Assembly (NCBI GenBank): GCA_030144965.1
Contig: JAMPUU010000026.1
Location: 248,001 to 312,000 of the forward strand
DNA: 64,000 nt
Source of the DNA: Nitrospira sp. BO4
GTDB taxonomy: Bacteria; Nitrospirota; Nitrospiria; Nitrospirales; Nitrospiraceae
Direction: 5' to 3'
Shown here: piece after piece, positions 1 to 64,000 of the stretch
How positions within the stretch are numbered: the first letter of the stretch is position 1
Layout: each line of letters opens with the position of its first letter
Position numbers and translations under genes: made by a program
The notes under the pieces: generated by a model
What the model saw: the letters and a program-made list of their open reading frames with translations, nothing else
Databases searched by the model: none
What the model was told of the DNA's origin: nothing

Positions 1-813
1 TCGGTATGGGATCATCAGCACGTGGAGAGAGTCGAAATCGTGTGGGAAGAGACGAATTCTCTGGAGGGAAGGATTGGGTACTATGACGCTGCCGGCGCTC
101 TCAAAGATATGATTCAAAACCACCTGTTACAGTTGATGTGTTTGCTGGCACTGGAACCTCCCTCGGAGCTTACAGAACCCGAGCTGCATGATCGAAAAAT
201 TGAGCTGTTGAAGGCAGTCCGGCCATTCACCGAGGAGGAAATCGCCGCGAACACGACCCGAAGTCGGTATACGGCCGGTCAGATAGCGGGGCGTGCTGTA
301 AAGGGATATGTGGATGAGCCGGGAGTCGATACGAAGCGACGTACGGAAACATTCGCAGAAGTTCGGTTCTTCATCGATAATCCGCGATGGAGCAATGTCC
401 CATTCGTCCTACGAACCGGGAAGGCGTTGAAGGAAGATCGGCAAGGAATCTCGGTATTTTTCAAGCCTCCCCGGCACTCAACGTTTGTGTCGTCTCAGGT
501 CCTGAGATCGAATGAGTTACGATTGAGCCTCAAGCCTGATCAGGTCGGATTGGTCATAAATGTGAATGGCCCCGGCAATCCCTTGGAAGCGGAACCGGTC
601 GAACTTCATACGGATCTTGCGCCGGAGCCGATGTCTCCATATGCAAGCCTTATCAGGGATGTGCTCATGGGAAACTCGATGTTTTTTATCAGAGACGATG
701 AGGCAGAGGAAGCCTGGAAGGTCATCGACCCAATCGTGGCCGCTTGGAAGAAAGACCTTGTTCCGCTCCAATCCTACCCAGCAGGTTCCCTTGGGCCGCC
801 TGCTCTTGGATAG
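1..813 (+). CDS. zwf: Glucose-6-phosphate 1-dehydrogenase, C-terminal part (5' end outside window)
   Basis: Oxidises glucose 6-phosphate to 6-phosphogluconolactone with NAD(P)+, the entry to the oxidative pentose phosphate pathway in the cytosol. The frame is open from base 1, and the residues before the first possible start (WDHQHVERVEI) already match the family. The gene is therefore cut by the window edge and the GTG at 22 is not the real start. Visible landmarks are the GYYDAAGALKDMIQNHLLQL segment and the late PFVLRTGKAL substrate/coenzyme region. About 270 of the usual 490-510 residues are present. Its 3' end converges on a PAS-domain gene 33 bp away. It supplies NADPH in a neighbourhood rich in redox and sugar-storage genes. 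Confidence 0.95.
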   Translation, partial: SVWDHQHVERVEIVWEETNSLEGRIGYYDAAGALKDMIQNHLLQLMCLLALEPPSELTEPELHDRKIELLKAVRPFTEEEIAANTTRSRYTAGQIAGRAVKGYVDEPGVDTKRRTETFAEVRFFIDNPRWSNVPFVLRTGKALKEDRQGISVFFKPPRHSTFVSSQVLRSNELRLSLKPDQVGLVINVNGPGNPLEAEPVELHTDLAPEPMSPYASLIRDVLMGNSMFFIRDDEAEEAWKVIDPIVAAWKKDLVPLQSYPAGSLGPPALG

Positions 814-846
814 AGGACACATCGTGCGGTCGATTATAGGGAGCAC

Positions 847-1653
847 CTAACCGTGACTCATGCTCGTCTTATCGCGGTGTTCTCCATATTTCTGAATAGC
901 GAGAGAATACCCTTGTAGACTCCCGGCTTGATTTCGGATCGGTTTGATCACGATGCTCACGTGACAGAGGGACCCATTGGAACGAGGGCACACGGCTTCA
1001 TAGACAGCCCGCTCCTCGGTACGCGCTTTTCGATAGGCCTGTGCCCAACGGACAGTCCCGATTTCTCGACGCTGGAAGATGCGAAAGACCGGTCGTCCGA
1101 TCATCTGCTCAATGGAGTAACCGGTAAGATGTTGTGCGGACTGATTCCATTCGGTCACTCGTCCCCGGCTGTCGCTCAGGACAACAGCCGCCCTCTTCAA
1201 TCTATTAACAAAAAACCGTAGTCGGTTGAGACGCGACGCTGTTGTCGCGAGTGCTTTCCGTTGCTTGTGTCGTCGCCAGTCAATATATAGGCATGCCAAG
1301 GCAAGGGCCGTCACGGTTGCGGCCCCGATCGCTCGATTGGTTGTCTCGGTCTGAAAATCTCCGAGCGGTCTCAACAAGAATCCTACAACCATCAAGATCA
1401 AGGCCGCTGCCGTGACGGGCACAATGGTAGCAGCTCCTCTCCATTGCAGCGCAAGGACAATGGCAATGCAGTAGGGCACCCATGTCGCCATTCCGTCCGG
1501 TGCTCCGATATCGACCAAGAATGTACCTAAGAGAATGATACTCGTGATGGCTCCAAGCACGATTGGTTGTACACGGATTGGTTTCGACTGATCGTATGGG
1601 AAAACACCATTCATGATTTTGCCTAATACATCCGGAACCGCGCCGATGGTCAT
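847..1653 (-). CDS. Membrane protein with a C-terminal PAS domain and no output domain
   Basis: A 268-residue protein. Residues about 30-130 hold three to four hydrophobic segments resembling the membrane part of sensor kinases. A short basic linker follows, then one PAS domain (about 150-255) with the typical GRVTEWNQSAQHLTGYS start and the IGRP turn. No histidine kinase, GGDEF or HTH part follows before the stop. It could be a stand-alone sensor passing a signal by protein contact, or a sensor kinase that lost its transmitter. The start is uncertain because no good ribosome site is visible. It converges with zwf. The PAS call is firm; the role is unknown. Confidence 0.75.
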   Translation of the reverse strand: MTIGAVPDVLGKIMNGVFPYDQSKPIRVQPIVLGAITSIILLGTFLVDIGAPDGMATWVPYCIAIVLALQWRGAATIVPVTAAALILMVVGFLLRPLGDFQTETTNRAIGAATVTALALACLYIDWRRHKQRKALATTASRLNRLRFFVNRLKRAAVVLSDSRGRVTEWNQSAQHLTGYSIEQMIGRPVFRIFQRREIGTVRWAQAYRKARTEERAVYEAVCPRSNGSLCHVSIVIKPIRNQAGSLQGYSLAIQKYGEHRDKTSMSHG

Positions 1654-1715
1654 GACCGCTATCTTGAGCCAGCCATGACAAGGTCATGGCTCATTTCCCA
1701 ATTAGCGTGTACTCC

Positions 1716-2168
1716 TCACTTTGAGGGAGAGGGGGAAACCTTCCCAACCTGTATGCTGCCCGTGCGTATGATTTCACCCCCGGGTACACTCGAAGTCATC
1801 CTCACGGTGTAGCTATAAAAACCAGGTTTCTTGAAACAGACACTGGCCGCCTCTCCTGAAGAGATCTTGGCGGTTTCTCGCATAAGGCCCATAGACCGGA
1901 ACCCTCGCTGGCAGGACACTTTGTCCAGATCGCCCTCGAGGAATTGGACCTTTATGGCAGCCGTTCGATGATTCACGAAGCGCACTTCATCTCCTACGCT
2001 TGCACTGGCCTCACTTGGAGCGTTTTCCTGTTCGATGTTGATGTCGTGAATGGATCCGGTTCTGCTCGTATCGGGCAAGCTCATCGCGCATCCCGCCCCG
2101 AAAAGCGCCACGCCTAACGCAAGTGCTGCCTGTGTCAATGCGCCGTGAGTTGTTTGAGTGTGTGACAT
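1716..2168 (-). CDS. Small lipoprotein with a cupredoxin-like sequence pattern (paralogue of 29741-30199)
   Basis: A 150-residue predicted lipoprotein with a hydrophobic N-terminus ending at a lipobox (FGAGC, Cys27). I chose the start at 2168 because GGAGGGG lies six bases upstream; an upstream in-frame start lacks this. The mature part has the pattern VGDEVRFVNHRTAAIKVQF and a C-terminal SVCFKKPGFYSYTVR, reminiscent of a plastocyanin/azurin-type beta sandwich. A full Cu ligand set (His, Cys, His, Met) is not evident. The gene at 29741-30199 has the same organisation and matching blocks (VGDEIRWTNKRTASVRITF, SASLCF), so the two are paralogues. Function unknown; periplasmic or membrane-anchored location is inferred. 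Confidence 0.7.
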   Translation of the reverse strand: MSHTQTTHGALTQAALALGVALFGAGCAMSLPDTSRTGSIHDINIEQENAPSEASASVGDEVRFVNHRTAAIKVQFLEGDLDKVSCQRGFRSMGLMRETAKISSGEAASVCFKKPGFYSYTVRMTSSVPGGEIIRTGSIQVGKVSPSPSK

Positions 2169-2357
2169 ATATCCCCTCCAATGGTGGATCACCGTGGTTG
2201 CCAGCACCATAGTGCCAGCTCACGTCTTGAGAAGAAGCTGGCAAAGACCCCAGGGCATGACGCTTCAATGCAAGGGTTCTGACCAGTAGGAGTCCCGTGC
2301 GTATCCGGATAGGTTGTGGACAAATATTCGTTCTACTCAACATTTCATCAGGACCCG

Positions 2358-4316
2358 ATGATGACTGAGAGGTTTGTCCCCACGTCCGGTTTACTTGCAG
2401 ATGCGCCGCCGAAGTCCATGTCAGAATCAAAGCCTCAAAGGAAAATCCTCGGAGCCTGTGTGGCCGAAGGGGGCGTGCAGTTCAGGGTTTGGGCCCCAAA
2501 GGTCGAACGTGTAGACGTACTATTCGGGAACGGCCCCACGTTCTCGCTGGAAAAGGATGAGGGTGGTTACTTCAGCCGAACGATTTCATCCGCCATCCCC
2601 GGGATGATGTATCGCTATCGATTGAACGGTGGAAGTGATTTTCCCGACCCTTGTTCACGCTTCCAACCGGAGGGCCCTCACGGTCCTTCGCAGATCGTCG
2701 ATTCCTCCACCTATCGCTGGCGAGATCAGGGTTGGCCCGGTGTTAGGATGGCGGGACAAGTCCTGTACGAATTGCATATTGGGGCATTTACTAAGGAAGG
2801 CACGTTCGATGCAGCTATTCAGGAATTGGACGGGCTGAAGCGTCTTGGGATCACCCTGCTCGAACTCATGCCCGTTGCCGAATTTCCCGGACGTTGGAAT
2901 TGGGGATATGACGGCGTCTGTCTGTTCGCTCCGTCGCACAGGTATGGAGATTATGATGCCTTGAAACGCTTCGTGGATGCCGCCCACATGAGGGGAATCG
3001 GTGTCATTCTAGACGTCGTCTATAACCATTTCGGGCCGGATGGAAACTATTTGTCGGCATTCAGCGATGACTATGTGACCGACCGGTATCCGAATGAGTG
3101 GGGCCAAGCCCTCAATTTCGATGGGCCCAGGTCAGAGGGTATGCGCGACATGGTGATTCAGAACGCATGCTATTGGATCCAGGAGTTTCGACTGGACGGC
3201 CTTCGGCTCGATGCAACCCACGCGATTCATGATGCCGGTGCAATGCATGTCTTAGGGGAGTTATCCCTGGAGACTCGGCGTACAGCGGGGCAACGGTCGA
3301 TCGTGCTGATCGCCGAAAGTGAGCAGCAAGACATGCGGGCTCTTCGATCGGTCGATGAAGGCGGGTGGGGACTCGATGCCATTTGGAGTGACGACTTTCA
3401 TCACACCTGTCGCGTTGCTGCGACCGGCCGGCGGGAGGCCTATTACACGGATTATCTCGGGGCGCCTCAGGAATTGGTGTCGGCCGTGAAACGAGGGTTC
3501 TTGTATCAAGGACAGCGGTATCACTGGCAAGACAAGGCCCGGGGGACGGTAGTCGGCGCCGAACCGGCGAGCAGTTTTGTCTTTTATTTGCAGAATCATG
3601 ATCAAATCGGGAACTCGTTGATGGGAGGCCGGCTCCACACGATGACCAGTCCAGGTCGGTACCGGGCGATAACTGCCTTCTGGCTGCTCGCGCCTCAGAC
3701 CCCCATGCTGTTCATGGGGCAGGAATTCGCCTCCTCGGCCAACTTTCGCTACTTCGTGGATTTTGCTGGGCACGACCTCGGCCCTAAGGTGCGCAAAGGG
3801 CGACAAGAGTTCTTAAGCCAGTTTCCCAGTTACGCTTCGGAGGATGCCCAAGCAGCTATGTTGGATCCGAGTGATCCTTCGGTCTTTGAGCAATCGAAAC
3901 TGGATCGGCATGAGCGGCAAGAACACGCGCCGCTGTATCGTCTGCACCGCGATTTACTACGCTTGCGCCGCGAAGACGCGGTGTTCTCGGCGCAAGCACG
4001 GGATCGGCTCGACGGCGCCGTATTGGGTTCTCATGCGTTTGTAATCAGATACTATGAAGAAACGGGCTGCGATCGCCTCCTTGTCGTCAATCTTGGTGCC
4101 GATCTCCATCTGGTTCCCGCCCCTGAGCCGATGCTGGCGCCGCAGCAGACGGGGTCTTGGAGCCTGGTGTGGTCGAGCAATCACCCTCAGTATGACGGTC
4201 CCGGTACGGTGAATCCGTTGACCAAAAAAGGGTGGCATATACCGGCCGAGTCCGCGTCGGTGCTTCGAATCGAGCACGATGTTGGTGCCACAGTGCGCGA
4301 GCAGGACCATGGGTGA
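2358..4316 (+). CDS. treZ: Malto-oligosyltrehalose trehalohydrolase
   Basis: Releases trehalose from maltooligosyl-trehalose, the second step of the TreY/TreZ route from glycogen. The 652-residue product has an N-terminal CBM48/E-set domain (FRVWAPKVERVDVLF), then a GH13 barrel. Nucleophile Asp285 lies in DGLRLDATHAI, acid/base Glu320 in LIAES, and the NHDQIGN motif carries the third acid. The start is ATG 2358 or 2361, with AGGA just upstream; an in-frame GTG at 2316 is less likely. The stop overlaps the next gene by eight bases, indicating translational coupling with the debranching enzyme. The partner treY is about 47 kb away in the same window, next to glgC. Confidence 0.95.
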   Translation: MMTERFVPTSGLLADAPPKSMSESKPQRKILGACVAEGGVQFRVWAPKVERVDVLFGNGPTFSLEKDEGGYFSRTISSAIPGMMYRYRLNGGSDFPDPCSRFQPEGPHGPSQIVDSSTYRWRDQGWPGVRMAGQVLYELHIGAFTKEGTFDAAIQELDGLKRLGITLLELMPVAEFPGRWNWGYDGVCLFAPSHRYGDYDALKRFVDAAHMRGIGVILDVVYNHFGPDGNYLSAFSDDYVTDRYPNEWGQALNFDGPRSEGMRDMVIQNACYWIQEFRLDGLRLDATHAIHDAGAMHVLGELSLETRRTAGQRSIVLIAESEQQDMRALRSVDEGGWGLDAIWSDDFHHTCRVAATGRREAYYTDYLGAPQELVSAVKRGFLYQGQRYHWQDKARGTVVGAEPASSFVFYLQNHDQIGNSLMGGRLHTMTSPGRYRAITAFWLLAPQTPMLFMGQEFASSANFRYFVDFAGHDLGPKVRKGRQEFLSQFPSYASEDAQAAMLDPSDPSVFEQSKLDRHERQEHAPLYRLHRDLLRLRREDAVFSAQARDRLDGAVLGSHAFVIRYYEETGCDRLLVVNLGADLHLVPAPEPMLAPQQTGSWSLVWSSNHPQYDGPGTVNPLTKKGWHIPAESASVLRIEHDVGATVREQDHG

Positions 4317-6369
4317 AGCTCCCGAGCCATCTCTGCCCGTTATCACCCTGCCGTGGACGCGAAGTGGGGATATCAACGCCCTGCTGTCGCGCGAATGGCT
4401 CGTGACGAACGGACTTGGGGGGTACTCGTCGACGACGCTCATGCAAGTGGCAACGCGCCGCTATCACGGCATATTTGTCCCGGATTTGCCTTCCCCCAGA
4501 GGCCGCACGATAGTTATCCCGCGCCTGGACGAGGAACTGCAGATAGGAAGTGCCACCGTGCGCTTGAGCGGAGCCGAGTATGCAGACGGACGTCTGGATA
4601 CCGACATTGTCGACCACCTCACAAGCTTTCGCCGAGAGTGGCAAACGCCGACCTGGCGGTTTTCATTTCAAGGCCGGGATTTGGTCAAGCGGATCGTCAT
4701 GCCCTATGGGCAGAATTCCGTGTATGTGGAATATCGATTGGAAGCGGGAGAACCGGTCACCCTTCGTCTGCGGCCGTTCGTCACCTTTCGCATGCCCGAC
4801 GCCCCCCTCAGCGAGACGCGTAAGGCGCCGTTCCTCCTGACCATGGTCAGAGGACGATATGAGATGCCGCTCTGCGAAGGAGTGTCTCCATTGAAGCTTT
4901 GCCTGAGGCCGCAAGCGGGCGTGTTTGTGGCCGATGCCTCCATCAGCCATGGCGTGTCGTATCGAGTGGATCGCGATCGAGGTTCTCCGCATGTCGAGGA
5001 CCTGGAGAGTCCCGGATACTTCACCGTGCGGTTGGATCGGGAACATCCGATATCCTTCGTGGCAAGCATGGAAGCTTGGGAGAATCTTCAATACGATGCC
5101 GATGCCATATTTGCCGCCGAACAAGAGCGGCTGCACAAACTTGTCGTTCAAGCGGATCGGCTTCCCACCGACCGTCATGAAACGCTTCTGACGTTGGCGG
5201 CGGATCAGTTCATCGTGTTTCCCGGAAGCCGGATGGAAGAGCATGCGTTGGCGCAGGCCTCCGGAGATGAAGCGCGGACGGTCATTGCAGGGTATCACTG
5301 GTTCACCGACTGGGGGCGAGACACGATGATCAGTTTGGAGGGACTCACCTTGTGCACCGGTCGGTATCGAGAGGGCCGCGCGATTTTGCGTACCTTTGCG
5401 CGGTACATCAAGGACGGGCTCATCCCCAATCTGTTCCCCGAAGGCGAGCGCACCGGACTGTATCATACGGCGGATGCCACCTTGTGGTTCTTCCATGCCC
5501 TCGATCGGTATTACGAGGTGACGGGTGACCGGGATACCCTGATGGTGCTGTATCCGGCCTTGAAAGAGGTGGTCGAGCATCATTTGAGGGGAACCCATTT
5601 TGGAATCGGCGTCGACGAGCGCGACGGTCTCTTGAAGACCGGAGCGCCGGGCTATGCGTTGACCTGGATGGATGCCAAAGTAGAGGACTGGGTGGTCACA
5701 CCACGGCGCGGCAAGCCGGTGGAGATACAAGCGCTATGGTACAACGCGATTCGACTGATGGGGCGGTGGGCCGAGGATTTGAGAGAGCGATCGGACCGTT
5801 GGGACGGCTTGGCGAAACACATCGAGGATTCGTTCAATGATCGTTTTTGGTACGCAACCGGTGGGTATCTGTACGATGTCGTGGACGGTGAGGCGGGCGA
5901 TGATGCGAGTCTCCGGCCCAATCAGGTGTTCACCATGTCCCTTCGATATCCTATCTTGCGGAAAGCGCGATGGATGCCGGTCTTGACCGTCGTCCGTGAG
6001 AAATTGCTGACGCCGTTCGGACTCCGTAGTTTGGCGCCGGGTCACCGCGACTATAAGCCGATGTATTTCGGAGATCTTCGCGCGCGTGACGCGGCCTACC
6101 ATCAAGGGACGGTATGGGCATGGTTGATCGGCCATTTCATCGATGCGTCGTTGAAGGCGGGTGTGGACCGGGCAGAGTGCCGGCGATTCTTGGACGCCTT
6201 TGACGTCTACTTGTTCGACGACGGGATGGGAACCGTGAGCGAGATATTCGATGCCGAGGCGCCCTTCGCCCCGCGTGGATGTGTCGCGCAGGCCTGGAGT
6301 GTGGCGGAGATACTGCGGGCCTACCATGCCACGCAACCCGAAAATATCAGCGGCATAAACAGAGGCTAA
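4309..6369 (+). CDS. Glycogen debranching enzyme, GDE/amylo-alpha-1,6-glucosidase type (GH133)
   Basis: A 686-residue protein with two parts: an N-terminal GDE_N beta domain (REWLVTNGLGGYSS, RRYHGIFVP) and a C-terminal six-hairpin glucosidase domain with the family signature HWFTDWGRDTMISLEGL and a late YHQGTVWAWLIGHF segment. It would remove alpha-1,6 branch residues from glycogen. The start at 4309 follows an AGGA site and overlaps the treZ stop. The window also holds glgX, a GH13 debrancher, so two unrelated debranching enzymes coexist. Pairing with treZ suggests that it feeds linear glucan to trehalose synthesis, which is an inference from context. Confidence 0.9.
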   Translation: MGEAPEPSLPVITLPWTRSGDINALLSREWLVTNGLGGYSSTTLMQVATRRYHGIFVPDLPSPRGRTIVIPRLDEELQIGSATVRLSGAEYADGRLDTDIVDHLTSFRREWQTPTWRFSFQGRDLVKRIVMPYGQNSVYVEYRLEAGEPVTLRLRPFVTFRMPDAPLSETRKAPFLLTMVRGRYEMPLCEGVSPLKLCLRPQAGVFVADASISHGVSYRVDRDRGSPHVEDLESPGYFTVRLDREHPISFVASMEAWENLQYDADAIFAAEQERLHKLVVQADRLPTDRHETLLTLAADQFIVFPGSRMEEHALAQASGDEARTVIAGYHWFTDWGRDTMISLEGLTLCTGRYREGRAILRTFARYIKDGLIPNLFPEGERTGLYHTADATLWFFHALDRYYEVTGDRDTLMVLYPALKEVVEHHLRGTHFGIGVDERDGLLKTGAPGYALTWMDAKVEDWVVTPRRGKPVEIQALWYNAIRLMGRWAEDLRERSDRWDGLAKHIEDSFNDRFWYATGGYLYDVVDGEAGDDASLRPNQVFTMSLRYPILRKARWMPVLTVVREKLLTPFGLRSLAPGHRDYKPMYFGDLRARDAAYHQGTVWAWLIGHFIDASLKAGVDRAECRRFLDAFDVYLFDDGMGTVSEIFDAEAPFAPRGCVAQAWSVAEILRAYHATQPENISGINRG

Positions 6370-6389
6370 GTAGGAATGGGTGGCAGGCC

Positions 6390-6548
6390 ATGACAGTTAC
6401 GGTTGCGGATATCTAGGTGGAACGCCTCATTGATTGGAACGTCGACACGATCTTCGCCTTGCCGGGAGATGGGATCAACGGTCTCTATGAAGCGCTACGG
6501 ACGCATCAGCAGTCCATCCGGTTGATCCAGGTTCGTCATGAGGAAGCA
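6390..6548 (+). pseudogene. Remnant of a thiamine-pyrophosphate enzyme (pyruvate oxidase/acetolactate synthase type)
   Basis: An ATG at 6390 opens a frame reading MTVTVADI, then an in-frame TAG at 6414, then continues in the same frame with VERLIDWNVDTIFALPGDGI and on to IQVRHEEA. This is the N-terminal pyrophosphate-binding part of POX/ALS enzymes, including the Glu that activates the cofactor. After about 6548 the family resemblance stops and the frame continues with unrelated residues. About 50 of 550-600 codons survive, broken by a stop. It lies directly behind the GDE gene. A sequencing error could explain the stop but not the missing 500 residues. Confidence 0.8.
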
Positions 6549-6782
6549 AGACCTAAGGCGACGACGCCATGCCGCTGTCTTATCCGAAACACTCATACAG
6601 AATGTCCCTTGTCAGACAGAATGTCTGCGGTCACGTGGAGAAATGGGGATGGTTCTCCACGTGAACCGGTGTTCTCACGCGGAAAAGAAGCCTCAGACCA
6701 ACGGAATCCGATCGGCAGGCTTTGTGCACTCCTTAGTGTGAATAGCGTCCCTCATATCGAGGGAAGAAGGTGAGGAAATCTT
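6549..6782. other. Non-coding stretch between pseudogene and ferritin-like gene
   Basis: No convincing gene. The bases probably include further decayed remains of the TPP enzyme and the leader of the ferritin-like gene. I could not find its continuation in another frame. Confidence 0.4.
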
Positions 6783-7391
6783 ATGCAGTTTGCCAACAAC
6801 ATTCAGGCCATCCGAGACCGGGCACGTAAGCATATCGAAGAGGGGTCCATGACCGAAGGGTATGGACTGGATCGGGAGCAGGCTATCAAAATTTTGAACG
6901 AGGCGCTGGCCACGGAGTATATGTGCGTGCTTCGTTATCGGTTTCATTATTTCATGGCCACTGGCATCAATTCTTCCGCGGTCAAGGAAGAATTCATGGA
7001 GCATGCGGAGGAGGAGCAGGGCCATGCAGATGAACTCGCGGAACGAATCAAGCAGCTGGGAGGCAAGCCGGAACTCCATCCTTCCGTTATTGCGGAACGT
7101 AGCCACAGCGAATATCGGGAAGGCACCTCGTTAGCCGATATGATCCGTGAAGATTTGATCGCCGAGCGCATTGCCATCGAGAGCTACAGGGAGATGGTGC
7201 GATACTTCGGCGACAAGGACTCCACTTCGCGAGTCATGTTGGAAGGCATCCTGGCCAAAGAAGAGGAGCATGCGGATGAAATGGCGGACCTACTGTTTGC
7301 CGTGCAGCCGGATACAAACCGGAATTCGAAGCAGCAGTACTTTAGCGATGAGGTCCCGGGAAAAGCCAAACAAACTAAGGTTAAGTCCTGA
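6783..7391 (+). CDS. Ferritin-like diiron protein (bacterioferritin/Dps-like)
   Basis: A 202-residue four-helix protein with a complete diiron ligand set: Glu45, Glu78 and His81 (EQGH), Glu128, Glu160 and His163 (EEEHADE). Bacterioferritins of this type oxidise and store iron and protect against peroxide; the family fits, but the exact substrate is not shown. The start is supported by GGTGAGG about eight bases upstream. About 30 extra N-terminal and 30 C-terminal residues flank the core, the tail being basic (GKAKQTKVKS). No haem-binding Met pattern is obvious. The protein probably acts in the cytosol. It stands alone, with gaps on both sides. Confidence 0.85.
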   Translation: MQFANNIQAIRDRARKHIEEGSMTEGYGLDREQAIKILNEALATEYMCVLRYRFHYFMATGINSSAVKEEFMEHAEEEQGHADELAERIKQLGGKPELHPSVIAERSHSEYREGTSLADMIREDLIAERIAIESYREMVRYFGDKDSTSRVMLEGILAKEEEHADEMADLLFAVQPDTNRNSKQQYFSDEVPGKAKQTKVKS

Positions 7392-7883
7392 CGGGGCGCA
7401 ACAGGACAATTTGCGCACGGGAGAGAAATTCTTAATAGCGGAAATTGAATGGGAACAACTGGGTCAGAAAGCCTGGCCATCAAGGAACGAGTGAAGCCAA
7501 AATCTTCACGTAAGCAACAAAGGGCCGCATAGACGACTCTCAAGGCAAGCCGGGGCGTGCGCTATAAGAGCCGCGCCCCACGAGAGAGTCGTCGGCCAAC
7601 CTCGCTTCTTCCAGACTGGAACACAAGAAGAGTCCCCAAGCCACGAATCACGCAGTCGGATATCCGCTACAGACTCTTGATCGACACGTTGAGCATCTCG
7701 CAGATTGCGCGATACGTGCCCCTCGATACATCTGGGGAACATGCTAGTCGCCAGCGACACGCCATTGAGGGATAGATAAAAGCACACATGCTGGCCCATG
7801 GTCAGCGCCCACAAGAGCCTCAACGAGGATCTTGAGTGAAGAGCGGATAGCGGGATGGAACAAACGAGAACTGGAGACGAAGT
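7392..7883. other. Intergenic region, about 490 bp
   Basis: Several short open frames exist on both strands, but none has a ribosome site plus a sensible protein. A six-base inverted repeat (GTCCTG/CAGGAC, 7385-7407) overlaps the ferritin stop without a T-tract. It presumably holds the promoter of the esterase gene; nothing more can be supported. Confidence 0.4.
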
Positions 7884-9059
7884 ATGATGCAATCAATTCT
7901 TCTTATGGCCCTGCTGTTCGGCCTGCAGACCCTTACCGGCTGCCAAACGTCACAAACAGAAACCTATGGCGGCGGCTATCGCAAAGTGGAGACTCCTCCC
8001 GCCAAGGAAGTGAGGCAGGAGATGGCGGCTACGAAAGCACGAGCCGATAAAGATATGGCCGTGGTACTCACCGAGCTTCAAGGGTTGAATCCCAAACACA
8101 TCGCTTCGCTATCAGCTGAGGACGCTCGATCGCAACCGACGCCGGCCGATGCCGTCGCGGCGTTACTGCGGGAAAGGAATCAGAATACGGCTCCTCTATC
8201 GACCGGAAAGACCAAGGATCGAGCGATTCCAGGTCCTGGTGGTACGCTGCCGATCCGTATCTACACACCCGAAGGACGAGGACCTTTCCCCGTCATCGTG
8301 TATTTTCATGGGGGTGGGTGGGTAATTGCGACGATCGATACCTACGATTCTTCGGCGTGGGCTCTTGCGAAGGCCGCGCGTGCCATCGTGGTCTCTGTCG
8401 AATATCGTAAAGCTCCGGAGCATAAGTTTCCGGCAGCCCATGAGGATGCCTACGCAGCCTATCAATGGGTGCTGCGCAACGCCGAAAGCTTCGGTGGAGA
8501 TCCGGCGATGGTTGCTGTGGCCGGTGAAAGCGCCGGCGGCAATCTGGCGGCTGCGGTATGTCTGATGGCTCGCGGGCGCGGGGAACTGCTACCGGTGCAT
8601 CAGGCGCTTATCTATCCTGTAGCCGGATACGACCTCAACACCCCGTCCTACCAAGAAAATGCTCAAGCCAAACCGTTGGACAAGTCGATGATGGTCTGGT
8701 TCTTCGAAAAATACTTAAATAACCCCAGCGATGGCAGAAATCCATGGATTGATCTCGTGAATGTCCAGGATCTGAAAGGGCTGCCGCCGGCCACCATCAT
8801 CACGGCAGAAATCGACCCACTCCGGTCGGAGGGAGAACGGTATGCCGAGCGCCTGCTCCAAGCGGGCGTCCCCGTGACCTATCACAATTACGAAGGAGTC
8901 ACACACGAGTTTTTTGGGATGGGAGCGGTGGTCGGCGATGCCAAGAAGGCCGTGCGATTGGTTGCGAGGGATATGAACGGGTCGTTCGACGATCCTGTGT
9001 TGGGACGTTATGACGACCGCTCAGGGCGCCCAGTACCAGTAGAACCGCTTCAGGAGTAG
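7884..9059 (+). CDS. Lipoprotein esterase/lipase, hormone-sensitive-lipase family (alpha/beta hydrolase)
   Basis: A 391-residue hydrolase with a lipoprotein signal (LTGC, Cys20). The oxyanion motif HGGG is at 142-145, and the catalytic triad would be Ser216 in GESAGG, Asp311 in EIDPLRSEG and His341 in THEFFG. These are the marks of family IV (HSL) carboxylesterases acting on short acyl esters. Residues 30-115 are an extra, partly helical N-terminal segment. The start is ATG 7884 or 7887, after GGAGACGAAGT. It is followed by three more exported-protein genes with small gaps (50, 25 and 14 bp), likely one transcript. The substrate is unknown; the protein is anchored in the envelope. Confidence 0.88.
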   Translation: MMQSILLMALLFGLQTLTGCQTSQTETYGGGYRKVETPPAKEVRQEMAATKARADKDMAVVLTELQGLNPKHIASLSAEDARSQPTPADAVAALLRERNQNTAPLSTGKTKDRAIPGPGGTLPIRIYTPEGRGPFPVIVYFHGGGWVIATIDTYDSSAWALAKAARAIVVSVEYRKAPEHKFPAAHEDAYAAYQWVLRNAESFGGDPAMVAVAGESAGGNLAAAVCLMARGRGELLPVHQALIYPVAGYDLNTPSYQENAQAKPLDKSMMVWFFEKYLNNPSDGRNPWIDLVNVQDLKGLPPATIITAEIDPLRSEGERYAERLLQAGVPVTYHNYEGVTHEFFGMGAVVGDAKKAVRLVARDMNGSFDDPVLGRYDDRSGRPVPVEPLQE

Positions 9060-9108
9060 AGCGCGTCAGAGATATGAGCAATGCGTACATTAAACAAAGG
9101 ATAATTCT

Positions 9109-9639
9109 ATGCCGCGCTTCGTTTTGATCTATCTCGCCATGCTTGCAGCGGTGGCAAGCTTCTCTTCAGGCGATGTGTTCGGAGCAACATCTGAAGCCCA
9201 AGCAAACGCTCAGTCATTTCTGAACAAAGCGGCGGAAGAGCACCAGATCGAAATATCCTTGGGCCAACTTGCGGCTCAACGCGCGACAAACGAGCGAGTC
9301 AAGGAATTTGGACAGCAAATGGTCGATGACCACAAAAAGGCCGGTCAGCAAGTCGAACAACTGGCCATGAAGGACGGCGTGCAGCTCTCCGCCGGGGTCA
9401 ACCAGGAACACAAGCAGCGGGTGAACGAATTGTCTCAACTCGCCGGTCATGCCTTCGATCGCGCCTACATGAATTACATTCTGCAGAACCACGAGACGAC
9501 TGTGGAGGAGTTCCAACGTGAGGCAAAGACGGTGCAAGACCAAGACATCAAGCAGTGGATCATCTCTATTGTGCCATTTTTAGAGGCCCATCGGGAAAAG
9601 GCGCGACAAGTGAAATATTCGCTGCAGACGAATCCATAA
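9109..9639 (+). CDS. Exported DUF4142 protein
   Basis: A 176-residue protein with a signal peptide (hydrophobic residues 5-25, AFG-type cleavage near 26) and one DUF4142 domain. This is an all-helical, ferritin-like-fold family, visible here as FLNKAAEEHQIEISLGQLAA followed by VKEFGQQMVDDHKKA. It has no complete diiron ligand set. Members are periplasmic and often stress-induced, but have no proven function. AAGGA precedes the start. It sits between the esterase and the cytochrome c gene in an apparent operon. Confidence 0.85.
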   Translation: MPRFVLIYLAMLAAVASFSSGDVFGATSEAQANAQSFLNKAAEEHQIEISLGQLAAQRATNERVKEFGQQMVDDHKKAGQQVEQLAMKDGVQLSAGVNQEHKQRVNELSQLAGHAFDRAYMNYILQNHETTVEEFQREAKTVQDQDIKQWIISIVPFLEAHREKARQVKYSLQTNP

Positions 9640-9664
9640 CCTTGCAATAGGTGGAGATGAACGT

Positions 9665-11122
9665 ATGAAACGCGGACCCAGCCATACAACGGTGTCATTC
9701 GGAGCAGCCTTAGTCCTCACGGCTGCAGTCGCGGCGCTGCTCGTTCGTTCCGGTCATGCACAGATCTCGCCCGAAGGGCGGCATCAGATGAGCCAAGACA
9801 CGTCTATCGAGCAGACAAAAGCCAAGGGCTTTGACGGAGTGGATTTTTATTACGACGTGTTCGGCGCTCCGCCGGGGCAAGACCCGCAGAAGATGGCCGA
9901 ACAGGTCATGAAGAAAGACATTGCGGAAAAGCCGGAGGTCATGACCAAACAACGGAAACTGTTGGAAGAACGATACGATCTCTCGTGTAAGCGCATGTCC
10001 GGCCAGACGATGACCAAAGGAAAACCGCAACCGGTCGGACCTGTCGTCAAATTGCCCTCGAATGTCACGTGGGAATCTCTGGGTCGCTCATCGGCCGAGG
10101 ACATCAAGCGTCGGCATCTCTTTCCCGCAGGGTTCGATCGCTTACCCCACCCGAAACATGCGGTGGGGGGGCAGGTGTTCCCCCAAGTACAAGTCAAACA
10201 ATTCCCCAGACTGGAACGGGTCGACGTTGACTTTGATTTGCCCGAATGTTGGCTCCCTGAATTTCCGCCGCCGATTTTTCTGACGACGCACCCTGAGCTT
10301 GGCGACGTGTCGCAGGGGGAGGTGTTGAATGCCGATAATTTCGATCGTCTGTTTCGGGGCTTGGTCACACACACGCAACTGGACGGACTGCGCTTGCTCG
10401 TGACCCAGTTTCCACAGGAGGAATTCAATCTCACGCACGACCGAAAGACGGCGAACCCGAGTCTTGGAGTCACCTGCTTGGATTGCCATGCCAACTTCCA
10501 TACCACCGGACAATTCCATTTGAATCCGGACACACGGCCGCAGATGCAGCGGTTCCGGCTCGACACCACCAGCCTACGCGGAATGTACAACCAGCAGATT
10601 CACGGCTCGAAACGAGCCATCCGATCTCTGGAGGACTTTACCGAATTTGAGCAGCGCACGGCCTATTTCAACGGCGATCCGATTCGCGCCATGAAAAAAG
10701 GGATTAACATGATCGAGCGTCTGCAAGTCGCTCACATGGGCCAAATGCAGAGCATCATTGATTTCCCGCCGGCCCCGCATATGGATCCCATGACCGGACG
10801 GTTGGATCGAACGCAGGCGACTCAACTGGAAGCGCGCGGCGAAGATCTATTTTGGGGAAAAGCCAAATGTGCGGCCTGTCACATGCCGCCCTCCTATGCG
10901 GATCATCAAATGCACGATCTGCATCTGGAACGGTTCGGCGCGACTGCCGACGGGCCGATCAAAACATTCGTGTTGCGCGGGATTAAGGATTCGCCGCCGT
11001 ATCTACATGACGGCCGATTGCCGACTTTGGAAGACACGGTGGAGTTTTTCAACGTCGTCGGAGGCCTTCAACTCGACCCGGAGGAGAAGAAGGCGCTGGC
11101 GGCATTTTTACGGGCGCTATAA
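9665..11122 (+). CDS. Exported dihaem cytochrome c, peroxidase/MauG-like C-terminal half
   Basis: A 485-residue protein with a signal peptide ending near HAQ33 and two c-type haem sites, CLDCH at 271-275 and CAACH at 402-406. The C-terminal segment DSPPYLHDGRLPTLEDTVEFF is characteristic of the bacterial dihaem cytochrome c peroxidase/MauG group. The long N-terminal region (35-260) is not that of a classical CcpA, and haem spacing is unusual. It may reduce peroxide or transfer electrons in the periplasm; the reaction cannot be fixed from sequence. It lies 14 bp before the GGT-repeat gene and 25 bp after DUF4142. Confidence 0.82.
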   Translation: MKRGPSHTTVSFGAALVLTAAVAALLVRSGHAQISPEGRHQMSQDTSIEQTKAKGFDGVDFYYDVFGAPPGQDPQKMAEQVMKKDIAEKPEVMTKQRKLLEERYDLSCKRMSGQTMTKGKPQPVGPVVKLPSNVTWESLGRSSAEDIKRRHLFPAGFDRLPHPKHAVGGQVFPQVQVKQFPRLERVDVDFDLPECWLPEFPPPIFLTTHPELGDVSQGEVLNADNFDRLFRGLVTHTQLDGLRLLVTQFPQEEFNLTHDRKTANPSLGVTCLDCHANFHTTGQFHLNPDTRPQMQRFRLDTTSLRGMYNQQIHGSKRAIRSLEDFTEFEQRTAYFNGDPIRAMKKGINMIERLQVAHMGQMQSIIDFPPAPHMDPMTGRLDRTQATQLEARGEDLFWGKAKCAACHMPPSYADHQMHDLHLERFGATADGPIKTFVLRGIKDSPPYLHDGRLPTLEDTVEFFNVVGGLQLDPEEKKALAAFLRAL

Positions 11123-11136
11123 AGGTCGGAATTGTC

Positions 11137-11502
11137 ATGAGCATGACTCCTACAACCCTCGCAATAGGATTATCGGCTTGGTTGGTGGTGTTCGCAGTTT
11201 CACCTGGAGCAGCTGAGACCTCGCTTCCCACCGCCGGCAAACAGACGGAGAAATCTGGGTTAACCAATACACCGGCCGGAGGTACACTGCCTGGGGGTAC
11301 ACTTCCGGGTGGAACAGTTCCTGGAGGGACCGTTCCAGGGGGTACACTCCCCGGTGGGACAGTTCCGGGTGGAACGGTTCCGGGTGGGACCGTTCCAGGG
11401 GGAACCTTGCCAGGCGGGACGGTGCCCGGCGGCACGCTTCCGGGCGGCCCTGTCCCGGGTGGTACCGTGCCGAGCAAGAAGCTGCCTGGTGAAGGAGGGT
11501 AG
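11137..11502 (+). CDS. Exported low-complexity protein with 13 GGT[LV]P repeats
   Basis: A 121-residue protein with a signal peptide (residues 1-26), a short linker, and from residue 48 thirteen pentapeptides GGT(L/V)P, one of which is GGPVP. It ends SKKLPGEGG. There are no cysteines or charged residues within the repeats, so it should be an extended, elastin-like chain outside the inner membrane. It follows the cytochrome c gene by 14 bp and so is probably co-transcribed. The opposite strand also reads open through the repeats as PPGTV units, but lacks a signal peptide. No family recognised; function unknown. Confidence 0.65.
   Translation: MSMTPTTLAIGLSAWLVVFAVSPGAAETSLPTAGKQTEKSGLTNTPAGGTLPGGTLPGGTVPGGTVPGGTLPGGTVPGGTVPGGTVPGGTLPGGTVPGGTLPGGPVPGGTVPSKKLPGEGG
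11278..11472 (+). repeat. 15-bp tandem repeat, 13 units
   Basis: Consecutive 15-base units of the form GGNGGNACNNTNCCN encode GGT[LV]P. Units vary mainly at third positions, so the peptide is kept while the DNA drifts. This points to selection on the protein rather than recent slippage. Confidence 0.9.
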
Positions 11503-11549
11503 ACCGGCGCGAGACTTACGAGCGATTCGGGCCGGTCACGCGAAGAAGG

Positions 11550-13685
11550 TTAACGCGTCTTATGCAGCCGTAGCACGGCGATGGAACGAGCATTGAGGTC
11601 ATACGTTTTGCCGCCTCGCAACTGCCTGTGATCGTCCAATGATTCCGGATCACTCGTATCGAGAATTCTTTCCCATCGAACACCACGTTGATGCGCTGGG
11701 AGGACAAAGGGGAGCTGTTCGTGGTGGGCATTGAACAGCAGCAGTAAGGTATCGCCGTGGATAGGCCGTCCTTTGTAGTCCTTCTCATGGATGGCATCAC
11801 CAGACAGGCGTACGCCGAGGGAGCGGGCGTGCGCATCTTGCCAATCTTGGTCCGTCATCTCATGGCCGTCCGGTCGGAACCAGGCGATGTCTTTGATTTC
11901 CGATCCGCGGATACGCCGTCCTTGAAAAAACCGGCGTCGGCGCAGTACGGGCTGCTCGCGCCGTAATCGAATCAGTCGCTGGACAAACGCCAACAGCTGA
12001 CGATCCCGGTCTTTCAGGTCCCAGTCGAACCAGCTGGTCTCATTGTCCTGACAGTAGGCATTATTGTTCCCTCCCTGCGTGCGGCCGAGCTCATCGCCGC
12101 CGCACAGCATGGGGACACCCTGGGAGAAGAGCAGTGTCGTGAGGAAGTTGCGCTTCTGCTGTTCGCGCAAGGCCATGATAGCCGGATCATTGGTCGGGCC
12201 CTCCACGCCGCAGTTCCAGCTTTGGTTATTGTCGGTTCCGTCCCGGTTCTCTTCCCCGTTCGCCTCATTGTGCTTTTCGTTGTATGACACGAGATCGTTG
12301 AGCGTGAAGCCGTCATGGGCGGTCACGAAGTTGATGCTCGCGTACGGCCGTTTGCCGCTGCGTTCGTACAGGTCGCTGCTGCCTGAAAGCCGGTAGCCCA
12401 ATTCGGACACTTGTCCGCCATCGCCCTTCCAATAACGGCGGATGGTATCACGGTACTTGTCGTTCCATTCGGCCCAGCCCAAAGGAAAGTTCCCGACCTG
12501 ATACCCACCTGAGGCCAAATCCCATGGCTCGGCGATCAGCTTGACACGGGAGAGGACCGGATCTTGATGAATGATGTCGAAGAACGCACCCAAGCGGTTC
12601 ACGTCATGCAGCTCTCGCGCGAGGGTAGACGCAAGATCGAAGCGAAACCCGTCGACGTGCATCTCTTCGACCCAGTAGCGCAGGCTGTCCATGATGAGCT
12701 GGAGCACGCGCGGGTGGTTCATGTTGAGTGTATTGCCGCATCCGGTGTAGTCCATGTAGTAGCGTTTGTCGTTGTCCACCAGACGATAGTAGGCGGCGTT
12801 GTCGATGCCCCGGAAGCACAGTGTCGGGCCCAGCTGATTGCCTTCCGCGGTATGGTTGTAGACCACGTCGAGAATGACTTCGATGCCCTCGCTGTGGAGC
12901 GTCTTCACCATGGTCTTGAATTCGCGCACCTGCTCCCCGCGTTTTTGGGAATGCGCGTATCGAATGTCGGGCGCGAAAAACCCGATCGAATTGTAACCCC
13001 AGTAGTTTGTGAGCCCGCGATCGTGCAGATGCTGATCGCGAACGAAGTGATGAACGGGCAACAACTCGACGGCGGTCACACCGAGGGTTTTGAGATGATC
13101 CAGAACAGCGGGTGATGTCATGCCCAGATAGGTCCCTCGCAGGGCTTCCGGGACATCCGGATGACGGGCGGTCAGTCCCTTGACGTGCACCTCATAGATC
13201 ACCGTCTCATCCCAGGGAGTGCAGAGCAGCTTGTCGGCGCCCCATGTGAATGAGGAATCGACCGCGACACTTTTGGGAATAAACTCGGCATCGTCTCGAT
13301 CGTCCATGGACAGATCGGCTTCTGGGTCGCCGATTCGATAGCCGAACATGCGGCCTTCGGACCAGTGCACGTTACCCGCCACCGCTTTGGCGTAAGGATC
13401 GATGAGCAGTTTCGAGGGATTGAAGCGATGCCCTTGCTTCGGATCGTAGGGACCATGGACGCGGTAGCCATAATGCTGCCCGGGAAAAATCTCCGGCAAG
13501 TAAATGTGCCACACCTGATTTGTCTGTTCTTCGATCGGGATACAAACGGATGGTTTGGGATCATCAGCACGGTCGAATAGACAGAGCTCGACCTTCGTCG
13601 CATTTTCCGAAAACAAGGCAAAGTTGATTCCCTGGCCGTCCCAATTGGCGCCTAATGGGAATGGAGTTCCAGACCATGTACGCAT
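11550..13685 (-). CDS. glgX: Glycogen debranching enzyme, isoamylase type
   Basis: Hydrolyses alpha-1,6 branches of glycogen or limit dextrin. The 711-residue product has an N-terminal CBM48 domain (WDGQGINFALFSENATKVEL), a GH13 barrel with nucleophile Asp350 (DGFRFDLAS), acid/base Glu386 (LIAEPWD) and Asp458 (TAHDGF), then a C-terminal beta domain. Length and motifs match GlgX/TreX closely. It converges with the GGT-repeat gene and diverges from trxC across a 290-bp gap that holds a CTAGGGA sequence pointing toward glgX. It would work with the GDE, treY and treZ genes of this window. Confidence 0.95.
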   Translation of the reverse strand: MRTWSGTPFPLGANWDGQGINFALFSENATKVELCLFDRADDPKPSVCIPIEEQTNQVWHIYLPEIFPGQHYGYRVHGPYDPKQGHRFNPSKLLIDPYAKAVAGNVHWSEGRMFGYRIGDPEADLSMDDRDDAEFIPKSVAVDSSFTWGADKLLCTPWDETVIYEVHVKGLTARHPDVPEALRGTYLGMTSPAVLDHLKTLGVTAVELLPVHHFVRDQHLHDRGLTNYWGYNSIGFFAPDIRYAHSQKRGEQVREFKTMVKTLHSEGIEVILDVVYNHTAEGNQLGPTLCFRGIDNAAYYRLVDNDKRYYMDYTGCGNTLNMNHPRVLQLIMDSLRYWVEEMHVDGFRFDLASTLARELHDVNRLGAFFDIIHQDPVLSRVKLIAEPWDLASGGYQVGNFPLGWAEWNDKYRDTIRRYWKGDGGQVSELGYRLSGSSDLYERSGKRPYASINFVTAHDGFTLNDLVSYNEKHNEANGEENRDGTDNNQSWNCGVEGPTNDPAIMALREQQKRNFLTTLLFSQGVPMLCGGDELGRTQGGNNNAYCQDNETSWFDWDLKDRDRQLLAFVQRLIRLRREQPVLRRRRFFQGRRIRGSEIKDIAWFRPDGHEMTDQDWQDAHARSLGVRLSGDAIHEKDYKGRPIHGDTLLLLFNAHHEQLPFVLPAHQRGVRWERILDTSDPESLDDHRQLRGGKTYDLNARSIAVLRLHKTR

Positions 13686-13975
13686 ATCGGAAACCTCAGT
13701 AAAATGAATAGAATCAACGCATAGTATGGCAAACGGCGCAATTTAACTACCCTGGATATCCCTAGTACAGGTGGTCATAACTTATCCCCTCGGACAGTCG
13801 GACTGACACCGATCATATGCGTCACCTCGCAGCGCAGACGGTTGGCTTCGCGTTCGTTCAATCTAGGAACGTTACCAGTGTGGACATCGTGGAAATCTCG
13901 CTAGAATGACTGAGTAACAAGATAGATAGTGAGTTGGAGAAAATTGGATGAGCGACCCACCCGTTTGTCCATCTC
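13686..13975. promoter_or_regulatory. Divergent promoter region glgX / trxC with a CTAGGGA half element
   Basis: A gap of 290 bp between divergent genes. At 13759-13765 the minus strand reads CTAGGGA toward glgX, like the left half of the recurring element described under findings; the right half is not conserved here. No hairpin with T-tract seen. Confidence 0.35.
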
Positions 13976-14431
13976 ATGAACAAGCTGCTCCAAATCCCTT
14001 GTACTCATTGCCGTAGCCTGAACCGTGTACCAAACACTCGGCTGACCGATCGGCCAATTTGCGGACATTGTCATGCGCCGTTGTTTACCGGCCAGCCATT
14101 TGTACTTACTACTGACAACTTTGAACTTCACGCATCCCGCAGTGATATTCCACTAGTCGTGGATTTTTGGGCTGCTTGGTGCGGACCTTGTCAGGTGATG
14201 GCGCCTGCCTATCACAAGGCAGCCAAAATGCTGGAACCGGAAGTTCGAGCAGGCAAGATCAATTCGGACGAGGAGCGAAGTCTGGCGGCGAGATTCGAGA
14301 TTGTGAGCATTCCGACGTTGATCATCTTCCGGGAAGGGCGCGAACTGGGCAGGAAGCCGGGGATCATGGAGACGCACGAGATCGTCCGATGGGTACGCAG
14401 CTTCGCAGATTCCAACTATAAGTCGGATTAG
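13976..14431 (+). CDS. trxC: Thioredoxin 2 with N-terminal zinc finger
   Basis: Cytosolic disulphide reductase. Of its 151 residues, the first 40 carry a zinc site with two CxxC pairs (Cys9/Cys12, Cys29/Cys32), the mark of thioredoxin 2. A thioredoxin fold follows with WCGPC at 68-72 and the cis-proline loop SIPT. In other bacteria trxC belongs to oxidative stress responses. The start ATG has no strong ribosome site but fits the family start (MNKLLQIPCTHC) exactly. It stands alone, divergent from glgX. Confidence 0.93.
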   Translation: MNKLLQIPCTHCRSLNRVPNTRLTDRPICGHCHAPLFTGQPFVLTTDNFELHASRSDIPLVVDFWAAWCGPCQVMAPAYHKAAKMLEPEVRAGKINSDEERSLAARFEIVSIPTLIIFREGRELGRKPGIMETHEIVRWVRSFADSNYKSD

Positions 14432-14597
14432 TACTATGTGTGGCCCTGAAACCAGTTTTTTAGCTTCTGGTCTCATGCATGAGCCTCGAAGTCCGGCTAT
14501 TCAGGGGAATCCCAGTCCCTCCTCAATCGGCTTTCGTATGAATAATCAATGGATCTATGGCTCGCAATGGCCGAGCCCCAGAGTTTGAAGGGCGCAC

Positions 14598-15521
14598 ATG
14601 AGTCGAACATCAGCCGAATCGTCGCTCACAAGGGGATCGCCGCTGTACAATCCCTGGAGGCTCGGAGGGTTGTCGATCCGAGAACTGAGCCGGAGACTTT
14701 GGCGCGAAAGTCTTCAGGACGAACTGCTGGGTCGCGCTGCCCAACTGTCCTACTACATCCTGCTGGCGCTGTTTCCCGCGCTGATTTTTCTCACGGCGTT
14801 CATGGGCGTCTTCTCAGTGCACAATTACATGCCCGAACTGATGAGTTACCTGCGGCAGGTATTGCCCAATGACGTGCTTTCCATGGTTGAACGATTCTTG
14901 AAGCAAGTCGCGGAGGGCAGCGGTATCGATATCCTTTCACTAGGGGGGTTGGGCGCGATCTGGGCGTCATCGAGCGGTGTGACGGCCATCATGGAGGCGC
15001 TGAATGTCGTATATGGCGTCAAGACGGATAGTCGACCATATTGGAAGGTGCGCGTCACGGCGATACTACTCACCATCGGATTGGCGGGGTTCGTCATTCT
15101 CTCCTTGACCTTGGTGCTGTATGGACCCCGCCTTGGCGGATGGATTGCCGATCTGGTCGGACTGGACCGGGTCTTTGTCGTGGCATGGAATCTCCTGCAA
15201 TGGCCTGTCGTAGCCGCCATCATGCTGGCAGTCGTCGGCGTGATCTATTACGTATGCCCCGATATCCGGCAGGATTGGCGTTGGATCTCGCCTGGATCGG
15301 CGTTCGCCGTGGCCATGTGGTTTATGGTTTCGCTTGGGTTCAAACTTTATGTTGATAACTTCGGCGACTACAACAAAGTCTATGGGTCCATCGCCGGTGT
15401 CATCGTGCTCATGCTGTGGCTCTATTGGAGCGGCATGGTGCTCTTGGTAGGGGGCGAGATCAATTCCGAGATCGATAAAGCCGCCACGTTAGGTAACCCC
15501 GGACGGGAAGCGGCCGTATAG
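14598..15521 (+). CDS. YihY/virulence factor BrkB family membrane protein
   Basis: A 307-residue inner-membrane protein with about six transmembrane segments. Family marks are the N-terminal GRAAQLSYYILLALFPALIF and the C-terminal YGSIAGVIVLMLWLYWSGMVLLVGGEIN. The family was once misnamed RNase BN; it is a membrane transporter-like family of uncertain substrate. The start at 14598 has GAAGG six bases upstream. It is followed after 161 bp by the oxidoreductase gene on the same strand. Confidence 0.9.
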   Translation: MSRTSAESSLTRGSPLYNPWRLGGLSIRELSRRLWRESLQDELLGRAAQLSYYILLALFPALIFLTAFMGVFSVHNYMPELMSYLRQVLPNDVLSMVERFLKQVAEGSGIDILSLGGLGAIWASSSGVTAIMEALNVVYGVKTDSRPYWKVRVTAILLTIGLAGFVILSLTLVLYGPRLGGWIADLVGLDRVFVVAWNLLQWPVVAAIMLAVVGVIYYVCPDIRQDWRWISPGSAFAVAMWFMVSLGFKLYVDNFGDYNKVYGSIAGVIVLMLWLYWSGMVLLVGGEINSEIDKAATLGNPGREAAV

Positions 15522-15682
15522 ACCGCCCGCCATCTCCTCAAACCTAGAAGTCCGTAACCCGCTAAGGCGTATACGTCACAGCGCCGCAAACCGAGTTATT
15601 GCAAAGTGATTGCCCAGGGAACCTGATAGGTGGCACGTTTACTCGTGCGTGCTATCGTGATCATCGGTGGGATTAAAAAAAC

Positions 15683-16843
15683 ATGGGAGACAAAAACATT
15701 ATTGCGAATAGTGCAGGAGAGCCTCGCATGCGCTCTCGCGCAAGGTCAAAGCGTGTCCGATATGCAGTGGTAGGGCTCGGCCATATCGCCCAGGTGGCGG
15801 TCCTTCCCGCTTTTGCTCACGCCGGCAGGAACTCCGTGCTCACTACATTGGTCTCCGACGATCCCGATAAGCTGAAGCAAATAGCCAAGCGATACGATGT
15901 GCCCCATCGATATTCGTATCGGCAATACGACCAATGTCTGAAAGAGCGCGCGTTCGATGCTGTGTACATCGCGCTTCCCAACAGTTTGCATTGTGACTTC
16001 GCAGTCCGCGCAGCACGGGCGGGAATCCATGTGCTCTGCGAAAAGCCCATGGCCGTCACGGAACAGGAATGCCGGCGCATGATTCAGGCCTCGGAGAAAG
16101 CGCGCGTCAAACTCATGGTCGCCTATCGGCTTCATTTCGAAGAAGCCAATATGAGCACGGTGGATCTGGCACAATCCGGAAAGCTTGGCGATCTGCGGTT
16201 GTTCAACTCGCTCTTCACGATGCAGGTGCGTCCCGGTGATATTCGTGTCAGAGCCGGGCTTGGCGGCGGATCATTGTATGATATCGGGGTCTACTGCATT
16301 AACGCCGCCCGGTACGTTTTCAAGGACAACCCCGTCGAAGCGAGCGCCTCGATTGTGCGAGGCACCGATCGGAGATTTCGTGAGGTCGATGAAATGGCCG
16401 CCGTCTGGCTCCGTTTCCCCGATGACCGGTTGGCCACATTCATCTGCAGTTTTGGGGCGGTCGATGCTTCATCGTACGAAGTGATAGGGACCAAAGGGCG
16501 GGTAAGGTTGTGCCCAGCCTTCGAATATGCCGGACCTCTTGAGCAACAGCGGGTGTTGAACGGAACAAGCCGATCGCATCGTTACAAGGCCGCCGATCAA
16601 TTTGCGCCCGAGCTGCTCCATTTTTCAGATTGCATTCTCCGGAACACCATGCCGGAGCCATCCGGCCGGGAAGGGCTCATTGATGTGATGATCGTTCAGG
16701 CCCTCTACCGTTCGGCGCGAACCGGCCGCCCAGTCCGGTTGTCGTTACCGAAAAAGAAGGAGTGGCCTTCTTCCGATCAGGTCATATGGCGGCCGCCGAT
16801 TTCCAAGCCGAAGCTGATCAATGTCGAATCTCCTTCGCTGTAG
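15683..16843 (+). CDS. Gfo/Idh/MocA-family sugar oxidoreductase
   Basis: NAD(P)-dependent dehydrogenase of the glucose-fructose oxidoreductase group, 386 residues. A Rossmann domain starts at RYAVVGLGHIAQVAVLPAF and includes the family motif CEKPMA with its catalytic Lys. The C-terminal sheet domain has the GGGSLYDIGVYCINAARY segment, very like glucose-fructose oxidoreductase. The first 15-25 residues are not conserved; an internal Met at 15728 is an alternative start. The next gene, a glucokinase-like gene, begins eight bases after the stop. The pair therefore forms a sugar-handling operon, with glucose a plausible substrate. Confidence 0.85.
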   Translation: MGDKNIIANSAGEPRMRSRARSKRVRYAVVGLGHIAQVAVLPAFAHAGRNSVLTTLVSDDPDKLKQIAKRYDVPHRYSYRQYDQCLKERAFDAVYIALPNSLHCDFAVRAARAGIHVLCEKPMAVTEQECRRMIQASEKARVKLMVAYRLHFEEANMSTVDLAQSGKLGDLRLFNSLFTMQVRPGDIRVRAGLGGGSLYDIGVYCINAARYVFKDNPVEASASIVRGTDRRFREVDEMAAVWLRFPDDRLATFICSFGAVDASSYEVIGTKGRVRLCPAFEYAGPLEQQRVLNGTSRSHRYKAADQFAPELLHFSDCILRNTMPEPSGREGLIDVMIVQALYRSARTGRPVRLSLPKKKEWPSSDQVIWRPPISKPKLINVESPSL

Positions 16844-16851
16844 TGAGCCAC

Positions 16852-17613
16852 ATGAACAGTAAGGTCCGCAACATCAATGCGAAGAAAACACCAAGTCCTG
16901 CACATGTCTCTTCCGCGCCCATCCGCACGTTCGTGGTAGATATCGGTGGGACCGGTATCAAAGCGCTGGTCCTCAATGAAATCGGCGAACCGATGTGCGA
17001 GCGCCTCCGAGTTCCTACCCCGGAGACCACGACACCTGCGGCCGTCATTAAAGTCATCAAGAGGTTGGCCAAGCAGGCAGGGAAATTTGATCGCGTATCG
17101 GTAGGAGTTCCCGGAACCGTACGTTCGGGTGTCACTACCGGCGTGGTGAACTTGGGGCCGGAATGGGACCACTTTCATCTGACAAAGACACTCAGCGCCA
17201 TTTTCGGCAAGCCGGTGCGAGCGGCGAACGATGCGGATATGCAAGGCTTTGGGGCCATATCCGGGAATGGACTCGAGCTTGTTCTCACACTGGGTACAGG
17301 AGTCGGGTCGTCGCTGTTCGTCGATGGACGGCTCGTCCCGAACGTGAGAGTCGGAAAGAACAGACTTCGCAAAGAAGAATTGGAGCGCATCGGCAAAAAA
17401 CGATGGAATCGGCGCCTGGGAAAAGTAGTCGCCAAACTGGAGCGCATGTTTCAGTATGATCGACTCTATATCGGTGGAGGCAATGCCGCCATGGTTGATA
17501 TCAGACTTCTTCCCGGGAATGTCACGATCGTGTCCAATCTCAACGGAGTCCTTGGCGGCATTGCCCTCTGGCAGGAGTCGCACATTACCAAAGAATCGGC
17601 AGCCAGTAAGTGA
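16852..17613 (+). CDS. ROK-type kinase, polyphosphate glucokinase-like, with altered substrate loop
   Basis: A 253-residue protein. An N-terminal phosphate-binding motif DIGGTGIKALVL and an LTLGTGVGSSLFVDG segment place it with polyphosphate-dependent glucokinases, which make glucose 6-phosphate from polyphosphate and/or ATP. LGPEW and AANDADMQGFG (catalytic Asp) are present. Where family members have an E-x-G-H motif contacting the sugar, this protein reads RVGKNRL, so both the Glu and His appear lost and the loop is shorter. Activity or specificity may differ. I chose the ATG at 16852, eight bases after the oxidoreductase stop; an in-frame start exists upstream, inside that gene. Confidence 0.78.
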   Translation: MNSKVRNINAKKTPSPAHVSSAPIRTFVVDIGGTGIKALVLNEIGEPMCERLRVPTPETTTPAAVIKVIKRLAKQAGKFDRVSVGVPGTVRSGVTTGVVNLGPEWDHFHLTKTLSAIFGKPVRAANDADMQGFGAISGNGLELVLTLGTGVGSSLFVDGRLVPNVRVGKNRLRKEELERIGKKRWNRRLGKVVAKLERMFQYDRLYIGGGNAAMVDIRLLPGNVTIVSNLNGVLGGIALWQESHITKESAASK

Positions 17614-17783
17614 TCAAGGTATTGTGCTTATCCGTTTCTCATAGGTATGTAACGCGAGCACGACTGATGACATGACCCTCGCCAATGATTCACCCTGTGA
17701 TCAATAGGACGCGACGTTGGTCAGGAGTAATAACAAGGGTGGCGATCTCCGCCGCTCCGGCAACAATTCCGGAATCATCAACC

Positions 17784-18065
17784 CTAATCCTTCATTTTTT
17801 CCTTCAATGATTTGGCTTGCCCTTTTCCCTTCTCCACCGCACCTTTAACATTGCCCTTCGCCCGTTCCCCCGTTGCCTTCATGTCATTGCCTTTGGCTTC
17901 TTCCGTGAGAGCCTTCATCTCCCCCTTGGCCTCTTCCATCTCGCCCTTGACCTCTCCTTTGGCCTTTTCCATCTTGGCCTTTGTCTCACCGGCATGCCCG
18001 ATCGTCACAAAACTCAAAAGAGATACGAATGCAACCGCCAAACCCAGCAACATTTTCGTCTTCAT
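17784..18065 (-). CDS. Small exported Lys/Glu/Ala-rich helical protein
   Basis: A 93-residue protein: a signal peptide (to about HAG24) followed by repeats of the type (E/K)KAKGEVKGEMEEAKGEMKAL, all predicted amphipathic helix or coiled coil and almost free of hydrophobic core residues. The pattern resembles CsbD-like and LEA-type stress proteins, though no domain can be named with certainty. The start at 18065 has GGAG eight bases upstream; upstream in-frame Met codons lack this. It is divergent from the hybrid kinase gene across a region with a CTAG element. Confidence 0.7.
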   Translation of the reverse strand: MKTKMLLGLAVAFVSLLSFVTIGHAGETKAKMEKAKGEVKGEMEEAKGEMKALTEEAKGNDMKATGERAKGNVKGAVEKGKGQAKSLKEKMKD

Positions 18066-18164
18066 TACCGTCTCCATTCTGTTAAAGGATATTGTCGACT
18101 CTCTGCACCATACGCGCATCAAACGCCATCATGCACTGGGACTGTCCCGAGGTGTACTAATCGC

Positions 18165-18180
18165 CTAGGGGAAAACCCAG
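18165..18180 (+). promoter_or_regulatory. CTAG-N8-C(T)AG element, variant site
   Basis: CTAGGGGAAAACCCAG, one mismatch from CTAG-N8-CTAG, followed by T as in the consensus. It lies about 140 bp before the hybrid kinase start at 18318 and points toward it. Confidence 0.5.
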
Positions 18181-18317
18181 TGGTAACTCAGACGGATTGT
18201 GTGGACCGAAGCATGAGCGTAAGATGCCGTTACCCGTACTCACCGAATTATTTGGTGAGGGATCCTTCACTGCCGGGGAAAGTCAGAGAGCGGCGAGATG
18301 CCGAGAGGGGCTCGGAC

Positions 18318-20801
18318 ATGAGCACCAAGGACTTTCTAACCGAAGACGGCGCATATCCAGACCCCACCCATCTCACTGCCGGGGCCGATGGCAACCCACC
18401 GATGGTTGTTCCTGCAGGTCGATCCCATCGATCCATTTTCCAAAGAGCGGCGGCAATCCCTCCCGCCCTGCTTACGGCAGGCGTGCTCGCGATAGCCACG
18501 TTGCTGCGCATCGCGCTCACACCCGTGTTTGGGAGCGGCTATACCTTTATCACGTTCTATCCTGCCACGATGTTCAGCACAGTCATCGCCGGCTGGCGAT
18601 ACGGACTTGCAACGGCCTTGGCCGCTGCGATTTTGTCGACACTATTGTTTATCGATCCCTTCAGCAATGTCGAGCATGCGGCGGCAATCGGGGTGTTTCT
18701 CGCAGTCGATGGGCTCATGATCGTCATCGCGGATTGGACTCGCAGGGCCCGGCGACAATCGGAGCTGGAAGCCTCCCTGATCCGAGCGCGGGAAGGCGAA
18801 CTGCGCGAAGAATTCCGGAAGCGGACGGAAGTGGCAGCGCGGACCAGCGGGGAGCAACTGCGCTCCATACTTGATCGGGCGCCGGCAACGATTTTTTTGA
18901 AGGATCGCGCAGGACGCTATCTCTTTTTCAACGACCAGTTCGGCCATTTATTCCACCTTGGGAGAGAGCACGCTTATGGCAAGACTGATAGAGAGCTGCT
19001 TCCCACCGAGTTGGCGGACCAATTTGTCGAAAACGATAGACACGTTTGGGAATCCGGCACATTGCTGACCATCGAAGAATATGTTCCGCAAATGGACGGG
19101 CGGCATACCTCGCTGGTTCAGAAGTTCCTGCTGCGCGATGCCGACGGCCATCCTTACGCGTTATGCGGGATTGCGCTGGACATCACCGATCGTCTGAAGA
19201 TGGAAGCAGCGATCCGTGCCGGTGAGGAACGGCTGCAATTGGCGCAGACGGCCGGAGGCGTCGGCACCTTCGATTGGGATATCGTGGCGCAGCGCGGGGT
19301 GTGGTCCCCTGAGCTGGAACGAATATGGGGTTTGCCACCCGGAAGCTTCGAGGGAAGTTATGCCGCGTGGCGTCGCTTGGTTTATCCGGAAGATCTCGCG
19401 GCCGCTGAAGCGGGAGCGGCAAGATCCATGGAAGATCCTAGCAAGGCTCAGGAATATGAGTATCGCATCATGCGCCCGGATGGAGCCCTTCGATGGATCT
19501 ACGCGAAGGCCAAGACGTTATGTGATGCAGAGGGCCGGCGGATTCGCATGGTAGGCGTCAACATGGATATTACCGACAGAAAAGAAGCCCAATTGCGCCT
19601 TGAACGGTCCACTGAAGAATTGGAACGAGAGGTCGAGGTGCGCACGAAGGAACTCGTGCAGTCGCAGAACCGGCTGCGTGCCATGGCGACCGAACTGAAC
19701 CTGACCGAGCAGCGTGAACGCAAACGACTTGCCACAGAGCTGCATGATCATCTGCAACAGATGCTCGTCTTCGGTAAGTTGACCATTGGACAGGGTAAGC
19801 AGGCGGCAATCGGGATACCCGCCTGCGAAAAAGTTCTCAATAAAGTCGACGAAATGTTGTCTGATGCTCTGAGCTATACCCGCACGCTCGTCTCGGAACT
19901 CAGTCCTCCGGTGCTGCGTGACCATGGGCTCATTGCCGGACTCAAATGGCTGGGCGAGTCCATGAAGAAACATGAGCTATCGGTGGCGGTCATCGTTCCG
20001 GAGGACAATGGGCTCAAGCTGCCGGAGGACCAAGAGATCCTTTTGTTTCAATCCGTGCGGGAACTGTTGATCAATTCGTCCAAGCATGCGGGAGTAGGGC
20101 ATGCCACAGTGAGGCTAGTCCAGTATGATGACTGTTTGGAGATTACGGTGCGCGACGAGGGAAAAGGTTTCGACCTCACTGCTGCTGGCACTCCTGGCAG
20201 CGGACTCTCCTCCAAGTTTGGGCTCTTCAGCATTAGAGAACGTATGAGGGCGCTGGGAGGGTCTTTCGCGATTGACTCGGCACCGGGCCACGGGACGACG
20301 GCAACGATCATGCTGCGTGTGACCAGACATGCTGAGACAGCAGTGCTGAATCCTGCAGCCCTGGAAGTGCAAGATCGGGCCTTTGGCATTCAACTCTCAA
20401 CGCACCAGAAGAGCACCGCCACTCGCGTTCTGTTGGTGGACGACCACGCCATGGTTCGGCAGGGCCTTCGTTCCGTGCTGGATGCCTACAAGGATCTTCA
20501 AGTAGTCGGGGAGGCGCGGGATGGGGAAGAAGCTGTGAAATTGGTCCAAGATCTGCGGCCTAGAGTCGTCGTGATGGACATCAACATGCCGAAGATGAAC
20601 GGGATTGATGCCACGGCGCGCATTAAAGCCAAGTGGCCCGGGACCATCGTCATCGGCATCTCGGTCAACACCGGCGACGACAACAGCGACGCCATGAAAC
20701 GAGCCGGAGCAACCACCGTCCTCACCAAAGACAAGGCTGTTGACCAGCTTCACGATGCGATTATTCACGAAGTCGGCGCATCAACCTTCAATCTCACGTG
20801 A
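18318..20801 (+). CDS. Membrane hybrid histidine kinase with C-terminal NarL-type receiver and no HTH
   Basis: An 827-residue sensor. Residues about 45-145 form a KdpD/DUF4118-like membrane domain with about four helices. Two PAS domains follow (about 175-300 and 300-420), then a HisKA_3 dimerisation helix with His476 in ELHDHLQQM, an HATPase domain (RELLINSSKHAG, DEGKGFDL, GLFSIRERM) and a receiver with Asp754 (VVVMDINMPKMNG). The receiver is of NarL type, but the DNA-binding HTH is absent. The start at 18318 has AGGGG seven bases upstream. From the HisKA_3 on, it closely resembles the second half of 56535-60455. The signal is unknown. Confidence 0.88.
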   Translation: MSTKDFLTEDGAYPDPTHLTAGADGNPPMVVPAGRSHRSIFQRAAAIPPALLTAGVLAIATLLRIALTPVFGSGYTFITFYPATMFSTVIAGWRYGLATALAAAILSTLLFIDPFSNVEHAAAIGVFLAVDGLMIVIADWTRRARRQSELEASLIRAREGELREEFRKRTEVAARTSGEQLRSILDRAPATIFLKDRAGRYLFFNDQFGHLFHLGREHAYGKTDRELLPTELADQFVENDRHVWESGTLLTIEEYVPQMDGRHTSLVQKFLLRDADGHPYALCGIALDITDRLKMEAAIRAGEERLQLAQTAGGVGTFDWDIVAQRGVWSPELERIWGLPPGSFEGSYAAWRRLVYPEDLAAAEAGAARSMEDPSKAQEYEYRIMRPDGALRWIYAKAKTLCDAEGRRIRMVGVNMDITDRKEAQLRLERSTEELEREVEVRTKELVQSQNRLRAMATELNLTEQRERKRLATELHDHLQQMLVFGKLTIGQGKQAAIGIPACEKVLNKVDEMLSDALSYTRTLVSELSPPVLRDHGLIAGLKWLGESMKKHELSVAVIVPEDNGLKLPEDQEILLFQSVRELLINSSKHAGVGHATVRLVQYDDCLEITVRDEGKGFDLTAAGTPGSGLSSKFGLFSIRERMRALGGSFAIDSAPGHGTTATIMLRVTRHAETAVLNPAALEVQDRAFGIQLSTHQKSTATRVLLVDDHAMVRQGLRSVLDAYKDLQVVGEARDGEEAVKLVQDLRPRVVVMDINMPKMNGIDATARIKAKWPGTIVIGISVNTGDDNSDAMKRAGATTVLTKDKAVDQLHDAIIHEVGASTFNLT

Positions 20802-20899
20802 GTTCTCGGGGTTGAAACCACGACGACCACCCTTTCAATCCCATTCCAACACGCGGCGTGCAATTGCTCATCCTGAAGCCGGGCAACGAGTCGGCGCTC

Positions 20900-21937
20900 T
20901 CAGGATTTGAACTGTGCCGGGTGCGAGATCACGTTTCCCTTGAACAAGTTATACAAGTAAAACAGAAAGGGAAAAAGGACGACGGATCCCAACAGCAGGC
21001 TCGCCAGCAAGATGTCCAATGTTCCTTGCGGGGCGGCATCATAGATGGTGACAGATGGCTCAACCAGGTACGGATACTGTGACAGCGCCCAACCCCAAAG
21101 GATGGCGACTGCTCCTGTCCCCGCAAGAAATCGAGCCAACAGATCACGTTGAGTGATGAGCGCCCACAAGGCCGCAAGATGCACCAGCGCGGTGGCGATT
21201 ATGGCTGCACGACCAACCGCAGTTTTCGCCAAGCCTCGATAGATTTCCGGGGCTCCGTCGCGGACAAGGAACAGGGCGATGGCGGCCAACATGATGACGA
21301 GCACACCGCTGAGTATGGCGCGGTGGCGAAAGAGTCGGCTTAAGGACGGGTCCCGACTCTCCACGATGAGATACACGGCGGCGAGATAGGCGACCAATGC
21401 TGTCGCGAGGAGGCCGACCGAGAAGGGGAATGGTGCCAGCCACGGATCGACGAACGTTTCTCGGATGGTGTCGGTCGGTCCTGCAGCGCGGCCCGATGCG
21501 ATCGCTCCAAGGACGATTCCCAGCATGGTGGGCGTGATCACGCTGGACCATGCGAATATCCTGTGCCAAATCGGCGGCGCACCCGTGAATCCGTTCGGAC
21601 GCGATGTGATGTCGTGAGTCCGGATCGCGAACGCGGTGCCTCGCAGGACGATCCCGATCAGCATCAGGGTCAGGGGGATGTGCAGCCGTATGGAGATCAC
21701 CGCAAAGGCCGGAGGAAAGGCCGTAAAAAGAATCACGACGGCAATGATGAGCCAGACGTGGTTGGCCTCCCAAATAGGACCGATGGCCTGGTCGATCAAA
21801 GCACGCTGAGGCTGCCCGCGCGGCCCCATTGCGAAGAGCGTCCAGATCCCTGCCCCGAAATCCGCGCCACCGAACAGCAGATAAAAGGTGAGGGCCCCGA
21901 CCAGCGCGACGGCGAGTATGAGTTCATACGGGGGCAT
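20900..21937 (-). CDS. cydB: Cytochrome bd-type quinol oxidase subunit II
   Basis: Integral membrane subunit of the bd oxidase, 345 residues with about eight to nine hydrophobic helices. It opens with the family-typical ALTFYLLFGGADFGAGIW and has a conserved IGPIWEANHVWLII segment. It pairs with CydA, whose gene ends two bases upstream. The C-terminal LFKGNVI tail is normal. Together the pair transfers electrons from quinol to oxygen without pumping protons, suiting low-oxygen or stress respiration. Confidence 0.95.
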   Translation of the reverse strand: MPPYELILAVALVGALTFYLLFGGADFGAGIWTLFAMGPRGQPQRALIDQAIGPIWEANHVWLIIAVVILFTAFPPAFAVISIRLHIPLTLMLIGIVLRGTAFAIRTHDITSRPNGFTGAPPIWHRIFAWSSVITPTMLGIVLGAIASGRAAGPTDTIRETFVDPWLAPFPFSVGLLATALVAYLAAVYLIVESRDPSLSRLFRHRAILSGVLVIMLAAIALFLVRDGAPEIYRGLAKTAVGRAAIIATALVHLAALWALITQRDLLARFLAGTGAVAILWGWALSQYPYLVEPSVTIYDAAPQGTLDILLASLLLGSVVLFPFLFYLYNLFKGNVISHPAQFKS

Positions 21938-21939
21938 CG

Positions 21940-23271
21940 TTAGGCCGCGTTCCTTTCCGCCTTCCGCTCACGAGAGACGACAGCTGCAGCTGCGATGTGA
22001 CGCCACATCGCCCAGACGACGACTCCGGCCAGGACGATGTACAAGGCGGAGAAAGTCACCATGGGAATCCAAAGGCCGGGCATAGGAGTCACGGCCTGGG
22101 AGGTGCGCATGAGTCCTTGTATGATCCACGGTTGCCGCCCCACTTCAGTCACCACCCAACCGGCCTGGATGGCGATGAAACCAAGCGGAGACATGGCGAC
22201 CAATGTGCGCAAGAGTCTTCGGTCCGTTTCCAGGTGTCCTTTCCATAAGCGCCACGCGCCCCACACAGCTGTTCCGGCCATCATCAATCCGCAGGCGACC
22301 ATGAGTTGAAAGGCGATATGGACAACGGCGACGGGCGGCCAATCTTGACGAGGAATCCGATCGAGCCCCGGAACCACGGTCTGCGGATCTCCATGCAGAA
22401 GGAGGCTCAATCCGTTGGGAATATGCACCGCGTAGTCGACGGTTTGCGTGGAAACATCAGGAAGTCCGAAGAGTATGAAATCCGCTCCCGTTTCTGTAAT
22501 GAACAGTGATTCCATCGCAGCCAGTTTAGCGGGCTGGTGATCGGCGACTGCACGAGCGATAAAGTCTCCGCTCAACGGTTGAAGGACGGCTGGAATGCCT
22601 CCGACCAGAAGTGCAATGACGAGCGCGTTCCGGTGGAAGCGATCCAAAGGACGGCGCAGGAGGAGAAATGCATGGACCCCGGCCACGAGAAATCCGCTCG
22701 CTGCGAATGCCGCCAACAGCATGTGCAATGTTTCATGAAATGCAACCGGGTGTAACAACGTGGATAAGGGTGTGACATTGGTGAACGTCCCGTCGACGAG
22801 ATCAAACCCGCTGGGTACGTTCATCCACGCATTGACCGTGACGACGAAGACGGCAGAGGCGGTTCCGCTCGCCGCAACAATCAACCCGGCGATGAAGTGT
22901 GCGCGCGGCGAAATGCGCGACCATCCATAGAGGTAAATCCCAAGAAAAATCGCTTCCGTGAAGAATGCGAATCCCTCGAGCCCGAACAGAGGCCCAATGA
23001 TGGGACCGGCCCGCTCCATGAACGAAGGCCAGAGCAAGCCCAACTCGAAGGAGAGAACGGTCCCCGATACAGCGCCGACAGCGAACAGAATCGCAGTGCC
23101 TTTCGACCATCGCTTCGCCAATACGAGGTATTGTTCATCCTTCGTTTTCAGCCAGTGCCACTCAACAACAGCGGTCAATACCGGCATGGCGATGCCCAGC
23201 GCGGCAAAGACGATGTGAAATCCCAGCGACATGGCCATCTGAGATCGAGCGGCAAGGATGTCCGAGATCAT
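21940..23271 (-). CDS. cydA: Cytochrome bd-type quinol oxidase subunit I, short Q-loop (CIO-like)
   Basis: A 443-residue haem-carrying subunit. Haem ligands are seen as His19 (LGFHIVF), His183 (HETLHML) and a Met near 324 (FQLMVACG), with Glu99 and Glu106 in GLEGFAFFTEA on the proton path. GRQPW, at 378-382, is conserved. It is about 80 residues shorter than the E. coli long-Q-loop form, placing it with the cyanide-insensitive-oxidase type. It is transcribed leftward with cydB. A variant CTAG element lies about 100 bp upstream. A cydX-like small subunit is not visible. Confidence 0.95.
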   Translation of the reverse strand: MISDILAARSQMAMSLGFHIVFAALGIAMPVLTAVVEWHWLKTKDEQYLVLAKRWSKGTAILFAVGAVSGTVLSFELGLLWPSFMERAGPIIGPLFGLEGFAFFTEAIFLGIYLYGWSRISPRAHFIAGLIVAASGTASAVFVVTVNAWMNVPSGFDLVDGTFTNVTPLSTLLHPVAFHETLHMLLAAFAASGFLVAGVHAFLLLRRPLDRFHRNALVIALLVGGIPAVLQPLSGDFIARAVADHQPAKLAAMESLFITETGADFILFGLPDVSTQTVDYAVHIPNGLSLLLHGDPQTVVPGLDRIPRQDWPPVAVVHIAFQLMVACGLMMAGTAVWGAWRLWKGHLETDRRLLRTLVAMSPLGFIAIQAGWVVTEVGRQPWIIQGLMRTSQAVTPMPGLWIPMVTFSALYIVLAGVVVWAMWRHIAAAAVVSRERKAERNAA

Positions 23272-23719
23272 ACGTGCCTCTCATCAGATAATGTCGAGGA
23301 GGTCAGAAGGATAAGATGGTGTCCCAAGAAAAAGCACCGCAAACCGACCGGACTAATTGTCTCTCTGAAGACAAGATAGTCCTCTAGCGAGCCAAGATCG
23401 TAAGTCCAGTAATTCTGAATTTACATAAGATCCCAGTGCAGCTTTTCGCGAGAGAACAATTTCCTTCGAGGATTACTGCAACCGGTTGCCGTGTAAGGTT
23501 TGTTCAGACGCAATATCGATACCCGCATAAGTGAGTAATCAGCCACTGGTCCCATGCCAAACGATCCTCATGCAGACATCCTGTCTCTGGTATGGCCTTT
23601 GCGAAATTTGCTCTTCATCACACAGCAACGGTGATCGAGCATCCACTATGTAATAGACGGTTGCCCCGTCAGCAGGAAAACAGGGTGCATATTCACTGCT
23701 CCAATAATGGGAAGAGAAC
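23272..23719. promoter_or_regulatory. Divergent region cydA / PRC-barrel gene with a variant CTAG element
   Basis: A gap of 448 bp without a credible gene. At 23372-23387 the minus strand carries CTAG-N8-CTTG (followed by T) reading toward cydA. Nothing else stands out apart from AT-richer sequence at 23400-23470, typical of a promoter area. Confidence 0.4.
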
Positions 23720-24466
23720 ATGAAACAATTCAGACGTGTGCGGGAAATCACCGAATTGACGCTATGCGCGATAGATGGCCAAGTGGGAAGCGTGCAAGAA
23801 CTCTATTTTGACGATCACAGCTGGGCTGTCCGATATCTCATCGTAAAGACAGGCAATTGGCTTTTTGGCAGGAACGTGCTCATTGCTCCGATCGCAGTGG
23901 CTGGTATCGACGATACCAACGCATCCATGAAATTCAATCTGCGGAAAGAACAGATCGAACACGCTCCACCGATCGATGACGTAAAACCGATATCACGACA
24001 GTATGAGGAGGCGTACTATCGGCACTTTCGGTGGGCACCGTACTGGCAACCCGGCACGACGGTGTGGGGAAGTCCGGTTCCAGATTCAGAAATGGCTACG
24101 GCGGGTCTGGATGAGCCTCTCCTTTCGGAACCTTCCGAGCTGACACATCTTCGCAGCAGTGCCGAAGTGACCGGTTATGCAATCCATGCGCGAGACGGGG
24201 AAATCGGCCACATCGAGGACCTGGTCGTAGATGATGAGGACTGGATTGTTCGGTATGCGGAGATCGACACGAGAAATTGGCTGCCGGGCAAGAAGGTGTT
24301 GGTGCAAACCGGACGGATAGAACGAATCGATTGGCCCAGCCGAGCGGTTACCATGTCGCTCACCCGGCATGCTATCCAGTCGGCGCCGGACTATGATCCA
24401 TCGAAACTTATTACGCCGGACTATGAAATTGAGCTCTTTAAGCACTACGGAAAAGAGTCGGTTTAG
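23720..24466 (+). CDS. Protein with two PRC-barrel domains
   Basis: A 248-residue cytosolic protein with a duplicated PRC-barrel: residues about 5-90 (REITELTLCAIDGQVGSVQELYFD, then NWLFGRNVLIAP) and about 145-225 (SSAEVTGYAIHARDGEIGHI, then NWLPGKKVLVQ). PRC-barrels are small beta folds found in photosynthetic reaction centre subunit H, RimM and many stress-induced proteins. The role here is not known. A Trp- and Tyr-rich linker (YYRHFRWAPYWQPG) joins the two halves. GGAAGAG precedes the ATG. It stands alone before gap. Confidence 0.85.
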   Translation: MKQFRRVREITELTLCAIDGQVGSVQELYFDDHSWAVRYLIVKTGNWLFGRNVLIAPIAVAGIDDTNASMKFNLRKEQIEHAPPIDDVKPISRQYEEAYYRHFRWAPYWQPGTTVWGSPVPDSEMATAGLDEPLLSEPSELTHLRSSAEVTGYAIHARDGEIGHIEDLVVDDEDWIVRYAEIDTRNWLPGKKVLVQTGRIERIDWPSRAVTMSLTRHAIQSAPDYDPSKLITPDYEIELFKHYGKESV

Positions 24467-24597
24467 GGCCCGTAGGTGTCAATTCGTCGATTCGTAAGAC
24501 GGGGCTCTGCAGGCGTCGGAGGAGAAGCGCCGACAGGTCATACCGCTCGGTACTGCTAGGGAACGATAGACCCTGTACCTAGAGAAAGGGCAATGGA

Positions 24598-25611
24598 ATG
24601 ATGCGAGTCGCTATTAACGGGTTGGGGCGAATCGGGCGCGCCACGTTCAAGATTCTCGCGACCATACCGGAGCTTGAGCTGGCCGCGATCAACGATCTGA
24701 CTTCCCCCGACGAGTTGGCCTACCTGATCAATCATGACACGGTGTATGGCCGCTATCCCAATCGAGTAGGAGCCGATCGGAAGGGGATCACGATGGCCGA
24801 CCGGGTGTATCCCGTGTTTGCGGAACGCGACCCGCTTCATCTTCCATGGAAGGAGCTGGGAGTCGATGTGGTTTTCGAATGTTCGGGGCAGTTCAATACC
24901 AGAACCGCGCTCTCAAAACATCTCGAAGCCGGAGCGAAGCGGGTCATCCTCTCGGCGCCGGCCAAGGACGAGGATATTCCCACCGTCATCTATGGTGTGA
25001 ATGTGTATGACGAAAAGGCCGGGCCGATTCTGTCATGCGCCAGTTGCACGACGAATTGCGTGACACCGGTCGTGGAAATCATTCACCGCCATCTCGGGGT
25101 GGTGAAGGCGGTGATGACGGCTACGCACGCCTACACGGCCAGCCAAGCATTGGTCGATGGGCAGCATACGAGGAAACGCCGGGGGCGAGCGGCGGCCGCC
25201 AACCTTGTGCCGTCGTCGACGGGGGCCGCTCTCGCGGCAACCCGCGCCTTGCCCGTTCTCAAAGGGCGATTTCAGGGAGCGGCCATCCATGTTCCCATCC
25301 CGATCTGTTCGCTCTCCGACATCGTGATGCTGACGGAACGGGAGACGAGTGTCGGGGAGGTGAACGCGATGTTCTTGGAGGAGGCGCGTAGTGACCGGTA
25401 TGCAGGAGTTGTGGGGGTGACGGAAGATCCGGTGGTGTCTTCCGACATCGTCCAGGATCCGCGCGCCTCGATCGTTGATGTGGACATGACTCAAGTTGTG
25501 GACGGCAATCTGGTCAAGGTCATGAGTTGGTACGACAATGAGTGGGGTTATGCGAGCCAGATGGTTCGGCAAGCTCTTTCGATGGCCCTCATCGTCCCCG
25601 TCGAGGTCTAG
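24598..25611 (+). CDS. gap: Glyceraldehyde-3-phosphate dehydrogenase, type I
   Basis: Interconverts glyceraldehyde 3-phosphate and 1,3-bisphosphoglycerate. Of 337 residues, the Rossmann start is RVAINGLGRIGR, Asp33 (INDL) suggests NAD preference, catalytic Cys150 lies in SCTTN and His177 in THAYT. The C-terminal SWYDNEWGYASQMV is intact. The start may be ATG 24598 or 24601. It is separated from other glycolytic genes, and the flanking genes are stress-related. A CTAGGGA sequence at 24556-24562 points toward it, but the right half of the element is not conserved. Confidence 0.95.
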   Translation: MMRVAINGLGRIGRATFKILATIPELELAAINDLTSPDELAYLINHDTVYGRYPNRVGADRKGITMADRVYPVFAERDPLHLPWKELGVDVVFECSGQFNTRTALSKHLEAGAKRVILSAPAKDEDIPTVIYGVNVYDEKAGPILSCASCTTNCVTPVVEIIHRHLGVVKAVMTATHAYTASQALVDGQHTRKRRGRAAAANLVPSSTGAALAATRALPVLKGRFQGAAIHVPIPICSLSDIVMLTERETSVGEVNAMFLEEARSDRYAGVVGVTEDPVVSSDIVQDPRASIVDVDMTQVVDGNLVKVMSWYDNEWGYASQMVRQALSMALIVPVEV

Positions 25612-25694
25612 AGGAGCAGGAGTCGAGCCTGCTCCAACGTATCGGCGAGACTCTGCCCATACATCGGTTGCTTGCACTCGGGTCTGAACATTTT

Positions 25695-28346
25695 ATGAGT
25701 TTGACACGATACAGGAAGAAAAGAAATTTCTCTCAGACGCCTGAACCACGAGGCTCACAGTCGAGAGAAAAGCCTCCCTCACAGCTGCTCTACGTCGTCC
25801 AGAAGCACGCTGCAAGCCGGCTGCACTATGATTTCCGGCTTGAATTGGATGGGGCGCTGAAAAGCTGGGCGGTTCCCAAGGGACCCAGTCTGAATCCGGA
25901 CGACAAGCGGCTTGCAGTGCACGTCGAAGACCATCCCATGGAATATGCCGCTTTCGAGGGCATCATCCCGCCGAAACAGTATGGCGCCGGCACGGTCATG
26001 GTATGGGATCAAGGTCAGTGGGAATCGGATGGAGATCCCCGAGCGGCCTATCACAAGGGGCGGATGAAATTTGCCCTGTTCGGGAAAAAGTTGCAGGGCC
26101 GCTGGACACTGGTGCGGATGAGCGGAACAGACAACGCAGACGGTAAGAACTGGCTTCTGATCAAGGAACGAGACGAGTATGCGCGGACTGCGACTAGATC
26201 GAATTCAAGTCTCGCGTCGTCCCACAGTGTCAAGAGCGGAAGAAGCATGGATGAGATTACAAAGGCCAAGTCCGATGTATGGCACTCTCATCGTACGTCC
26301 GGTGGCGTAGAGCGGATCAAGATCTCCCGGGACCTCAAGACGAAACGGGGATCGGTAACCAGTATGGGTACGGTCACATGTCCCGCATGGATATCGCCTC
26401 AGCTGGCAACGCTCGTTGATAAGATTCCGGAGGGAGAAGGTTGGATCCACGAACTCAAGTATGACGGGTATCGCATGCTGTGCAGAATTGAGCAGGGCGT
26501 TGTGCAACTCTTCTCAAGAAACGGTCGGGAATGGACCCAAAAGCTGCCCGAGCACGTGAAGGCGGCCCGCCGATTCTCCGTTGAAAATGCATGGCTGGAC
26601 GGTGAACTCGTTGCCATGAAATCGGACGGGTCGATGAGCTTTCAGGCATTGCAAAATGCCTTTGACGGTGGATGGGATGGCCGGCTTGTGTACTATGTCT
26701 TCGATCTCCTATTTTTCAATGGGAGAGACCTCAGATCGTCCCCTTTGCACGAACGCAAGCGACTTTTAGCGTCGCTTCTATGCGGGCAGCCGGAGAGCGG
26801 CCTGTTGCAATACAGCGCCCATATCCTTGGTAAGGGACCTACCGTCTTTGAGACGGCTTGTCGCCGAGGACTCGAAGGAGTGATCGCCAAACGAGTGGAC
26901 GGGCGATATACCGAAGGCCGAAATCGAAACTGGGTCAAAGTAAAGTGTCAACGCCGCCAAGAATTCGTCATTGGCGGCTATACCGAGCCATCGGGCTCCC
27001 GGCGCGGATTCGGAGCGCTCTTGCTCGGTGTATATGAGAAACCGGGACGATTGGTCTATGTTGGACGAGTCGGGACGGGATTCTCAGAGAATCGATTGTC
27101 TCAACTCTATCGGATCTTGCAGCGGCATGAACGACCCCGGCCGCCATTTGTCGATCCTCCGACGGGTGGGGATACAAAAGGAGTCCACTGGGTTAAACCG
27201 GAATTAGTCGCTGAAGTACGTTTTGCGGAATGGACACAGGAAGGTCTCCTCCGCCAGGCGGCGTTCCTGGGTCTGCGCGACGACAAGCCGGCCAAGGCCA
27301 TTGTCCGTGAGTCGGCGGTCCATGCATCGGCGAATCGGGAGCAGAAAAATAGATCGGCTGACGAGCCGGATCGCGAATCGAAGCGTGCAGCTGCCCGGGT
27401 GCACCGCGCGAGACCTCTCCGTCAAGATCGGAAGCCGACACATGCGGCGATTGTGGCGGGTATCGAGATCACGAATCCCTATCGAGTGTTGTTTCCACAT
27501 GACGGCATCACGAAACTCGAGCTGGCGCAGTACTATGATCGAATCGGGGACACGATCTTGCCTCATGTTCGTGGGCGTCCATTGACGTTGGTCCGTTGCC
27601 CGGAAGGACACGACACAGGATGCTTTTATCAGAAACACGCGACGGACCAGATTCATGAGGCGATCGATCGAGTCGAGGTTGAAGAATCGGATGGACGCGC
27701 CAGCTACATGGTGGCGAACACAACCGCTGCCTTGGTTGCACTCGTGCAACTCGGCGTCCTCGAATTCCACACCTGGGGAGCGAGGCGAGAGCGGCTGGAT
27801 CGTCCCGACCGTATGACGCTGGATTTGGATCCGGCTCCGGATGTGCCGTGGCGTGAAGTCGTCGAAGCCGCATTTCTTATCAGAACCCTGCTCGAAGAGT
27901 TGCGTTTGACGTCATTCGTCAAGACCACAGGTGGGAAAGGATTGCATGTCGTGGTGCCATTACAGCGACGGCACTCATGGGACGAGGTGAAGGACTTCGC
28001 GAAGTCAGTGGCCGGACATATGGTACGAACGATACCTGCCAGATTTACGGACAACATGTCGAAACGAGTGCGCAAAGGCAAGGTGTATATCGATTATCTC
28101 AGGAACGGGCGAGGGGCGACGACCGTGGCAGCTTACTCGACGCGTGCCAAACCGCGAGCTCCGCTCTCTGCTCCGTTGGGGTGGGATGAGTTAACTCCAT
28201 CGCTGCGCTCAGATCAGTTCAACGTGCACAACATCGAGGAACGACTGTCAGAGCTTGCCAAAGATCCGTGGGCTGGGTATGAGACGGTCCAACAGCATTT
28301 GACGACGAGTATGATGACCGGTCTCGGTACCTCCCGCCGACTCTAG
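25695..28346 (+). CDS. ligD: Multifunctional ATP-dependent DNA ligase LigD (PE-LIG-POL)
   Basis: Seals and processes double-strand breaks in bacterial non-homologous end joining together with Ku. The 883-residue protein has, in order, a 3'-phosphoesterase domain (residues 30-160, RLHYDFRLE), an ATP-dependent ligase (230-530, catalytic Lys255 in KYDGYR, oligonucleotide fold to about 530) and an archaeo-eukaryotic-primase-type polymerase (590-880, metal Asp710/Asp712 in LDLDPAP). A variable linker (535-585) separates LIG from POL. I place the start at 25695 because MSLTRYRKK begins the family homology; an open frame further upstream overlaps gap. The ku gene is 27 kb away in the same window. 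Confidence 0.95.
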   Translation: MSLTRYRKKRNFSQTPEPRGSQSREKPPSQLLYVVQKHAASRLHYDFRLELDGALKSWAVPKGPSLNPDDKRLAVHVEDHPMEYAAFEGIIPPKQYGAGTVMVWDQGQWESDGDPRAAYHKGRMKFALFGKKLQGRWTLVRMSGTDNADGKNWLLIKERDEYARTATRSNSSLASSHSVKSGRSMDEITKAKSDVWHSHRTSGGVERIKISRDLKTKRGSVTSMGTVTCPAWISPQLATLVDKIPEGEGWIHELKYDGYRMLCRIEQGVVQLFSRNGREWTQKLPEHVKAARRFSVENAWLDGELVAMKSDGSMSFQALQNAFDGGWDGRLVYYVFDLLFFNGRDLRSSPLHERKRLLASLLCGQPESGLLQYSAHILGKGPTVFETACRRGLEGVIAKRVDGRYTEGRNRNWVKVKCQRRQEFVIGGYTEPSGSRRGFGALLLGVYEKPGRLVYVGRVGTGFSENRLSQLYRILQRHERPRPPFVDPPTGGDTKGVHWVKPELVAEVRFAEWTQEGLLRQAAFLGLRDDKPAKAIVRESAVHASANREQKNRSADEPDRESKRAAARVHRARPLRQDRKPTHAAIVAGIEITNPYRVLFPHDGITKLELAQYYDRIGDTILPHVRGRPLTLVRCPEGHDTGCFYQKHATDQIHEAIDRVEVEESDGRASYMVANTTAALVALVQLGVLEFHTWGARRERLDRPDRMTLDLDPAPDVPWREVVEAAFLIRTLLEELRLTSFVKTTGGKGLHVVVPLQRRHSWDEVKDFAKSVAGHMVRTIPARFTDNMSKRVRKGKVYIDYLRNGRGATTVAAYSTRAKPRAPLSAPLGWDELTPSLRSDQFNVHNIEERLSELAKDPWAGYETVQQHLTTSMMTGLGTSRRL

Positions 28347-28393
28347 GTCTGAGTTGTCGTTCCGGCAGAGTGTGGCCATAGTCAATCTGCACA

Positions 28394-29482
28394 CTAGACA
28401 TCGGATATTGCGACGACGTCGTTGTTCGGAGAGGAGTTTTGGGTGACGAGCTGATCCTCTTGCTTGAGCGCTAAGAGCTGATACAGAGCCAGATAATTAT
28501 CGGTCATGCGCTCGACAGTAAACCGCTTCTCAAAAGCTGCCCGGCATTGGTGTCGATCGAGAGTCGATACGCGCGTAATGGCTTTCCCCATCTCGCTCAG
28601 CGTATCGCATACATAGCCGGTGTATCCATCATCCACGATTTCCAACGCGGTTCCCCGCCGACAGGCAAGCACAGGTGTGCCGCAAGCGAGTGCTTCGATG
28701 ATGACCAAGCCGAAGGGCTCCGGTCCCTCGTACGGGCAGGTCAACGCAAAGGCCTCACCAAGAAAATCATTCTTCTCTTCGTCCGTGATTTCGCCGACGT
28801 ACTCCACGAGTGGATGTTCCAACAGAGGCGCGATGTGCTGAAAGTAATCGCGATCTGCCGGATCTACCCTAGCCGCGATGCGAATCGGCATATCGGCTCG
28901 TTTGGCCAATTGAATGGCTTGCTCCAGTCCACTCTCAGGCGAGATGCGGCCCAAGAAGGCGAGGTACGTGCCGGGCCCGGCATGCATGGAATACAGATCT
29001 CGAGGCAGTCCGTGATGGATGGTAGCCTGCCAATTGCCCAACGGCATCGCATGCCGTTGGGCATCCGATACTGAAACCAGCGGGAGTTCGCAGAACTGTT
29101 GAAATGCCGGAACCAGTTCCGGCAGGTCAAGCCGACCGTACAATGTCGTCAGCACCGGTGTAGGGCACCGGCGCGTGAGCGGAAAACCCAGGAACTCGAT
29201 ATGTGAGTGGATCAGGTCAAAACTTCCCGCGTGGGTCCCGAATACACGCTCTAAGAGAAGAGAAACCACCGCATCAGGAAACAATAAGCGATTGGCCCGC
29301 AAAGATGATGGGCAGATGGCATGCAAGGTGGCTGATGTCGATGAATCACCGGCGGCAAACAGTGTCACCTCATGACCGCGTCGAACGAGCTCTTCAGTCA
29401 AATACGATACGACACGTTCTGTGCCTCCGTATCGCCGGGGAGGAATGCTTTCCCACAATGGGGCCACTTGCGCGATCTTCAT
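28394..29482 (-). CDS. Glycosyltransferase family 4
   Basis: A 362-residue GT-B fold enzyme. The N-terminus KIAQVAPLWESIPPRRYGGTERVV is typical of a GT4 subgroup, and the C-terminal donor site has GPEPFGLVIIEALACGTPVLA with the E-x7-E pattern, followed by TALEIVDDGYTGY. It transfers a sugar from an activated donor to an unknown acceptor. No signal peptide. It converges on ligD with a 47-bp gap. Homologues with this N-terminus often lie among trehalose and stress genes, which fits this window but does not define the product. Confidence 0.88.
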   Translation of the reverse strand: MKIAQVAPLWESIPPRRYGGTERVVSYLTEELVRRGHEVTLFAAGDSSTSATLHAICPSSLRANRLLFPDAVVSLLLERVFGTHAGSFDLIHSHIEFLGFPLTRRCPTPVLTTLYGRLDLPELVPAFQQFCELPLVSVSDAQRHAMPLGNWQATIHHGLPRDLYSMHAGPGTYLAFLGRISPESGLEQAIQLAKRADMPIRIAARVDPADRDYFQHIAPLLEHPLVEYVGEITDEEKNDFLGEAFALTCPYEGPEPFGLVIIEALACGTPVLACRRGTALEIVDDGYTGYVCDTLSEMGKAITRVSTLDRHQCRAAFEKRFTVERMTDNYLALYQLLALKQEDQLVTQNSSPNNDVVAISDV

Positions 29483-29638
29483 ATCAGATTTTCCCTTTCT
29501 AAAGACGAGTATGTTCGGAAGAACTGTCGGTGTGAATGACTCCGTCGACTTGTGTGCACGGAAGAGCGCCGGTGTCTAGGGGACGAACATTCTCGATGCA
29601 TGCTGAAACTTTATGCGTGAAGCCAGTTAAAGATTATA

Positions 29639-29654
29639 CGAGGGAACTCCCTAG
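29639..29654 (-). promoter_or_regulatory. CTAG-N8-CTAG element, variant site
   Basis: On the minus strand CTAGGGAGTTCCCTCG, then T: one mismatch from the CTAG-N8-CTAG form. It points toward the glycosyltransferase start at 29482, about 155 bp away. Confidence 0.45.
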
Positions 29655-29740
29655 CTCGAGTGGGACACAGGGGTTCAACGCGAGTCTGTCTGTGCACGAG
29701 CTGTTATTCTCCGCTTGGGCGGACATCCGCATCGGATGTC

Positions 29741-30199
29741 TCACGGTCCTGTCCTGCCTGCCGCAGATTTGTCTTCCGCTGATGGATGCGCAAAAGCTGC
29801 TTCGATTTGAACCTGCCCGGATCGCGAGACCTCTGCGTTTGTCGATGTCGAATATATTCTGACGATGTAGGGAATCGTTGCGTGATCTCCAAAGCACAGG
29901 CTGGCGCTTTGATCGGGTTTCAGTGTTGTGTCAACGCCGCCGGTAAAATACCCCTCAAAATTATTCCGGCATAACAACTGATCCGATATCCGGTCCAAGA
30001 AGGTTATCCGAACCGATGCCGTGCGCTTGTTGGTCCACCGGATTTCGTCTCCGACCACGCCCTGCACATACGTAGCGGCCGATTGTGTGTCTTCAATGTA
30101 GATGTCCTTGACGTCGCCGCTGCGCGTCATGGTGGGTAGAGTCTGACATGCTGCGATCGCCAGCACGAACGTCGCCGCTGCGCCGATGTATCGTTTCAT
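29741..30199 (-). CDS. Small lipoprotein with cupredoxin-like pattern (paralogue of 1716-2168)
   Basis: A 152-residue predicted lipoprotein (lipobox IAAC, Cys18). The mature part runs MTRSGDVKDIYIED, VVGDEIRWTNKRTASVRITF, then SASLCFGDHATIPYIVRIY. The same blocks occur in the gene at 1716, with a similar length and a Ser/Arg-Ser-Gly motif near each end (TRSG and SRSGQVQIE here; TRTGSIHD and IRTGSIQVG there). Beta-sandwich structure is likely; a copper site is not complete. GAAGG precedes the start. An exact CTAG element lies about 95 bp upstream. Confidence 0.72.
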   Translation of the reverse strand: MKRYIGAAATFVLAIAACQTLPTMTRSGDVKDIYIEDTQSAATYVQGVVGDEIRWTNKRTASVRITFLDRISDQLLCRNNFEGYFTGGVDTTLKPDQSASLCFGDHATIPYIVRIYSTSTNAEVSRSGQVQIEAAFAHPSAEDKSAAGRTGP

Positions 30200-30291
30200 T
30201 CAGGCCCTTCTTTCTTTTACCCTGCTTTATCATGACCTAACGAGCGAGGGGAGATAACTCGTACTTATCCGAGGCGCGACAACGATCTTAG

Positions 30292-30307
30292 CTAGGTTGT
30301 CTCCTAG
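30292..30307 (-). promoter_or_regulatory. CTAG-N8-CTAG element, exact site
   Basis: CTAGG-N6-CCTAG, a perfect inverted repeat. It lies 93 bp upstream of the lipoprotein start at 30199 (minus) and 125 bp upstream of the DUF2934 gene (plus), so it could serve either or both. Confidence 0.65.
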
Positions 30308-30431
30308 TTCTGAACAGTTCGAGCATTGAGCTAGGGTGCATGAAATGGAGGGCGAAAACCCAAGCAGATCAAATGCCCTGAGGGCAGAACTGGGCGGTCA
30401 ACCATTACCTTAATGGGGGCGCATAGAGATC

Positions 30432-30758
30432 ATGGCACGCACTCGATCGACCAAGCAGACGATCCAGAAACCGTTGGCACCCAAAGAGCCGACGCCAGAC
30501 AATCCTCCGCGAGAGTCTGAAAGGGCGGACTCTATCACCGGGGGAACTGCGAAACGGGATGGGCCGTCATTGCGCGGCTCAACGAACGCACGACAGACAA
30601 TGTCTACCGCTGAGGAAGAATCCAGCTACAGCGAAGATATGTCGACGCACCGCCGCATCGCGGTAAGGGCTTTTATTCTGTACCTGGAAAGCGGATGCAG
30701 GCACGGCAACGACTTGGAACATTGGTTTGAGGCAGAACGCGAAGTCAAGATGCAGTGA
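30432..30758 (+). CDS. Small DUF2934 protein
   Basis: A 108-residue protein. The first 70 residues are polar, basic and probably disordered. The last 35 form the DUF2934 helix pair (RRIAVRAFILYLESGCRHG, then DLEHWFEAEREV), which is widespread in stress-related gene sets and of unknown function. No signal peptide; cytosolic. It lies 46 bp before the YtxH gene on the same strand, probably one transcript. Confidence 0.75.
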   Translation: MARTRSTKQTIQKPLAPKEPTPDNPPRESERADSITGGTAKRDGPSLRGSTNARQTMSTAEEESSYSEDMSTHRRIAVRAFILYLESGCRHGNDLEHWFEAEREVKMQ

Positions 30759-30804
30759 ACGTGAGATAAACACAAGATTTTATTCATCAGAGGAGGACTC
30801 GACC

Positions 30805-31146
30805 ATGAACAGCAGGAATTATTACGATGAAGAAATGGGCGAAGCGACCGGGTGGTCGGCCTTCATGGCCGGAGCCTTGATTGGGGCCGGTGTCGCGCTG
30901 TTATTCGCCCCGCAGACGGGGACCGAACTCCGCGGCATGCTTCGCGGCTATGCCGACCGCACGAAAGACGATATACTCGAGCGCGGCCAGGAAGCCTGGG
31001 ATACGGCGGTGGAGCGAGGTAAGGAGTATTACGACAAAGGCCAGGAGGCTGTCCATGAAGCCGGGCGTTCGGCGAAGGAATTCGCCAAACAGGCTCAGGA
31101 TTCGATGACGGAAACGGCGAAGGAAGCTGCACGATCTCGCGGTTGA
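30805..31146 (+). CDS. YtxH-domain stress protein
   Basis: A 113-residue protein. A single hydrophobic helix (ATGWSAFMAGALIGAGVALL) is followed directly by FAPQTGTELRG, the defining YtxH motif, and then a long charged amphipathic helix (about 45-110). YtxH proteins are general-stress proteins attached to the inner membrane. The start at 30805 has AGGAGG eight bases upstream, which rules out the longer frame. Neighbours are DUF2934 and the DUF5752-treT pair. Confidence 0.85.
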   Translation: MNSRNYYDEEMGEATGWSAFMAGALIGAGVALLFAPQTGTELRGMLRGYADRTKDDILERGQEAWDTAVERGKEYYDKGQEAVHEAGRSAKEFAKQAQDSMTETAKEAARSRG

Positions 31147-31237
31147 TCGACTCCTAGAGAGGCGCAGTGTATTCACATGAGCGAGGATCGACGATGCGAA
31201 TCGTAGAGAAGGGAATGTTAACGAACGGGGAGCCGGC

Positions 31238-31942
31238 GTGCTGAACGTCATGATGCCGGAATACCATCGCGCCGTACGTCCGTTTCAGTTCGTCAGCTGT
31301 ATGGAATTGCGCGAAGTCTTGGGGAAACGCGCGACGGATGTGGGACGTCTGTTGGAGCTGATGGAAGAAGTTCCATCCGATGCCATTTATTATCATACGC
31401 ACAGTTTTTACCTGCGCCATGCGTATGTCCAAACGCTGTACCCCAACGACTTCGCCACGTGGGCGGCCCTGTACGCCCATGATCGCGTCCTCGGTGAGCG
31501 TCTGGGTGTGCTGGATCCTTTCGCGTATCTTTCTCTTGAAGCTCTACGCCAGGACATTGTCACCGTTCTCGATGACCATTTGAGCTCTCACCCTACGGTT
31601 TCTCGCGCGATGAGTGCGGAACCGTTCGACTTCATACGGTCCCACGTGATTGAAGCGCCATTGGACCGCCATGCGTGGACGCTTTTGGAGTTTCGTCACG
31701 CCGTGCATGAGGTCGAAGCCGGCGCGCTCTATTTCCATCTCTGCGAGGCGCGTATGCGCAAGACACCAGGTTTTGACGATTTTTCTCATTGGCTGTCTGC
31801 GGAAGACGGTTTGAACATGCCGGAGTTGGCGGCTCACATCCAACGCGTGGTGCGCTTGGGCCTTAATCTGGAAGGTATGAGAGCTCGGATTGTCGCCTTA
31901 TGCGACGCCGAGTTGATGAGGACGCATGGCGGAACTGCTTGA
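31238..31942 (+). CDS. DUF5752 family protein, partner of TreT
   Basis: A 234-residue protein, mainly helical, with a conserved N-terminal FQFVSCMELREVLGKRA and YYHTHSFYLRHAY segment, matching DUF5752. Its reading frame overlaps the start of treT by 17 bases, so the two are translationally coupled. The start is taken as GTG 31238 (GGGGAG six bases upstream); ATG 31250 is an alternative. The family has no proven reaction. Overlap with a trehalose synthase gene suggests a role in regulating or assisting it. Confidence 0.78.
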   Translation: MLNVMMPEYHRAVRPFQFVSCMELREVLGKRATDVGRLLELMEEVPSDAIYYHTHSFYLRHAYVQTLYPNDFATWAALYAHDRVLGERLGVLDPFAYLSLEALRQDIVTVLDDHLSSHPTVSRAMSAEPFDFIRSHVIEAPLDRHAWTLLEFRHAVHEVEAGALYFHLCEARMRKTPGFDDFSHWLSAEDGLNMPELAAHIQRVVRLGLNLEGMRARIVALCDAELMRTHGGTA

Positions 31943-33134
31943 ACAATATCGGGCGGTCACGCCGCCCGGTACGGTGGAATTTCTTCGTCAGCTGGGTCGG
32001 CGGTTGGAAGGGAGACGGATGCTCCATATCAATTCCACCCGCTACGGCGGGGGAGTGGCTGAAATGCTGCATCGGCTGCTGCCCCTATTCGAGGAATTGG
32101 GAATTCGGACGCGCTGGGAAGTGATGACCGGCTCGGACGTCTTTTATCACACGACGAAGAGTTTCCATAACGCCTTGCAAGGAACGTCGCAGCACATCAC
32201 CAAAGCCATGTTCGAGGCGTATCTCGAGATCAATCGCGAGCACGCCAAGCATCTGAACTTCGATGCCGACTTCGCCATGATCCATGATCCCCAGCCGGCG
32301 GCGCTCATCGGCTCACGTCCGAAGGGCGCGCGATGGTTATGGCGGTGCCACATCGATGTGTCCACTCCCCAGCCGACGGTGTGGCAGTTTTTGCGCCCGT
32401 TCGTGTCGCAGTACGATGCGGCTATTGTGTCGCTTCCGAAGTTTGCTCGTCGCTTGCCGGTGCCGCAATTCGTCGTGTACCCGTCCATCGATCCATTCAG
32501 CGACAAAAACCGTGAGCTCGCGCCTGAAGAAATCTCATCGATATTGGAGAAGCTCGGAGTGCCGACCGATAAGCCGATCTTGCTGCAAGTATCCCGGTTC
32601 GATCGGTTTAAAGACCCACTTGGAGTAGTTGCCGCCTACCGTATCGTCAAGCAGAGTCACGATTGCCGGCTGGTGCTGGCAGGCGGCACGGCGACCGACG
32701 ATCCCGAAGGTGCGGCCGTTCTGGCCGAGGTGCAGGAGGCGGTGGGTATAGACCCCGATGTCCAACTCCTGTTGCTGCCACCCACGGCCAACCTGGAAAT
32801 CAATGCCCTGCAGCGGGCGGCGACCATCATCATTCAGAAATCAGTGCGCGAAGGGTTTGGCCTGACGGTGACCGAGGCCATGTGGAAAGGCAAGCCCGTC
32901 ATCGGAGGCGATACCGGAGGCATCACTGTGCAATTGATACACGGCTACACCGGCTACACCGTCAATTCTCCGGCCGGTACGGCATTCTATATCAAACGTT
33001 TGCTCAATGAGCCGGAGCGGATGGAAGCGATCGGTCGCCAAGCAAAAGAATTTGCGCGCAATCGTTTCCTGGTCACACGGCATGTGCAGGATTACTTGGG
33101 CATAATGATTCACTTGGCCCGAGGTACCGCATAG
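31926..33134 (+). CDS. treT: Trehalose synthase, glycosyltransferring (GT4)
   Basis: Forms trehalose from an NDP-glucose and glucose. The 402-residue GT-B enzyme has the TreT-type N-terminus MLHINSTRYGGGVAEML, an HDPQPAAL segment and the donor-site motif REGFGLTVTEAMWKGKPVIGG. Length is right for TreT (about 400-410). The start overlaps DUF5752. With treY/treZ in the same window, the cell has two routes to trehalose: from glycogen, and from free glucose plus NDP-glucose, the latter possibly supplied by the glgC product. Confidence 0.88.
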   Translation: MAELLEQYRAVTPPGTVEFLRQLGRRLEGRRMLHINSTRYGGGVAEMLHRLLPLFEELGIRTRWEVMTGSDVFYHTTKSFHNALQGTSQHITKAMFEAYLEINREHAKHLNFDADFAMIHDPQPAALIGSRPKGARWLWRCHIDVSTPQPTVWQFLRPFVSQYDAAIVSLPKFARRLPVPQFVVYPSIDPFSDKNRELAPEEISSILEKLGVPTDKPILLQVSRFDRFKDPLGVVAAYRIVKQSHDCRLVLAGGTATDDPEGAAVLAEVQEAVGIDPDVQLLLLPPTANLEINALQRAATIIIQKSVREGFGLTVTEAMWKGKPVIGGDTGGITVQLIHGYTGYTVNSPAGTAFYIKRLLNEPERMEAIGRQAKEFARNRFLVTRHVQDYLGIMIHLARGTA

Positions 33135-33220
33135 AGTCTATCTTATGGCATCGATACAACTCTACCTCTCAAACGCGCTGCGCAGAATATTCGCTGAAGC
33201 TCAGCACTGAGCAGGCCTGG

Positions 33221-33244
33221 TGACTCATCCATTAGGTTGAGTCA
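33221..33244. terminator. Inverted repeat between convergent treT and sodB
   Basis: Seven-base arms TGACTCA (33221-33227) and TGAGTCA (33238-33244), loop of ten. The repeat overlaps the sodB stop. No strong T-tract on either side, so it is a weak candidate for a bidirectional terminator. Confidence 0.35.
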
Positions 33245-33886
33245 TTGTGAAACGGGCGTCGGCACATGGGCGCGATTCAACCGCTGCTCCACCGTCTTCC
33301 AATTGATATTGGAGAAGAATGCCTCGATATATGAGGGGCGCTCAGCCGGTTTGTAGTCTAATAGAAAGGCATGCTCCCAGACGTCCATGACCAAGACCGG
33401 AACGAAACCGGCGATATGGCCTGTCTCGTGGAGGGTAATCCAGTGGTTGGAGAGCCTGCCATTATGCGGATTCAAATAACATATGGCCCAGCCGACTCCG
33501 CGTATCTTCCCGACACTCACAAAGTCGAGTTTCCACGCGTCATACGTTCCGAAGCTCTCTTCCGTCGCCTCTCTAAAGGGTGAATGCGCACCGGGGTCGG
33601 GCGATCCCTGGATCGTGAGATTGTCGAAGTAGTATTCGTGCAGCACCATGCCGTTGTATTCGAAGCCGCATTGACGCTTGAGTTCCGAATACGCCGGCAT
33701 TCCCTCCTGATCCGCCCTGCCGCTCTCAAGGATGTCTCGTATTTGGGCGGTCAACGTATTGGTTTCTTTGACATAGCCTTCGTAGAGATGGACGTGTGCA
33801 TCGAGGGTACGATCTGAAATACCGTGGAGACCATGAAGGTCATAGGGTCGTGGTTCATAGATCCGGTCCGGCAGTGGTGCATACAT
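33242..33886 (-). CDS. Superoxide dismutase, Fe/Mn family (divergent subgroup)
   Basis: Converts superoxide to oxygen and peroxide. The 214-residue protein has the metal ligands His31 (DAHVHLYEGYV), His83 (VLHEYYF), Asp168 and His172 (VMDVWEHAFLLDY). The first helix has one residue fewer than E. coli SodB between the ligand His and the YV pair, and HYGKHHQTYV is replaced by HVHLYEGYV. It therefore belongs to a subgroup that departs from the classical enzymes. No signal peptide. The start has GGAG eight bases upstream. Metal choice (Fe or Mn) cannot be read with certainty. Confidence 0.88.
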   Translation of the reverse strand: MYAPLPDRIYEPRPYDLHGLHGISDRTLDAHVHLYEGYVKETNTLTAQIRDILESGRADQEGMPAYSELKRQCGFEYNGMVLHEYYFDNLTIQGSPDPGAHSPFREATEESFGTYDAWKLDFVSVGKIRGVGWAICYLNPHNGRLSNHWITLHETGHIAGFVPVLVMDVWEHAFLLDYKPAERPSYIEAFFSNINWKTVEQRLNRAHVPTPVSQ

Positions 33887-34057
33887 GGGGAAGCTCCATC
33901 AATAAGATTGATATTGGTATAGACATCCACGTTGCTGCGAAGCGTCTGATATCAAGGAGGCGCATTAACACCCTTGCCATCCCGTGACGAAGAATGATTC
34001 GTCCCATCTGAATTGATACTCATATCATGGTGTCATCGAAGCCCTCCAATCATGATG

Positions 34058-34414
34058 CTACTGAGAACCATGGCCAGACGATGATGGCGGATGCGATGGT
34101 TTCGGAGTTGGAACGGGAGGCTGGGGAACCGGAATCGGCCCTGAGGGTTTCGGAGTCGGGTCGGTCGGCCCCGGGCTTGGATCCGTCGGTGGAGTCGGCA
34201 TTGGGCCGGACGGCTTCGGATCCGGATTTGCCTGTTCGGCGTTAAGATCGGTCGATACAGCGATCTGGAACGGAGCCATGGCTGGTGCATCCGTCGGTAA
34301 GGCACTCACAACGATGGCCAGCACTACGATAACGAAGAAGAAATCCCATATCCAATGGAGTGAGAAGGCCGAGGTTTCAATACCTTTCCGCTCTTCGTGA
34401 CAATATGTCATCAT
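34058..34414 (-). CDS. Membrane-anchored proline-rich protein
   Basis: A 118-residue protein with one transmembrane segment (about 22-40, WDFFFVIVVLAIVVSAL) and a tail rich in Pro-Lys/Asp/Thr-Pro units (DPKPSGPMPTPP, DPTPKPSGPIPVP). The ATG overlaps the stop of the upstream Cys-rich gene (ATGA), arguing for a real, coupled gene. The tail is likely extended into the periplasm, perhaps through peptidoglycan as in TonB-like proteins; no TonB domain is present. Function unknown. Confidence 0.6.
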   Translation of the reverse strand: MMTYCHEERKGIETSAFSLHWIWDFFFVIVVLAIVVSALPTDAPAMAPFQIAVSTDLNAEQANPDPKPSGPMPTPPTDPSPGPTDPTPKPSGPIPVPQPPVPTPKPSHPPSSSGHGSQ

Positions 34415-34782
34415 GTCGTGTGGACCCCACTTCCTACCATCTCACGGCAGCTCTCCGCACACCGCCGGCACGCCTCCGCGCAAGGACCGCACAATGGATG
34501 ATCGGGCGCATGACGTTCGCATACCTCCGCGCATTGATCGCAGATTTCCGCGCAGAGACGACAAAGAGACTGAGTTTGCAGAGACGATCGACTCATCCAT
34601 TGGGCGGACAGGATACAGATACTTGCGCAATCGCGGCAAAGCCGGATGCAGCGTGTCATTAAGTCATCGTGGCTCTGATGAGTCATGCCGATCATGTCGT
34701 CCGCGCATCTCTCGCACATTTGGGCGCACGAGAAGCAGGCATTGATACAGTCTTGTTGGTCTGATACGGGCTGGTTTTGCAT
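34411..34782 (-). CDS. Cys-rich four-helix-bundle copper-binding protein (DUF326/Csp-like)
   Basis: A 123-residue cytosolic protein with 19 cysteines in CxxxC and CxxC spacing along four helices (Cys12/16/19/23/26, 45/49/52/56, 74/77/81/84/88, 98/101/105/108/112). This is the pattern of DUF326 and of copper storage protein Csp3, whose bundle core binds many Cu(I) ions through thiolates. No export signal. AAGGAG lies nine bases before the start. It is coupled to the proline-rich gene downstream. Copper binding is inferred from the family. Confidence 0.85.
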   Translation of the reverse strand: MQNQPVSDQQDCINACFSCAQMCERCADDMIGMTHQSHDDLMTRCIRLCRDCASICILSAQWMSRSSLQTQSLCRLCAEICDQCAEVCERHAPDHPLCGPCAEACRRCAESCREMVGSGVHTT

Positions 34783-34886
34783 ATCATCGTCTCCTTGCTT
34801 GAAGGATCAACGCATTCGCTTCCGTTTCGATCGAATGCGACCACCTCGTACTTATGAATCTACGCCGATTCCTCACCGTCCCTGTA

Positions 34887-34902
34887 CTCGGATAGTCCCT
34901 AG
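34887..34902 (-). promoter_or_regulatory. CTAG-N8-CTAG element, variant site
   Basis: On the minus strand CTAGGGACTATCCGAG, then T: one mismatch from CTAG-N8-CTAG. It lies 105 bp upstream of the Cys-rich copper-protein gene and points to it. Confidence 0.45.
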
Positions 34903-34932
34903 AGAGATCAGCCAGCGGTCACTATCATGACC

Positions 34933-36114
34933 CTAGGCCTCGCGCACCCATCGAAGCCACCGCGGTCTGACAAATTCATCGACCACGATCTTGAGACATG
35001 CCGCGACGGGAATCGCAAAGATCAGTCCAAACAGTCCGCCGACGGCGCCCCCCATGAAGACGACGATCAGAATGGTCGCGGCGCTCATGTCGGTGGAATG
35101 ACGTTGCAACCAGGGAGTCAGGACCCAGCCTTCGAGAAATTGCACAATCAGGTAGGCCACGCTCGGCCATAACACGATCGTCATCCAATCGGTCGTGGCC
35201 CATTGGCCGGTAGTGAGGGCATCGGCATATTTGAGTGCCACCGCCACCGGCCATCCGATGGCGGAAAGATAGGGGACGAGGGACGCCAAGCCTGTGACAA
35301 TGCCGAGAAGGAACCAATAGGGGACCCCGGCAAACGACCAGCCTCCCGCATACAACACACCGGTGATCACCGCGATGAGGAGCCGCTCAAAAAAGAAGCC
35401 TCGCACGACCGTATCCATTCGACGCAAGACGTGCAGCGTGTGCGGTCGATGCGAGACGGGGACGAGGCGAACGATGGTCCGGCTCATGCTTTCGAAATTC
35501 CATGCAAAAAAGAAAAAGTAGACTGGAATCAAGATCGCATAAAGCGCGACATTGGCAGTGATCCCTAGCAGCTGCCCCAGGAGGCCAAATGCCTGACCGG
35601 TTCCTGAGAGAAGCGGTTGGATCGTCGCTAGGGGATCATCGTGCAGACGACCGAGAAAGTCTCCTAGACTGATCGACCAGCTGCCGAACATGGTCTCATA
35701 GCGCTGTGAGAAGTTCCTGGCATAGACGGGGATTTTCTGTATCAACGTCTCGGCTTGCTCCACCAAAAGCGGAATGAGCCAAAGACCAATGCCGACCCCG
35801 GCAAGAGCCAGGAACAGCATCAGTATTCCCACCGTGACGGGACGCGGAGTCTTCCAGCGTGTGAATGCGTAGTCCACAAACGGATTGACCAAATAGGCCA
35901 ATAGAAGCGCGACAAACACGGGTAAAAAGACCTGGTGTAGTGCGAAGAGAAACCAGAGCAAGCCGACCATTGCGCCGAGGATAAAAAGGTCGCGAATCGG
36001 GCGGATTTCCCATAGGTGCCTGTCGATGCCGGCCTTGTGCGGAGTGGATTCGGTCGGTGGTGGAGTGGGTACCGGGGGAGTCCGGGGTACCGGTGCGGGA
36101 TGAAGAGAACTCAT
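34933..36114 (-). CDS. AI-2E/PerM family permease
   Basis: A 393-residue inner-membrane protein of the TqsA/PerM/YdiK family with about seven to eight transmembrane segments and the large soluble loop between the third and fourth (EQAETLIQKIPVYARN and on). The C-terminal part shows GVPYWFLLGIVTGLASLVPYLSAIGWP, typical of the family. Members export small molecules or sodium; the AI-2 name is historical and the substrate here is unknown. The first 30 residues are proline-rich. Its ATG overlaps the stop of a small Cys-rich frame upstream. Confidence 0.88.
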   Translation of the reverse strand: MSSLHPAPVPRTPPVPTPPPTESTPHKAGIDRHLWEIRPIRDLFILGAMVGLLWFLFALHQVFLPVFVALLLAYLVNPFVDYAFTRWKTPRPVTVGILMLFLALAGVGIGLWLIPLLVEQAETLIQKIPVYARNFSQRYETMFGSWSISLGDFLGRLHDDPLATIQPLLSGTGQAFGLLGQLLGITANVALYAILIPVYFFFFAWNFESMSRTIVRLVPVSHRPHTLHVLRRMDTVVRGFFFERLLIAVITGVLYAGGWSFAGVPYWFLLGIVTGLASLVPYLSAIGWPVAVALKYADALTTGQWATTDWMTIVLWPSVAYLIVQFLEGWVLTPWLQRHSTDMSAATILIVVFMGGAVGGLFGLIFAIPVAACLKIVVDEFVRPRWLRWVREA

Positions 36115-36329
36115 GGAGTCAATGCGTCTCCGGCTTCTGCGAAGGTAATTTGATTCATCACATTCACTCCACTCCTATCCTTACGGCTCCTTGGTCTGCA
36201 AGCACAGTGCCCGCATATCTGCAGGAACATATCGCCGTGACGAAGTTCACAGTCCTTTTCCGAGGATGAGTTGTCTTGGATCAGACATCTTGTCCGGCAG
36301 CACTGCATATCTTGTGTCGAGTCGCTCAT
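36111..36329 (-). CDS. Possible small Cys-rich protein, coupled to the AI-2E permease
   Basis: A 72-residue frame starting MSDSTQDMQCCRTRC and containing CGHCAC, seven cysteines in all, which could bind a metal. Its stop overlaps the ATG of the permease in the form ATGA, a usual sign of coupling. A clear ribosome site is lacking and the C-terminal third looks random, so it may not be translated. No family recognised. Confidence 0.35.
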   Translation of the reverse strand: MSDSTQDMQCCRTRCLIQDNSSSEKDCELRHGDMFLQICGHCACRPRSRKDRSGVNVMNQITFAEAGDALTP

Positions 36330-36526
36330 GCACACGTAGAATATCAACAACAAGCAGGTGATACACCCGAGCCGCTGAGGTCGGAAGGGACGCGCTAGGT
36401 GAGAACGGGTCTGTGTTTTGCAGACCAAACAAAGTGGAGCGGTGGTGAATGATCGTCGGCACTTCTGCCCGACGGCGCCCCGTTTATGAAGGTGATCAAC
36501 CGAGCAGTAAACTGTAAAGGTGATGT

Positions 36527-37096
36527 ATGAAGGTCACGCCTGGATTGTGTGTCGCGTATGCGGTTCTCATCGTCTTCCTTGGCGGATGCAACCGGTATCA
36601 GGTCATTCCAGATCGGTTGGCGGCCCAGGTCAACCATAAGTTGACGTATGAGGAAGTCAAAGCTTCTCCCGATACGTATAAAGGGCAGATAGTGGTATGG
36701 GGCGGAGAAGTGCTCACTGCGGCGCGTGAGACGGATCGTACAAAAGTCGAAGTGCTCCAGTTGCCTCTGAACAAGGATCACATTCCGCTCGATAACCGGG
36801 CATCGTCACGAGGACGATTTCTCGCAGTGGACAGTCGTGGTGAAATCATCGATCCCGCAATCTTTGAGGAAGGCTCACGAATCACGGTGATTGGTGAGAT
36901 CGTAGGCTCCCGGACAGAAACACGTGACAAGGCGACGTATGACTATCCGGTCATCGTCATACGTGACATGACCGTCTGGGACGGGCGTACCAAGTCGAAC
37001 TATCCATTCGCCGGCTATTACAGTTATTACGGGTACGGCTACTATGGAAACCGGCCATATACGTTTTGGGAAGGTACCCGTGTTTCGGGGAGTTAA
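36527..37096 (+). CDS. slp: Slp-family outer-membrane lipoprotein
   Basis: A 189-residue lipoprotein (lipobox LGGC, Cys21) of the Slp/YeaY family, which in E. coli is induced by carbon starvation. Visible marks are YEEVKASPDTYKGQIVVWGGEVL and GSRITVIGEIVGSRT. The C-terminus is rich in Tyr and Gly (YYSYYGYGYYG). AAAGGTG precedes the ATG. Location at the outer membrane is inferred from the family. It stands alone upstream of the HAD/ATPase gene. Confidence 0.88.
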   Translation: MKVTPGLCVAYAVLIVFLGGCNRYQVIPDRLAAQVNHKLTYEEVKASPDTYKGQIVVWGGEVLTAARETDRTKVEVLQLPLNKDHIPLDNRASSRGRFLAVDSRGEIIDPAIFEEGSRITVIGEIVGSRTETRDKATYDYPVIVIRDMTVWDGRTKSNYPFAGYYSYYGYGYYGNRPYTFWEGTRVSGS

Positions 37097-37280
37097 GCGT
37101 TATATAGATATCAGGTTATGGCTCTGAGGAAGTACCGGCCGCGCGTTGTGGTGATGGGTCGCACGTTTCGACCGTCGTTCTGAGCCGCAATTCGAGCATC
37201 GTGCGTGTCTCGCATCAGTACTCCTTCACAATTATTCCTATCCATCTCAGAGGAGATCCTGTTGATATGGTCCAATTCCT

Positions 37281-39002
37281 ATGAAATATGTGGCACTCGC
37301 AACGGATTATGACAGCACGCTGGCAAGTGCCGGACGGGTGAAACCTGAGACGATCACGGCACTCGAACGTCTTATCCAATCCGGGCGGAAACTCGTTCTG
37401 GTCACTGGGCGTTTGCTGCCGGATATCCTCGATATCTTTCCTGAAATCGCGCTGTGCGAGCGAGTTGTCGCTGACAATGGCGCCGTCCTCTATAGGCCCG
37501 CTACACGCGAACAGATATCGTTGGCTCCTCGGATTCCTGCGGCGTTCGTGGACGAGCTGCGGCGCCGGAAGGTGCCGGAACTCTCGGTTGCGGAGTCGAT
37601 CGTGAGCACGGTTCGACCGCACGAACTGACGCTCCTAGCGGCCATTCGCGATTTGGGACTTGAGCTGCAAGTCATCTTCAATCGAGATGCGGTCATGGTC
37701 GTTCCGGCTGGCATCAACAAAGCCAGCGGTCTCGTGGCCGCCTTGAGCGAGATGGGATTGTCGCCGCGCAATGTAGTTGCGATCGGTGATGCGGAAAACG
37801 ACCATGCCTTGCTGAATCAGTGTGAGTATGCGGTGGCGGTGGCCAATGCCGTATCGATGCTCAAGGAAAGCGCCGATTGGGTCACCACCGGTGCGGAAGG
37901 ATGTGGAGTTTCCGAAATCATCGATGAACTCGTCAAGCATGACATGCAGGTGTCTCCGTTCAGCACGAGCCGCCGCAATATCCTGATCGGTACACGGCAG
38001 AACGGCGCAGAAGTCGCCATTCCCGCTACCGGATTAAATCTCTTACTGGCCGGCTCTTCCGGAAGCGGAAAATCGACCTTGGCCACTGGGATTCTGGAGC
38101 GGGTGATGGAGCAGGGCTATCAGTTTTGTATTATCGATCCGGAGGGAGATTATGAGGGATTTGCCGGAGCGGTCATGTTTGGAACTTCTCAGCGAGGTCC
38201 CAGCGTGACGGAAATTCTCACAGCCCTTGAAGGCTCAAGCACGAATGTGGTCGTCAATCTTGTGGGAGTACCGCTGCACGATCGACCGGCTTTTTTCTTG
38301 GCCCTCTTGCCAGCCCTTCAGGAGCGTCGAGCCAAGTTCGGACGACCTCATTGGATACTCGTCGACGAAGCGCACCATTTGATGCCGCGCGAATGGCAAC
38401 CGGTTCAGGCAGTCCTAGCGCAAGACTTGACCGGTATGGTCTACGTCACGGTGCATCCGGACCAGGTTGCGAAATCGGTGCTGCGCACGGCGGATATAGT
38501 GGTGTCCTTGGGAGAGGATCCGGCGGGCACGATCAGGAGGTTTTGTCAGACGCTTGATTTGCCTATGCCCTCGGAGGAACTTCCGGCACTGGATCATGGT
38601 GAAGCGGTGTTTTGGGATCGACGGTCAACAGAGCCACCCCACCGGGTACGCATTGCTCCCTGTGAAGCGGCCCATCAACGTCATCGCCGGAAATATGCCG
38701 AAGGCGAGTTGCCCACCGATCGAAGCTTCTACTTCCGGGGTCCTGAAAATGCATTGAACCTGCGCGCGCACAACCTGATCCAATTCATGCAGCTGGCGGA
38801 GGGTGTGGATAAGAAGACGTGGTTGCATCACCTTCGACGGGGGGATTACAGCACATGGATGTTGGAAGGCATTAAGGATCCGCAGTTGGCCGATGCCGCT
38901 CGGCAGATTGAACAGCAGCCGTCTCTCAGCGCCGAACGCAGCCGCCAATTGATACGGTCTGCGATCGAGGAGCGGTACACCGTTCCCTCGACGGGTCTAT
39001 GA
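37281..39002 (+). CDS. Fusion of a HAD phosphatase and a HerA/DUF87-like P-loop ATPase
   Basis: A 573-residue protein in three parts. Residues 1-215 form a HAD-IIB (Cof/sucrose-phosphatase type) phosphatase with DYDST (nucleophile Asp9, acid Asp11), the VTGR motif and the GDAEND metal site. Residues about 230-460 form an ATPase with Walker A GSSGSGKST (about 259-267), DPEGDYEGF after strand two, and Walker B WILVDEAHH (about 360), as in HerA/DUF87 ATPases. Residues 465-573 contain a helical domain (SFYFRGPENALNLRAHNL). A sugar-phosphate phosphatase tied to an ATPase is unusual. No partner gene is adjacent. Both domain calls are firm; the joint role is unknown. Confidence 0.85.
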   Translation: MKYVALATDYDSTLASAGRVKPETITALERLIQSGRKLVLVTGRLLPDILDIFPEIALCERVVADNGAVLYRPATREQISLAPRIPAAFVDELRRRKVPELSVAESIVSTVRPHELTLLAAIRDLGLELQVIFNRDAVMVVPAGINKASGLVAALSEMGLSPRNVVAIGDAENDHALLNQCEYAVAVANAVSMLKESADWVTTGAEGCGVSEIIDELVKHDMQVSPFSTSRRNILIGTRQNGAEVAIPATGLNLLLAGSSGSGKSTLATGILERVMEQGYQFCIIDPEGDYEGFAGAVMFGTSQRGPSVTEILTALEGSSTNVVVNLVGVPLHDRPAFFLALLPALQERRAKFGRPHWILVDEAHHLMPREWQPVQAVLAQDLTGMVYVTVHPDQVAKSVLRTADIVVSLGEDPAGTIRRFCQTLDLPMPSEELPALDHGEAVFWDRRSTEPPHRVRIAPCEAAHQRHRRKYAEGELPTDRSFYFRGPENALNLRAHNLIQFMQLAEGVDKKTWLHHLRRGDYSTWMLEGIKDPQLADAARQIEQQPSLSAERSRQLIRSAIEERYTVPSTGL

Positions 39003-39100
39003 TAAATGGCATGGGCACCAGGCGCTCACGGATCCGGATCTCAGCGGATCACGGGATTGAAAGTCCGTTGCGTGAATGCTGAGGTACTTTCTGGGAGGGG

Positions 39101-39493
39101 CTACGCTGTTCCGACGATCGGCTGCGGTTCTCTACAGGCTTGGTTGACGAGCGCAAGCAGCTCGGACAACTCAAAGGGTTTGGCCACGCACGTGTACGCG
39201 CCGTCTACCTCATCGAAATGTTCCGTCATATACGTATCACCGGACATCAAAATGATGGGCGTCGTCGACCACATGGCACGGCAGCGTTCGATGAACTGTA
39301 AGCCGTTCAATCGTGGCATGTGGTAATCCACGAGAACCACGTCGTAGCGACGTTTTTTCATTTCCTCGGATCCCTCGAATCCGTCGGATGCCGGGTAGAC
39401 ATTATATCCGGCATCCATCAACGCCATTCCCGTCAAGAAGCGAATATCATGATCGTCATCGATGATCAGCACCCGTTTGCCGTACCCATCCAT
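39101..39493 (-). CDS. Single-domain response regulator (CheY-like)
   Basis: A 130-residue receiver with the acidic pair Asp12/Asp13 (IIDDDHD), phosphoacceptor Asp56 (VVLVDYHMPRLNG), Ser at the switch position (ILMSGD) and Lys in AKPF. No output domain follows. It probably relays phosphate to, or regulates, another protein. It lies directly downstream of the sigma-54-type regulator on the same strand (63 bp), so the two may be co-transcribed and share a kinase. Confidence 0.92.
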   Translation of the reverse strand: MDGYGKRVLIIDDDHDIRFLTGMALMDAGYNVYPASDGFEGSEEMKKRRYDVVLVDYHMPRLNGLQFIERCRAMWSTTPIILMSGDTYMTEHFDEVDGAYTCVAKPFELSELLALVNQACREPQPIVGTA

Positions 39494-39556
39494 ATCGCGT
39501 CTCCCGCGTTAAGCCGACTCACTTATAAGAACATTAGCAAAGAACGGTCCATCCGC

Positions 39557-41014
39557 TTATGAAGGTGAATAGTCCAATTCATGTGGTTTGTAATTTGTCG
39601 ACAAAGATTCTGTCGATATCGTTTCAGACATCATGTCCGGGGCCAGATATGTTGTCCGCGGTTGATCCGCCAGGCCAAATTGCCTGAGCTTCCGTAGAAG
39701 TGTCTTGCGGTGGATTCCCAAAATTGCGGCGGATTGGCCGAGGTCTTGATGGTGATGTTTCAAGACGCGTACGATATGTTCCCGTTCCAATTCCGCCAAG
39801 GTCACCCATCCTCGGGCGTGAGCCACGGCCTGTATGGGGGCTGCCTGGACGACCTGAGGCAGATCTTGAGGACAGATAATTGGATGGGGAGTCAGGGCCA
39901 CTGCCCGTTCGATGGCATTCTCCAACTCACGCACGTTTCCCGGCCACCAGTAGCGGGTCAGCACGTTCATGGCCTCGGTGGAAAACCCTGTGACCGGCTT
40001 TGATTTGGACGCGCCGTACATCCGTACAAAGTACTGAGCCAGGAGTGGTATGTCTTCCATGCGTTCTCGCAACGGAGGAATGCCGATCGCTACCACGTTG
40101 AGTCGGTAGTACAGGTCCTCGCGAAACGTTCCAGCTTGAACAAGAGAACTTAGGTTCTTTTTGGATGCGGCGATGATGCGAACGTCGACTGTCAGGGTTG
40201 CAGTACCGCCGACGCGCCGGAATTCTCGTTCCTGGATCACGCGAAGCAGCTTGCCTTGCAGTGCAGGCGAGAGGTCCGCGACTTCATCGAGAAAGCATGT
40301 GCCGAGATGGGCTTTCTCCAGCAGTCCTTTCTTAACCCCGACTGCGCCGGTGAACGAGCCGCGTTCGTGGCCGAACAGTTCGGACTCGAGCAGGGTTTCG
40401 GTCAACGCTCCTCCATCTACCGTGACGAAGGGCCCCGCACTGCGTGCGCTGTTGGCATGAATGGCGCGGGCAATGAGCTCTTTGCCGGTTCCGCTTTCTC
40501 CCTCGAGCAACACGGTGCTATCCGTTTGTGCCACTCGGGCAACGGACTTGTAGACGGAAACGACAGCCGGACTGCTGCCCACCAGATGATCGGAGAGTGA
40601 GAGATTGTGAAGCTGCTCTTTCAATTCATGGTCTTGGCGGGATACTTGCGTATGCTCGAGCGCCCGGCGGACCACCAGCCGCACATCTTCCTGGATAAAC
40701 GGTTTGCTGATGTAGTCGAACGCGCCCGCTCGAATGCCGTCTACCGCGGTTTTGAGGCTGCCGTACGCCGTCATCAGGATGACCGGCATCTCAAGTCCAC
40801 GAGAGCGCAACTCGCCAAGCAGAGAGAGACCATCGAGTTTCGGCATGTTGATATCGGACAGAACAAGATCAGGCGCCTGTCTGCTGACAGCACCTAAGGC
40901 GGCCTGTCCGTTGGAGGCCGTGTCGACTTCGTACCCTTCTTTTGACAGGATTCCGCGAAGCTGAGTTTGGGTATCGGCGTCGTCGTCGACGATCAGGATA
41001 TTCGGATTGTGCAT
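39557..41014 (-). CDS. Sigma-54-dependent response regulator, NtrC family
   Basis: A 485-residue activator. The receiver (1-120) has Asp54 in LVLSDINMPKLDG. The AAA+ domain (about 140-375) has Walker A GESGTGKE and the sigma-54 contact loop as GSFTGA, a natural variant of GAFTGA. A Fis-type HTH follows near the end (QSAAILGIHRKTLLRKLRQFG). It activates RNA polymerase with sigma-54 at distant sites. No partner kinase is adjacent. A divergent candidate sigma-54 promoter lies about 235 bp from its start. Confidence 0.95.
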   Translation of the reverse strand: MHNPNILIVDDDADTQTQLRGILSKEGYEVDTASNGQAALGAVSRQAPDLVLSDINMPKLDGLSLLGELRSRGLEMPVILMTAYGSLKTAVDGIRAGAFDYISKPFIQEDVRLVVRRALEHTQVSRQDHELKEQLHNLSLSDHLVGSSPAVVSVYKSVARVAQTDSTVLLEGESGTGKELIARAIHANSARSAGPFVTVDGGALTETLLESELFGHERGSFTGAVGVKKGLLEKAHLGTCFLDEVADLSPALQGKLLRVIQEREFRRVGGTATLTVDVRIIAASKKNLSSLVQAGTFREDLYYRLNVVAIGIPPLRERMEDIPLLAQYFVRMYGASKSKPVTGFSTEAMNVLTRYWWPGNVRELENAIERAVALTPHPIICPQDLPQVVQAAPIQAVAHARGWVTLAELEREHIVRVLKHHHQDLGQSAAILGIHRKTLLRKLRQFGLADQPRTTYLAPDMMSETISTESLSTNYKPHELDYSPS

Positions 41015-41248
41015 GTCTCAACCTCCCAATAAGAATAAGAGGGATTTAGCAGCTATATCATGTCTCCGGACGTCCTCCGGAATCGGCTCGATGGACGACC
41101 ATAGATTCCTAATCTCACTATTACAGTGACCTCTCCATGCCTCTCTATCTCGCGAAGGACAAGTTGTCCACTGTGCTCATACGTCATTGTTGATACCACT
41201 CGTTGCGAAATTGCTGAATAGTCAATGAGTTATCTCCATAGCTCCGCG

Positions 41249-41265
41249 TGGCAGTTTTTGTGCTT
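41249..41265 (+). promoter_or_regulatory. Candidate sigma-54 promoter before the zinc-ribbon gene
   Basis: TGGCAGTTTTTGTGCTT matches the -24/-12 layout, GG-N10-GC, with TGGCA intact and TGC in place of TTGC. It lies about 70 bp before the ATG at 41334. The nearest sigma-54 activator gene is the divergent neighbour. The gap 41015-41333 otherwise holds no gene. Confidence 0.4.
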
Positions 41266-41333
41266 AGCATGAAGTACGTCGGGAGATTGATCCCGATTCC
41301 GGCGTTACCACACTTAAAAGAAGGAGTACTCTC

Positions 41334-41528
41334 ATGGTATGCGAACGATGCGGTGGATTTAAGGTCCATGATTATTTCTACGGCGCCACAGATTACTTTG
41401 CGTGGCAATGTTACGGCCTGCGGTGTATCAATTGTGGGGCGATTACCAAGATTCACCCTATGAATTCCAGCGAGCCTAGCGCCAGGCAAGCGACAAAGCG
41501 GACACGTCAGGTCAATGCAAGGGTTTAA
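41334..41528 (+). CDS. Small zinc-ribbon protein
   Basis: A 64-residue protein with two CxxC pairs (Cys3/Cys6 and Cys31/Cys34, spaced for one zinc site) and the sequence CERCGGFKVHDYFYGATDYF between them; the tail is basic. AGGAG lies upstream of the ATG. The pattern resembles small zinc ribbons found near regulatory genes; DNA, RNA or protein binding cannot be told apart. It is preceded by a candidate sigma-54 promoter. Confidence 0.72.
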   Translation: MVCERCGGFKVHDYFYGATDYFAWQCYGLRCINCGAITKIHPMNSSEPSARQATKRTRQVNARV

Positions 41529-41761
41529 CGGCTTGTGGCGGCGTGCTATCCACCCCCACGCACGAGTGCGCGCAAACAGGTGTCGTTCACCGTCTTTACG
41601 GCCTTGTGACTAACCGGGCGGTGGCGACACCAGGGGACGAGCACCCCGGCCATCAACAACCACGAGCTCAATGTTGTGACCTGATATCTGCGCATAGTAT
41701 GTCTCATCGCCAGCCCACCGCTTTTACGCGATAGTGTGATCGAAGACATAGCGATCGCCTA

Positions 41762-41777
41762 CTAGTGGATTCCCTAG
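41762..41777 (-). promoter_or_regulatory. CTAG-N8-CTAG element, exact site
   Basis: Minus strand CTAGGGAATCCACTAG, followed by T: a full match to the directional form CTAGGGA-N5-CTAGT. It points leftward, away from the gene at 42088, into a region with no confirmed gene. Confidence 0.65.
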
Positions 41778-41999
41778 CGAATGACTGCAGTCGTGATGCA
41801 GTCCAACCGGTTTACGGTAGAACACGTCAAGCCGTGCAGCGCTGCTGAATAATGGATCTCACATCCACGCGGCGAGCTCCGTCGCCAATCAACAACACCC
41901 TTTTACGATCCGTTCTTCGTGGCCCGCCATTTCATCTCCGGGCGCGCTGCAATGTCCGGGTCAACTCCCGCAACGTCAGGTATCTCAAAAGGAGGATTT

Positions 42000-42015
42000 C
42001 TAGAGTCCTTCCTAG
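42000..42015 (+). promoter_or_regulatory. CTAG-N8-CTAG element, exact site
   Basis: CTAGAGTCCTTCCTAG, 73 bp upstream of the exported-protein gene starting at 42088. On this strand the left half is the less conserved one, so orientation is ambiguous. Confidence 0.6.
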
Positions 42016-42087
42016 GTATCAGAATGCCGCAGATTAACTAGAGTACGTCAGTACTTGGGTCGGGCATTACTCGAGGAGGAAGCCACA

Positions 42088-42567
42088 ATGAATGTGAACG
42101 AGTTGAACTCCAAGAATCGGGTTAAGTCGGTTGCCGGGTCGGTCTGTGATGGGAGCCTAGGATGGTTGAGTCATTCCAGAACGCTCGAGCCATTCGACAG
42201 GAGGCTGAACCCATCGTGGAAACTAATCTGTGTCTGTCTCGCTTTGCTCATGGGGCACATCGGTCATGCGGAATATGGCCTTGCTGCGGAGACAGCCGGA
42301 GCGTCACGAGACAGTGATGATCCACGGGTGGACCATGTGGTGTCGGGCACATTGGACCAGTTGGATTTCTCGACGAGGAAGGGGCTGTTAAAAACCGATC
42401 TTGGCAAGCCGGTCTTTTTTGAAATGGTGCGCCCCGAATTGTTCAAGCGTTTCTCAGTCGGTCAACGAGTGACAATTGAGATAAATGAACAGGGGCAAGC
42501 GGTGAAAGTCATTGAAACTCCACCGGTCGAACTGCCGAATCCACCATCTTCTTCAGCAGGACAATAG
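42088..42567 (+). CDS. Exported protein of unknown function
   Basis: A 159-residue protein. A hydrophobic segment (about 45-65, WKLICVCLALLMGHIGHAEYG) follows a long polar N-terminus, so it is either a signal peptide with an extended n-region or an anchor. The mature part (DHVVSGTLDQLDFSTRKGLL, then VGQRVTIEINEQGQAVKVIE) looks like a small beta fold of the OB or SH3 kind. The start at 42088 has GAGGA eight bases upstream. No family recognised. An exact CTAG element precedes it, and it converges on a DUF1328 gene. Confidence 0.65.
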   Translation: MNVNELNSKNRVKSVAGSVCDGSLGWLSHSRTLEPFDRRLNPSWKLICVCLALLMGHIGHAEYGLAAETAGASRDSDDPRVDHVVSGTLDQLDFSTRKGLLKTDLGKPVFFEMVRPELFKRFSVGQRVTIEINEQGQAVKVIETPPVELPNPPSSSAGQ

Positions 42568-42674
42568 CGGCTATTCAGACAACAGACTGCCAAATGTCAG
42601 ATGAAGTGAGGTGAGTGCTCGCCCATAGGGATTGAAGTAAGCGTCCCAATGCCGGTGAAGTATTGATCTGCATT

Positions 42675-42700
42675 CCGGAGGGGGAGCGGACCCCCTCCGG
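42675..42700. terminator. Bidirectional hairpin between convergent genes
   Basis: Perfect ten-base stem CCGGAGGGGG / CCCCCTCCGG with a six-base loop, in the 148-bp gap between convergent genes. There is no T-tract, so termination strength is uncertain, but position and stability fit a shared terminator. Confidence 0.6.
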
Positions 42701-42715
42701 TGTGAACAGCACCGA

Positions 42716-42883
42716 CTAGGTGACAGGCGGTCTTCGTCCCATGACCAGACCAATCACGGCAAAAATCAGAAAAACGACGAAAAGGATATAAGCGATAGAG
42801 GTGGCCGTTCCTGCGACCCCCGAGAGTCCCAAGACTCCGGCTATGATAGCGATGACGAGAAAAGTTACAGCCCAGCTCAGCAT
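42716..42883 (-). CDS. DUF1328 small membrane protein (YtjA type)
   Basis: A 55-residue protein, [20 protein letters not shown] and on, with two hydrophobic helices, ending MGRRPPVT. This matches the DUF1328/YtjA family of tiny inner-membrane proteins, which are common in general-stress regulons. AAGGAGG lies seven bases before the ATG. It is followed by the bidirectional hairpin at 42675. Function unproven. Confidence 0.9.
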
Positions 42884-42914
42884 GGTAGACCTCCTTCAGG
42901 TCAGTGGTGGAATG

Positions 42915-43664
42915 TCATTTCAACAGGGCACTATCACAGTTCGAATCGACGCCTTTAGGCACTTCAGTTGGAGCAGTCGTTCTTTGGCGGATTCTGTTGA
43001 GGCGCGACTTCAGTTGTTCGGCCTCAGGTTCGCGATGCATGATCGACAGAAGCTTAATCATCATTTCCATGCTTAAGGTGGTTTCCGGATGCCGTTCTCC
43101 AAGCGCGTGCTCGAATACGGAGATTGAGTTGGCCGCCAATCGTTTCGCTTCCTGAAAGTTCCCCTCCAGGGCGTACACTGTCGCGAACGTTCGAAGAGTT
43201 GAACCGATACGCGGATGGGTAGTACCAAAGACGAGCAGTGAGATTCCGAGACTTTCCCTCAAGACATCATGTGCTTCTGAGAAATTGCCTTGTGCGGCAT
43301 AGATGATCCCTAGATTCTGAAGCGTTAATGCCACAGCGGGGTGTTGCCATCCCAATGCCTTTTCATTGATAGCCAATGCACGCTGAAGCAGGGGCTCGGC
43401 CTCTACTTCCCGGTTTTGTGTGCCGTATAAGACAGCCAAGTTGTTCAGCGTCTTAGCCAATCGAGGGTCTTCGGAGTTCACCATCTCAATATGTCTGACG
43501 GCGGCAAGCAATAAGCGTTCAGCATCCGCTGCCCGCTGCTCCTGAACTGCTTGATTGCCGGCCGACTGATAGGTTTCCCAGAGCGTCACTTGCGCCCAGC
43601 TGGGACTGCAGTTGAACACCGTGATCATCGCCCCAAGTTGTAGTGCGAGTAAGATGCGGATCAT
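42915..43664 (-). CDS. Exported tetratricopeptide-repeat protein
   Basis: A 249-residue protein with a signal peptide (MIRILLALQLGAMITVFNCS, cleavage near SWAQ25) and about four TPR units of the 42-residue kinesin-light-chain type (LAKTLNNLAVLYGTQNREVEAEPLLQ pattern with ALGWQHPAVALTLQNLG). It is a periplasmic scaffold for protein contacts; the partner is unknown. I chose the start at 43664 because the signal peptide begins there; a longer frame overlaps degenerate sequence. It ends 32 bp from the DUF1328 start on the same strand. Confidence 0.8.
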   Translation of the reverse strand: MIRILLALQLGAMITVFNCSPSWAQVTLWETYQSAGNQAVQEQRAADAERLLLAAVRHIEMVNSEDPRLAKTLNNLAVLYGTQNREVEAEPLLQRALAINEKALGWQHPAVALTLQNLGIIYAAQGNFSEAHDVLRESLGISLLVFGTTHPRIGSTLRTFATVYALEGNFQEAKRLAANSISVFEHALGERHPETTLSMEMMIKLLSIMHREPEAEQLKSRLNRIRQRTTAPTEVPKGVDSNCDSALLK

Positions 43665-43750
43665 AATTATGACGCTACCGTGCTTCTGACAGGGCAGGTA
43701 CTCGGAAGACCCCTTGGGCAAAAAGCTTGGTTTGCGAAAAAGAGGTGCAG

Positions 43751-43978
43751 TCAAAAATAGAAGTGAAACCCGATTCCAAACCATTGTAGATGCTGTGTAT
43801 AGAACTGGCCATCGAAGGGAAGCCCTGCGACATATTCCGCCAAAAGTTGTAGTTGACGGTTGCCGATCCGCGCGTTTTCAAATCTCAGGCGCGTCTGCCC
43901 GGAGACTATTGGACGACGGGAGACTGCGTACAGTCCACCCGTCGTCGCTGTTCGGTCGCCGTTAAACCGGCATGAGTG
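43751..43978 (-). pseudogene. C-terminal remnant of an outer-membrane beta-barrel protein (DUF1207-like)
   Basis: In the minus frame ending at the TGA 43751-43753, about 75 codons are open back to the stop of the beta-barrel gene at 43979, with no usable start. They read like an outer-membrane barrel end: GNRQLQLLAEYVAG, then LPFDGQFYTQHLQWFGIGFHFYF, with the final aromatic residue required for barrel insertion. The GQFY plus terminal G-x-G-x-H-F pattern recalls the DUF1207 family. The first three quarters of such a gene are missing. It shares the frame of the barrel gene before it, separated by that gene's stop. Confidence 0.55.
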
Positions 43979-44587
43979 CTAGAAGTGAACGTTGAGGCCG
44001 ATCGTGACCATGTGACCATTATCGTTGAATTTCTTGTCGTCGAGGTTTGCTCCCTTGGATTCGATTCGTTCCAGCCAGATGTGGCGATAGGTGCTGTCGA
44101 TGGATATGTGGTTGGTAATAAAAAATTGTAAGCCTCCACCCACATGACCTCCAAAGCGATTTTGCGTGTCGGAAAAACCTCCGGGGCCTTCAATCGTCGA
44201 ATAGTACCAACCACCGCCGCCCAGTATGAAAGGCGCGATACGTGTTGTTCCTAATGGATAGAACAGCAACGATCCTTGCACGGGATACGTATGGGACTTT
44301 GTTCCCCCGGCGAACTCCTCCCGTCGATAATCGGCCGAGCCCTCGATCGCGAGGTACCGCAAAGGATGAATGCGAAGTTGCGCGCCGCCGAACCACTTCG
44401 CATCGCCTTCTTTGGGATCAAAGTAGGTTGCACGGCCGCCCACAGAGAAGAAACCGATATCGACTTGGGGCATGCCGGCCCAGTTCACAGTGCCGTCTTC
44501 GGCCTGTGCCGAACCGATGAATGGAAAGGCAGTGAAGATGGCGAATATTGTGGCGGCTGCGAAGGCTTTACCCAGAAGTGCATACAT
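43979..44587 (-). CDS. Outer-membrane beta-barrel protein (OmpA/OmpW-like porin fold)
   Basis: A 202-residue protein with a signal peptide ending SAQAED (about 28) and alternating strands (GGRATYFDPKEGDAKWFGGAQL, FGGHVGGGLQFFI, TIGLNVHF) closing with a terminal Phe. Length fits an eight-stranded barrel of the OmpA-like membrane-domain group. No peptidoglycan-binding domain. The start at 44587 has AAGGAG eight bases upstream; the longer frame is unlikely. It lies between csbD and a barrel-gene remnant. Confidence 0.82.
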   Translation of the reverse strand: MYALLGKAFAAATIFAIFTAFPFIGSAQAEDGTVNWAGMPQVDIGFFSVGGRATYFDPKEGDAKWFGGAQLRIHPLRYLAIEGSADYRREEFAGGTKSHTYPVQGSLLFYPLGTTRIAPFILGGGGWYYSTIEGPGGFSDTQNRFGGHVGGGLQFFITNHISIDSTYRHIWLERIESKGANLDDKKFNDNGHMVTIGLNVHF

Positions 44588-44654
44588 ACGTGGTGCTCCT
44601 TGGCTATAGTAGGGCAGTTGTATTGTCGTCAGGGGCCATGGCTTTGCGTCGCGG

Positions 44655-44894
44655 CTATTTTCGAGGATTGGTTGCGGACGATCCTCCGGCAGGGGCTGTT
44701 TGACCGCCGTACCATTTATCTGTCCAAGCCTCGAGATCCTCCTTGCGGTCACCATAACGTTCCTGGACTTTCCCTTTGAACTTGTCGTAATTCCCTTCGA
44801 TTTGCATAAGGTCGTCCTCGGTAAATTGCCCCCACTGCCGCTTGAGCTCTCCCTTGAACTGATTCCACTTGCCTTTGAATATGTCTGCATTCAT
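44655..44894 (-). CDS. CsbD-family stress protein
   Basis: A 79-residue hydrophilic protein whose first 60 residues are the CsbD fold: MNADIFKGKWNQFKGELKRQ, WGQFTEDDLMQIEGNYDKF and KGKVQERYG. CsbD proteins are among the most common sigma-B or general-stress products; the mechanism is unknown. GGAGGG lies eight bases upstream of the ATG. An exact, correctly oriented CTAG element lies 123 bp upstream. Confidence 0.93.
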   Translation of the reverse strand: MNADIFKGKWNQFKGELKRQWGQFTEDDLMQIEGNYDKFKGKVQERYGDRKEDLEAWTDKWYGGQTAPAGGSSATNPRK

Positions 44895-45016
44895 GTCAGG
44901 ACCCTCCTTGTGATTTGATGAACAGTGATGGATTGAACAGAAATCGCTCCTTCCAATTTCGTCCCAATTTCGTCGCACCCTTGTCAGTTCATAACGAATG
45001 GAATGGTGTGGATCGA

Positions 45017-45032
45017 CTAGCTTGTTCCCTAG
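45017..45032 (-). promoter_or_regulatory. CTAG-N8-CTAG element, exact site
   Basis: Minus strand CTAGGGAACAAGCTAG, then T: a full match to CTAGGGA-N5-CTAGT, pointing to csbD 123 bp away. Confidence 0.7.
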
Positions 45033-45248
45033 TGAGAATCCGATAAAGCGACGAATACACACCAAAAATGGAGTTGAGAATCATTGAAACGAGAAAAATC
45101 CATGCAAACAGAAACATGACAATGCATGCTTTCTGGAGGAGGGAATGCATTGAAAGTCGTATTGACCCGATATCGTAAGCACGAATGGGTAGGGGCGGAA
45201 TCTAAGCCCACCAATTGCTGACAAGGAAGGGTAGCGGATGCGATCAAC

Positions 45249-45264
45249 CTAGGGACATCTCTAG
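45249..45264 (+). promoter_or_regulatory. CTAG-N8-CTAG element, exact site
   Basis: CTAGGGACATCTCTAG, then T: a full match to CTAGGGA-N5-CTAGT. It lies 149 bp before the NarL-type regulator gene at 45414 and points to it. Confidence 0.7.
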
Positions 45265-45413
45265 TCTGATGGTTTCATCAGTGATGCCATAATCGGCATC
45301 AGATTCTTAGCAGAGCTCGAACGAGTCCTGGCCGTTGAATATGAGCCTTGGATGTACGATGATGGACGAGGCGAGGTTGTACCTGACCGTCCGGATAGAC
45401 CGAAGGAGTTCCA

Positions 45414-46055
45414 ATGTATAGTGCACATATTTTGCTCGCCGACGATCACCCCCTTGTACTGGAGAGCATGAAGCAATTGCTCGAGCCGACCTTTTCAGTG
45501 GTGGGAACCGCGCGCACAGGACAGGAGGTGCTCGATGCCGCTAAGGAGTTGCGACCGGATATCGTGCTCCTCGACGCGAATATGCCGGGAATGAGCGGAT
45601 TTGAAGCGGCGCGAAAGCTCAAGTCCCTGGTTCCCACCGTGAAGGTCATATTTGTGACGATGCTTACCGAGGCTGTGTATGTGAGCGAAGCATTTCGTGC
45701 GGGAGCGGTGGGCTATGTGCTGAAGCAGTCGGCCTCGGATGAACTGCACGAGGCGGTCAAGAGCGCCATGATGAACCGGCGGTACGTGTCTACCAAGCTC
45801 AACGTGGAGATTCGCGAAGCCATGGAGTGCGAATGGTCGAGGCCGGAAGGGTATACGACCGACTTAACCCAGCGACAACGTCAAATTCTTGTCCTGCTTG
45901 CGAATGGATGTACCACCAAGAGTATCGCCAAAGATCTTAATATTTCGATGAAGACCGTCGAGTTTCACAAGGCCAACATTACCCGCAAACTTGGTGTCCG
46001 TACCACATCCGATCTGATTCGCTTTGCGCTCGCCTCGGGTATAACGGAATTGTAA
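45414..46055 (+). CDS. NarL/FixJ-type response regulator
   Basis: A 213-residue transcription factor with a receiver (Asp10/Asp11, phosphoacceptor Asp54 in IVLLDANMPGMSG, Lys in VLKQS) and a LuxR-type HTH (LTQRQRQILVLLANGCTTKSI, KTVEFHKANITRKLGV). LuxR/NarL HTH dimers bind inverted repeats. AGGAG precedes the ATG. Its own upstream region carries an exact CTAG element. It converges with a paralogous regulator (46117-46779) 61 bp away. The cognate kinase is not adjacent; the HisKA_3 kinases of this window are the class that usually serves such regulators. Confidence 0.93.
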   Translation: MYSAHILLADDHPLVLESMKQLLEPTFSVVGTARTGQEVLDAAKELRPDIVLLDANMPGMSGFEAARKLKSLVPTVKVIFVTMLTEAVYVSEAFRAGAVGYVLKQSASDELHEAVKSAMMNRRYVSTKLNVEIREAMECEWSRPEGYTTDLTQRQRQILVLLANGCTTKSIAKDLNISMKTVEFHKANITRKLGVRTTSDLIRFALASGITEL

Positions 46056-46116
46056 TCCGGCATTCCCTCATCACGTGCAAAATCCTATCGATCTCGAATC
46101 TTTCATATTAGTGACA

Positions 46117-46779
46117 TTAGTGAATGGTGATGAGACCGTTTGCAATGGCATATTTCGTCAGCTGAGCAGCGGACCGCATACCAAGCTGTCTCATGATCCG
46201 TGTCTTGTGAAACTCAACAGTCTTGGTCGATAGGTTCAGCACCGCCGCGACTTCCTTGATGGACTTGCCTTCGGCCACGAGCTGCAGCACTTCCCGTTGG
46301 CGCAGGCTGAGGGTATGCGAGAAACCTCCCTCCTCTGCCTCGCTTTCAGTGGGGAGCGGATGCATCGCTTGCTCGACTACGCTTTGCGGGACGATGGGGG
46401 AGATATAAGTATTGCCTTTGAGCACCTCCTTGATGGCCTGTACCAGCTCATCTCCGACCGACTGCTTGAGCACATAGCCTGACACCCCGATGCGTAACGC
46501 TTCCATCACATAACTCGACTCCGAGTGCATCGTGAGAACGATAACTTTGACGGATGGGTGGTGCTTCCGGATTTGACGAGACGCGTCCAATCCATTGAGC
46601 AGCGGTAGGGAAATGTCCACGATCGCGATGTCCGGCGGACATTCCTCGATGGCTTTCAGCAGCGCTCGGCCGTCCGAAAGGATGCCTAAAAGGGCAAATT
46701 CAGGCTCTAACAGTTTCTGAAGGCCTTCCGCGACAAGGACGTGATCATCCGCCAGTAGGATGGTTGGACGTGTATTCAT
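46117..46779 (-). CDS. NarL/FixJ-type response regulator, paralogue of 45414
   Basis: A 220-residue regulator with receiver Asp55 (IAIVDISLPLLNG) and a LuxR-type HTH (LSLRQREVLQLVAEGKSIKEV, KTVEFHKTRIMRQLGM). It shares with 45414-46055 the start (ILLADDH-LV), the YVLKQS loop and the HTH recognition helix KTVEFHK, so both may recognise related sites. GAGG lies eight bases before the ATG. A variant CTAG element lies 57 bp upstream. Confidence 0.93.
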   Translation of the reverse strand: MNTRPTILLADDHVLVAEGLQKLLEPEFALLGILSDGRALLKAIEECPPDIAIVDISLPLLNGLDASRQIRKHHPSVKVIVLTMHSESSYVMEALRIGVSGYVLKQSVGDELVQAIKEVLKGNTYISPIVPQSVVEQAMHPLPTESEAEEGGFSHTLSLRQREVLQLVAEGKSIKEVAAVLNLSTKTVEFHKTRIMRQLGMRSAAQLTKYAIANGLITIH

Positions 46780-46835
46780 TGCTATACCTCATCGATGATG
46801 GTTTGACGCTTCACAGAAGCTATGCGGTCGATGTT

Positions 46836-46851
46836 CAAGGGACTCTCCTAG
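46836..46851 (-). promoter_or_regulatory. CTAG-N8-CTAG element, variant site
   Basis: Minus strand CTAGGAGAGTCCCTTG, 57 bp upstream of the regulator gene starting at 46779 and pointing to it. The right half CTTG departs from CTAG by one base. Confidence 0.45.
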
Positions 46852-46886
46852 ATGAATGAAAAAGATAAGATTGCTACAGTGCAATC

Positions 46887-47144
46887 ATGATATCGATTGA
46901 TTGTCGGATCACAGATCTGCAACAGCCCAGGCACAATCCGGGACCCGATCCTGATCCGGATCCTATCCCCCCGGATCCCAATCCGTTTCCGTCACCACAA
47001 CCCCCATTACCGCCCCCATGTCCTGCACCTGTACCGCCGGCTCGCCCCCCAATTCCAGAAATCCGGACGGAGACCGGCATCGGTGACCAGGGAAACCGGT
47101 ATCAGGATGCCATACATCATACAGTGTTGGGTCACAGTTGTTGA
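46887..47144 (+). CDS. Possible proline-rich protein
   Basis: An 85-residue frame with a Pro-Asp-Pro core (PGPDPDPDPIPPDPNPFPSP) and a polar tail. The Pro-rich style recalls 34058-34414, but no membrane segment precedes it and no good ribosome site is seen. The opposite strand is also open, as a Gly/Ser-rich frame. It lies 12 bp before a 25-residue membrane peptide gene. It may be real but is weakly supported. Confidence 0.35.
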   Translation: MISIDCRITDLQQPRHNPGPDPDPDPIPPDPNPFPSPQPPLPPPCPAPVPPARPPIPEIRTETGIGDQGNRYQDAIHHTVLGHSC

Positions 47145-47156
47145 AGGGAGGACGAG

Positions 47157-47234
47157 ATGCGATATTTCATCCTTTGGCTATTAGGGGTACCAGTCAGTGT
47201 GCTGGTCCTCTTGTACGTATTCGGAATTTTGTAA
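47157..47234 (+). CDS. 25-residue single-helix membrane peptide
   Basis: MRYFILWLLGVPVSVLVLLY and five more residues, one hydrophobic helix with a Gly-Val-Pro kink. A strong GGGAGG site lies six bases upstream of the ATG, which is the main reason for calling it. Small hydrophobic proteins with a similar LWLLGVP core occur in many proteobacteria, as I recall from the family, without known function. It may help regulate a membrane protein. Confidence 0.6.
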   Translation: MRYFILWLLGVPVSVLVLLYVFGIL

Positions 47235-47404
47235 GAAAGCGGTGATTGATGTATGAGAACCCACGCCCGGTCTTTTCGGAAAACGCCCACCGTCACTCTC
47301 CCTTATATCCTGGCACGACTGCGGATGAACTCCCGATCACTGAAGGGGTTCGTCCAGACCGCTGGATGATCAAGTGCAAACGACACGTTATCGACTTGGT
47401 GCTG

Positions 47405-48193
47405 TCATGGTTTGGCTGCCAGGGCTTGATGAATCATGTCGTACAACTGATCTACCGCGGCTTCTTTCGTGAGGAGGGCCGACGCGCCTGCCTGAGTCAT
47501 CGCTGCGTAGTTGTCGTGACCCGCGTTCACCGACAATCCAAGAACGATCGTCTGGGGATATCGCGATTTGATAACTGCGGTGGCATCGACCCCATTCATT
47601 TTCGGCATATTCAGGTCCATGACGACAACCGAAGGCCGTAAGTGTTCGACATAATCAAGCGATTCCTGCCCGTCGGCCGCCTCACCCACCACTTCGATAT
47701 CGGAATAGCCCTCCAAAAGGCTGCGTAAACCTTGCCGCACCATCGAGTGATCGTCCACCAACAAAACACGGATGGGTGGCTTCTGATGGGGCACGTCAGT
47801 GCTAAATTCAGAACTGCTCGGTGGTGTGGCAAGCTGAGTGTCTGAGGCCGTCGTGCTTGGCTCGTCGCCGGGTGTTAAGCGCGCATCACTATTGCCTGGG
47901 GCAAGCACCGGCCCATACAGGTCATGACTTGGTGTGATCAGGGATACCGTCGCGCGATCTGTCGGCGGCTGTAGTTCAACGACCAAGGACCGTGTGTAGT
48001 TCAGCGCTTGTATCAGAGCCTGATCGAGATCATTCAGAAGCCCTGCAGCCTTCTTGTCAGGCACCAACGGCGCAGCCTGGCGGAGCTGCATGCGCATCAC
48101 AATGAGCGATTGAGTCAACTGGTCATGCGGAGCAGGAATCCGATCCTGTGATTGCACATGTTCCCTGGTTTTGATAGTCACAACTTGTTCCAA
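47405..48193 (-). CDS. Kinase-like protein with a DHp histidine helix and NarL-type receiver but no ATPase domain
   Basis: A 262-residue protein. Residues 18-78 align with the HisKA_3 dimerisation domain of the two hybrid kinases here: PHDQLTQSL with His23 for ELHDHLQQ, then QALNYTRSLVVELQPP for DALQYTRTLVAELSPP. The ATP-binding domain (about 140 residues) is absent and replaced by a Ser/Thr-rich linker (80-138). A receiver with Asp193 (VVVMDLNMPKMNG) follows, with no HTH. It may act as a phosphotransfer hub or a dominant partner of the kinases. The start is probably TTG 48193. An exact CTAG element lies 55 bp upstream. Confidence 0.78.
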   Translation of the reverse strand: MEQVVTIKTREHVQSQDRIPAPHDQLTQSLIVMRMQLRQAAPLVPDKKAAGLLNDLDQALIQALNYTRSLVVELQPPTDRATVSLITPSHDLYGPVLAPGNSDARLTPGDEPSTTASDTQLATPPSSSEFSTDVPHQKPPIRVLLVDDHSMVRQGLRSLLEGYSDIEVVGEAADGQESLDYVEHLRPSVVVMDLNMPKMNGVDATAVIKSRYPQTIVLGLSVNAGHDNYAAMTQAGASALLTKEAAVDQLYDMIHQALAAKP

Positions 48194-48248
48194 CTTTCCG
48201 CTGCCTTACCGATAACGTACATTACCGGGTTTGCTCCGGAAATAGATC

Positions 48249-48264
48249 CTAGGCAAACCCCTAG
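48249..48264 (-). promoter_or_regulatory. CTAG-N8-CTAG element, exact site
   Basis: CTAGG-N6-CCTAG, a perfect inverted repeat; on the minus strand CTAGGGGTTTGCCTAG. It lies 55 bp upstream of the ATPase-less kinase-like gene and points to it. Confidence 0.7.
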
Positions 48265-48356
48265 TCAGGTGGGAGCAATCGAAAAGCGCGAAAGTCGAAC
48301 AGTGTCGGCCGGAAGATAGTTCATGATGTGCGTCGCCCGTTACTCAAAAGCCGGTG

Positions 48357-49994
48357 CTACGCAAGTCGGTTCAGGCGTTCGGTCAGCCTGAGATTTTCCT
48401 GATAATCAATGGGACAATCGATCACGGCCGGCACATTCGCCTCGAGGGCTTCGCGAAGAATAGATGGTAACTCCGAGAGATCTGTGACCCGATACCCGGC
48501 TGCGCCGAAACTTTGCGCGAAGCGCACAAAGTCGGGATTAGTGAACTCGACGCTCGACGTTCGGCCATACCGTAGCTGTTGCTTCCAACGGATCACGCCG
48601 TATCCGTCGTCCCGCCATACAAGGATGACGATCGGCAATTCGAGACGCACCGCCGTTTCCAGCTCTTGCGAATTCATCAGAAACCCTCCGTCGCCGGTGA
48701 CGGCCACGATCCGACGCTGGGGGAACAGTAATTTGGCGGCGACGGCTCCCGGCACCCCGATCCCCATGGCGGCAAACCCGTTTGAGATGATGCAGGAGTT
48801 GGGCGCGTCGCACGGGAACATGCGAGCCATCCAAAGTTTATGGGCGCCGACGTCGCATATCACGACATCATCCGGCCCAAGCGCTGCCCGCAGTTCTCGG
48901 ATAAGATGTTGTGGACGAATGGGCCATGACGTAGCTTCGGAAAGTTCCGCTTCGAAACCGTCGAGGACGATTGCGCGGGCATCGCGGACCCAGGAGGGAT
49001 GAAACGTTGCCAGCTTTGAGCCGAGCAAGTCCAACGACAGGCGCAAGTCTCCCAATACGCCGACTTCGGCAATATAATGTTCGTCCACTTCCGCGGGCGA
49101 TACATCCATATGCACAATCCGCTTGTCACGACGAGGATTCCAGAAGCAGGGCGCGTATTCTACGAAGTCATAGCCGAGGGCGAGCACGACGTCGGCCTGC
49201 TCCATCACGATCGCGGCGTAGTCTCGGATCTGAAGGCCGAGGGTATAGAGCGATAGGGGATCAGTGTCCGGCAGGACGCCCTTGGCCATGAAGGTGTGCA
49301 GAACGGGAATTTGGAGTCGTCGCGCAAACCGGCGGACTTCATCGGAGGCTCCTCCACGGATGACGCCGTTCCCCGCAAGGATTACCGGGCGCTTGGCTTC
49401 GGCGATAGTTCGAACGGCTCGCGCAACCTGGCTGGGAGCCGGCTCAGGCATGACCGGCGCTTGCACGAAGAGAGGAGCGACGGCACCGGTGTTCGCAATG
49501 TGTTCGTCGGCCACATCCTCAGGCAACTCGAGATGGGTCGGGCCCGGCTTCTCGGTTTGGGCGATCTTGAACGCTTTGCGAACTGCTTCGGGAGTGACCT
49601 CGGGTTTCGAGATGGAGGTGCTCCATTTGGTCACGGGTTTGAACATCGACATCACATCGATGTACTGATGGGATTCCTTGTGACGCCGGTTCAATGACGC
49701 CTGCCCGGTGATGGCCACCAAAGGCGCTCGATCCAGGAACGCATCCCCGATCCCGGTCGTGAGATTCGTGGCACCTGGTCCCAGCGTTGAAAGGCAGACA
49801 CCGGCCTTCCCACTGATCCGCCCATAGACATCCGCCATGAACGCGGCCCCTTGTTCGTGCCGAGTTGCAATCACCCGGATCGACGAATCGGTGAGTGCAT
49901 CCAGCAGTCCGAGGGTCTCTTCGCCAGGGATGGTGAACAAGAACCGGACCCCTTCATTCTCGAGACACCTTACGAGTAACTCGGCCACGGTCAT
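48357..49994 (-). CDS. Thiamine-pyrophosphate enzyme, acetolactate synthase large-subunit type
   Basis: A 545-residue enzyme with the three ALS/POX domains: an N-terminal PYR domain with the cofactor-activating Glu in ATRHEQGAAFMADVYG, a central Rossmann-like domain, and a C-terminal PP domain with the TPP/Mg motif VTGDGGFLMNSQELETA. It probably condenses pyruvate to acetolactate, or acts on a related 2-oxoacid. Without an ilvN neighbour it resembles the catabolic AlsS type. I took the start at 49994, preceded by AGGAG; a longer frame adds about 118 unconserved residues. It is divergent from glgC across a gap with an exact CTAG element. Confidence 0.88.
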   Translation of the reverse strand: MTVAELLVRCLENEGVRFLFTIPGEETLGLLDALTDSSIRVIATRHEQGAAFMADVYGRISGKAGVCLSTLGPGATNLTTGIGDAFLDRAPLVAITGQASLNRRHKESHQYIDVMSMFKPVTKWSTSISKPEVTPEAVRKAFKIAQTEKPGPTHLELPEDVADEHIANTGAVAPLFVQAPVMPEPAPSQVARAVRTIAEAKRPVILAGNGVIRGGASDEVRRFARRLQIPVLHTFMAKGVLPDTDPLSLYTLGLQIRDYAAIVMEQADVVLALGYDFVEYAPCFWNPRRDKRIVHMDVSPAEVDEHYIAEVGVLGDLRLSLDLLGSKLATFHPSWVRDARAIVLDGFEAELSEATSWPIRPQHLIRELRAALGPDDVVICDVGAHKLWMARMFPCDAPNSCIISNGFAAMGIGVPGAVAAKLLFPQRRIVAVTGDGGFLMNSQELETAVRLELPIVILVWRDDGYGVIRWKQQLRYGRTSSVEFTNPDFVRFAQSFGAAGYRVTDLSELPSILREALEANVPAVIDCPIDYQENLRLTERLNRLA

Positions 49995-50073
49995 GTAGAC
50001 TCCTGAATTCTTGTTATGCGATGGCGCCAATTCGGACTGCATCGAAGTTGCGCTTTTGTCGATTGAAATGGGA

Positions 50074-50089
50074 CTAGGGTCTAGCCTAG
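50074..50089. promoter_or_regulatory. CTAG-N8-CTAG element, exact site with a third CTAG inside
   Basis: CTAGGGTCTAGCCTAG: CTAGG-N6-CCTAG, with an extra CTAG at 50081. It lies 80 bp from the als-type start (minus) and 105 bp from glgC (plus), in their shared divergent promoter. Confidence 0.65.
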
Positions 50090-50193
50090 TTCCCTTCCAC
50101 TCCGACAGAAACCAATGACGATCTCGCCAGATTGGCAGGCTCGGGATTCTCCCAGTATCGAATGGACGAGCGGAAGCATAGATTGAGCTCGTC

Positions 50194-51432
50194 ATGAGAC
50201 AAGTCCGGACGTTGGCGATGATTATGGCGGGCGGCAAGGGCGAGCGCCTTATGCCGCTCACCTCGGTACGCACGAAGCCGGCCATTCCCTTTGGAGGTAA
50301 GTATCGAATCATCGACTTTGTCCTCAGCAACATGCTCAATTCCGGCATTACCGCAAACTATGTGCTTGTCCAATATCGTTCGCAATCGCTGATCGAACAT
50401 CTCCGCGAGTCCTGGCGCATCGCCGGACGGATCAGAGATCATTTTATTACCGTTGTGCCTCCTCAGATGCGCGCGCGCGGAGGATGGTACGAGGGCACTG
50501 CCGATGCGGTGTATCACAATCTCAATTTGATCGCGGACTTTCGGCCCGATGTGGTGGCGGTATTCGGGGCCGACCATATCTATCGGATGGATGTTTCGCA
50601 AATGATCCAATTTCATCGGGACTGCGGAGCGGAGGTGACGGTGGCGGCGTTGCCCGTGCCTATCGGACAAGCGTCCCAATTCGGCATCATCGAGGTCGAT
50701 GCGAATAACCGAATGATCGGATTCGAGGAGAAACCCCATCGTGCGAAGCCTCTTTCGGGGCAACCGACGATGGCGCTGTCCTCGATGGGCAACTATATTT
50801 TCGACACGTCGGTTTTGTTGCGCACACTCGAACGAGATGCCGCCCAGTCCGGAGGCCACGACTTCGGCCGGAATATCATTCCCGACCTCATCGGACGCCA
50901 AAAAGTCTATGTCTATGACTTTCTGCGGAATGAGGTGCCGGGACTTCGGTCCTACGAAGAAAAAGGGTATTGGCGTGATGTCGGAACCATCGATGCCTAC
51001 TGGCAGGCGAATATGGACCTCTTGGGGCAAACGCCGCGGTTTGATTTGCGGAACAAAGAGTGGCCGATTCTCGCTGCGGGATATGACGGACCGTCCGCGT
51101 CGGTGGTGCAAACCCGTGCCGACGAATCAATGATCGGAGAAGGAAGCCAAATCGTGGATGCCCAGATCAAACGGTCGGTCATTGGACGTGGGGTCCGCAT
51201 TGAGCCCGGAGCATTCTTGGACGAATGCGTCATCATGGACGGGGTCCATATCGGAGCGCAGGTACGGCTGTCCCGGGTGATTGCGGATCGCTTCAGCAGC
51301 ATCCCTGCCGAAAGCGATATCGATCATCGCGAGGCATCTCACGTTCCGGGTTGTCATGTTTCCCCGACAGGCCTCGTCGTCATTCCGCGCAATACAACCG
51401 TATCGGCAAGAGCGATGCAGCCTCTCGCATGA
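50194..51432 (+). CDS. glgC: Glucose-1-phosphate adenylyltransferase
   Basis: Makes ADP-glucose, the committed step of bacterial glycogen synthesis. The 412-residue enzyme has a nucleotidyltransferase domain (MIMAGGKGERLMPLT, PFGGKYRIIDFVLSN, YEGTADAV, FGADHIYRMD) and a C-terminal left-handed beta-helix (SMIGEGSQIVDAQIKRSVIG). All core motifs are present. It is followed by treY after 13 bp, so ADP-glucose formation and trehalose release from glucan are set in one operon. The start ATG at 50194 fits the family. Confidence 0.96.
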   Translation: MRQVRTLAMIMAGGKGERLMPLTSVRTKPAIPFGGKYRIIDFVLSNMLNSGITANYVLVQYRSQSLIEHLRESWRIAGRIRDHFITVVPPQMRARGGWYEGTADAVYHNLNLIADFRPDVVAVFGADHIYRMDVSQMIQFHRDCGAEVTVAALPVPIGQASQFGIIEVDANNRMIGFEEKPHRAKPLSGQPTMALSSMGNYIFDTSVLLRTLERDAAQSGGHDFGRNIIPDLIGRQKVYVYDFLRNEVPGLRSYEEKGYWRDVGTIDAYWQANMDLLGQTPRFDLRNKEWPILAAGYDGPSASVVQTRADESMIGEGSQIVDAQIKRSVIGRGVRIEPGAFLDECVIMDGVHIGAQVRLSRVIADRFSSIPAESDIDHREASHVPGCHVSPTGLVVIPRNTTVSARAMQPLA

Positions 51433-51445
51433 CACGACGAGGGTC

Positions 51446-54352
51446 ATGATGCCAGACCTTCCCGTGCTCGCCACGTACCGACTTCAACTCAACGGAGAAT
51501 TCGGATTCCGGCACGCCCGATCCGTGACGTCATACCTGAACGATCTCGGGATTACCCATTGCTACAGTTCCTCATTACTGGCCGCCGTGCCCGGCAGCAC
51601 GCACGGGTATGACATCATCGATCCGTCGCGCTTGAATCCCGAACTTGGGACTGAGGAGGATTTTCGTAACTGGAGCGTAGATCTCCGAGCGCTGGGCATG
51701 GGACTGATCCTGGACGTCGTGCCGAATCATATGGGTATCGCCCAAGCGTTGAATCGAAGATGGTACGACGTGCTGGAAAATGGGCCGACGTCCCGTCATG
51801 CGCGCGTGTTCGATATCGATTGGCACCCGCTCAAAAAAGAGCTCAAGAATAAGGTTCTGCTGCCCATCCTACCGGACCAATATGGAAAGGTGCTTGAGCG
51901 GGAGCACATTACGTTAGCCTATGACGATGAACACCTGGTGGTCCGATGTGGTGCATGCCGTCTGCCCTTGGCGCCCCGGACATGGGGGAAGGTGCTGGCA
52001 TACAGGCTCGATCAGTGGGTGCAGGAGCATAGCCAAACCGACCATGGCGAGGCGGTCATGGAGTTGCAGAGCATTTTGACGGCTATTCGCAATCTTCCGG
52101 GAATCGATGACACCAGCGAGCCGAAGCTTGAAGAGCGTGAACGCGAGACAGGGGTTATCCGTAAACGTCTGGCCACCTTGATGCGGGATAGTCCGGTTGT
52201 CACCGCATTTGTAGGGGAAAACATCCGCCTCTTCAATGGCACGCGGGGAATACCCCAGAGCTTTGACTTGCTCGATGAACTGTTGAATGAACAGGCCTAC
52301 CGATTGGCTTCGTGGGAAGTCGCATCCGAGGAAATCAACTATCGGCGGTTCTTCGACATCAACGAGTTGGCCGCCATTCGCATGGAAGAAGCCTCGGTCT
52401 TCCATGATTCGCATCAGATGGTGTTTCAGCTCCTACGGGATGGAATCGTGGTTGGCCTGCGCATCGACCATGTCGATGGGCTCTATGATCCACAGGTGTA
52501 TTTGGAGCAGCTCCAATCCTGGGCCCGCCGCGAATGGGGGCACGAGGCGACGCACCTTCCGCTCTTTATCGTCGTCGAAAAGATTCTGGCGAATGATGAA
52601 ACGCTGTCCGAGGCTTGGCCTGTGGAGGGCACGACCGGATACGAGTTTCTCAATACCATCAATGGCCTGTTCATCAACCAGGCGCATGAGCGGGCGTTCA
52701 CCGACCTCTATCACCGGATGACCGGGCAGCGGCAAAGTTACGCCGAAATGGCCTATGGAGCGAAACAGCTGATCATGCGGGCTTCCATGGCGAGCGAGGT
52801 CAACGTCCTCGGCCATCAGCTCAACGTAATCTCGGAGCGGGATCGAGGATCGAGAGACTTCACGCTTAACAGTTTGACGAACGCGATCCGGGAAATCATC
52901 GCCAGCTTCCCGGTCTATCGCACCTATGTGAGGGAAGGAGCCCAGCCGGTGAGCGAGCGGGATCGGGTATGCATCCAGAAGGCCGTGGCTCACGCCAAAC
53001 GCCGCAATCCCGTTAGCGGAAGCGAGGTATTCGACTTCATTCGCGAGTTGCTGCTGAAGCAGCATGACCTCTGCGTGCGGGACAGCGACGAAGTCACGCG
53101 TTTCATCATGAAATTTCAGCAGGCGACCAGCCCGGTGACGGCCAAAGGCATCGAAGACACGGCGTTCTATCGTTACAATCGCTTTCTATCGCTCAATGAG
53201 GTCGGAGGCGAGCCGCAGCAATTCGGTCTTTCTCCGGACCACTTCCATCGCCGAATGACCGAGCGACACGCCAGATGGCCCAAGGCACTGTCCGCCACGG
53301 CCACGCATGACACTAAGCGGGGCGAGGATGCCCGAGCACGGCTGAATGTCCTGTCGGAAATTCCGGACCAATGGAAAGCGAAAGTGAACCGGTGGGCAAA
53401 ATGGAATGCCAGGCATCGCATCGAAGTCGACGGCGAGGCAGTCCCGGATGCCAACGACGAATATCTGTTCTATCAAACCTGCATGGGAGTGTGGCCGCCC
53501 GGTGAAATGACGGAGCATGAGCACGGTGATCTGTGTCGCCGGATCGAACAGTACATGGAGAAGGCCACACGTGAAGCAAAAGTCCACACGAGCTGGGTCA
53601 ATCCGAATAAGGCCTACGAGGAGGGCGTGCGCCGATTTGTACAAACCGTATTGTCCCCCGGCCACACCAACAAATTTCTCCCTGATTTTCTCGGATTCAA
53701 AGAGCAGGTGACGCGCGCGGGGTTCATCAATTCGCTTGCGCAAACGACGATCAAGCTGGCCGCACCCGGCACTCCGGATTTTTACCAAGGAAGTGAACTT
53801 TGGGATTGGAATCTGGTCGATCCGGACAATCGACGACCCGTCGACTATGCGCTTCGAGGAAAATTGCTGGAGGAGCTGCATGCCATCCGATTCCGGAACG
53901 ACCGTGCGGAATTGGTACGCGGACTCATGGATCATGCCAATGACGGCCGCATCAAGCTGTACCTGATCTTGATGGGTCTTCATTGCCGGCGGATACATCT
54001 TGAGGTGTTTGTGCATGGTCGATATGTCCCGCTCGAGTCAGAAGGGCCTGCTGCAAATCATCTCGTGGCGTTTGTGCGTCATCATGGAATGAAGATGGTG
54101 ATGGCGGTGGTGCCGCGGCTCAACTCTATGCGGCTGGCTGAATCAGCCGATTCGGTATGGGGTGAAACCTGCATCGTCATGCCTCCGGAGTGGAGACCCC
54201 AGCAGCTCCAGGAACTTCTCAGCGGTCGTTCGATTGATTCCGTGCGCAAGGGAGACCGCTTCGTGGTGCGTGCCGCGGATCTATTCGCTGTCTGTCCTGT
54301 AGGGTTACTGGAGGGGGATCTACCGGAACCATCCCAATTGGGCTCGCAGTAA
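51446..54352 (+). CDS. treY: Malto-oligosyltrehalose synthase
   Basis: Converts the reducing end of a maltodextrin into a trehalose unit by intramolecular transglycosylation. The 968-residue GH13 enzyme opens with ATYRLQLNGEFGFRHA, the family mark, has DVVPNHMG, nucleophile Asp341 in LRIDHVDGLYDP, and the late PGTPDFYQGSELWDWNLVDPDNRRPVD segment typical of TreY. Length is at the upper end of the family. Start ATG 51446 (or 51449), with GAGGG upstream; a longer frame lies within glgC. It works with TreZ (2358-4316). Confidence 0.96.
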   Translation: MMPDLPVLATYRLQLNGEFGFRHARSVTSYLNDLGITHCYSSSLLAAVPGSTHGYDIIDPSRLNPELGTEEDFRNWSVDLRALGMGLILDVVPNHMGIAQALNRRWYDVLENGPTSRHARVFDIDWHPLKKELKNKVLLPILPDQYGKVLEREHITLAYDDEHLVVRCGACRLPLAPRTWGKVLAYRLDQWVQEHSQTDHGEAVMELQSILTAIRNLPGIDDTSEPKLEERERETGVIRKRLATLMRDSPVVTAFVGENIRLFNGTRGIPQSFDLLDELLNEQAYRLASWEVASEEINYRRFFDINELAAIRMEEASVFHDSHQMVFQLLRDGIVVGLRIDHVDGLYDPQVYLEQLQSWARREWGHEATHLPLFIVVEKILANDETLSEAWPVEGTTGYEFLNTINGLFINQAHERAFTDLYHRMTGQRQSYAEMAYGAKQLIMRASMASEVNVLGHQLNVISERDRGSRDFTLNSLTNAIREIIASFPVYRTYVREGAQPVSERDRVCIQKAVAHAKRRNPVSGSEVFDFIRELLLKQHDLCVRDSDEVTRFIMKFQQATSPVTAKGIEDTAFYRYNRFLSLNEVGGEPQQFGLSPDHFHRRMTERHARWPKALSATATHDTKRGEDARARLNVLSEIPDQWKAKVNRWAKWNARHRIEVDGEAVPDANDEYLFYQTCMGVWPPGEMTEHEHGDLCRRIEQYMEKATREAKVHTSWVNPNKAYEEGVRRFVQTVLSPGHTNKFLPDFLGFKEQVTRAGFINSLAQTTIKLAAPGTPDFYQGSELWDWNLVDPDNRRPVDYALRGKLLEELHAIRFRNDRAELVRGLMDHANDGRIKLYLILMGLHCRRIHLEVFVHGRYVPLESEGPAANHLVAFVRHHGMKMVMAVVPRLNSMRLAESADSVWGETCIVMPPEWRPQQLQELLSGRSIDSVRKGDRFVVRAADLFAVCPVGLLEGDLPEPSQLGSQ

Positions 54353-54361
54353 CGCCATATG

Positions 54362-54377
54362 CTAGGGCGTTACCGAG
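54362..54377 (+). promoter_or_regulatory. CTAG-N8-CTAG element, variant site
   Basis: CTAGGGCGTTACCGAG, then T: one mismatch from CTAG-N8-CTAG. It begins ten bases after the treY stop and lies 57 bp before the membrane-protein gene at 54435. Confidence 0.45.
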
Positions 54378-54434
54378 TGGCCCTTCTGAACGGACTTGCT
54401 AGAGTCATTGCCATATGAGGAGTTGGAGGTACAC

Positions 54435-54857
54435 GTGACGGCTCAAGAAGAGACGCGCTCGTCGAGGAACGGACTGTTCGGACTTCTCATGGGTCTGGTG
54501 GGAGATGTGCGGACTTTGATCCGTCAAGAACTTCAGCTCATGCGGGATGAGTTCCATGCGGAGACCAAAAAGGCTTGCCAGGCGGCAGTTTCGATCGGGG
54601 TTGGAATAGGCTTGACCCTCATCGGCGGTATATTCGCGCTCATTATGATCGTTCATATGCTGCATCAATTCGCCAATCTTCCATTGTGGGCCTGCTATGG
54701 AGCGATCGGGATCGTCCTCTTAGCCGTCGGCGCGCTGCTTCTGGTCAATGCCACGCAAGCATTACAGAATTTCAATTTAATTCCGCGCCGAACCCTCCAT
54801 TCACTGAAGGAAGACGCTCAATGGATCAAAGATCACATACCGTCGAACAAGATCTAA
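54435..54857 (+). CDS. Phage-holin-3-6/DUF1469-type inner-membrane protein
   Basis: A 140-residue protein with a polar N-terminal helix (LVGDVRTLIRQELQLMRDEF), two transmembrane helices (about 50-73 and 82-105) and a charged tail. This is the Phage_holin_3_6 (DUF1469) family, which despite its name is mostly chromosomal and linked to envelope stress. The start is GTG 54435 with GGAGG five bases upstream. It overlaps the next gene by 37 bases, indicating coupling. Confidence 0.8.
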   Translation: MTAQEETRSSRNGLFGLLMGLVGDVRTLIRQELQLMRDEFHAETKKACQAAVSIGVGIGLTLIGGIFALIMIVHMLHQFANLPLWACYGAIGIVLLAVGALLLVNATQALQNFNLIPRRTLHSLKEDAQWIKDHIPSNKI

Positions 54858-55417
54858 AGGACATCGCCCAAACACGCCTCGAGATCAGCCGTAAAATGCA
54901 TTTGCTCGACGAGGAAATACGGGCGCAGCTCCAGGGGATAAAAGTGACGTCGTCCGGTATCGCGGCGATCGCTGCAGAAATTGCCAAGGACGTCGGATAT
55001 ACGACTGCGAGAATGTTGAATCCTGCGCGGCAGCTGGATAGGCGGCCTTTGGCTGTCCTCGCAGGAGTGGTTCTGTTCGGTTATGCCATCAGCATGTTGG
55101 AGAAGAGATTGCGGAGGCCGAAAGTCTATCCCTACTATCCTCCGGAAACGCAGGGAGTACCGATTATGCCCTCGGAATCGAAAGAGGGTGAAAAGGTGAA
55201 ATCCGGCGTCTATCCGTATTTTCCGGAGCGTAGGGGCCGGTCTTCATTTCCAGCAGACGCCTGGGATGAAATCAAGAATAGTTTGCAAACCGAGATCCGG
55301 CACTCACAAAAAGCCGTCATGTACAGTCTTCGTGCATTTGCTCGGAATGCGGCCAAACAGATCGTCCCGGCGCTCCTCGGCTCTCTGCAGCCGAGGTCTC
55401 GAATATCCCGCCGATAG
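54821..55417 (+). CDS. Membrane-anchored helical protein of unknown function, coupled to the DUF1469 gene
   Basis: A 198-residue protein. An N-terminal helical region (EQDLKDIAQTRLEISRKMHLLDEEI, about 8-55) resembles DUF3618-type anchors found beside DUF1469 genes. A single transmembrane segment follows (about 78-95, LAVLAGVVLFGYAISML), then a Pro/Tyr-rich linker (VYPYYPPETQGVP) and a basic tail. The start at 54821 has AAGGAAG upstream. Its stop lies 13 bp before ku, so it is probably in the same transcript. Confidence 0.68.
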   Translation: MDQRSHTVEQDLKDIAQTRLEISRKMHLLDEEIRAQLQGIKVTSSGIAAIAAEIAKDVGYTTARMLNPARQLDRRPLAVLAGVVLFGYAISMLEKRLRRPKVYPYYPPETQGVPIMPSESKEGEKVKSGVYPYFPERRGRSSFPADAWDEIKNSLQTEIRHSQKAVMYSLRAFARNAAKQIVPALLGSLQPRSRISRR

Positions 55418-55430
55418 GTCAGCGAGGCAC

Positions 55431-56312
55431 ATGATGTCACGAGTTCTGTGGAAAGGCGCGATCAGTTTTGGACTGGTCCATATTCCCGTCGGGCTGTACT
55501 CAGCCGAACAGCGGAACAGCTTCGACCTGACCTTGTTGGATCGCCGCGATATGAAACCTGTCGGATTCAAGCGATACAACAAAGAGACGGAAGAGGAAGT
55601 GCCCTGGGATCAAATCGTGAAAGGCTATGAGTATGAAAAGGACCGGTATGTCGTGCTGACGGATGAAGATTTTCGACGGGCCAACATCGAGGCCACGCAG
55701 ACGGTGGACATTTTGCGCTTTGTCGACGAACAAGAGATCGCTCCGATGTACTTCGAGACGCCCTACTACTTGGCGCCCGAACGGCGCGGAGAAAAAGGCT
55801 ACACTCTCCTGCGGCAAACGTTGAAACAGACACGCAAGGTCGGGATCGCCAATGTCGTGATCCGTACGCGCCAGTACGTGGCGGCGCTGCTTCCGGTGGA
55901 CGACATGATCGTGCTGAATACGCTTCGCTATGCCAATGAGGTTAAGCCGGCCGAGAAATTGGACGAGCTGCCGAAAAGTCTCAAAACCGTCGGAGTGACG
56001 TCCAGAGAAACCGACATGGCCATGAAACTCGTCGAAGAAATGACGGGAGATTGGAATCCAAGAGACTATCACGATAGCTATCATGAAGACCTGCTCAAGC
56101 TGATCGACAAGCGGATCAAGGCAGGACAGACCGAAGTCATCACCGCTACGGAGGGCGAAGAAACAGAGGAAGAGCCGAAGCGCGGAGACGTCGTGGATTT
56201 GATGGCGTTGCTCAAACGAAGCGTACAGAATAAAGCGAAAGGACGTGAGTCTTCCTCCGGTCATCAACGAGCAAGGCCGCACACGGTTCGACCTCGACGT
56301 AAGACGGCCTAA
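55431..56312 (+). CDS. ku: Ku protein of non-homologous end joining
   Basis: Homodimeric ring that binds DNA double-strand ends and recruits LigD. The 293-residue protein has the full bacterial Ku core (MMSRVLWKGAISFGLVHIPV, KRYNKETEEEV, FVDEQEIAPMYFETPYYL, GIANVVIRTRQYVAAL) and a C-terminal extension ending in a basic tail (HTVRPRRKTA), which in other Ku proteins aids LigD or DNA contact. Start ATG 55431 or 55434, with GAGG upstream. It lies in an apparent operon with two envelope genes, about 27 kb from ligD. Confidence 0.95.
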   Translation: MMSRVLWKGAISFGLVHIPVGLYSAEQRNSFDLTLLDRRDMKPVGFKRYNKETEEEVPWDQIVKGYEYEKDRYVVLTDEDFRRANIEATQTVDILRFVDEQEIAPMYFETPYYLAPERRGEKGYTLLRQTLKQTRKVGIANVVIRTRQYVAALLPVDDMIVLNTLRYANEVKPAEKLDELPKSLKTVGVTSRETDMAMKLVEEMTGDWNPRDYHDSYHEDLLKLIDKRIKAGQTEVITATEGEETEEEPKRGDVVDLMALLKRSVQNKAKGRESSSGHQRARPHTVRPRRKTA

Positions 56313-56487
56313 GACGCCCATCCGCTCCATCAGGATCTCATCATTGAGGTCTTTGAGGAGTAGCCCGTAGCCCAAACCTCTCCTTTTCAACGGAACTCAC
56401 TTAGGAACTGCGTGTTCTTCCGCATCGAGATGTGAAGATCCCTGGGCGATGATAGGAAGACGCCCACTTCCACACAGAGAACTCTGC

Positions 56488-56503
56488 CTAGGGAATCTGC
56501 TAG
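56488..56503 (+). promoter_or_regulatory. CTAG-N8-CTAG element, exact site
   Basis: CTAGGGAATCTGCTAG, then T: a full match to CTAGGGA-N5-CTAGT. It lies 31 bp before the double-transmitter kinase gene. Another CTAG lies 24 bases downstream of its right half (56524). Confidence 0.7.
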
Positions 56504-56534
56504 TTTTCCGATTTGGGGGGTTACTAGACTCTCT

Positions 56535-59500
56535 GTGACCAGTAAGCTGGCATCCCTTTATCCGATGCAAGACAGACCATTTGACCCTCAGAACATCAGT
56601 TTTCTCGCCGGCGGCGGCGAGATGGGCGCGCGGATGCGCGCCTTCGATTTCTCTACGACGCCATTGGGGCCTGTTTCGGCCTGGCCACAAAGCTTGCGCT
56701 CGGCCGTGAGTATCTGCCTGAACAGCCGCTTTCCCATCGTCCTTTATTGGGGCAAAGAATTTGTCTCGCTCTACAACGATGCCTATATTTCTATTTGGGG
56801 AGAAAAGCATCCCTGGGCGCTCGGTAAACCGTTTGAAGTGGCCTGGGCCGACATCTGGGACGCATTGGGGCCCGTGCTCAAAGGTGTCATGGAGACCGGG
56901 ATTCCTTCCTGGTCCGACGATCAACTGCTCGTCATGCAGAGGCATGGCTATGTAGAAGAGACCTATTTCACCTTTTCCTTCGGGGCCGGTCGCAACGAAC
57001 AAGGAGAGGTTGCCGGTATTTTTTGCGCCGTGGCCGAGACAACGCAGCGCGTGCTGCATGAACGCCGTCTCGCCGTCCTGAGAGAGCTGACCGGTGCTGC
57101 GAAAAGTCCTCAGGAGGCGGCTACGCTGGCTGCTCAGATCCTCGACGGACAGGCCGACATTCCGTTTGCATTGGTATATCTGTTGGAGCAAGAGGGCCGA
57201 ACTGCGCGGCTCGCCGCCCACACGGGAATTCCGTCCAACAGTTGTGCTGCGCCGCCGGTCGTGGATATTGCCACCGACGATGCCGGTGCCTGGCCGTTGG
57301 CGCTGGCCATCACGGCCGGCGCGCCGACGATTGTGACGGACTTGGCCCGGCGATTCGCCCCGCTGCCGGGCCGACCATGGCCTGAACCTGCGCATACCGC
57401 CATCGTGTGGCCTCTTCAAAAATCAGGACAATCGGAGTCGGCGGGGCTGCTCATCCTCGGAGTCAGCCCGCGACGACGGCTTAATGAGTCGTATCAGCGG
57501 TATTTCGAACTGGTCGCGGGCCACGTCGCAACCATGCTCGCCAACGGCCGCGCCTACGAAGATGAGAAGAATCGCGCCGAAGCATTGGCCGAGATCGACC
57601 GCGCCAAGACCGCATTCTTTTCGAACGTGAGCCACGAATTGCGCACGCCGCTCACGCTGATGCTCGGACCACTGGAAGATTTGAAAGCGCGGTTTGGCCG
57701 ATCAACGTCCTCGCTCGACGCCTCGCAGTATCAACAGATCGATTTGGTTCATCGCAACGGGCTGCGTCTTCTCAAACTGGTAAACACCCTGCTGGATTTT
57801 TCGCGGATCGAGGCCGGCCGGGCGCAGGTGGTGTATGAAGAGACAGAGCTCGCCGCGTTCACGACCGACCTCGCGAGCGTATTTCGCTCCACCATCGAGA
57901 AGGCCGGTTTATCGCTGATTGTCGATTGTCCTCCCCTGCCTGAGCCCGTGTTTGTGGATCGCGACATGTGGGAAAAGATCGTCTTGAATCTGTTGTCCAA
58001 TGCCTTCAAGTTCACGTTCAGCGGCGAGATCGAGATTGCGCTGCGACCAAGCGGAAAACATGTGGAACTTTCCATTCGCGATACAGGAACAGGCATTCCG
58101 GACGACCAACTCGGAAAGATCTTCGAGCGGTTCCATCGCGTCTCCGGCTCACAAGGCCGTACCCACGAAGGCACGGGCATCGGTCTGGCTCTCGTTCAGG
58201 AGCTGGCGCAACTTCATGGCGGCTCCGTCTCAGTAGACAGCGCCTATGGGAAGGGGAGCACGTTCAGAGTGTTCATTCCCCTAGGCAAGAGCCATCTACC
58301 GTACAAACATATCGGCGCCGCTCGAGGCAAGACATCGACGGCTATGGGCGCTACGCCCTTCGTGGAAGAAGCTGCGCGTTGGCTGCCATCCGAGGAAGTT
58401 TCTGAGTCAGGAAGTCAGAATGCTGAGCTCTCGATCGGGTCTGACTTCTCTCACTCATCACTCACCGCTCGTTCGCGCGTCCTCCTGGCCGACGACAATG
58501 CCGACATGCGGGAGTACGTGAGCCGATTGCTGCGTAGCCGATTCGAAGTACAAACGGTTGCCGATGGACAGGCCGCATTGGACGCGGCGCGTGCCAATCC
58601 ACCGGAGGTGGTCCTTACCGACATTATGATGCCTCGGCTGGATGGCTTCGGTTTGCTCCGTGCGTTGCGTGATGATCCAGCGACCAAGACCATTCCGGTC
58701 ATTCTGCTGTCGGCGAGAGCCGGCGAGGAATCCCGTGTTGAGGGTTTAGAGCAGGGCGCGGACGACTATCTCATCAAACCGTTTAGCGCCCGCGAATTGC
58801 TGGCGCGCGTCGAGACGCATGTGAAAATGGCTCGCATGCGGCGGCAAGCCATGGCCTTGCTTCACGAGAGTGAAGTTCGTTTTCGCAATTTCGCTGATAC
58901 CGCGCCGGCCATGCTGTGGGTCACCGAGTCCGATGGGGCCTGCTCGTTTCTCTCGCGCGTGTGGTACGAATATACGGGACAAACCGAAGCGGAAGGACTC
59001 GGAGTCGGCTGGTTGAAAGCCGTACATCCTGATGATCGTAAAGAATCCGGGCGCATCTTTCTGGACGCGATTCGGAGGCATGTGCCGTTCACCTTGGATT
59101 ATCGGCTGCGCCGGGCCGATGGCGAATACCGCTGGTGCATCGATACCGGCCGGCCGCGCTTCGATGATCAGGGTACGTTTCTTGGTTACGTCGGCTCGGT
59201 CATGGACATCACCGAACGGAAGCTCGTCGAAGAGGAGTTCCATCGGTTGAATAACGAGCTGGAGACCCGTGTACGGGAACGGACGCAAGAGCTGTGGACC
59301 TCACAAGAACGGCTGCGGGCACTGGCCACGGAATTGAACCTTACCGAACAACGAGAACGGAAACGGGTGGCGGCTGAACTCCACGACCATCTGCAGCAGA
59401 CGTTGGTGCTGGGCAAATTGAAAGTGGGACAAGGCAAACGGGTTGCGGCCGGGATACCGGCTGTGGCGAAGATTTTGGACGAAACGGACGCCGTTTTTTC

Positions 59501-60455
59501 CGATGCGCTGCAATACACCCGAACTCTCGTGGCGGAACTGAGCCCTCCGGTGCTGCGCGATAATGGGCTTGTGGCCGGCCTGAAGTGGCTGGGTGAATCC
59601 ATGCGAGAGAAGCATGGCATCGCGGTGACTGTCACCATGTCTGATGACAGTCGCCTCCGGCTTCCGGAAGACCAGACCCTGCTCATGTTCCAGTCAGTGC
59701 GCGAACTGCTGATCAATTCCTGGAAGTATGCCGGGACGGGAGCAGTGGCCGTTTCACTCGAGCACAGCGACGGAGTACTGAGGATTACGGTCAGCGACAA
59801 TGGCCCGGGGTTCGATCTTGCTGCGGCTCTTGCTGGTACATCGAGCGGCGCTGTCTCGTCAAAGTTCGGACTGTTCAGTATCCGAGAACGTATGAAAGCA
59901 CTTGGTGGAAGCTTTGAGGTCCACTCGGGTGCAGGGCAGGGTACCAAGGCGACCCTCGTGCTGCCGCTCATCTACAAAGACATTGAAGGGCGTCCGGTCC
60001 TGAATGCCCAGGCAAGCAGAAAAGAACTCATAGGGCAGCAGAAGTACGCGCATGATTCAGCGCGTCATGAGGGGCCATCTATTCGTGTGCTTCTCGTCGA
60101 CGACCATAAGATGGTGCGTCAGGGGTTGAGAACTATCTTGGAAGGATATGCCGACATTAACGTAGTCGGCGAAGCGATCAATGGAGAAGAGGCCGTCGCG
60201 TTGGTCGATCAGCTTTATCCGGACGTGGTGGTGATGGATCTCAACATGCCGAAGATGAATGGGATCGAAGCGACGCGGCTCATCAAAGCGTCCCATACTC
60301 AGGTCCAAATAGTGGGCCTTTCGGTCAATATGGATGGAGAGGCGCATGCTGCTGTAACGGTGGCCGGAGCCCATGCCTTGCTGACGAAAGAGGCGGCCGC
60401 GGACCAGCTGTATGACGCTATCCATCAGGCGCATATGACCTTGAATAAGACATGA
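56535..60455 (+). CDS. Cytosolic hybrid kinase with two complete transmitters and two receivers
   Basis: A 1306-residue protein. In order: an N-terminal PAS-like domain (about 30-170), a GAF domain (about 180-330), a classical HisKA with His367 (SHELRTPL) and HATPase to about 590, an OmpR/CheY-type receiver with Asp696 (VVLTDIMMPRLDG), a PAS/PAC domain (about 770-900), a HisKA_3 with His950 (ELHDHLQQT) and a second HATPase (RELLINSWKYAG), and a NarL-type receiver with Asp1235 (VVVMDLNMPKMNG). No transmembrane segment and no HTH. The start is GTG 56535, or the Met about ten codons on. The second half closely resembles 18318-20801. Two kinases of different class in one chain imply an internal relay or integration of two signals. 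Confidence 0.88.
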   Translation: MTSKLASLYPMQDRPFDPQNISFLAGGGEMGARMRAFDFSTTPLGPVSAWPQSLRSAVSICLNSRFPIVLYWGKEFVSLYNDAYISIWGEKHPWALGKPFEVAWADIWDALGPVLKGVMETGIPSWSDDQLLVMQRHGYVEETYFTFSFGAGRNEQGEVAGIFCAVAETTQRVLHERRLAVLRELTGAAKSPQEAATLAAQILDGQADIPFALVYLLEQEGRTARLAAHTGIPSNSCAAPPVVDIATDDAGAWPLALAITAGAPTIVTDLARRFAPLPGRPWPEPAHTAIVWPLQKSGQSESAGLLILGVSPRRRLNESYQRYFELVAGHVATMLANGRAYEDEKNRAEALAEIDRAKTAFFSNVSHELRTPLTLMLGPLEDLKARFGRSTSSLDASQYQQIDLVHRNGLRLLKLVNTLLDFSRIEAGRAQVVYEETELAAFTTDLASVFRSTIEKAGLSLIVDCPPLPEPVFVDRDMWEKIVLNLLSNAFKFTFSGEIEIALRPSGKHVELSIRDTGTGIPDDQLGKIFERFHRVSGSQGRTHEGTGIGLALVQELAQLHGGSVSVDSAYGKGSTFRVFIPLGKSHLPYKHIGAARGKTSTAMGATPFVEEAARWLPSEEVSESGSQNAELSIGSDFSHSSLTARSRVLLADDNADMREYVSRLLRSRFEVQTVADGQAALDAARANPPEVVLTDIMMPRLDGFGLLRALRDDPATKTIPVILLSARAGEESRVEGLEQGADDYLIKPFSARELLARVETHVKMARMRRQAMALLHESEVRFRNFADTAPAMLWVTESDGACSFLSRVWYEYTGQTEAEGLGVGWLKAVHPDDRKESGRIFLDAIRRHVPFTLDYRLRRADGEYRWCIDTGRPRFDDQGTFLGYVGSVMDITERKLVEEEFHRLNNELETRVRERTQELWTSQERLRALATELNLTEQRERKRVAAELHDHLQQTLVLGKLKVGQGKRVAAGIPAVAKILDETDAVFSDALQYTRTLVAELSPPVLRDNGLVAGLKWLGESMREKHGIAVTVTMSDDSRLRLPEDQTLLMFQSVRELLINSWKYAGTGAVAVSLEHSDGVLRITVSDNGPGFDLAAALAGTSSGAVSSKFGLFSIRERMKALGGSFEVHSGAGQGTKATLVLPLIYKDIEGRPVLNAQASRKELIGQQKYAHDSARHEGPSIRVLLVDDHKMVRQGLRTILEGYADINVVGEAINGEEAVALVDQLYPDVVVMDLNMPKMNGIEATRLIKASHTQVQIVGLSVNMDGEAHAAVTVAGAHALLTKEAAADQLYDAIHQAHMTLNKT

Positions 60456-60556
60456 AGGAGCTAACCCCGGACAGCCAGGGGGAGATTTTGACAAAACGGT
60501 CTGGGTGGGGCGGTTATGGCGGTCGTTGATCGATCGCGGTAGGAGGGGATAGAAAT

Positions 60557-60586
60557 AGCTCCGCTCTCTTTCGAAACGGAGCTTTT
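60557..60586 (+). terminator. Rho-independent terminator after the double-transmitter kinase
   Basis: Seven-base stem AGCTCCG (60557-60563) / CGGAGCT (60577-60583), 13-base loop, followed by TTTT. It lies about 100 bp after the kinase stop, in the 419-bp gap 60456-60874, which also holds a variant CTAG element. Confidence 0.6.
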
Positions 60587-60747
60587 CAGAACCTACAATC
60601 TTTACCTTGGAGTCATAACGTTTCCGTTATGTGTTCACAATGTTTCCATCGCAAGTTCTGATCTTACTGTAGTACGCTGTATGTCTTGTTGATACTGGGT
60701 CATGCCCTGGAACGATTACTCTAGAAACCCCAGCCTAGCCACGTAAG

Positions 60748-60763
60748 CTGGGGATTACCCTAG
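60748..60763 (+). promoter_or_regulatory. CTAG-N8-CTAG element, variant site
   Basis: CTGGGGATTACCCTAG, then T: one mismatch from CTAG-N8-CTAG. It lies 111 bp before the HAMP-array gene. Two more CTAG words lie nearby (60721, 60735). Confidence 0.45.
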
Positions 60764-60874
60764 TTTTATTCCGTCTCTCAGTCGACTACAACGCCAGTGC
60801 CGCGATTTTGGAGGTAGAGCTGTGCACGCTTCAATACGCCATTCATCCCCACCTCGCCATAGAGGAGGAGCAGA

Positions 60875-63800
60875 ATGTCCATGGTGAATCGCTCACTCGT
60901 TAAGGAAGATCTGGACCCGAAAGTCCTTTTGCAGGTCTTGAAGTCCGTGAGAAGAGGAGATTTCACGGCTCAGGTGCCCGTTGAGTGGACAGGGATCGGC
61001 GGTAAGATAGCCGACGAACTGAACGCCATCATTGAGCATAACGGAAAAATCATCGACGAGATCAAGCGAGTCAGTCATGTCGTCGGTAAAAAGGGACGAC
61101 TTTCCGAACGTGTGTCTATTCCTGACGCGACCGGTGCGTGGAAGTTGGAGATCGAAGCCTTCAACGGGCTGATCAATGACCTTGTTCGCCCCATGAATGA
61201 AATGGCGCGCGTGATCGGTGGTGTGGCAAAGGGAGATCTGACACAAACTGTCGCGTTAGAAACGGAAGATCATCATCTTAAAGGGGAATTCCTCAAGACC
61301 GCCAGAACCGTCAATGAAATGGTCCGTCAGCTCGATGCCTTCGCCGCGGAAGTCACCCGAGTGGCGCGGGAGGTCGGCACAGAAGGGAAATTGGGCGGAC
61401 AGGCGGTGGTGCCGGGTGTCGCCGGGACCTGGAAGGACCTGACGGAAAACGTCAATTCCATGGCGAGCAATCTGACGAACCAGGTGCGGAATATCGCGGA
61501 CGTCACGATCGCGGTGGCCAGCGGCGACCTGTCGAAAAAAATCACAGCCGACGTGCGGGGGGAGATCCTTCAGCTCAAAGAAGCGATCAACACGATGGTG
61601 GACCAGTTGCGGAGCTTCGGGGCGGAAGTCACCCGAGTGGCGCGGGAGGTCGGCACAGAAGGGAAATTGGGCGGACAGGCGGTGGTGCCGGGTGTCGCCG
61701 GGACCTGGAAGGACTTGACCGACAGCGTCAATGCCATGGCCAGCAACCTCACCGGTCAAGTGCGGAATATTGCGGACGTCACCACGGCGGTGGCGAACGG
61801 CGACCTGTCGAAAAAAATCACCGTCGATGTGCGCGGGGAAATTCTTCAGCTCAAGGACACGATCAACACGATGGTGGACCAGTTGCGGAGCTTCGCCGCG
61901 GAAGTCACGCGGGTGGCGCGCGAGGTCGGCACAGAAGGGAAATTGGGCGGACAGGCGACCGTGCCCGGCGTCGCCGGCACGTGGAAGGACTTGACGGAAA
62001 ACGTCAATTCGATGGCGAGCAATCTGACGAACCAGGTGCGGAACATTGCGGACGTCACCACGGCGGTGGCGAACGGCGACCTGTCGAAAAAAATCACGGC
62101 CGACGTGCGGGGGGAGATCCTTCAGCTCAAAGAAGCGATCAACACGATGGTGGACCAGTTGCGGAGCTTCGGGGCGGAAGTCACCCGAGTGGCGCGCGAG
62201 GTCGGCACAGAAGGCAAATTGGGCGGACAGGCGGTCGTGCCGGGGGTCGCCGGGACTTGGAAGGACTTGACCGACAGCGTCAATTCGATGGCGAGCAATC
62301 TGACCGGCCAGGTGCGGAACATCGCCGATGTGACGATTGCCGTGGCGAACGGCGACCTGTCGAAAAAAATCACCGTCGACGTCCATGGCGAGATCTTGCA
62401 ATTGAAAGAAGCGATCAACACGATGGTGGATCAGCTGCGCAGCTTCGCCGCGGAAGTCACCCGGGTGGCACGGGAAGTCGGTACGGAAGGCAAATTGGGC
62501 GGGCAGGCACAAGTGAGCGATGTGAGTGGTGTCTGGAAGGATCTGACCGACAGCGTCAATTCGATGGCCAGCAACCTCACCGGTCAGGTGCGGAACATCG
62601 CCGAGGTGACAATTGCCGTGGCGAAGGGCGACCTGTCGAAAAAGATCACCGTCGACGTACACGGGGAAATTCTTCAGCTCAAGGACACGATCAACACGAT
62701 GGTGGATCAGCTGCGCAGCTTCGCGGCCGAAGTCACGCGGGTGGCGCGGGAGGTCGGCACAGAGGGTAAGTTGGGCGGGCAGGCGCAGGTTCGCGACGTG
62801 AGCGGTGTGTGGAAGGATTTGACCGAAAGCGTCAATCTGATGGGAGGCAATCTCACCGCGCAGGTCAGAAACATCGCGGATGTGACGATCGCCGTGGCCA
62901 ATGGCGATTTGTCCAAGAAAATTACGGTCGATGTACGGGGGGAGATTCTCCAGCTCAAAGAAGCGATCAACACAATGGTGGACCAGTTGCGCAGCTTCGC
63001 GGCGGAAGTCACCCGGGTGGCGCGCGAGGTCGGCACGGAAGGCAAGTTGGGTGGACAAGCGACCGTTCCCGGCGTGGCCGGCACGTGGAAGGATTTAACC
63101 GACGGCGTGAATTCCATGGCCAGCAACCTGACCGGCCAGGTGCGGAACATTGCCGAGGTCACTACCGCTGTGGCCAATGGCGACCTGTCGAAAAAGATCA
63201 CCGTCGACGTGCGTGGGGAAATTCTTCAGCTCAAGGACACCATCAATACAATGGTGGACCAATTGAACGCCTTCGCCGCGGAAGTCACGCGGGTGGCGCG
63301 GGAGGTCGGCACGGAAGGCAAGTTGGGCGGACAAGCGACCGTTCCCGGCGTGGCCGGCACGTGGAAGGATTTGACCGACAGCGTGAATTCCATGGCCAGC
63401 AATCTGACCGGCCAGGTGCGGAACATCGCTGAGGTCACATTTGCCGTGGCCAGCGGCGACCTGTCGAAAAAGATCACGGCCGACGTGCGAGGGGAAATCC
63501 TCCAACTTAAAGAAGCAATCAACACGATGGTCGATCAGCTGCGGAGCTTCGGAGCGGAAGTGACTCGTGTTGCCAGGGAAGTCGGGACAGAAGGCAAGTT
63601 GGGCGGTCAGGCGGTGGTGCCGGGCGTGGCCGGGACCTGGAAGGACTTGACCGATAACGTCAACGCGATGGCCAGCAACCTGACCGTGCAGCTGAGGGAC
63701 ATGTCCAAAGTCGCGACGGCGATCGCCAACGGCGACCTGACCCGCAAGGTCACGGTCGAGGTGCGGGGAGAAATTCTGCAGATCAAGGACGTCATCAATC

Positions 63801-64000
63801 GCATGGTCGACCAGCTTGGCGGATTCGCATCGGAAGTCACGCGGGTGGCGCGCGAGGTCGGCACGGAAGGCAAGTTGGGCGGGCAAGCGGCTGTTCCCGG
63901 CGTGGCCGGCACGTGGAAGGACTTAACGGAAAGCGTCAACCTTCTGGCCGCCAACCTGACGACGCAGGTCCGAGCCATTGCGGAAGTCGCAACTGCGGTG
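60875..64000 (+). CDS. HAMP-domain-array signalling protein, N-terminal part (3' end outside window)
   Basis: The frame is open from ATG 60875 (GAGGAGG upstream) to the window end, 1042 codons. After a divergent N-terminal region (1-158, with one or two atypical HAMP-like units, RGDFTAQVP and KGDLTQTVA), it consists of 92-residue units, each with [18 protein letters not shown], a GTWKDLT(D/E)(S/N)VN helix, and a second HAMP motif ([19 protein letters not shown]). Nine units are complete and a tenth is cut. Such arrays form the input of large soluble hybrid kinases (fungal Nik1 class III and bacterial relatives), so HisKA, HATPase and receiver domains are expected beyond the window. No transmembrane segment is seen. 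Long frames on the opposite strand are shadows. Confidence 0.9.
61349..64000 (+). repeat. 276-bp tandem repeat encoding the HAMP array, at least 9.6 units
   Basis: Equivalent GAA codons start at 61349, 61625, 61901, 62177, 62453, 62729, 63005, 63281, 63557 and 63833, exactly 276 bases apart with no indel. Some neighbouring units share long identical stretches: the first about 90 bases of units one and two match. This indicates recent unit duplication or gene conversion. Confidence 0.95.

Follow-up and report, generated by a model that had tools for sequence, protein, structure and literature searches.

A DHp-receiver protein of Nitrospira derived by deletion from a hybrid histidine kinase, at a locus with repeated kinase loss

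The window analyzed here is a stretch of 64,000 nucleotides from Nitrospira sp. BO4. On its minus strand, at 47405..48193, an open reading frame runs for 262 codons without a stop and encodes a DHp remnant followed by a receiver. The start codon of this frame is uncertain from the sequence: by eye, the TTG at 48193 directly adjoins GGAAAG, and codon 5, a GTG at 48181, is an alternative start. Pfam matched HisKA_3 at residues 23 to 78 (25.7 bits for a cutoff of 24, covering positions 10 to 67 of the 68 in the model) and Response_reg at residues 143 to 254 (89 bits), and no match to HATPase_c was obtained in the 262-residue protein. An assembly error was considered and ruled out, since a second genome of the same species (G091), assembled in two contigs, encodes the identical protein. 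The two genomes show 19 differences in all over approximately 11.5 kb, and none of those listed falls in the gene.

A CTAG-N8-CTAG palindrome is found at 48249..48264, 56 bp upstream of the TTG start, confirming the exact CTAG element that the first-pass annotation had described in the promoter. Eight such elements occur in the window (at 30292, 41762, 42000, 45017, 45249, 48249, 50074, and 56488), with a consensus near ACTAGG-N6-CCTAGT, where shuffled sequences give an expectation of 0.14; the genome as a whole contains 50. The elements are apparently mostly intergenic, and they are likely to be binding sites of a regulator, perhaps one of the NarL/FixJ type. Among relatives, a similar element lies upstream of a receiver-only gene in G003 (L070:7137), and no exact element was found directly upstream of the intact kinase of G024 or of the truncated genes of G016, G010, and G001, all of which are described below.

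Two NarL/FixJ-type response regulators, at 46117..46779 on the minus strand and 45414..46055 on the plus strand, serve as syntenic markers. This regulator pair was used to track the locus through 79 genomes of the genus, several of the relatives being drafts, and was present in 17 of them. In G024, a single-contig genome, the syntenic position is occupied by a hybrid kinase of 561 residues with the architecture PAS_3-HisKA_3-HATPase_c-Response_reg. Aligned with this kinase, the window protein begins with the coil that follows the PAS domain (residues 1 to 19) and a PAP junction, continues with the DHp (residues 23 to 77) and a short piece of the ATPase domain, and ends with a linker and the receiver. 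It has no PAS domain, is short of approximately 19 residues in DHp helix 1, and lacks almost the whole ATPase domain; the alignable gaps measure 57, 180, and 177 nt, all multiples of three. Judged by this alignment, the gene is a deletion derivative of a hybrid kinase. The annotation had taken an intact ATPase domain in close relatives as evidence against its reading, and the syntenic orthologue has one.

The DHp-receiver form was found only in the species of the window. The annotation had proposed looking for the same architecture in related genomes, and the search across the genus turned it up in no further species, the other close DHp matches lying in open frames of at least 388 residues. 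Outside Nitrospira no close orthologues were found, and the scan of genome contigs otherwise gave receiver matches.

The first 19 residues (48137..48193, minus strand) are a coiled-coil remnant, the coil that followed the lost PAS domain, and align with LQQAVNLKTTQLVQSQERL of the intact orthologue. They end at the deletion junction, the PAP of residues 20 to 22 (48128..48136, minus strand), where the 57 nt of DHp helix 1 are gone in frame. The deleted residues lay just N-terminal of His23 and included the EQRERKRLAxEL block that is nearly invariant before the histidine in the alignment of intact kinases. The window protein therefore has no full-length helix 1 with its conserved ERxRLAxEL stretch, and it now reads I-P-A-P-H-D up to His23. 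Residues 23 to 77 (47963..48127, minus strand) form the DHp remnant. His23, encoded at 48125-48127, is the phospho-acceptor histidine of the H-box on helix 1, and together with Asp24 it aligns with all intact relatives. The DxxxQ motif that follows the histidine is also present, as D24 and Q28.

The predicted structure of the window protein shows a break at residues 16 to 21, with pLDDT below 50 at residues 16 to 19, followed by helices at residues 22 to 43 and 47 to 74 that form a hairpin with fair confidence. The same prediction method gives a single helix of 78 residues (143 to 220) for the G024 orthologue, with His200 inside it. Because the break falls directly before His23 where the orthologue has a continuous helix, His23 is predicted to stand at the start of a helix and not within one. 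The helix pair that the annotation regarded as kept is thus retained from His23 onward, with D24 and Q28, and is lost in the part of helix 1 that precedes the histidine.

The remnant keeps 12 of the 13 strictly conserved DHp columns. It is 71% identical to the G024 orthologue, compared with 82% for the receiver, and pairs of intact kinases with similar receivers diverge to a comparable extent; its dN is twice that of the receiver, with dS saturated. Relaxed constraint on the remnant was considered and set aside: the identity and the leave-one-out counts are approximately within the range of intact kinases, and dS is saturated. With the conserved columns kept and the divergence within this range, degeneration of the retained DHp is not demonstrated.

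Following the DHp, a strip of about 15 residues, TDRATVSLITPSHDL (47918..47962, minus strand), lies between the in-frame deletions of 180 and 177 nt and aligns with the middle of the ATPase domain, the gap placement around so short a strip being dependent on the alignment. It is all that is left of the HATPase_c domain with its N and G boxes. The linker that comes next (47777..47917, minus strand) is disordered, with pLDDT below 50 over residues 79 to 124 and 126 to 133, and aligns weakly with the linker of the G024 orthologue itself. The description of an ATPase domain replaced by a linker is accordingly right about the loss of the domain, as indicated by the Pfam result, and needs amending for the surviving strip and for a linker that is partly the ancestral kinase-receiver linker.

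The receiver occupies 47408..47776 on the minus strand, with its phospho-acceptor Asp193 at 47615-47617. Its active-site set is present (D147/D148, D193, S221, and K243), the fold is predicted at pLDDT above 90, and none of the 23 strictly conserved receiver columns is changed in the window copy. Between the copies at the locus the receiver dN/dS ranges from 0.05 to 0.38, the lower values being rough since dS is saturated. These results bear out the earlier view of an intact receiver with Asp193 in a gene that is not simply decaying, since the receiver is both intact and constrained. The protein is not a single-domain receiver, as the DHp hairpin of approximately 55 residues precedes the domain. 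The genome of the window has many stand-alone receivers from this family, in open frames of about 145 to 183 residues.

Four relatives have receiver-only copies at the locus, each with a different breakpoint. The copy of G016 is a protein of 190 residues made of the tail of the ATPase domain and the receiver; that of G010 has the coil joined directly to the receiver and, upstream in a different frame, a PAS fragment; that of G001 has the N terminus of the kinase joined to the receiver; and that of G003 is the receiver alone. This means that, of the two residues whose conservation the annotation had stressed, the receiver aspartate is found in all orthologues and His23 is not conserved. In G028 the flanking genes are the same and both the kinase and the receiver are gone, which shows that the receiver is dispensable in that genome. 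The draft copy of G085 (L015, 1281-2975) has an intact kinase part and two close TAA codons in the receiver, which represent either real inactivation or a draft error.

Seven receivers of the locus form one clade in the receiver tree (100/98), and the tree of the regulator pair, on which the receiver-only state needs four changes, is compatible with it. Since the kinase persists within the clade of G024, G085, and G016, and the other copies carry different leftover pieces, these comparisons imply that the kinase must have been lost at least three times (on the side of the window and G003, on the side of G010 and G001, and in G016), and perhaps five times. A related multi-PAS HisKA_3 kinase is found at the locus in G086, G031, and G018 (L124, L126, and L127), with the receiver as a separate open reading frame directly behind it, and G012 has an eroded version of this kinase. 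At the same locus of G012 (L125, approximately 4300-4700), half a receiver of the family is apparently fused, in frame, with the beginning of a glyoxalase-like open reading frame. The receivers of these four genomes fall outside the clade of seven, so that the gene may be a different kinase.

The protein of the window is probably a stand-alone receiver derived from a hybrid kinase, with a putative function and with a DHp remnant that is inert or at most dimerizing. By the alignment with the syntenic orthologue, the ancestor was a soluble PAS-HisKA_3-HATPase-receiver hybrid histidine kinase adjoining the two NarL/FixJ-type regulators, from which in-frame deletions took the PAS domain, the half of DHp helix 1 that precedes the histidine, and almost the entire ATPase domain. 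Without an ATP-binding domain, the protein cannot autophosphorylate. The receiver is the part that is maintained in the window gene, since its active site is intact, its dN/dS is low, and it is kept in four other, independently truncated copies; that sister species shed this kinase at this position by differing routes makes it probable that the receiver is worth keeping. It would be phosphorylated by a different HisKA_3 kinase in the cell and may act as a phosphoryl sink, as a connector, or through partner binding, and the DHp hairpin would be vestigial, either inert or contributing at most to dimerization. Two observations count against this reading: G028 lives without the receiver, and the DHp remnant is not visibly degenerate, which fits either a DHp that is still used or a recent deletion.

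That the DHp remnant is active is possible, though rather unlikely. It would work as a dimer, or with the DHp of another kinase, and would dephosphorylate the NarL/FixJ-type neighbors or relay phosphate to them through D24/Q28 and His23, with its own receiver as a sink or control. The intact HDxxxQ, the conserved columns, and the predicted hairpin are all in its favor, as is the precedent of the HisKA_3 protein DesK, where the glutamine one turn after the histidine is the key phosphatase residue and the histidine itself is not essential (PMC5231405). In DesK, however, the upstream coiled coil sets the phosphatase state (PMC5231405), and in the window protein the helix before the histidine is deleted and IPAP stands in its place; moreover, no other species of the genus has the architecture, and the four sister copies have no DHp. 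The heterodimer, hub, and phosphatase roles that the annotation had offered are therefore weakened by the loss of this helix segment. The retention of His23, D24, Q28, and 12 of the 13 conserved DHp residues keeps these roles conceivable, and phosphatase or relay activity through the DxxxQ residues is possible. A further proposal, which we consider unlikely, takes the DHp remnant and the receiver together as a stripped kinase, a compact ATP-independent device that would dephosphorylate the NarL/FixJ-type neighbors or relay phosphate for them, or would jam other HisKA_3 kinases by heterodimerizing, and that would mark a step on a path taken repeatedly in evolution from hybrid kinases to receivers on their own.

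The gene could also be on its way out, a pseudogene without present function in which the receiver is so far undamaged. The locus has been eroded stepwise in several lineages, G028 has lost the gene completely, and the draft copy of G085 carries two stop codons within its receiver, all of which would agree with this. Yet the alignable deletions are all multiples of three, which unselected deletions would be by chance in about 1 case in 27, the 262 codons are open, the receiver is constrained, and a promoter-type CTAG element is similarly placed upstream of the receiver genes of the window and G003, so that this explanation appears quite improbable. There is very little to recommend the reverse order, in which the full kinases arose later by fusion from ancestral receiver-only and DHp-receiver forms, even though the genus often has stand-alone receivers of this family and, in one sister group, the receiver is encoded by its own open reading frame behind the kinase. 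The copies of the window, G010, G001, and G016 each retain other pieces of one and the same kinase (N terminus, PAS fragment, coil, DHp, ATPase strip, and ATPase tail), which fusion leaves unexplained and which largely refutes this order of events.

The kinases at 18318-20801 and 56535-60455, which the annotation had put forward for heterodimerization, have a DHp of a different subtype (HDHLQQ...). Just outside the window, 20-odd kb off, lies a kinase with receivers at both ends (L006, 319-1920; G000:C26, approximately 317.3-318.9 kb). The DHp of this double-receiver kinase is the closest to the window remnant within the genome, and it is the better candidate partner on that comparison. Kinases resembling it occur near the locus in several relatives.

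In the literature, we found no report on this locus or on a DHp-receiver protein without an ATPase domain. The origin of stand-alone receivers is usually inferred through distant comparisons. In this case a single genus has, at one locus, an intact hybrid kinase, intermediates with pieces of the kinase, receivers with nothing else, and complete loss. Two questions thereby become testable: whether a receiver that has shed its kinase persists because it has its own function, and whether a DHp lacking its ATPase domain still does anything. The protein itself derives from a known kind, and the repeated loss of the kinase is of more interest than this one gene.

The known kind is the HisKA_3 hybrid kinase with a C-terminal receiver, represented in the same genus by the G024 protein, which is the ancestor type by its similarity (71% in the DHp and 82% in the receiver) and by its position at the same locus with the same two regulators. 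Such kinases have a PAS domain, the whole of helix 1, and an ATPase domain, whereas the window copy has no PAS domain, half of helix 1, and no ATPase domain. In Spo0B and ChpT a full, dimeric DHp is followed by a degenerate CA-type domain, and neither protein has its own receiver. The window protein resembles them in its DHp hairpin with a phospho-acceptor histidine and in that kinase activity is not expected, and differs from them in its own receiver, the absence of a CA domain, and the truncated helix 1. With the HisKA_3 kinase-phosphatases DesK and NarX it shares the H-D-x-x-x-Q, but it has neither their ATPase domain nor the segment of helix 1 before the histidine. Receivers of hybrid kinases act as intermediaries in relays (PMC9981736), and single-domain receivers are established as hubs or sinks, as with MrrA and LovR (PMC5964349). 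Although the window protein differs from MrrA and LovR in the DHp remnant and long linker before its receiver, in having no FATGUY motif by eye, and in that phosphotransfer is putative here, it is like them a receiver without an output domain that probably depends on other kinases.
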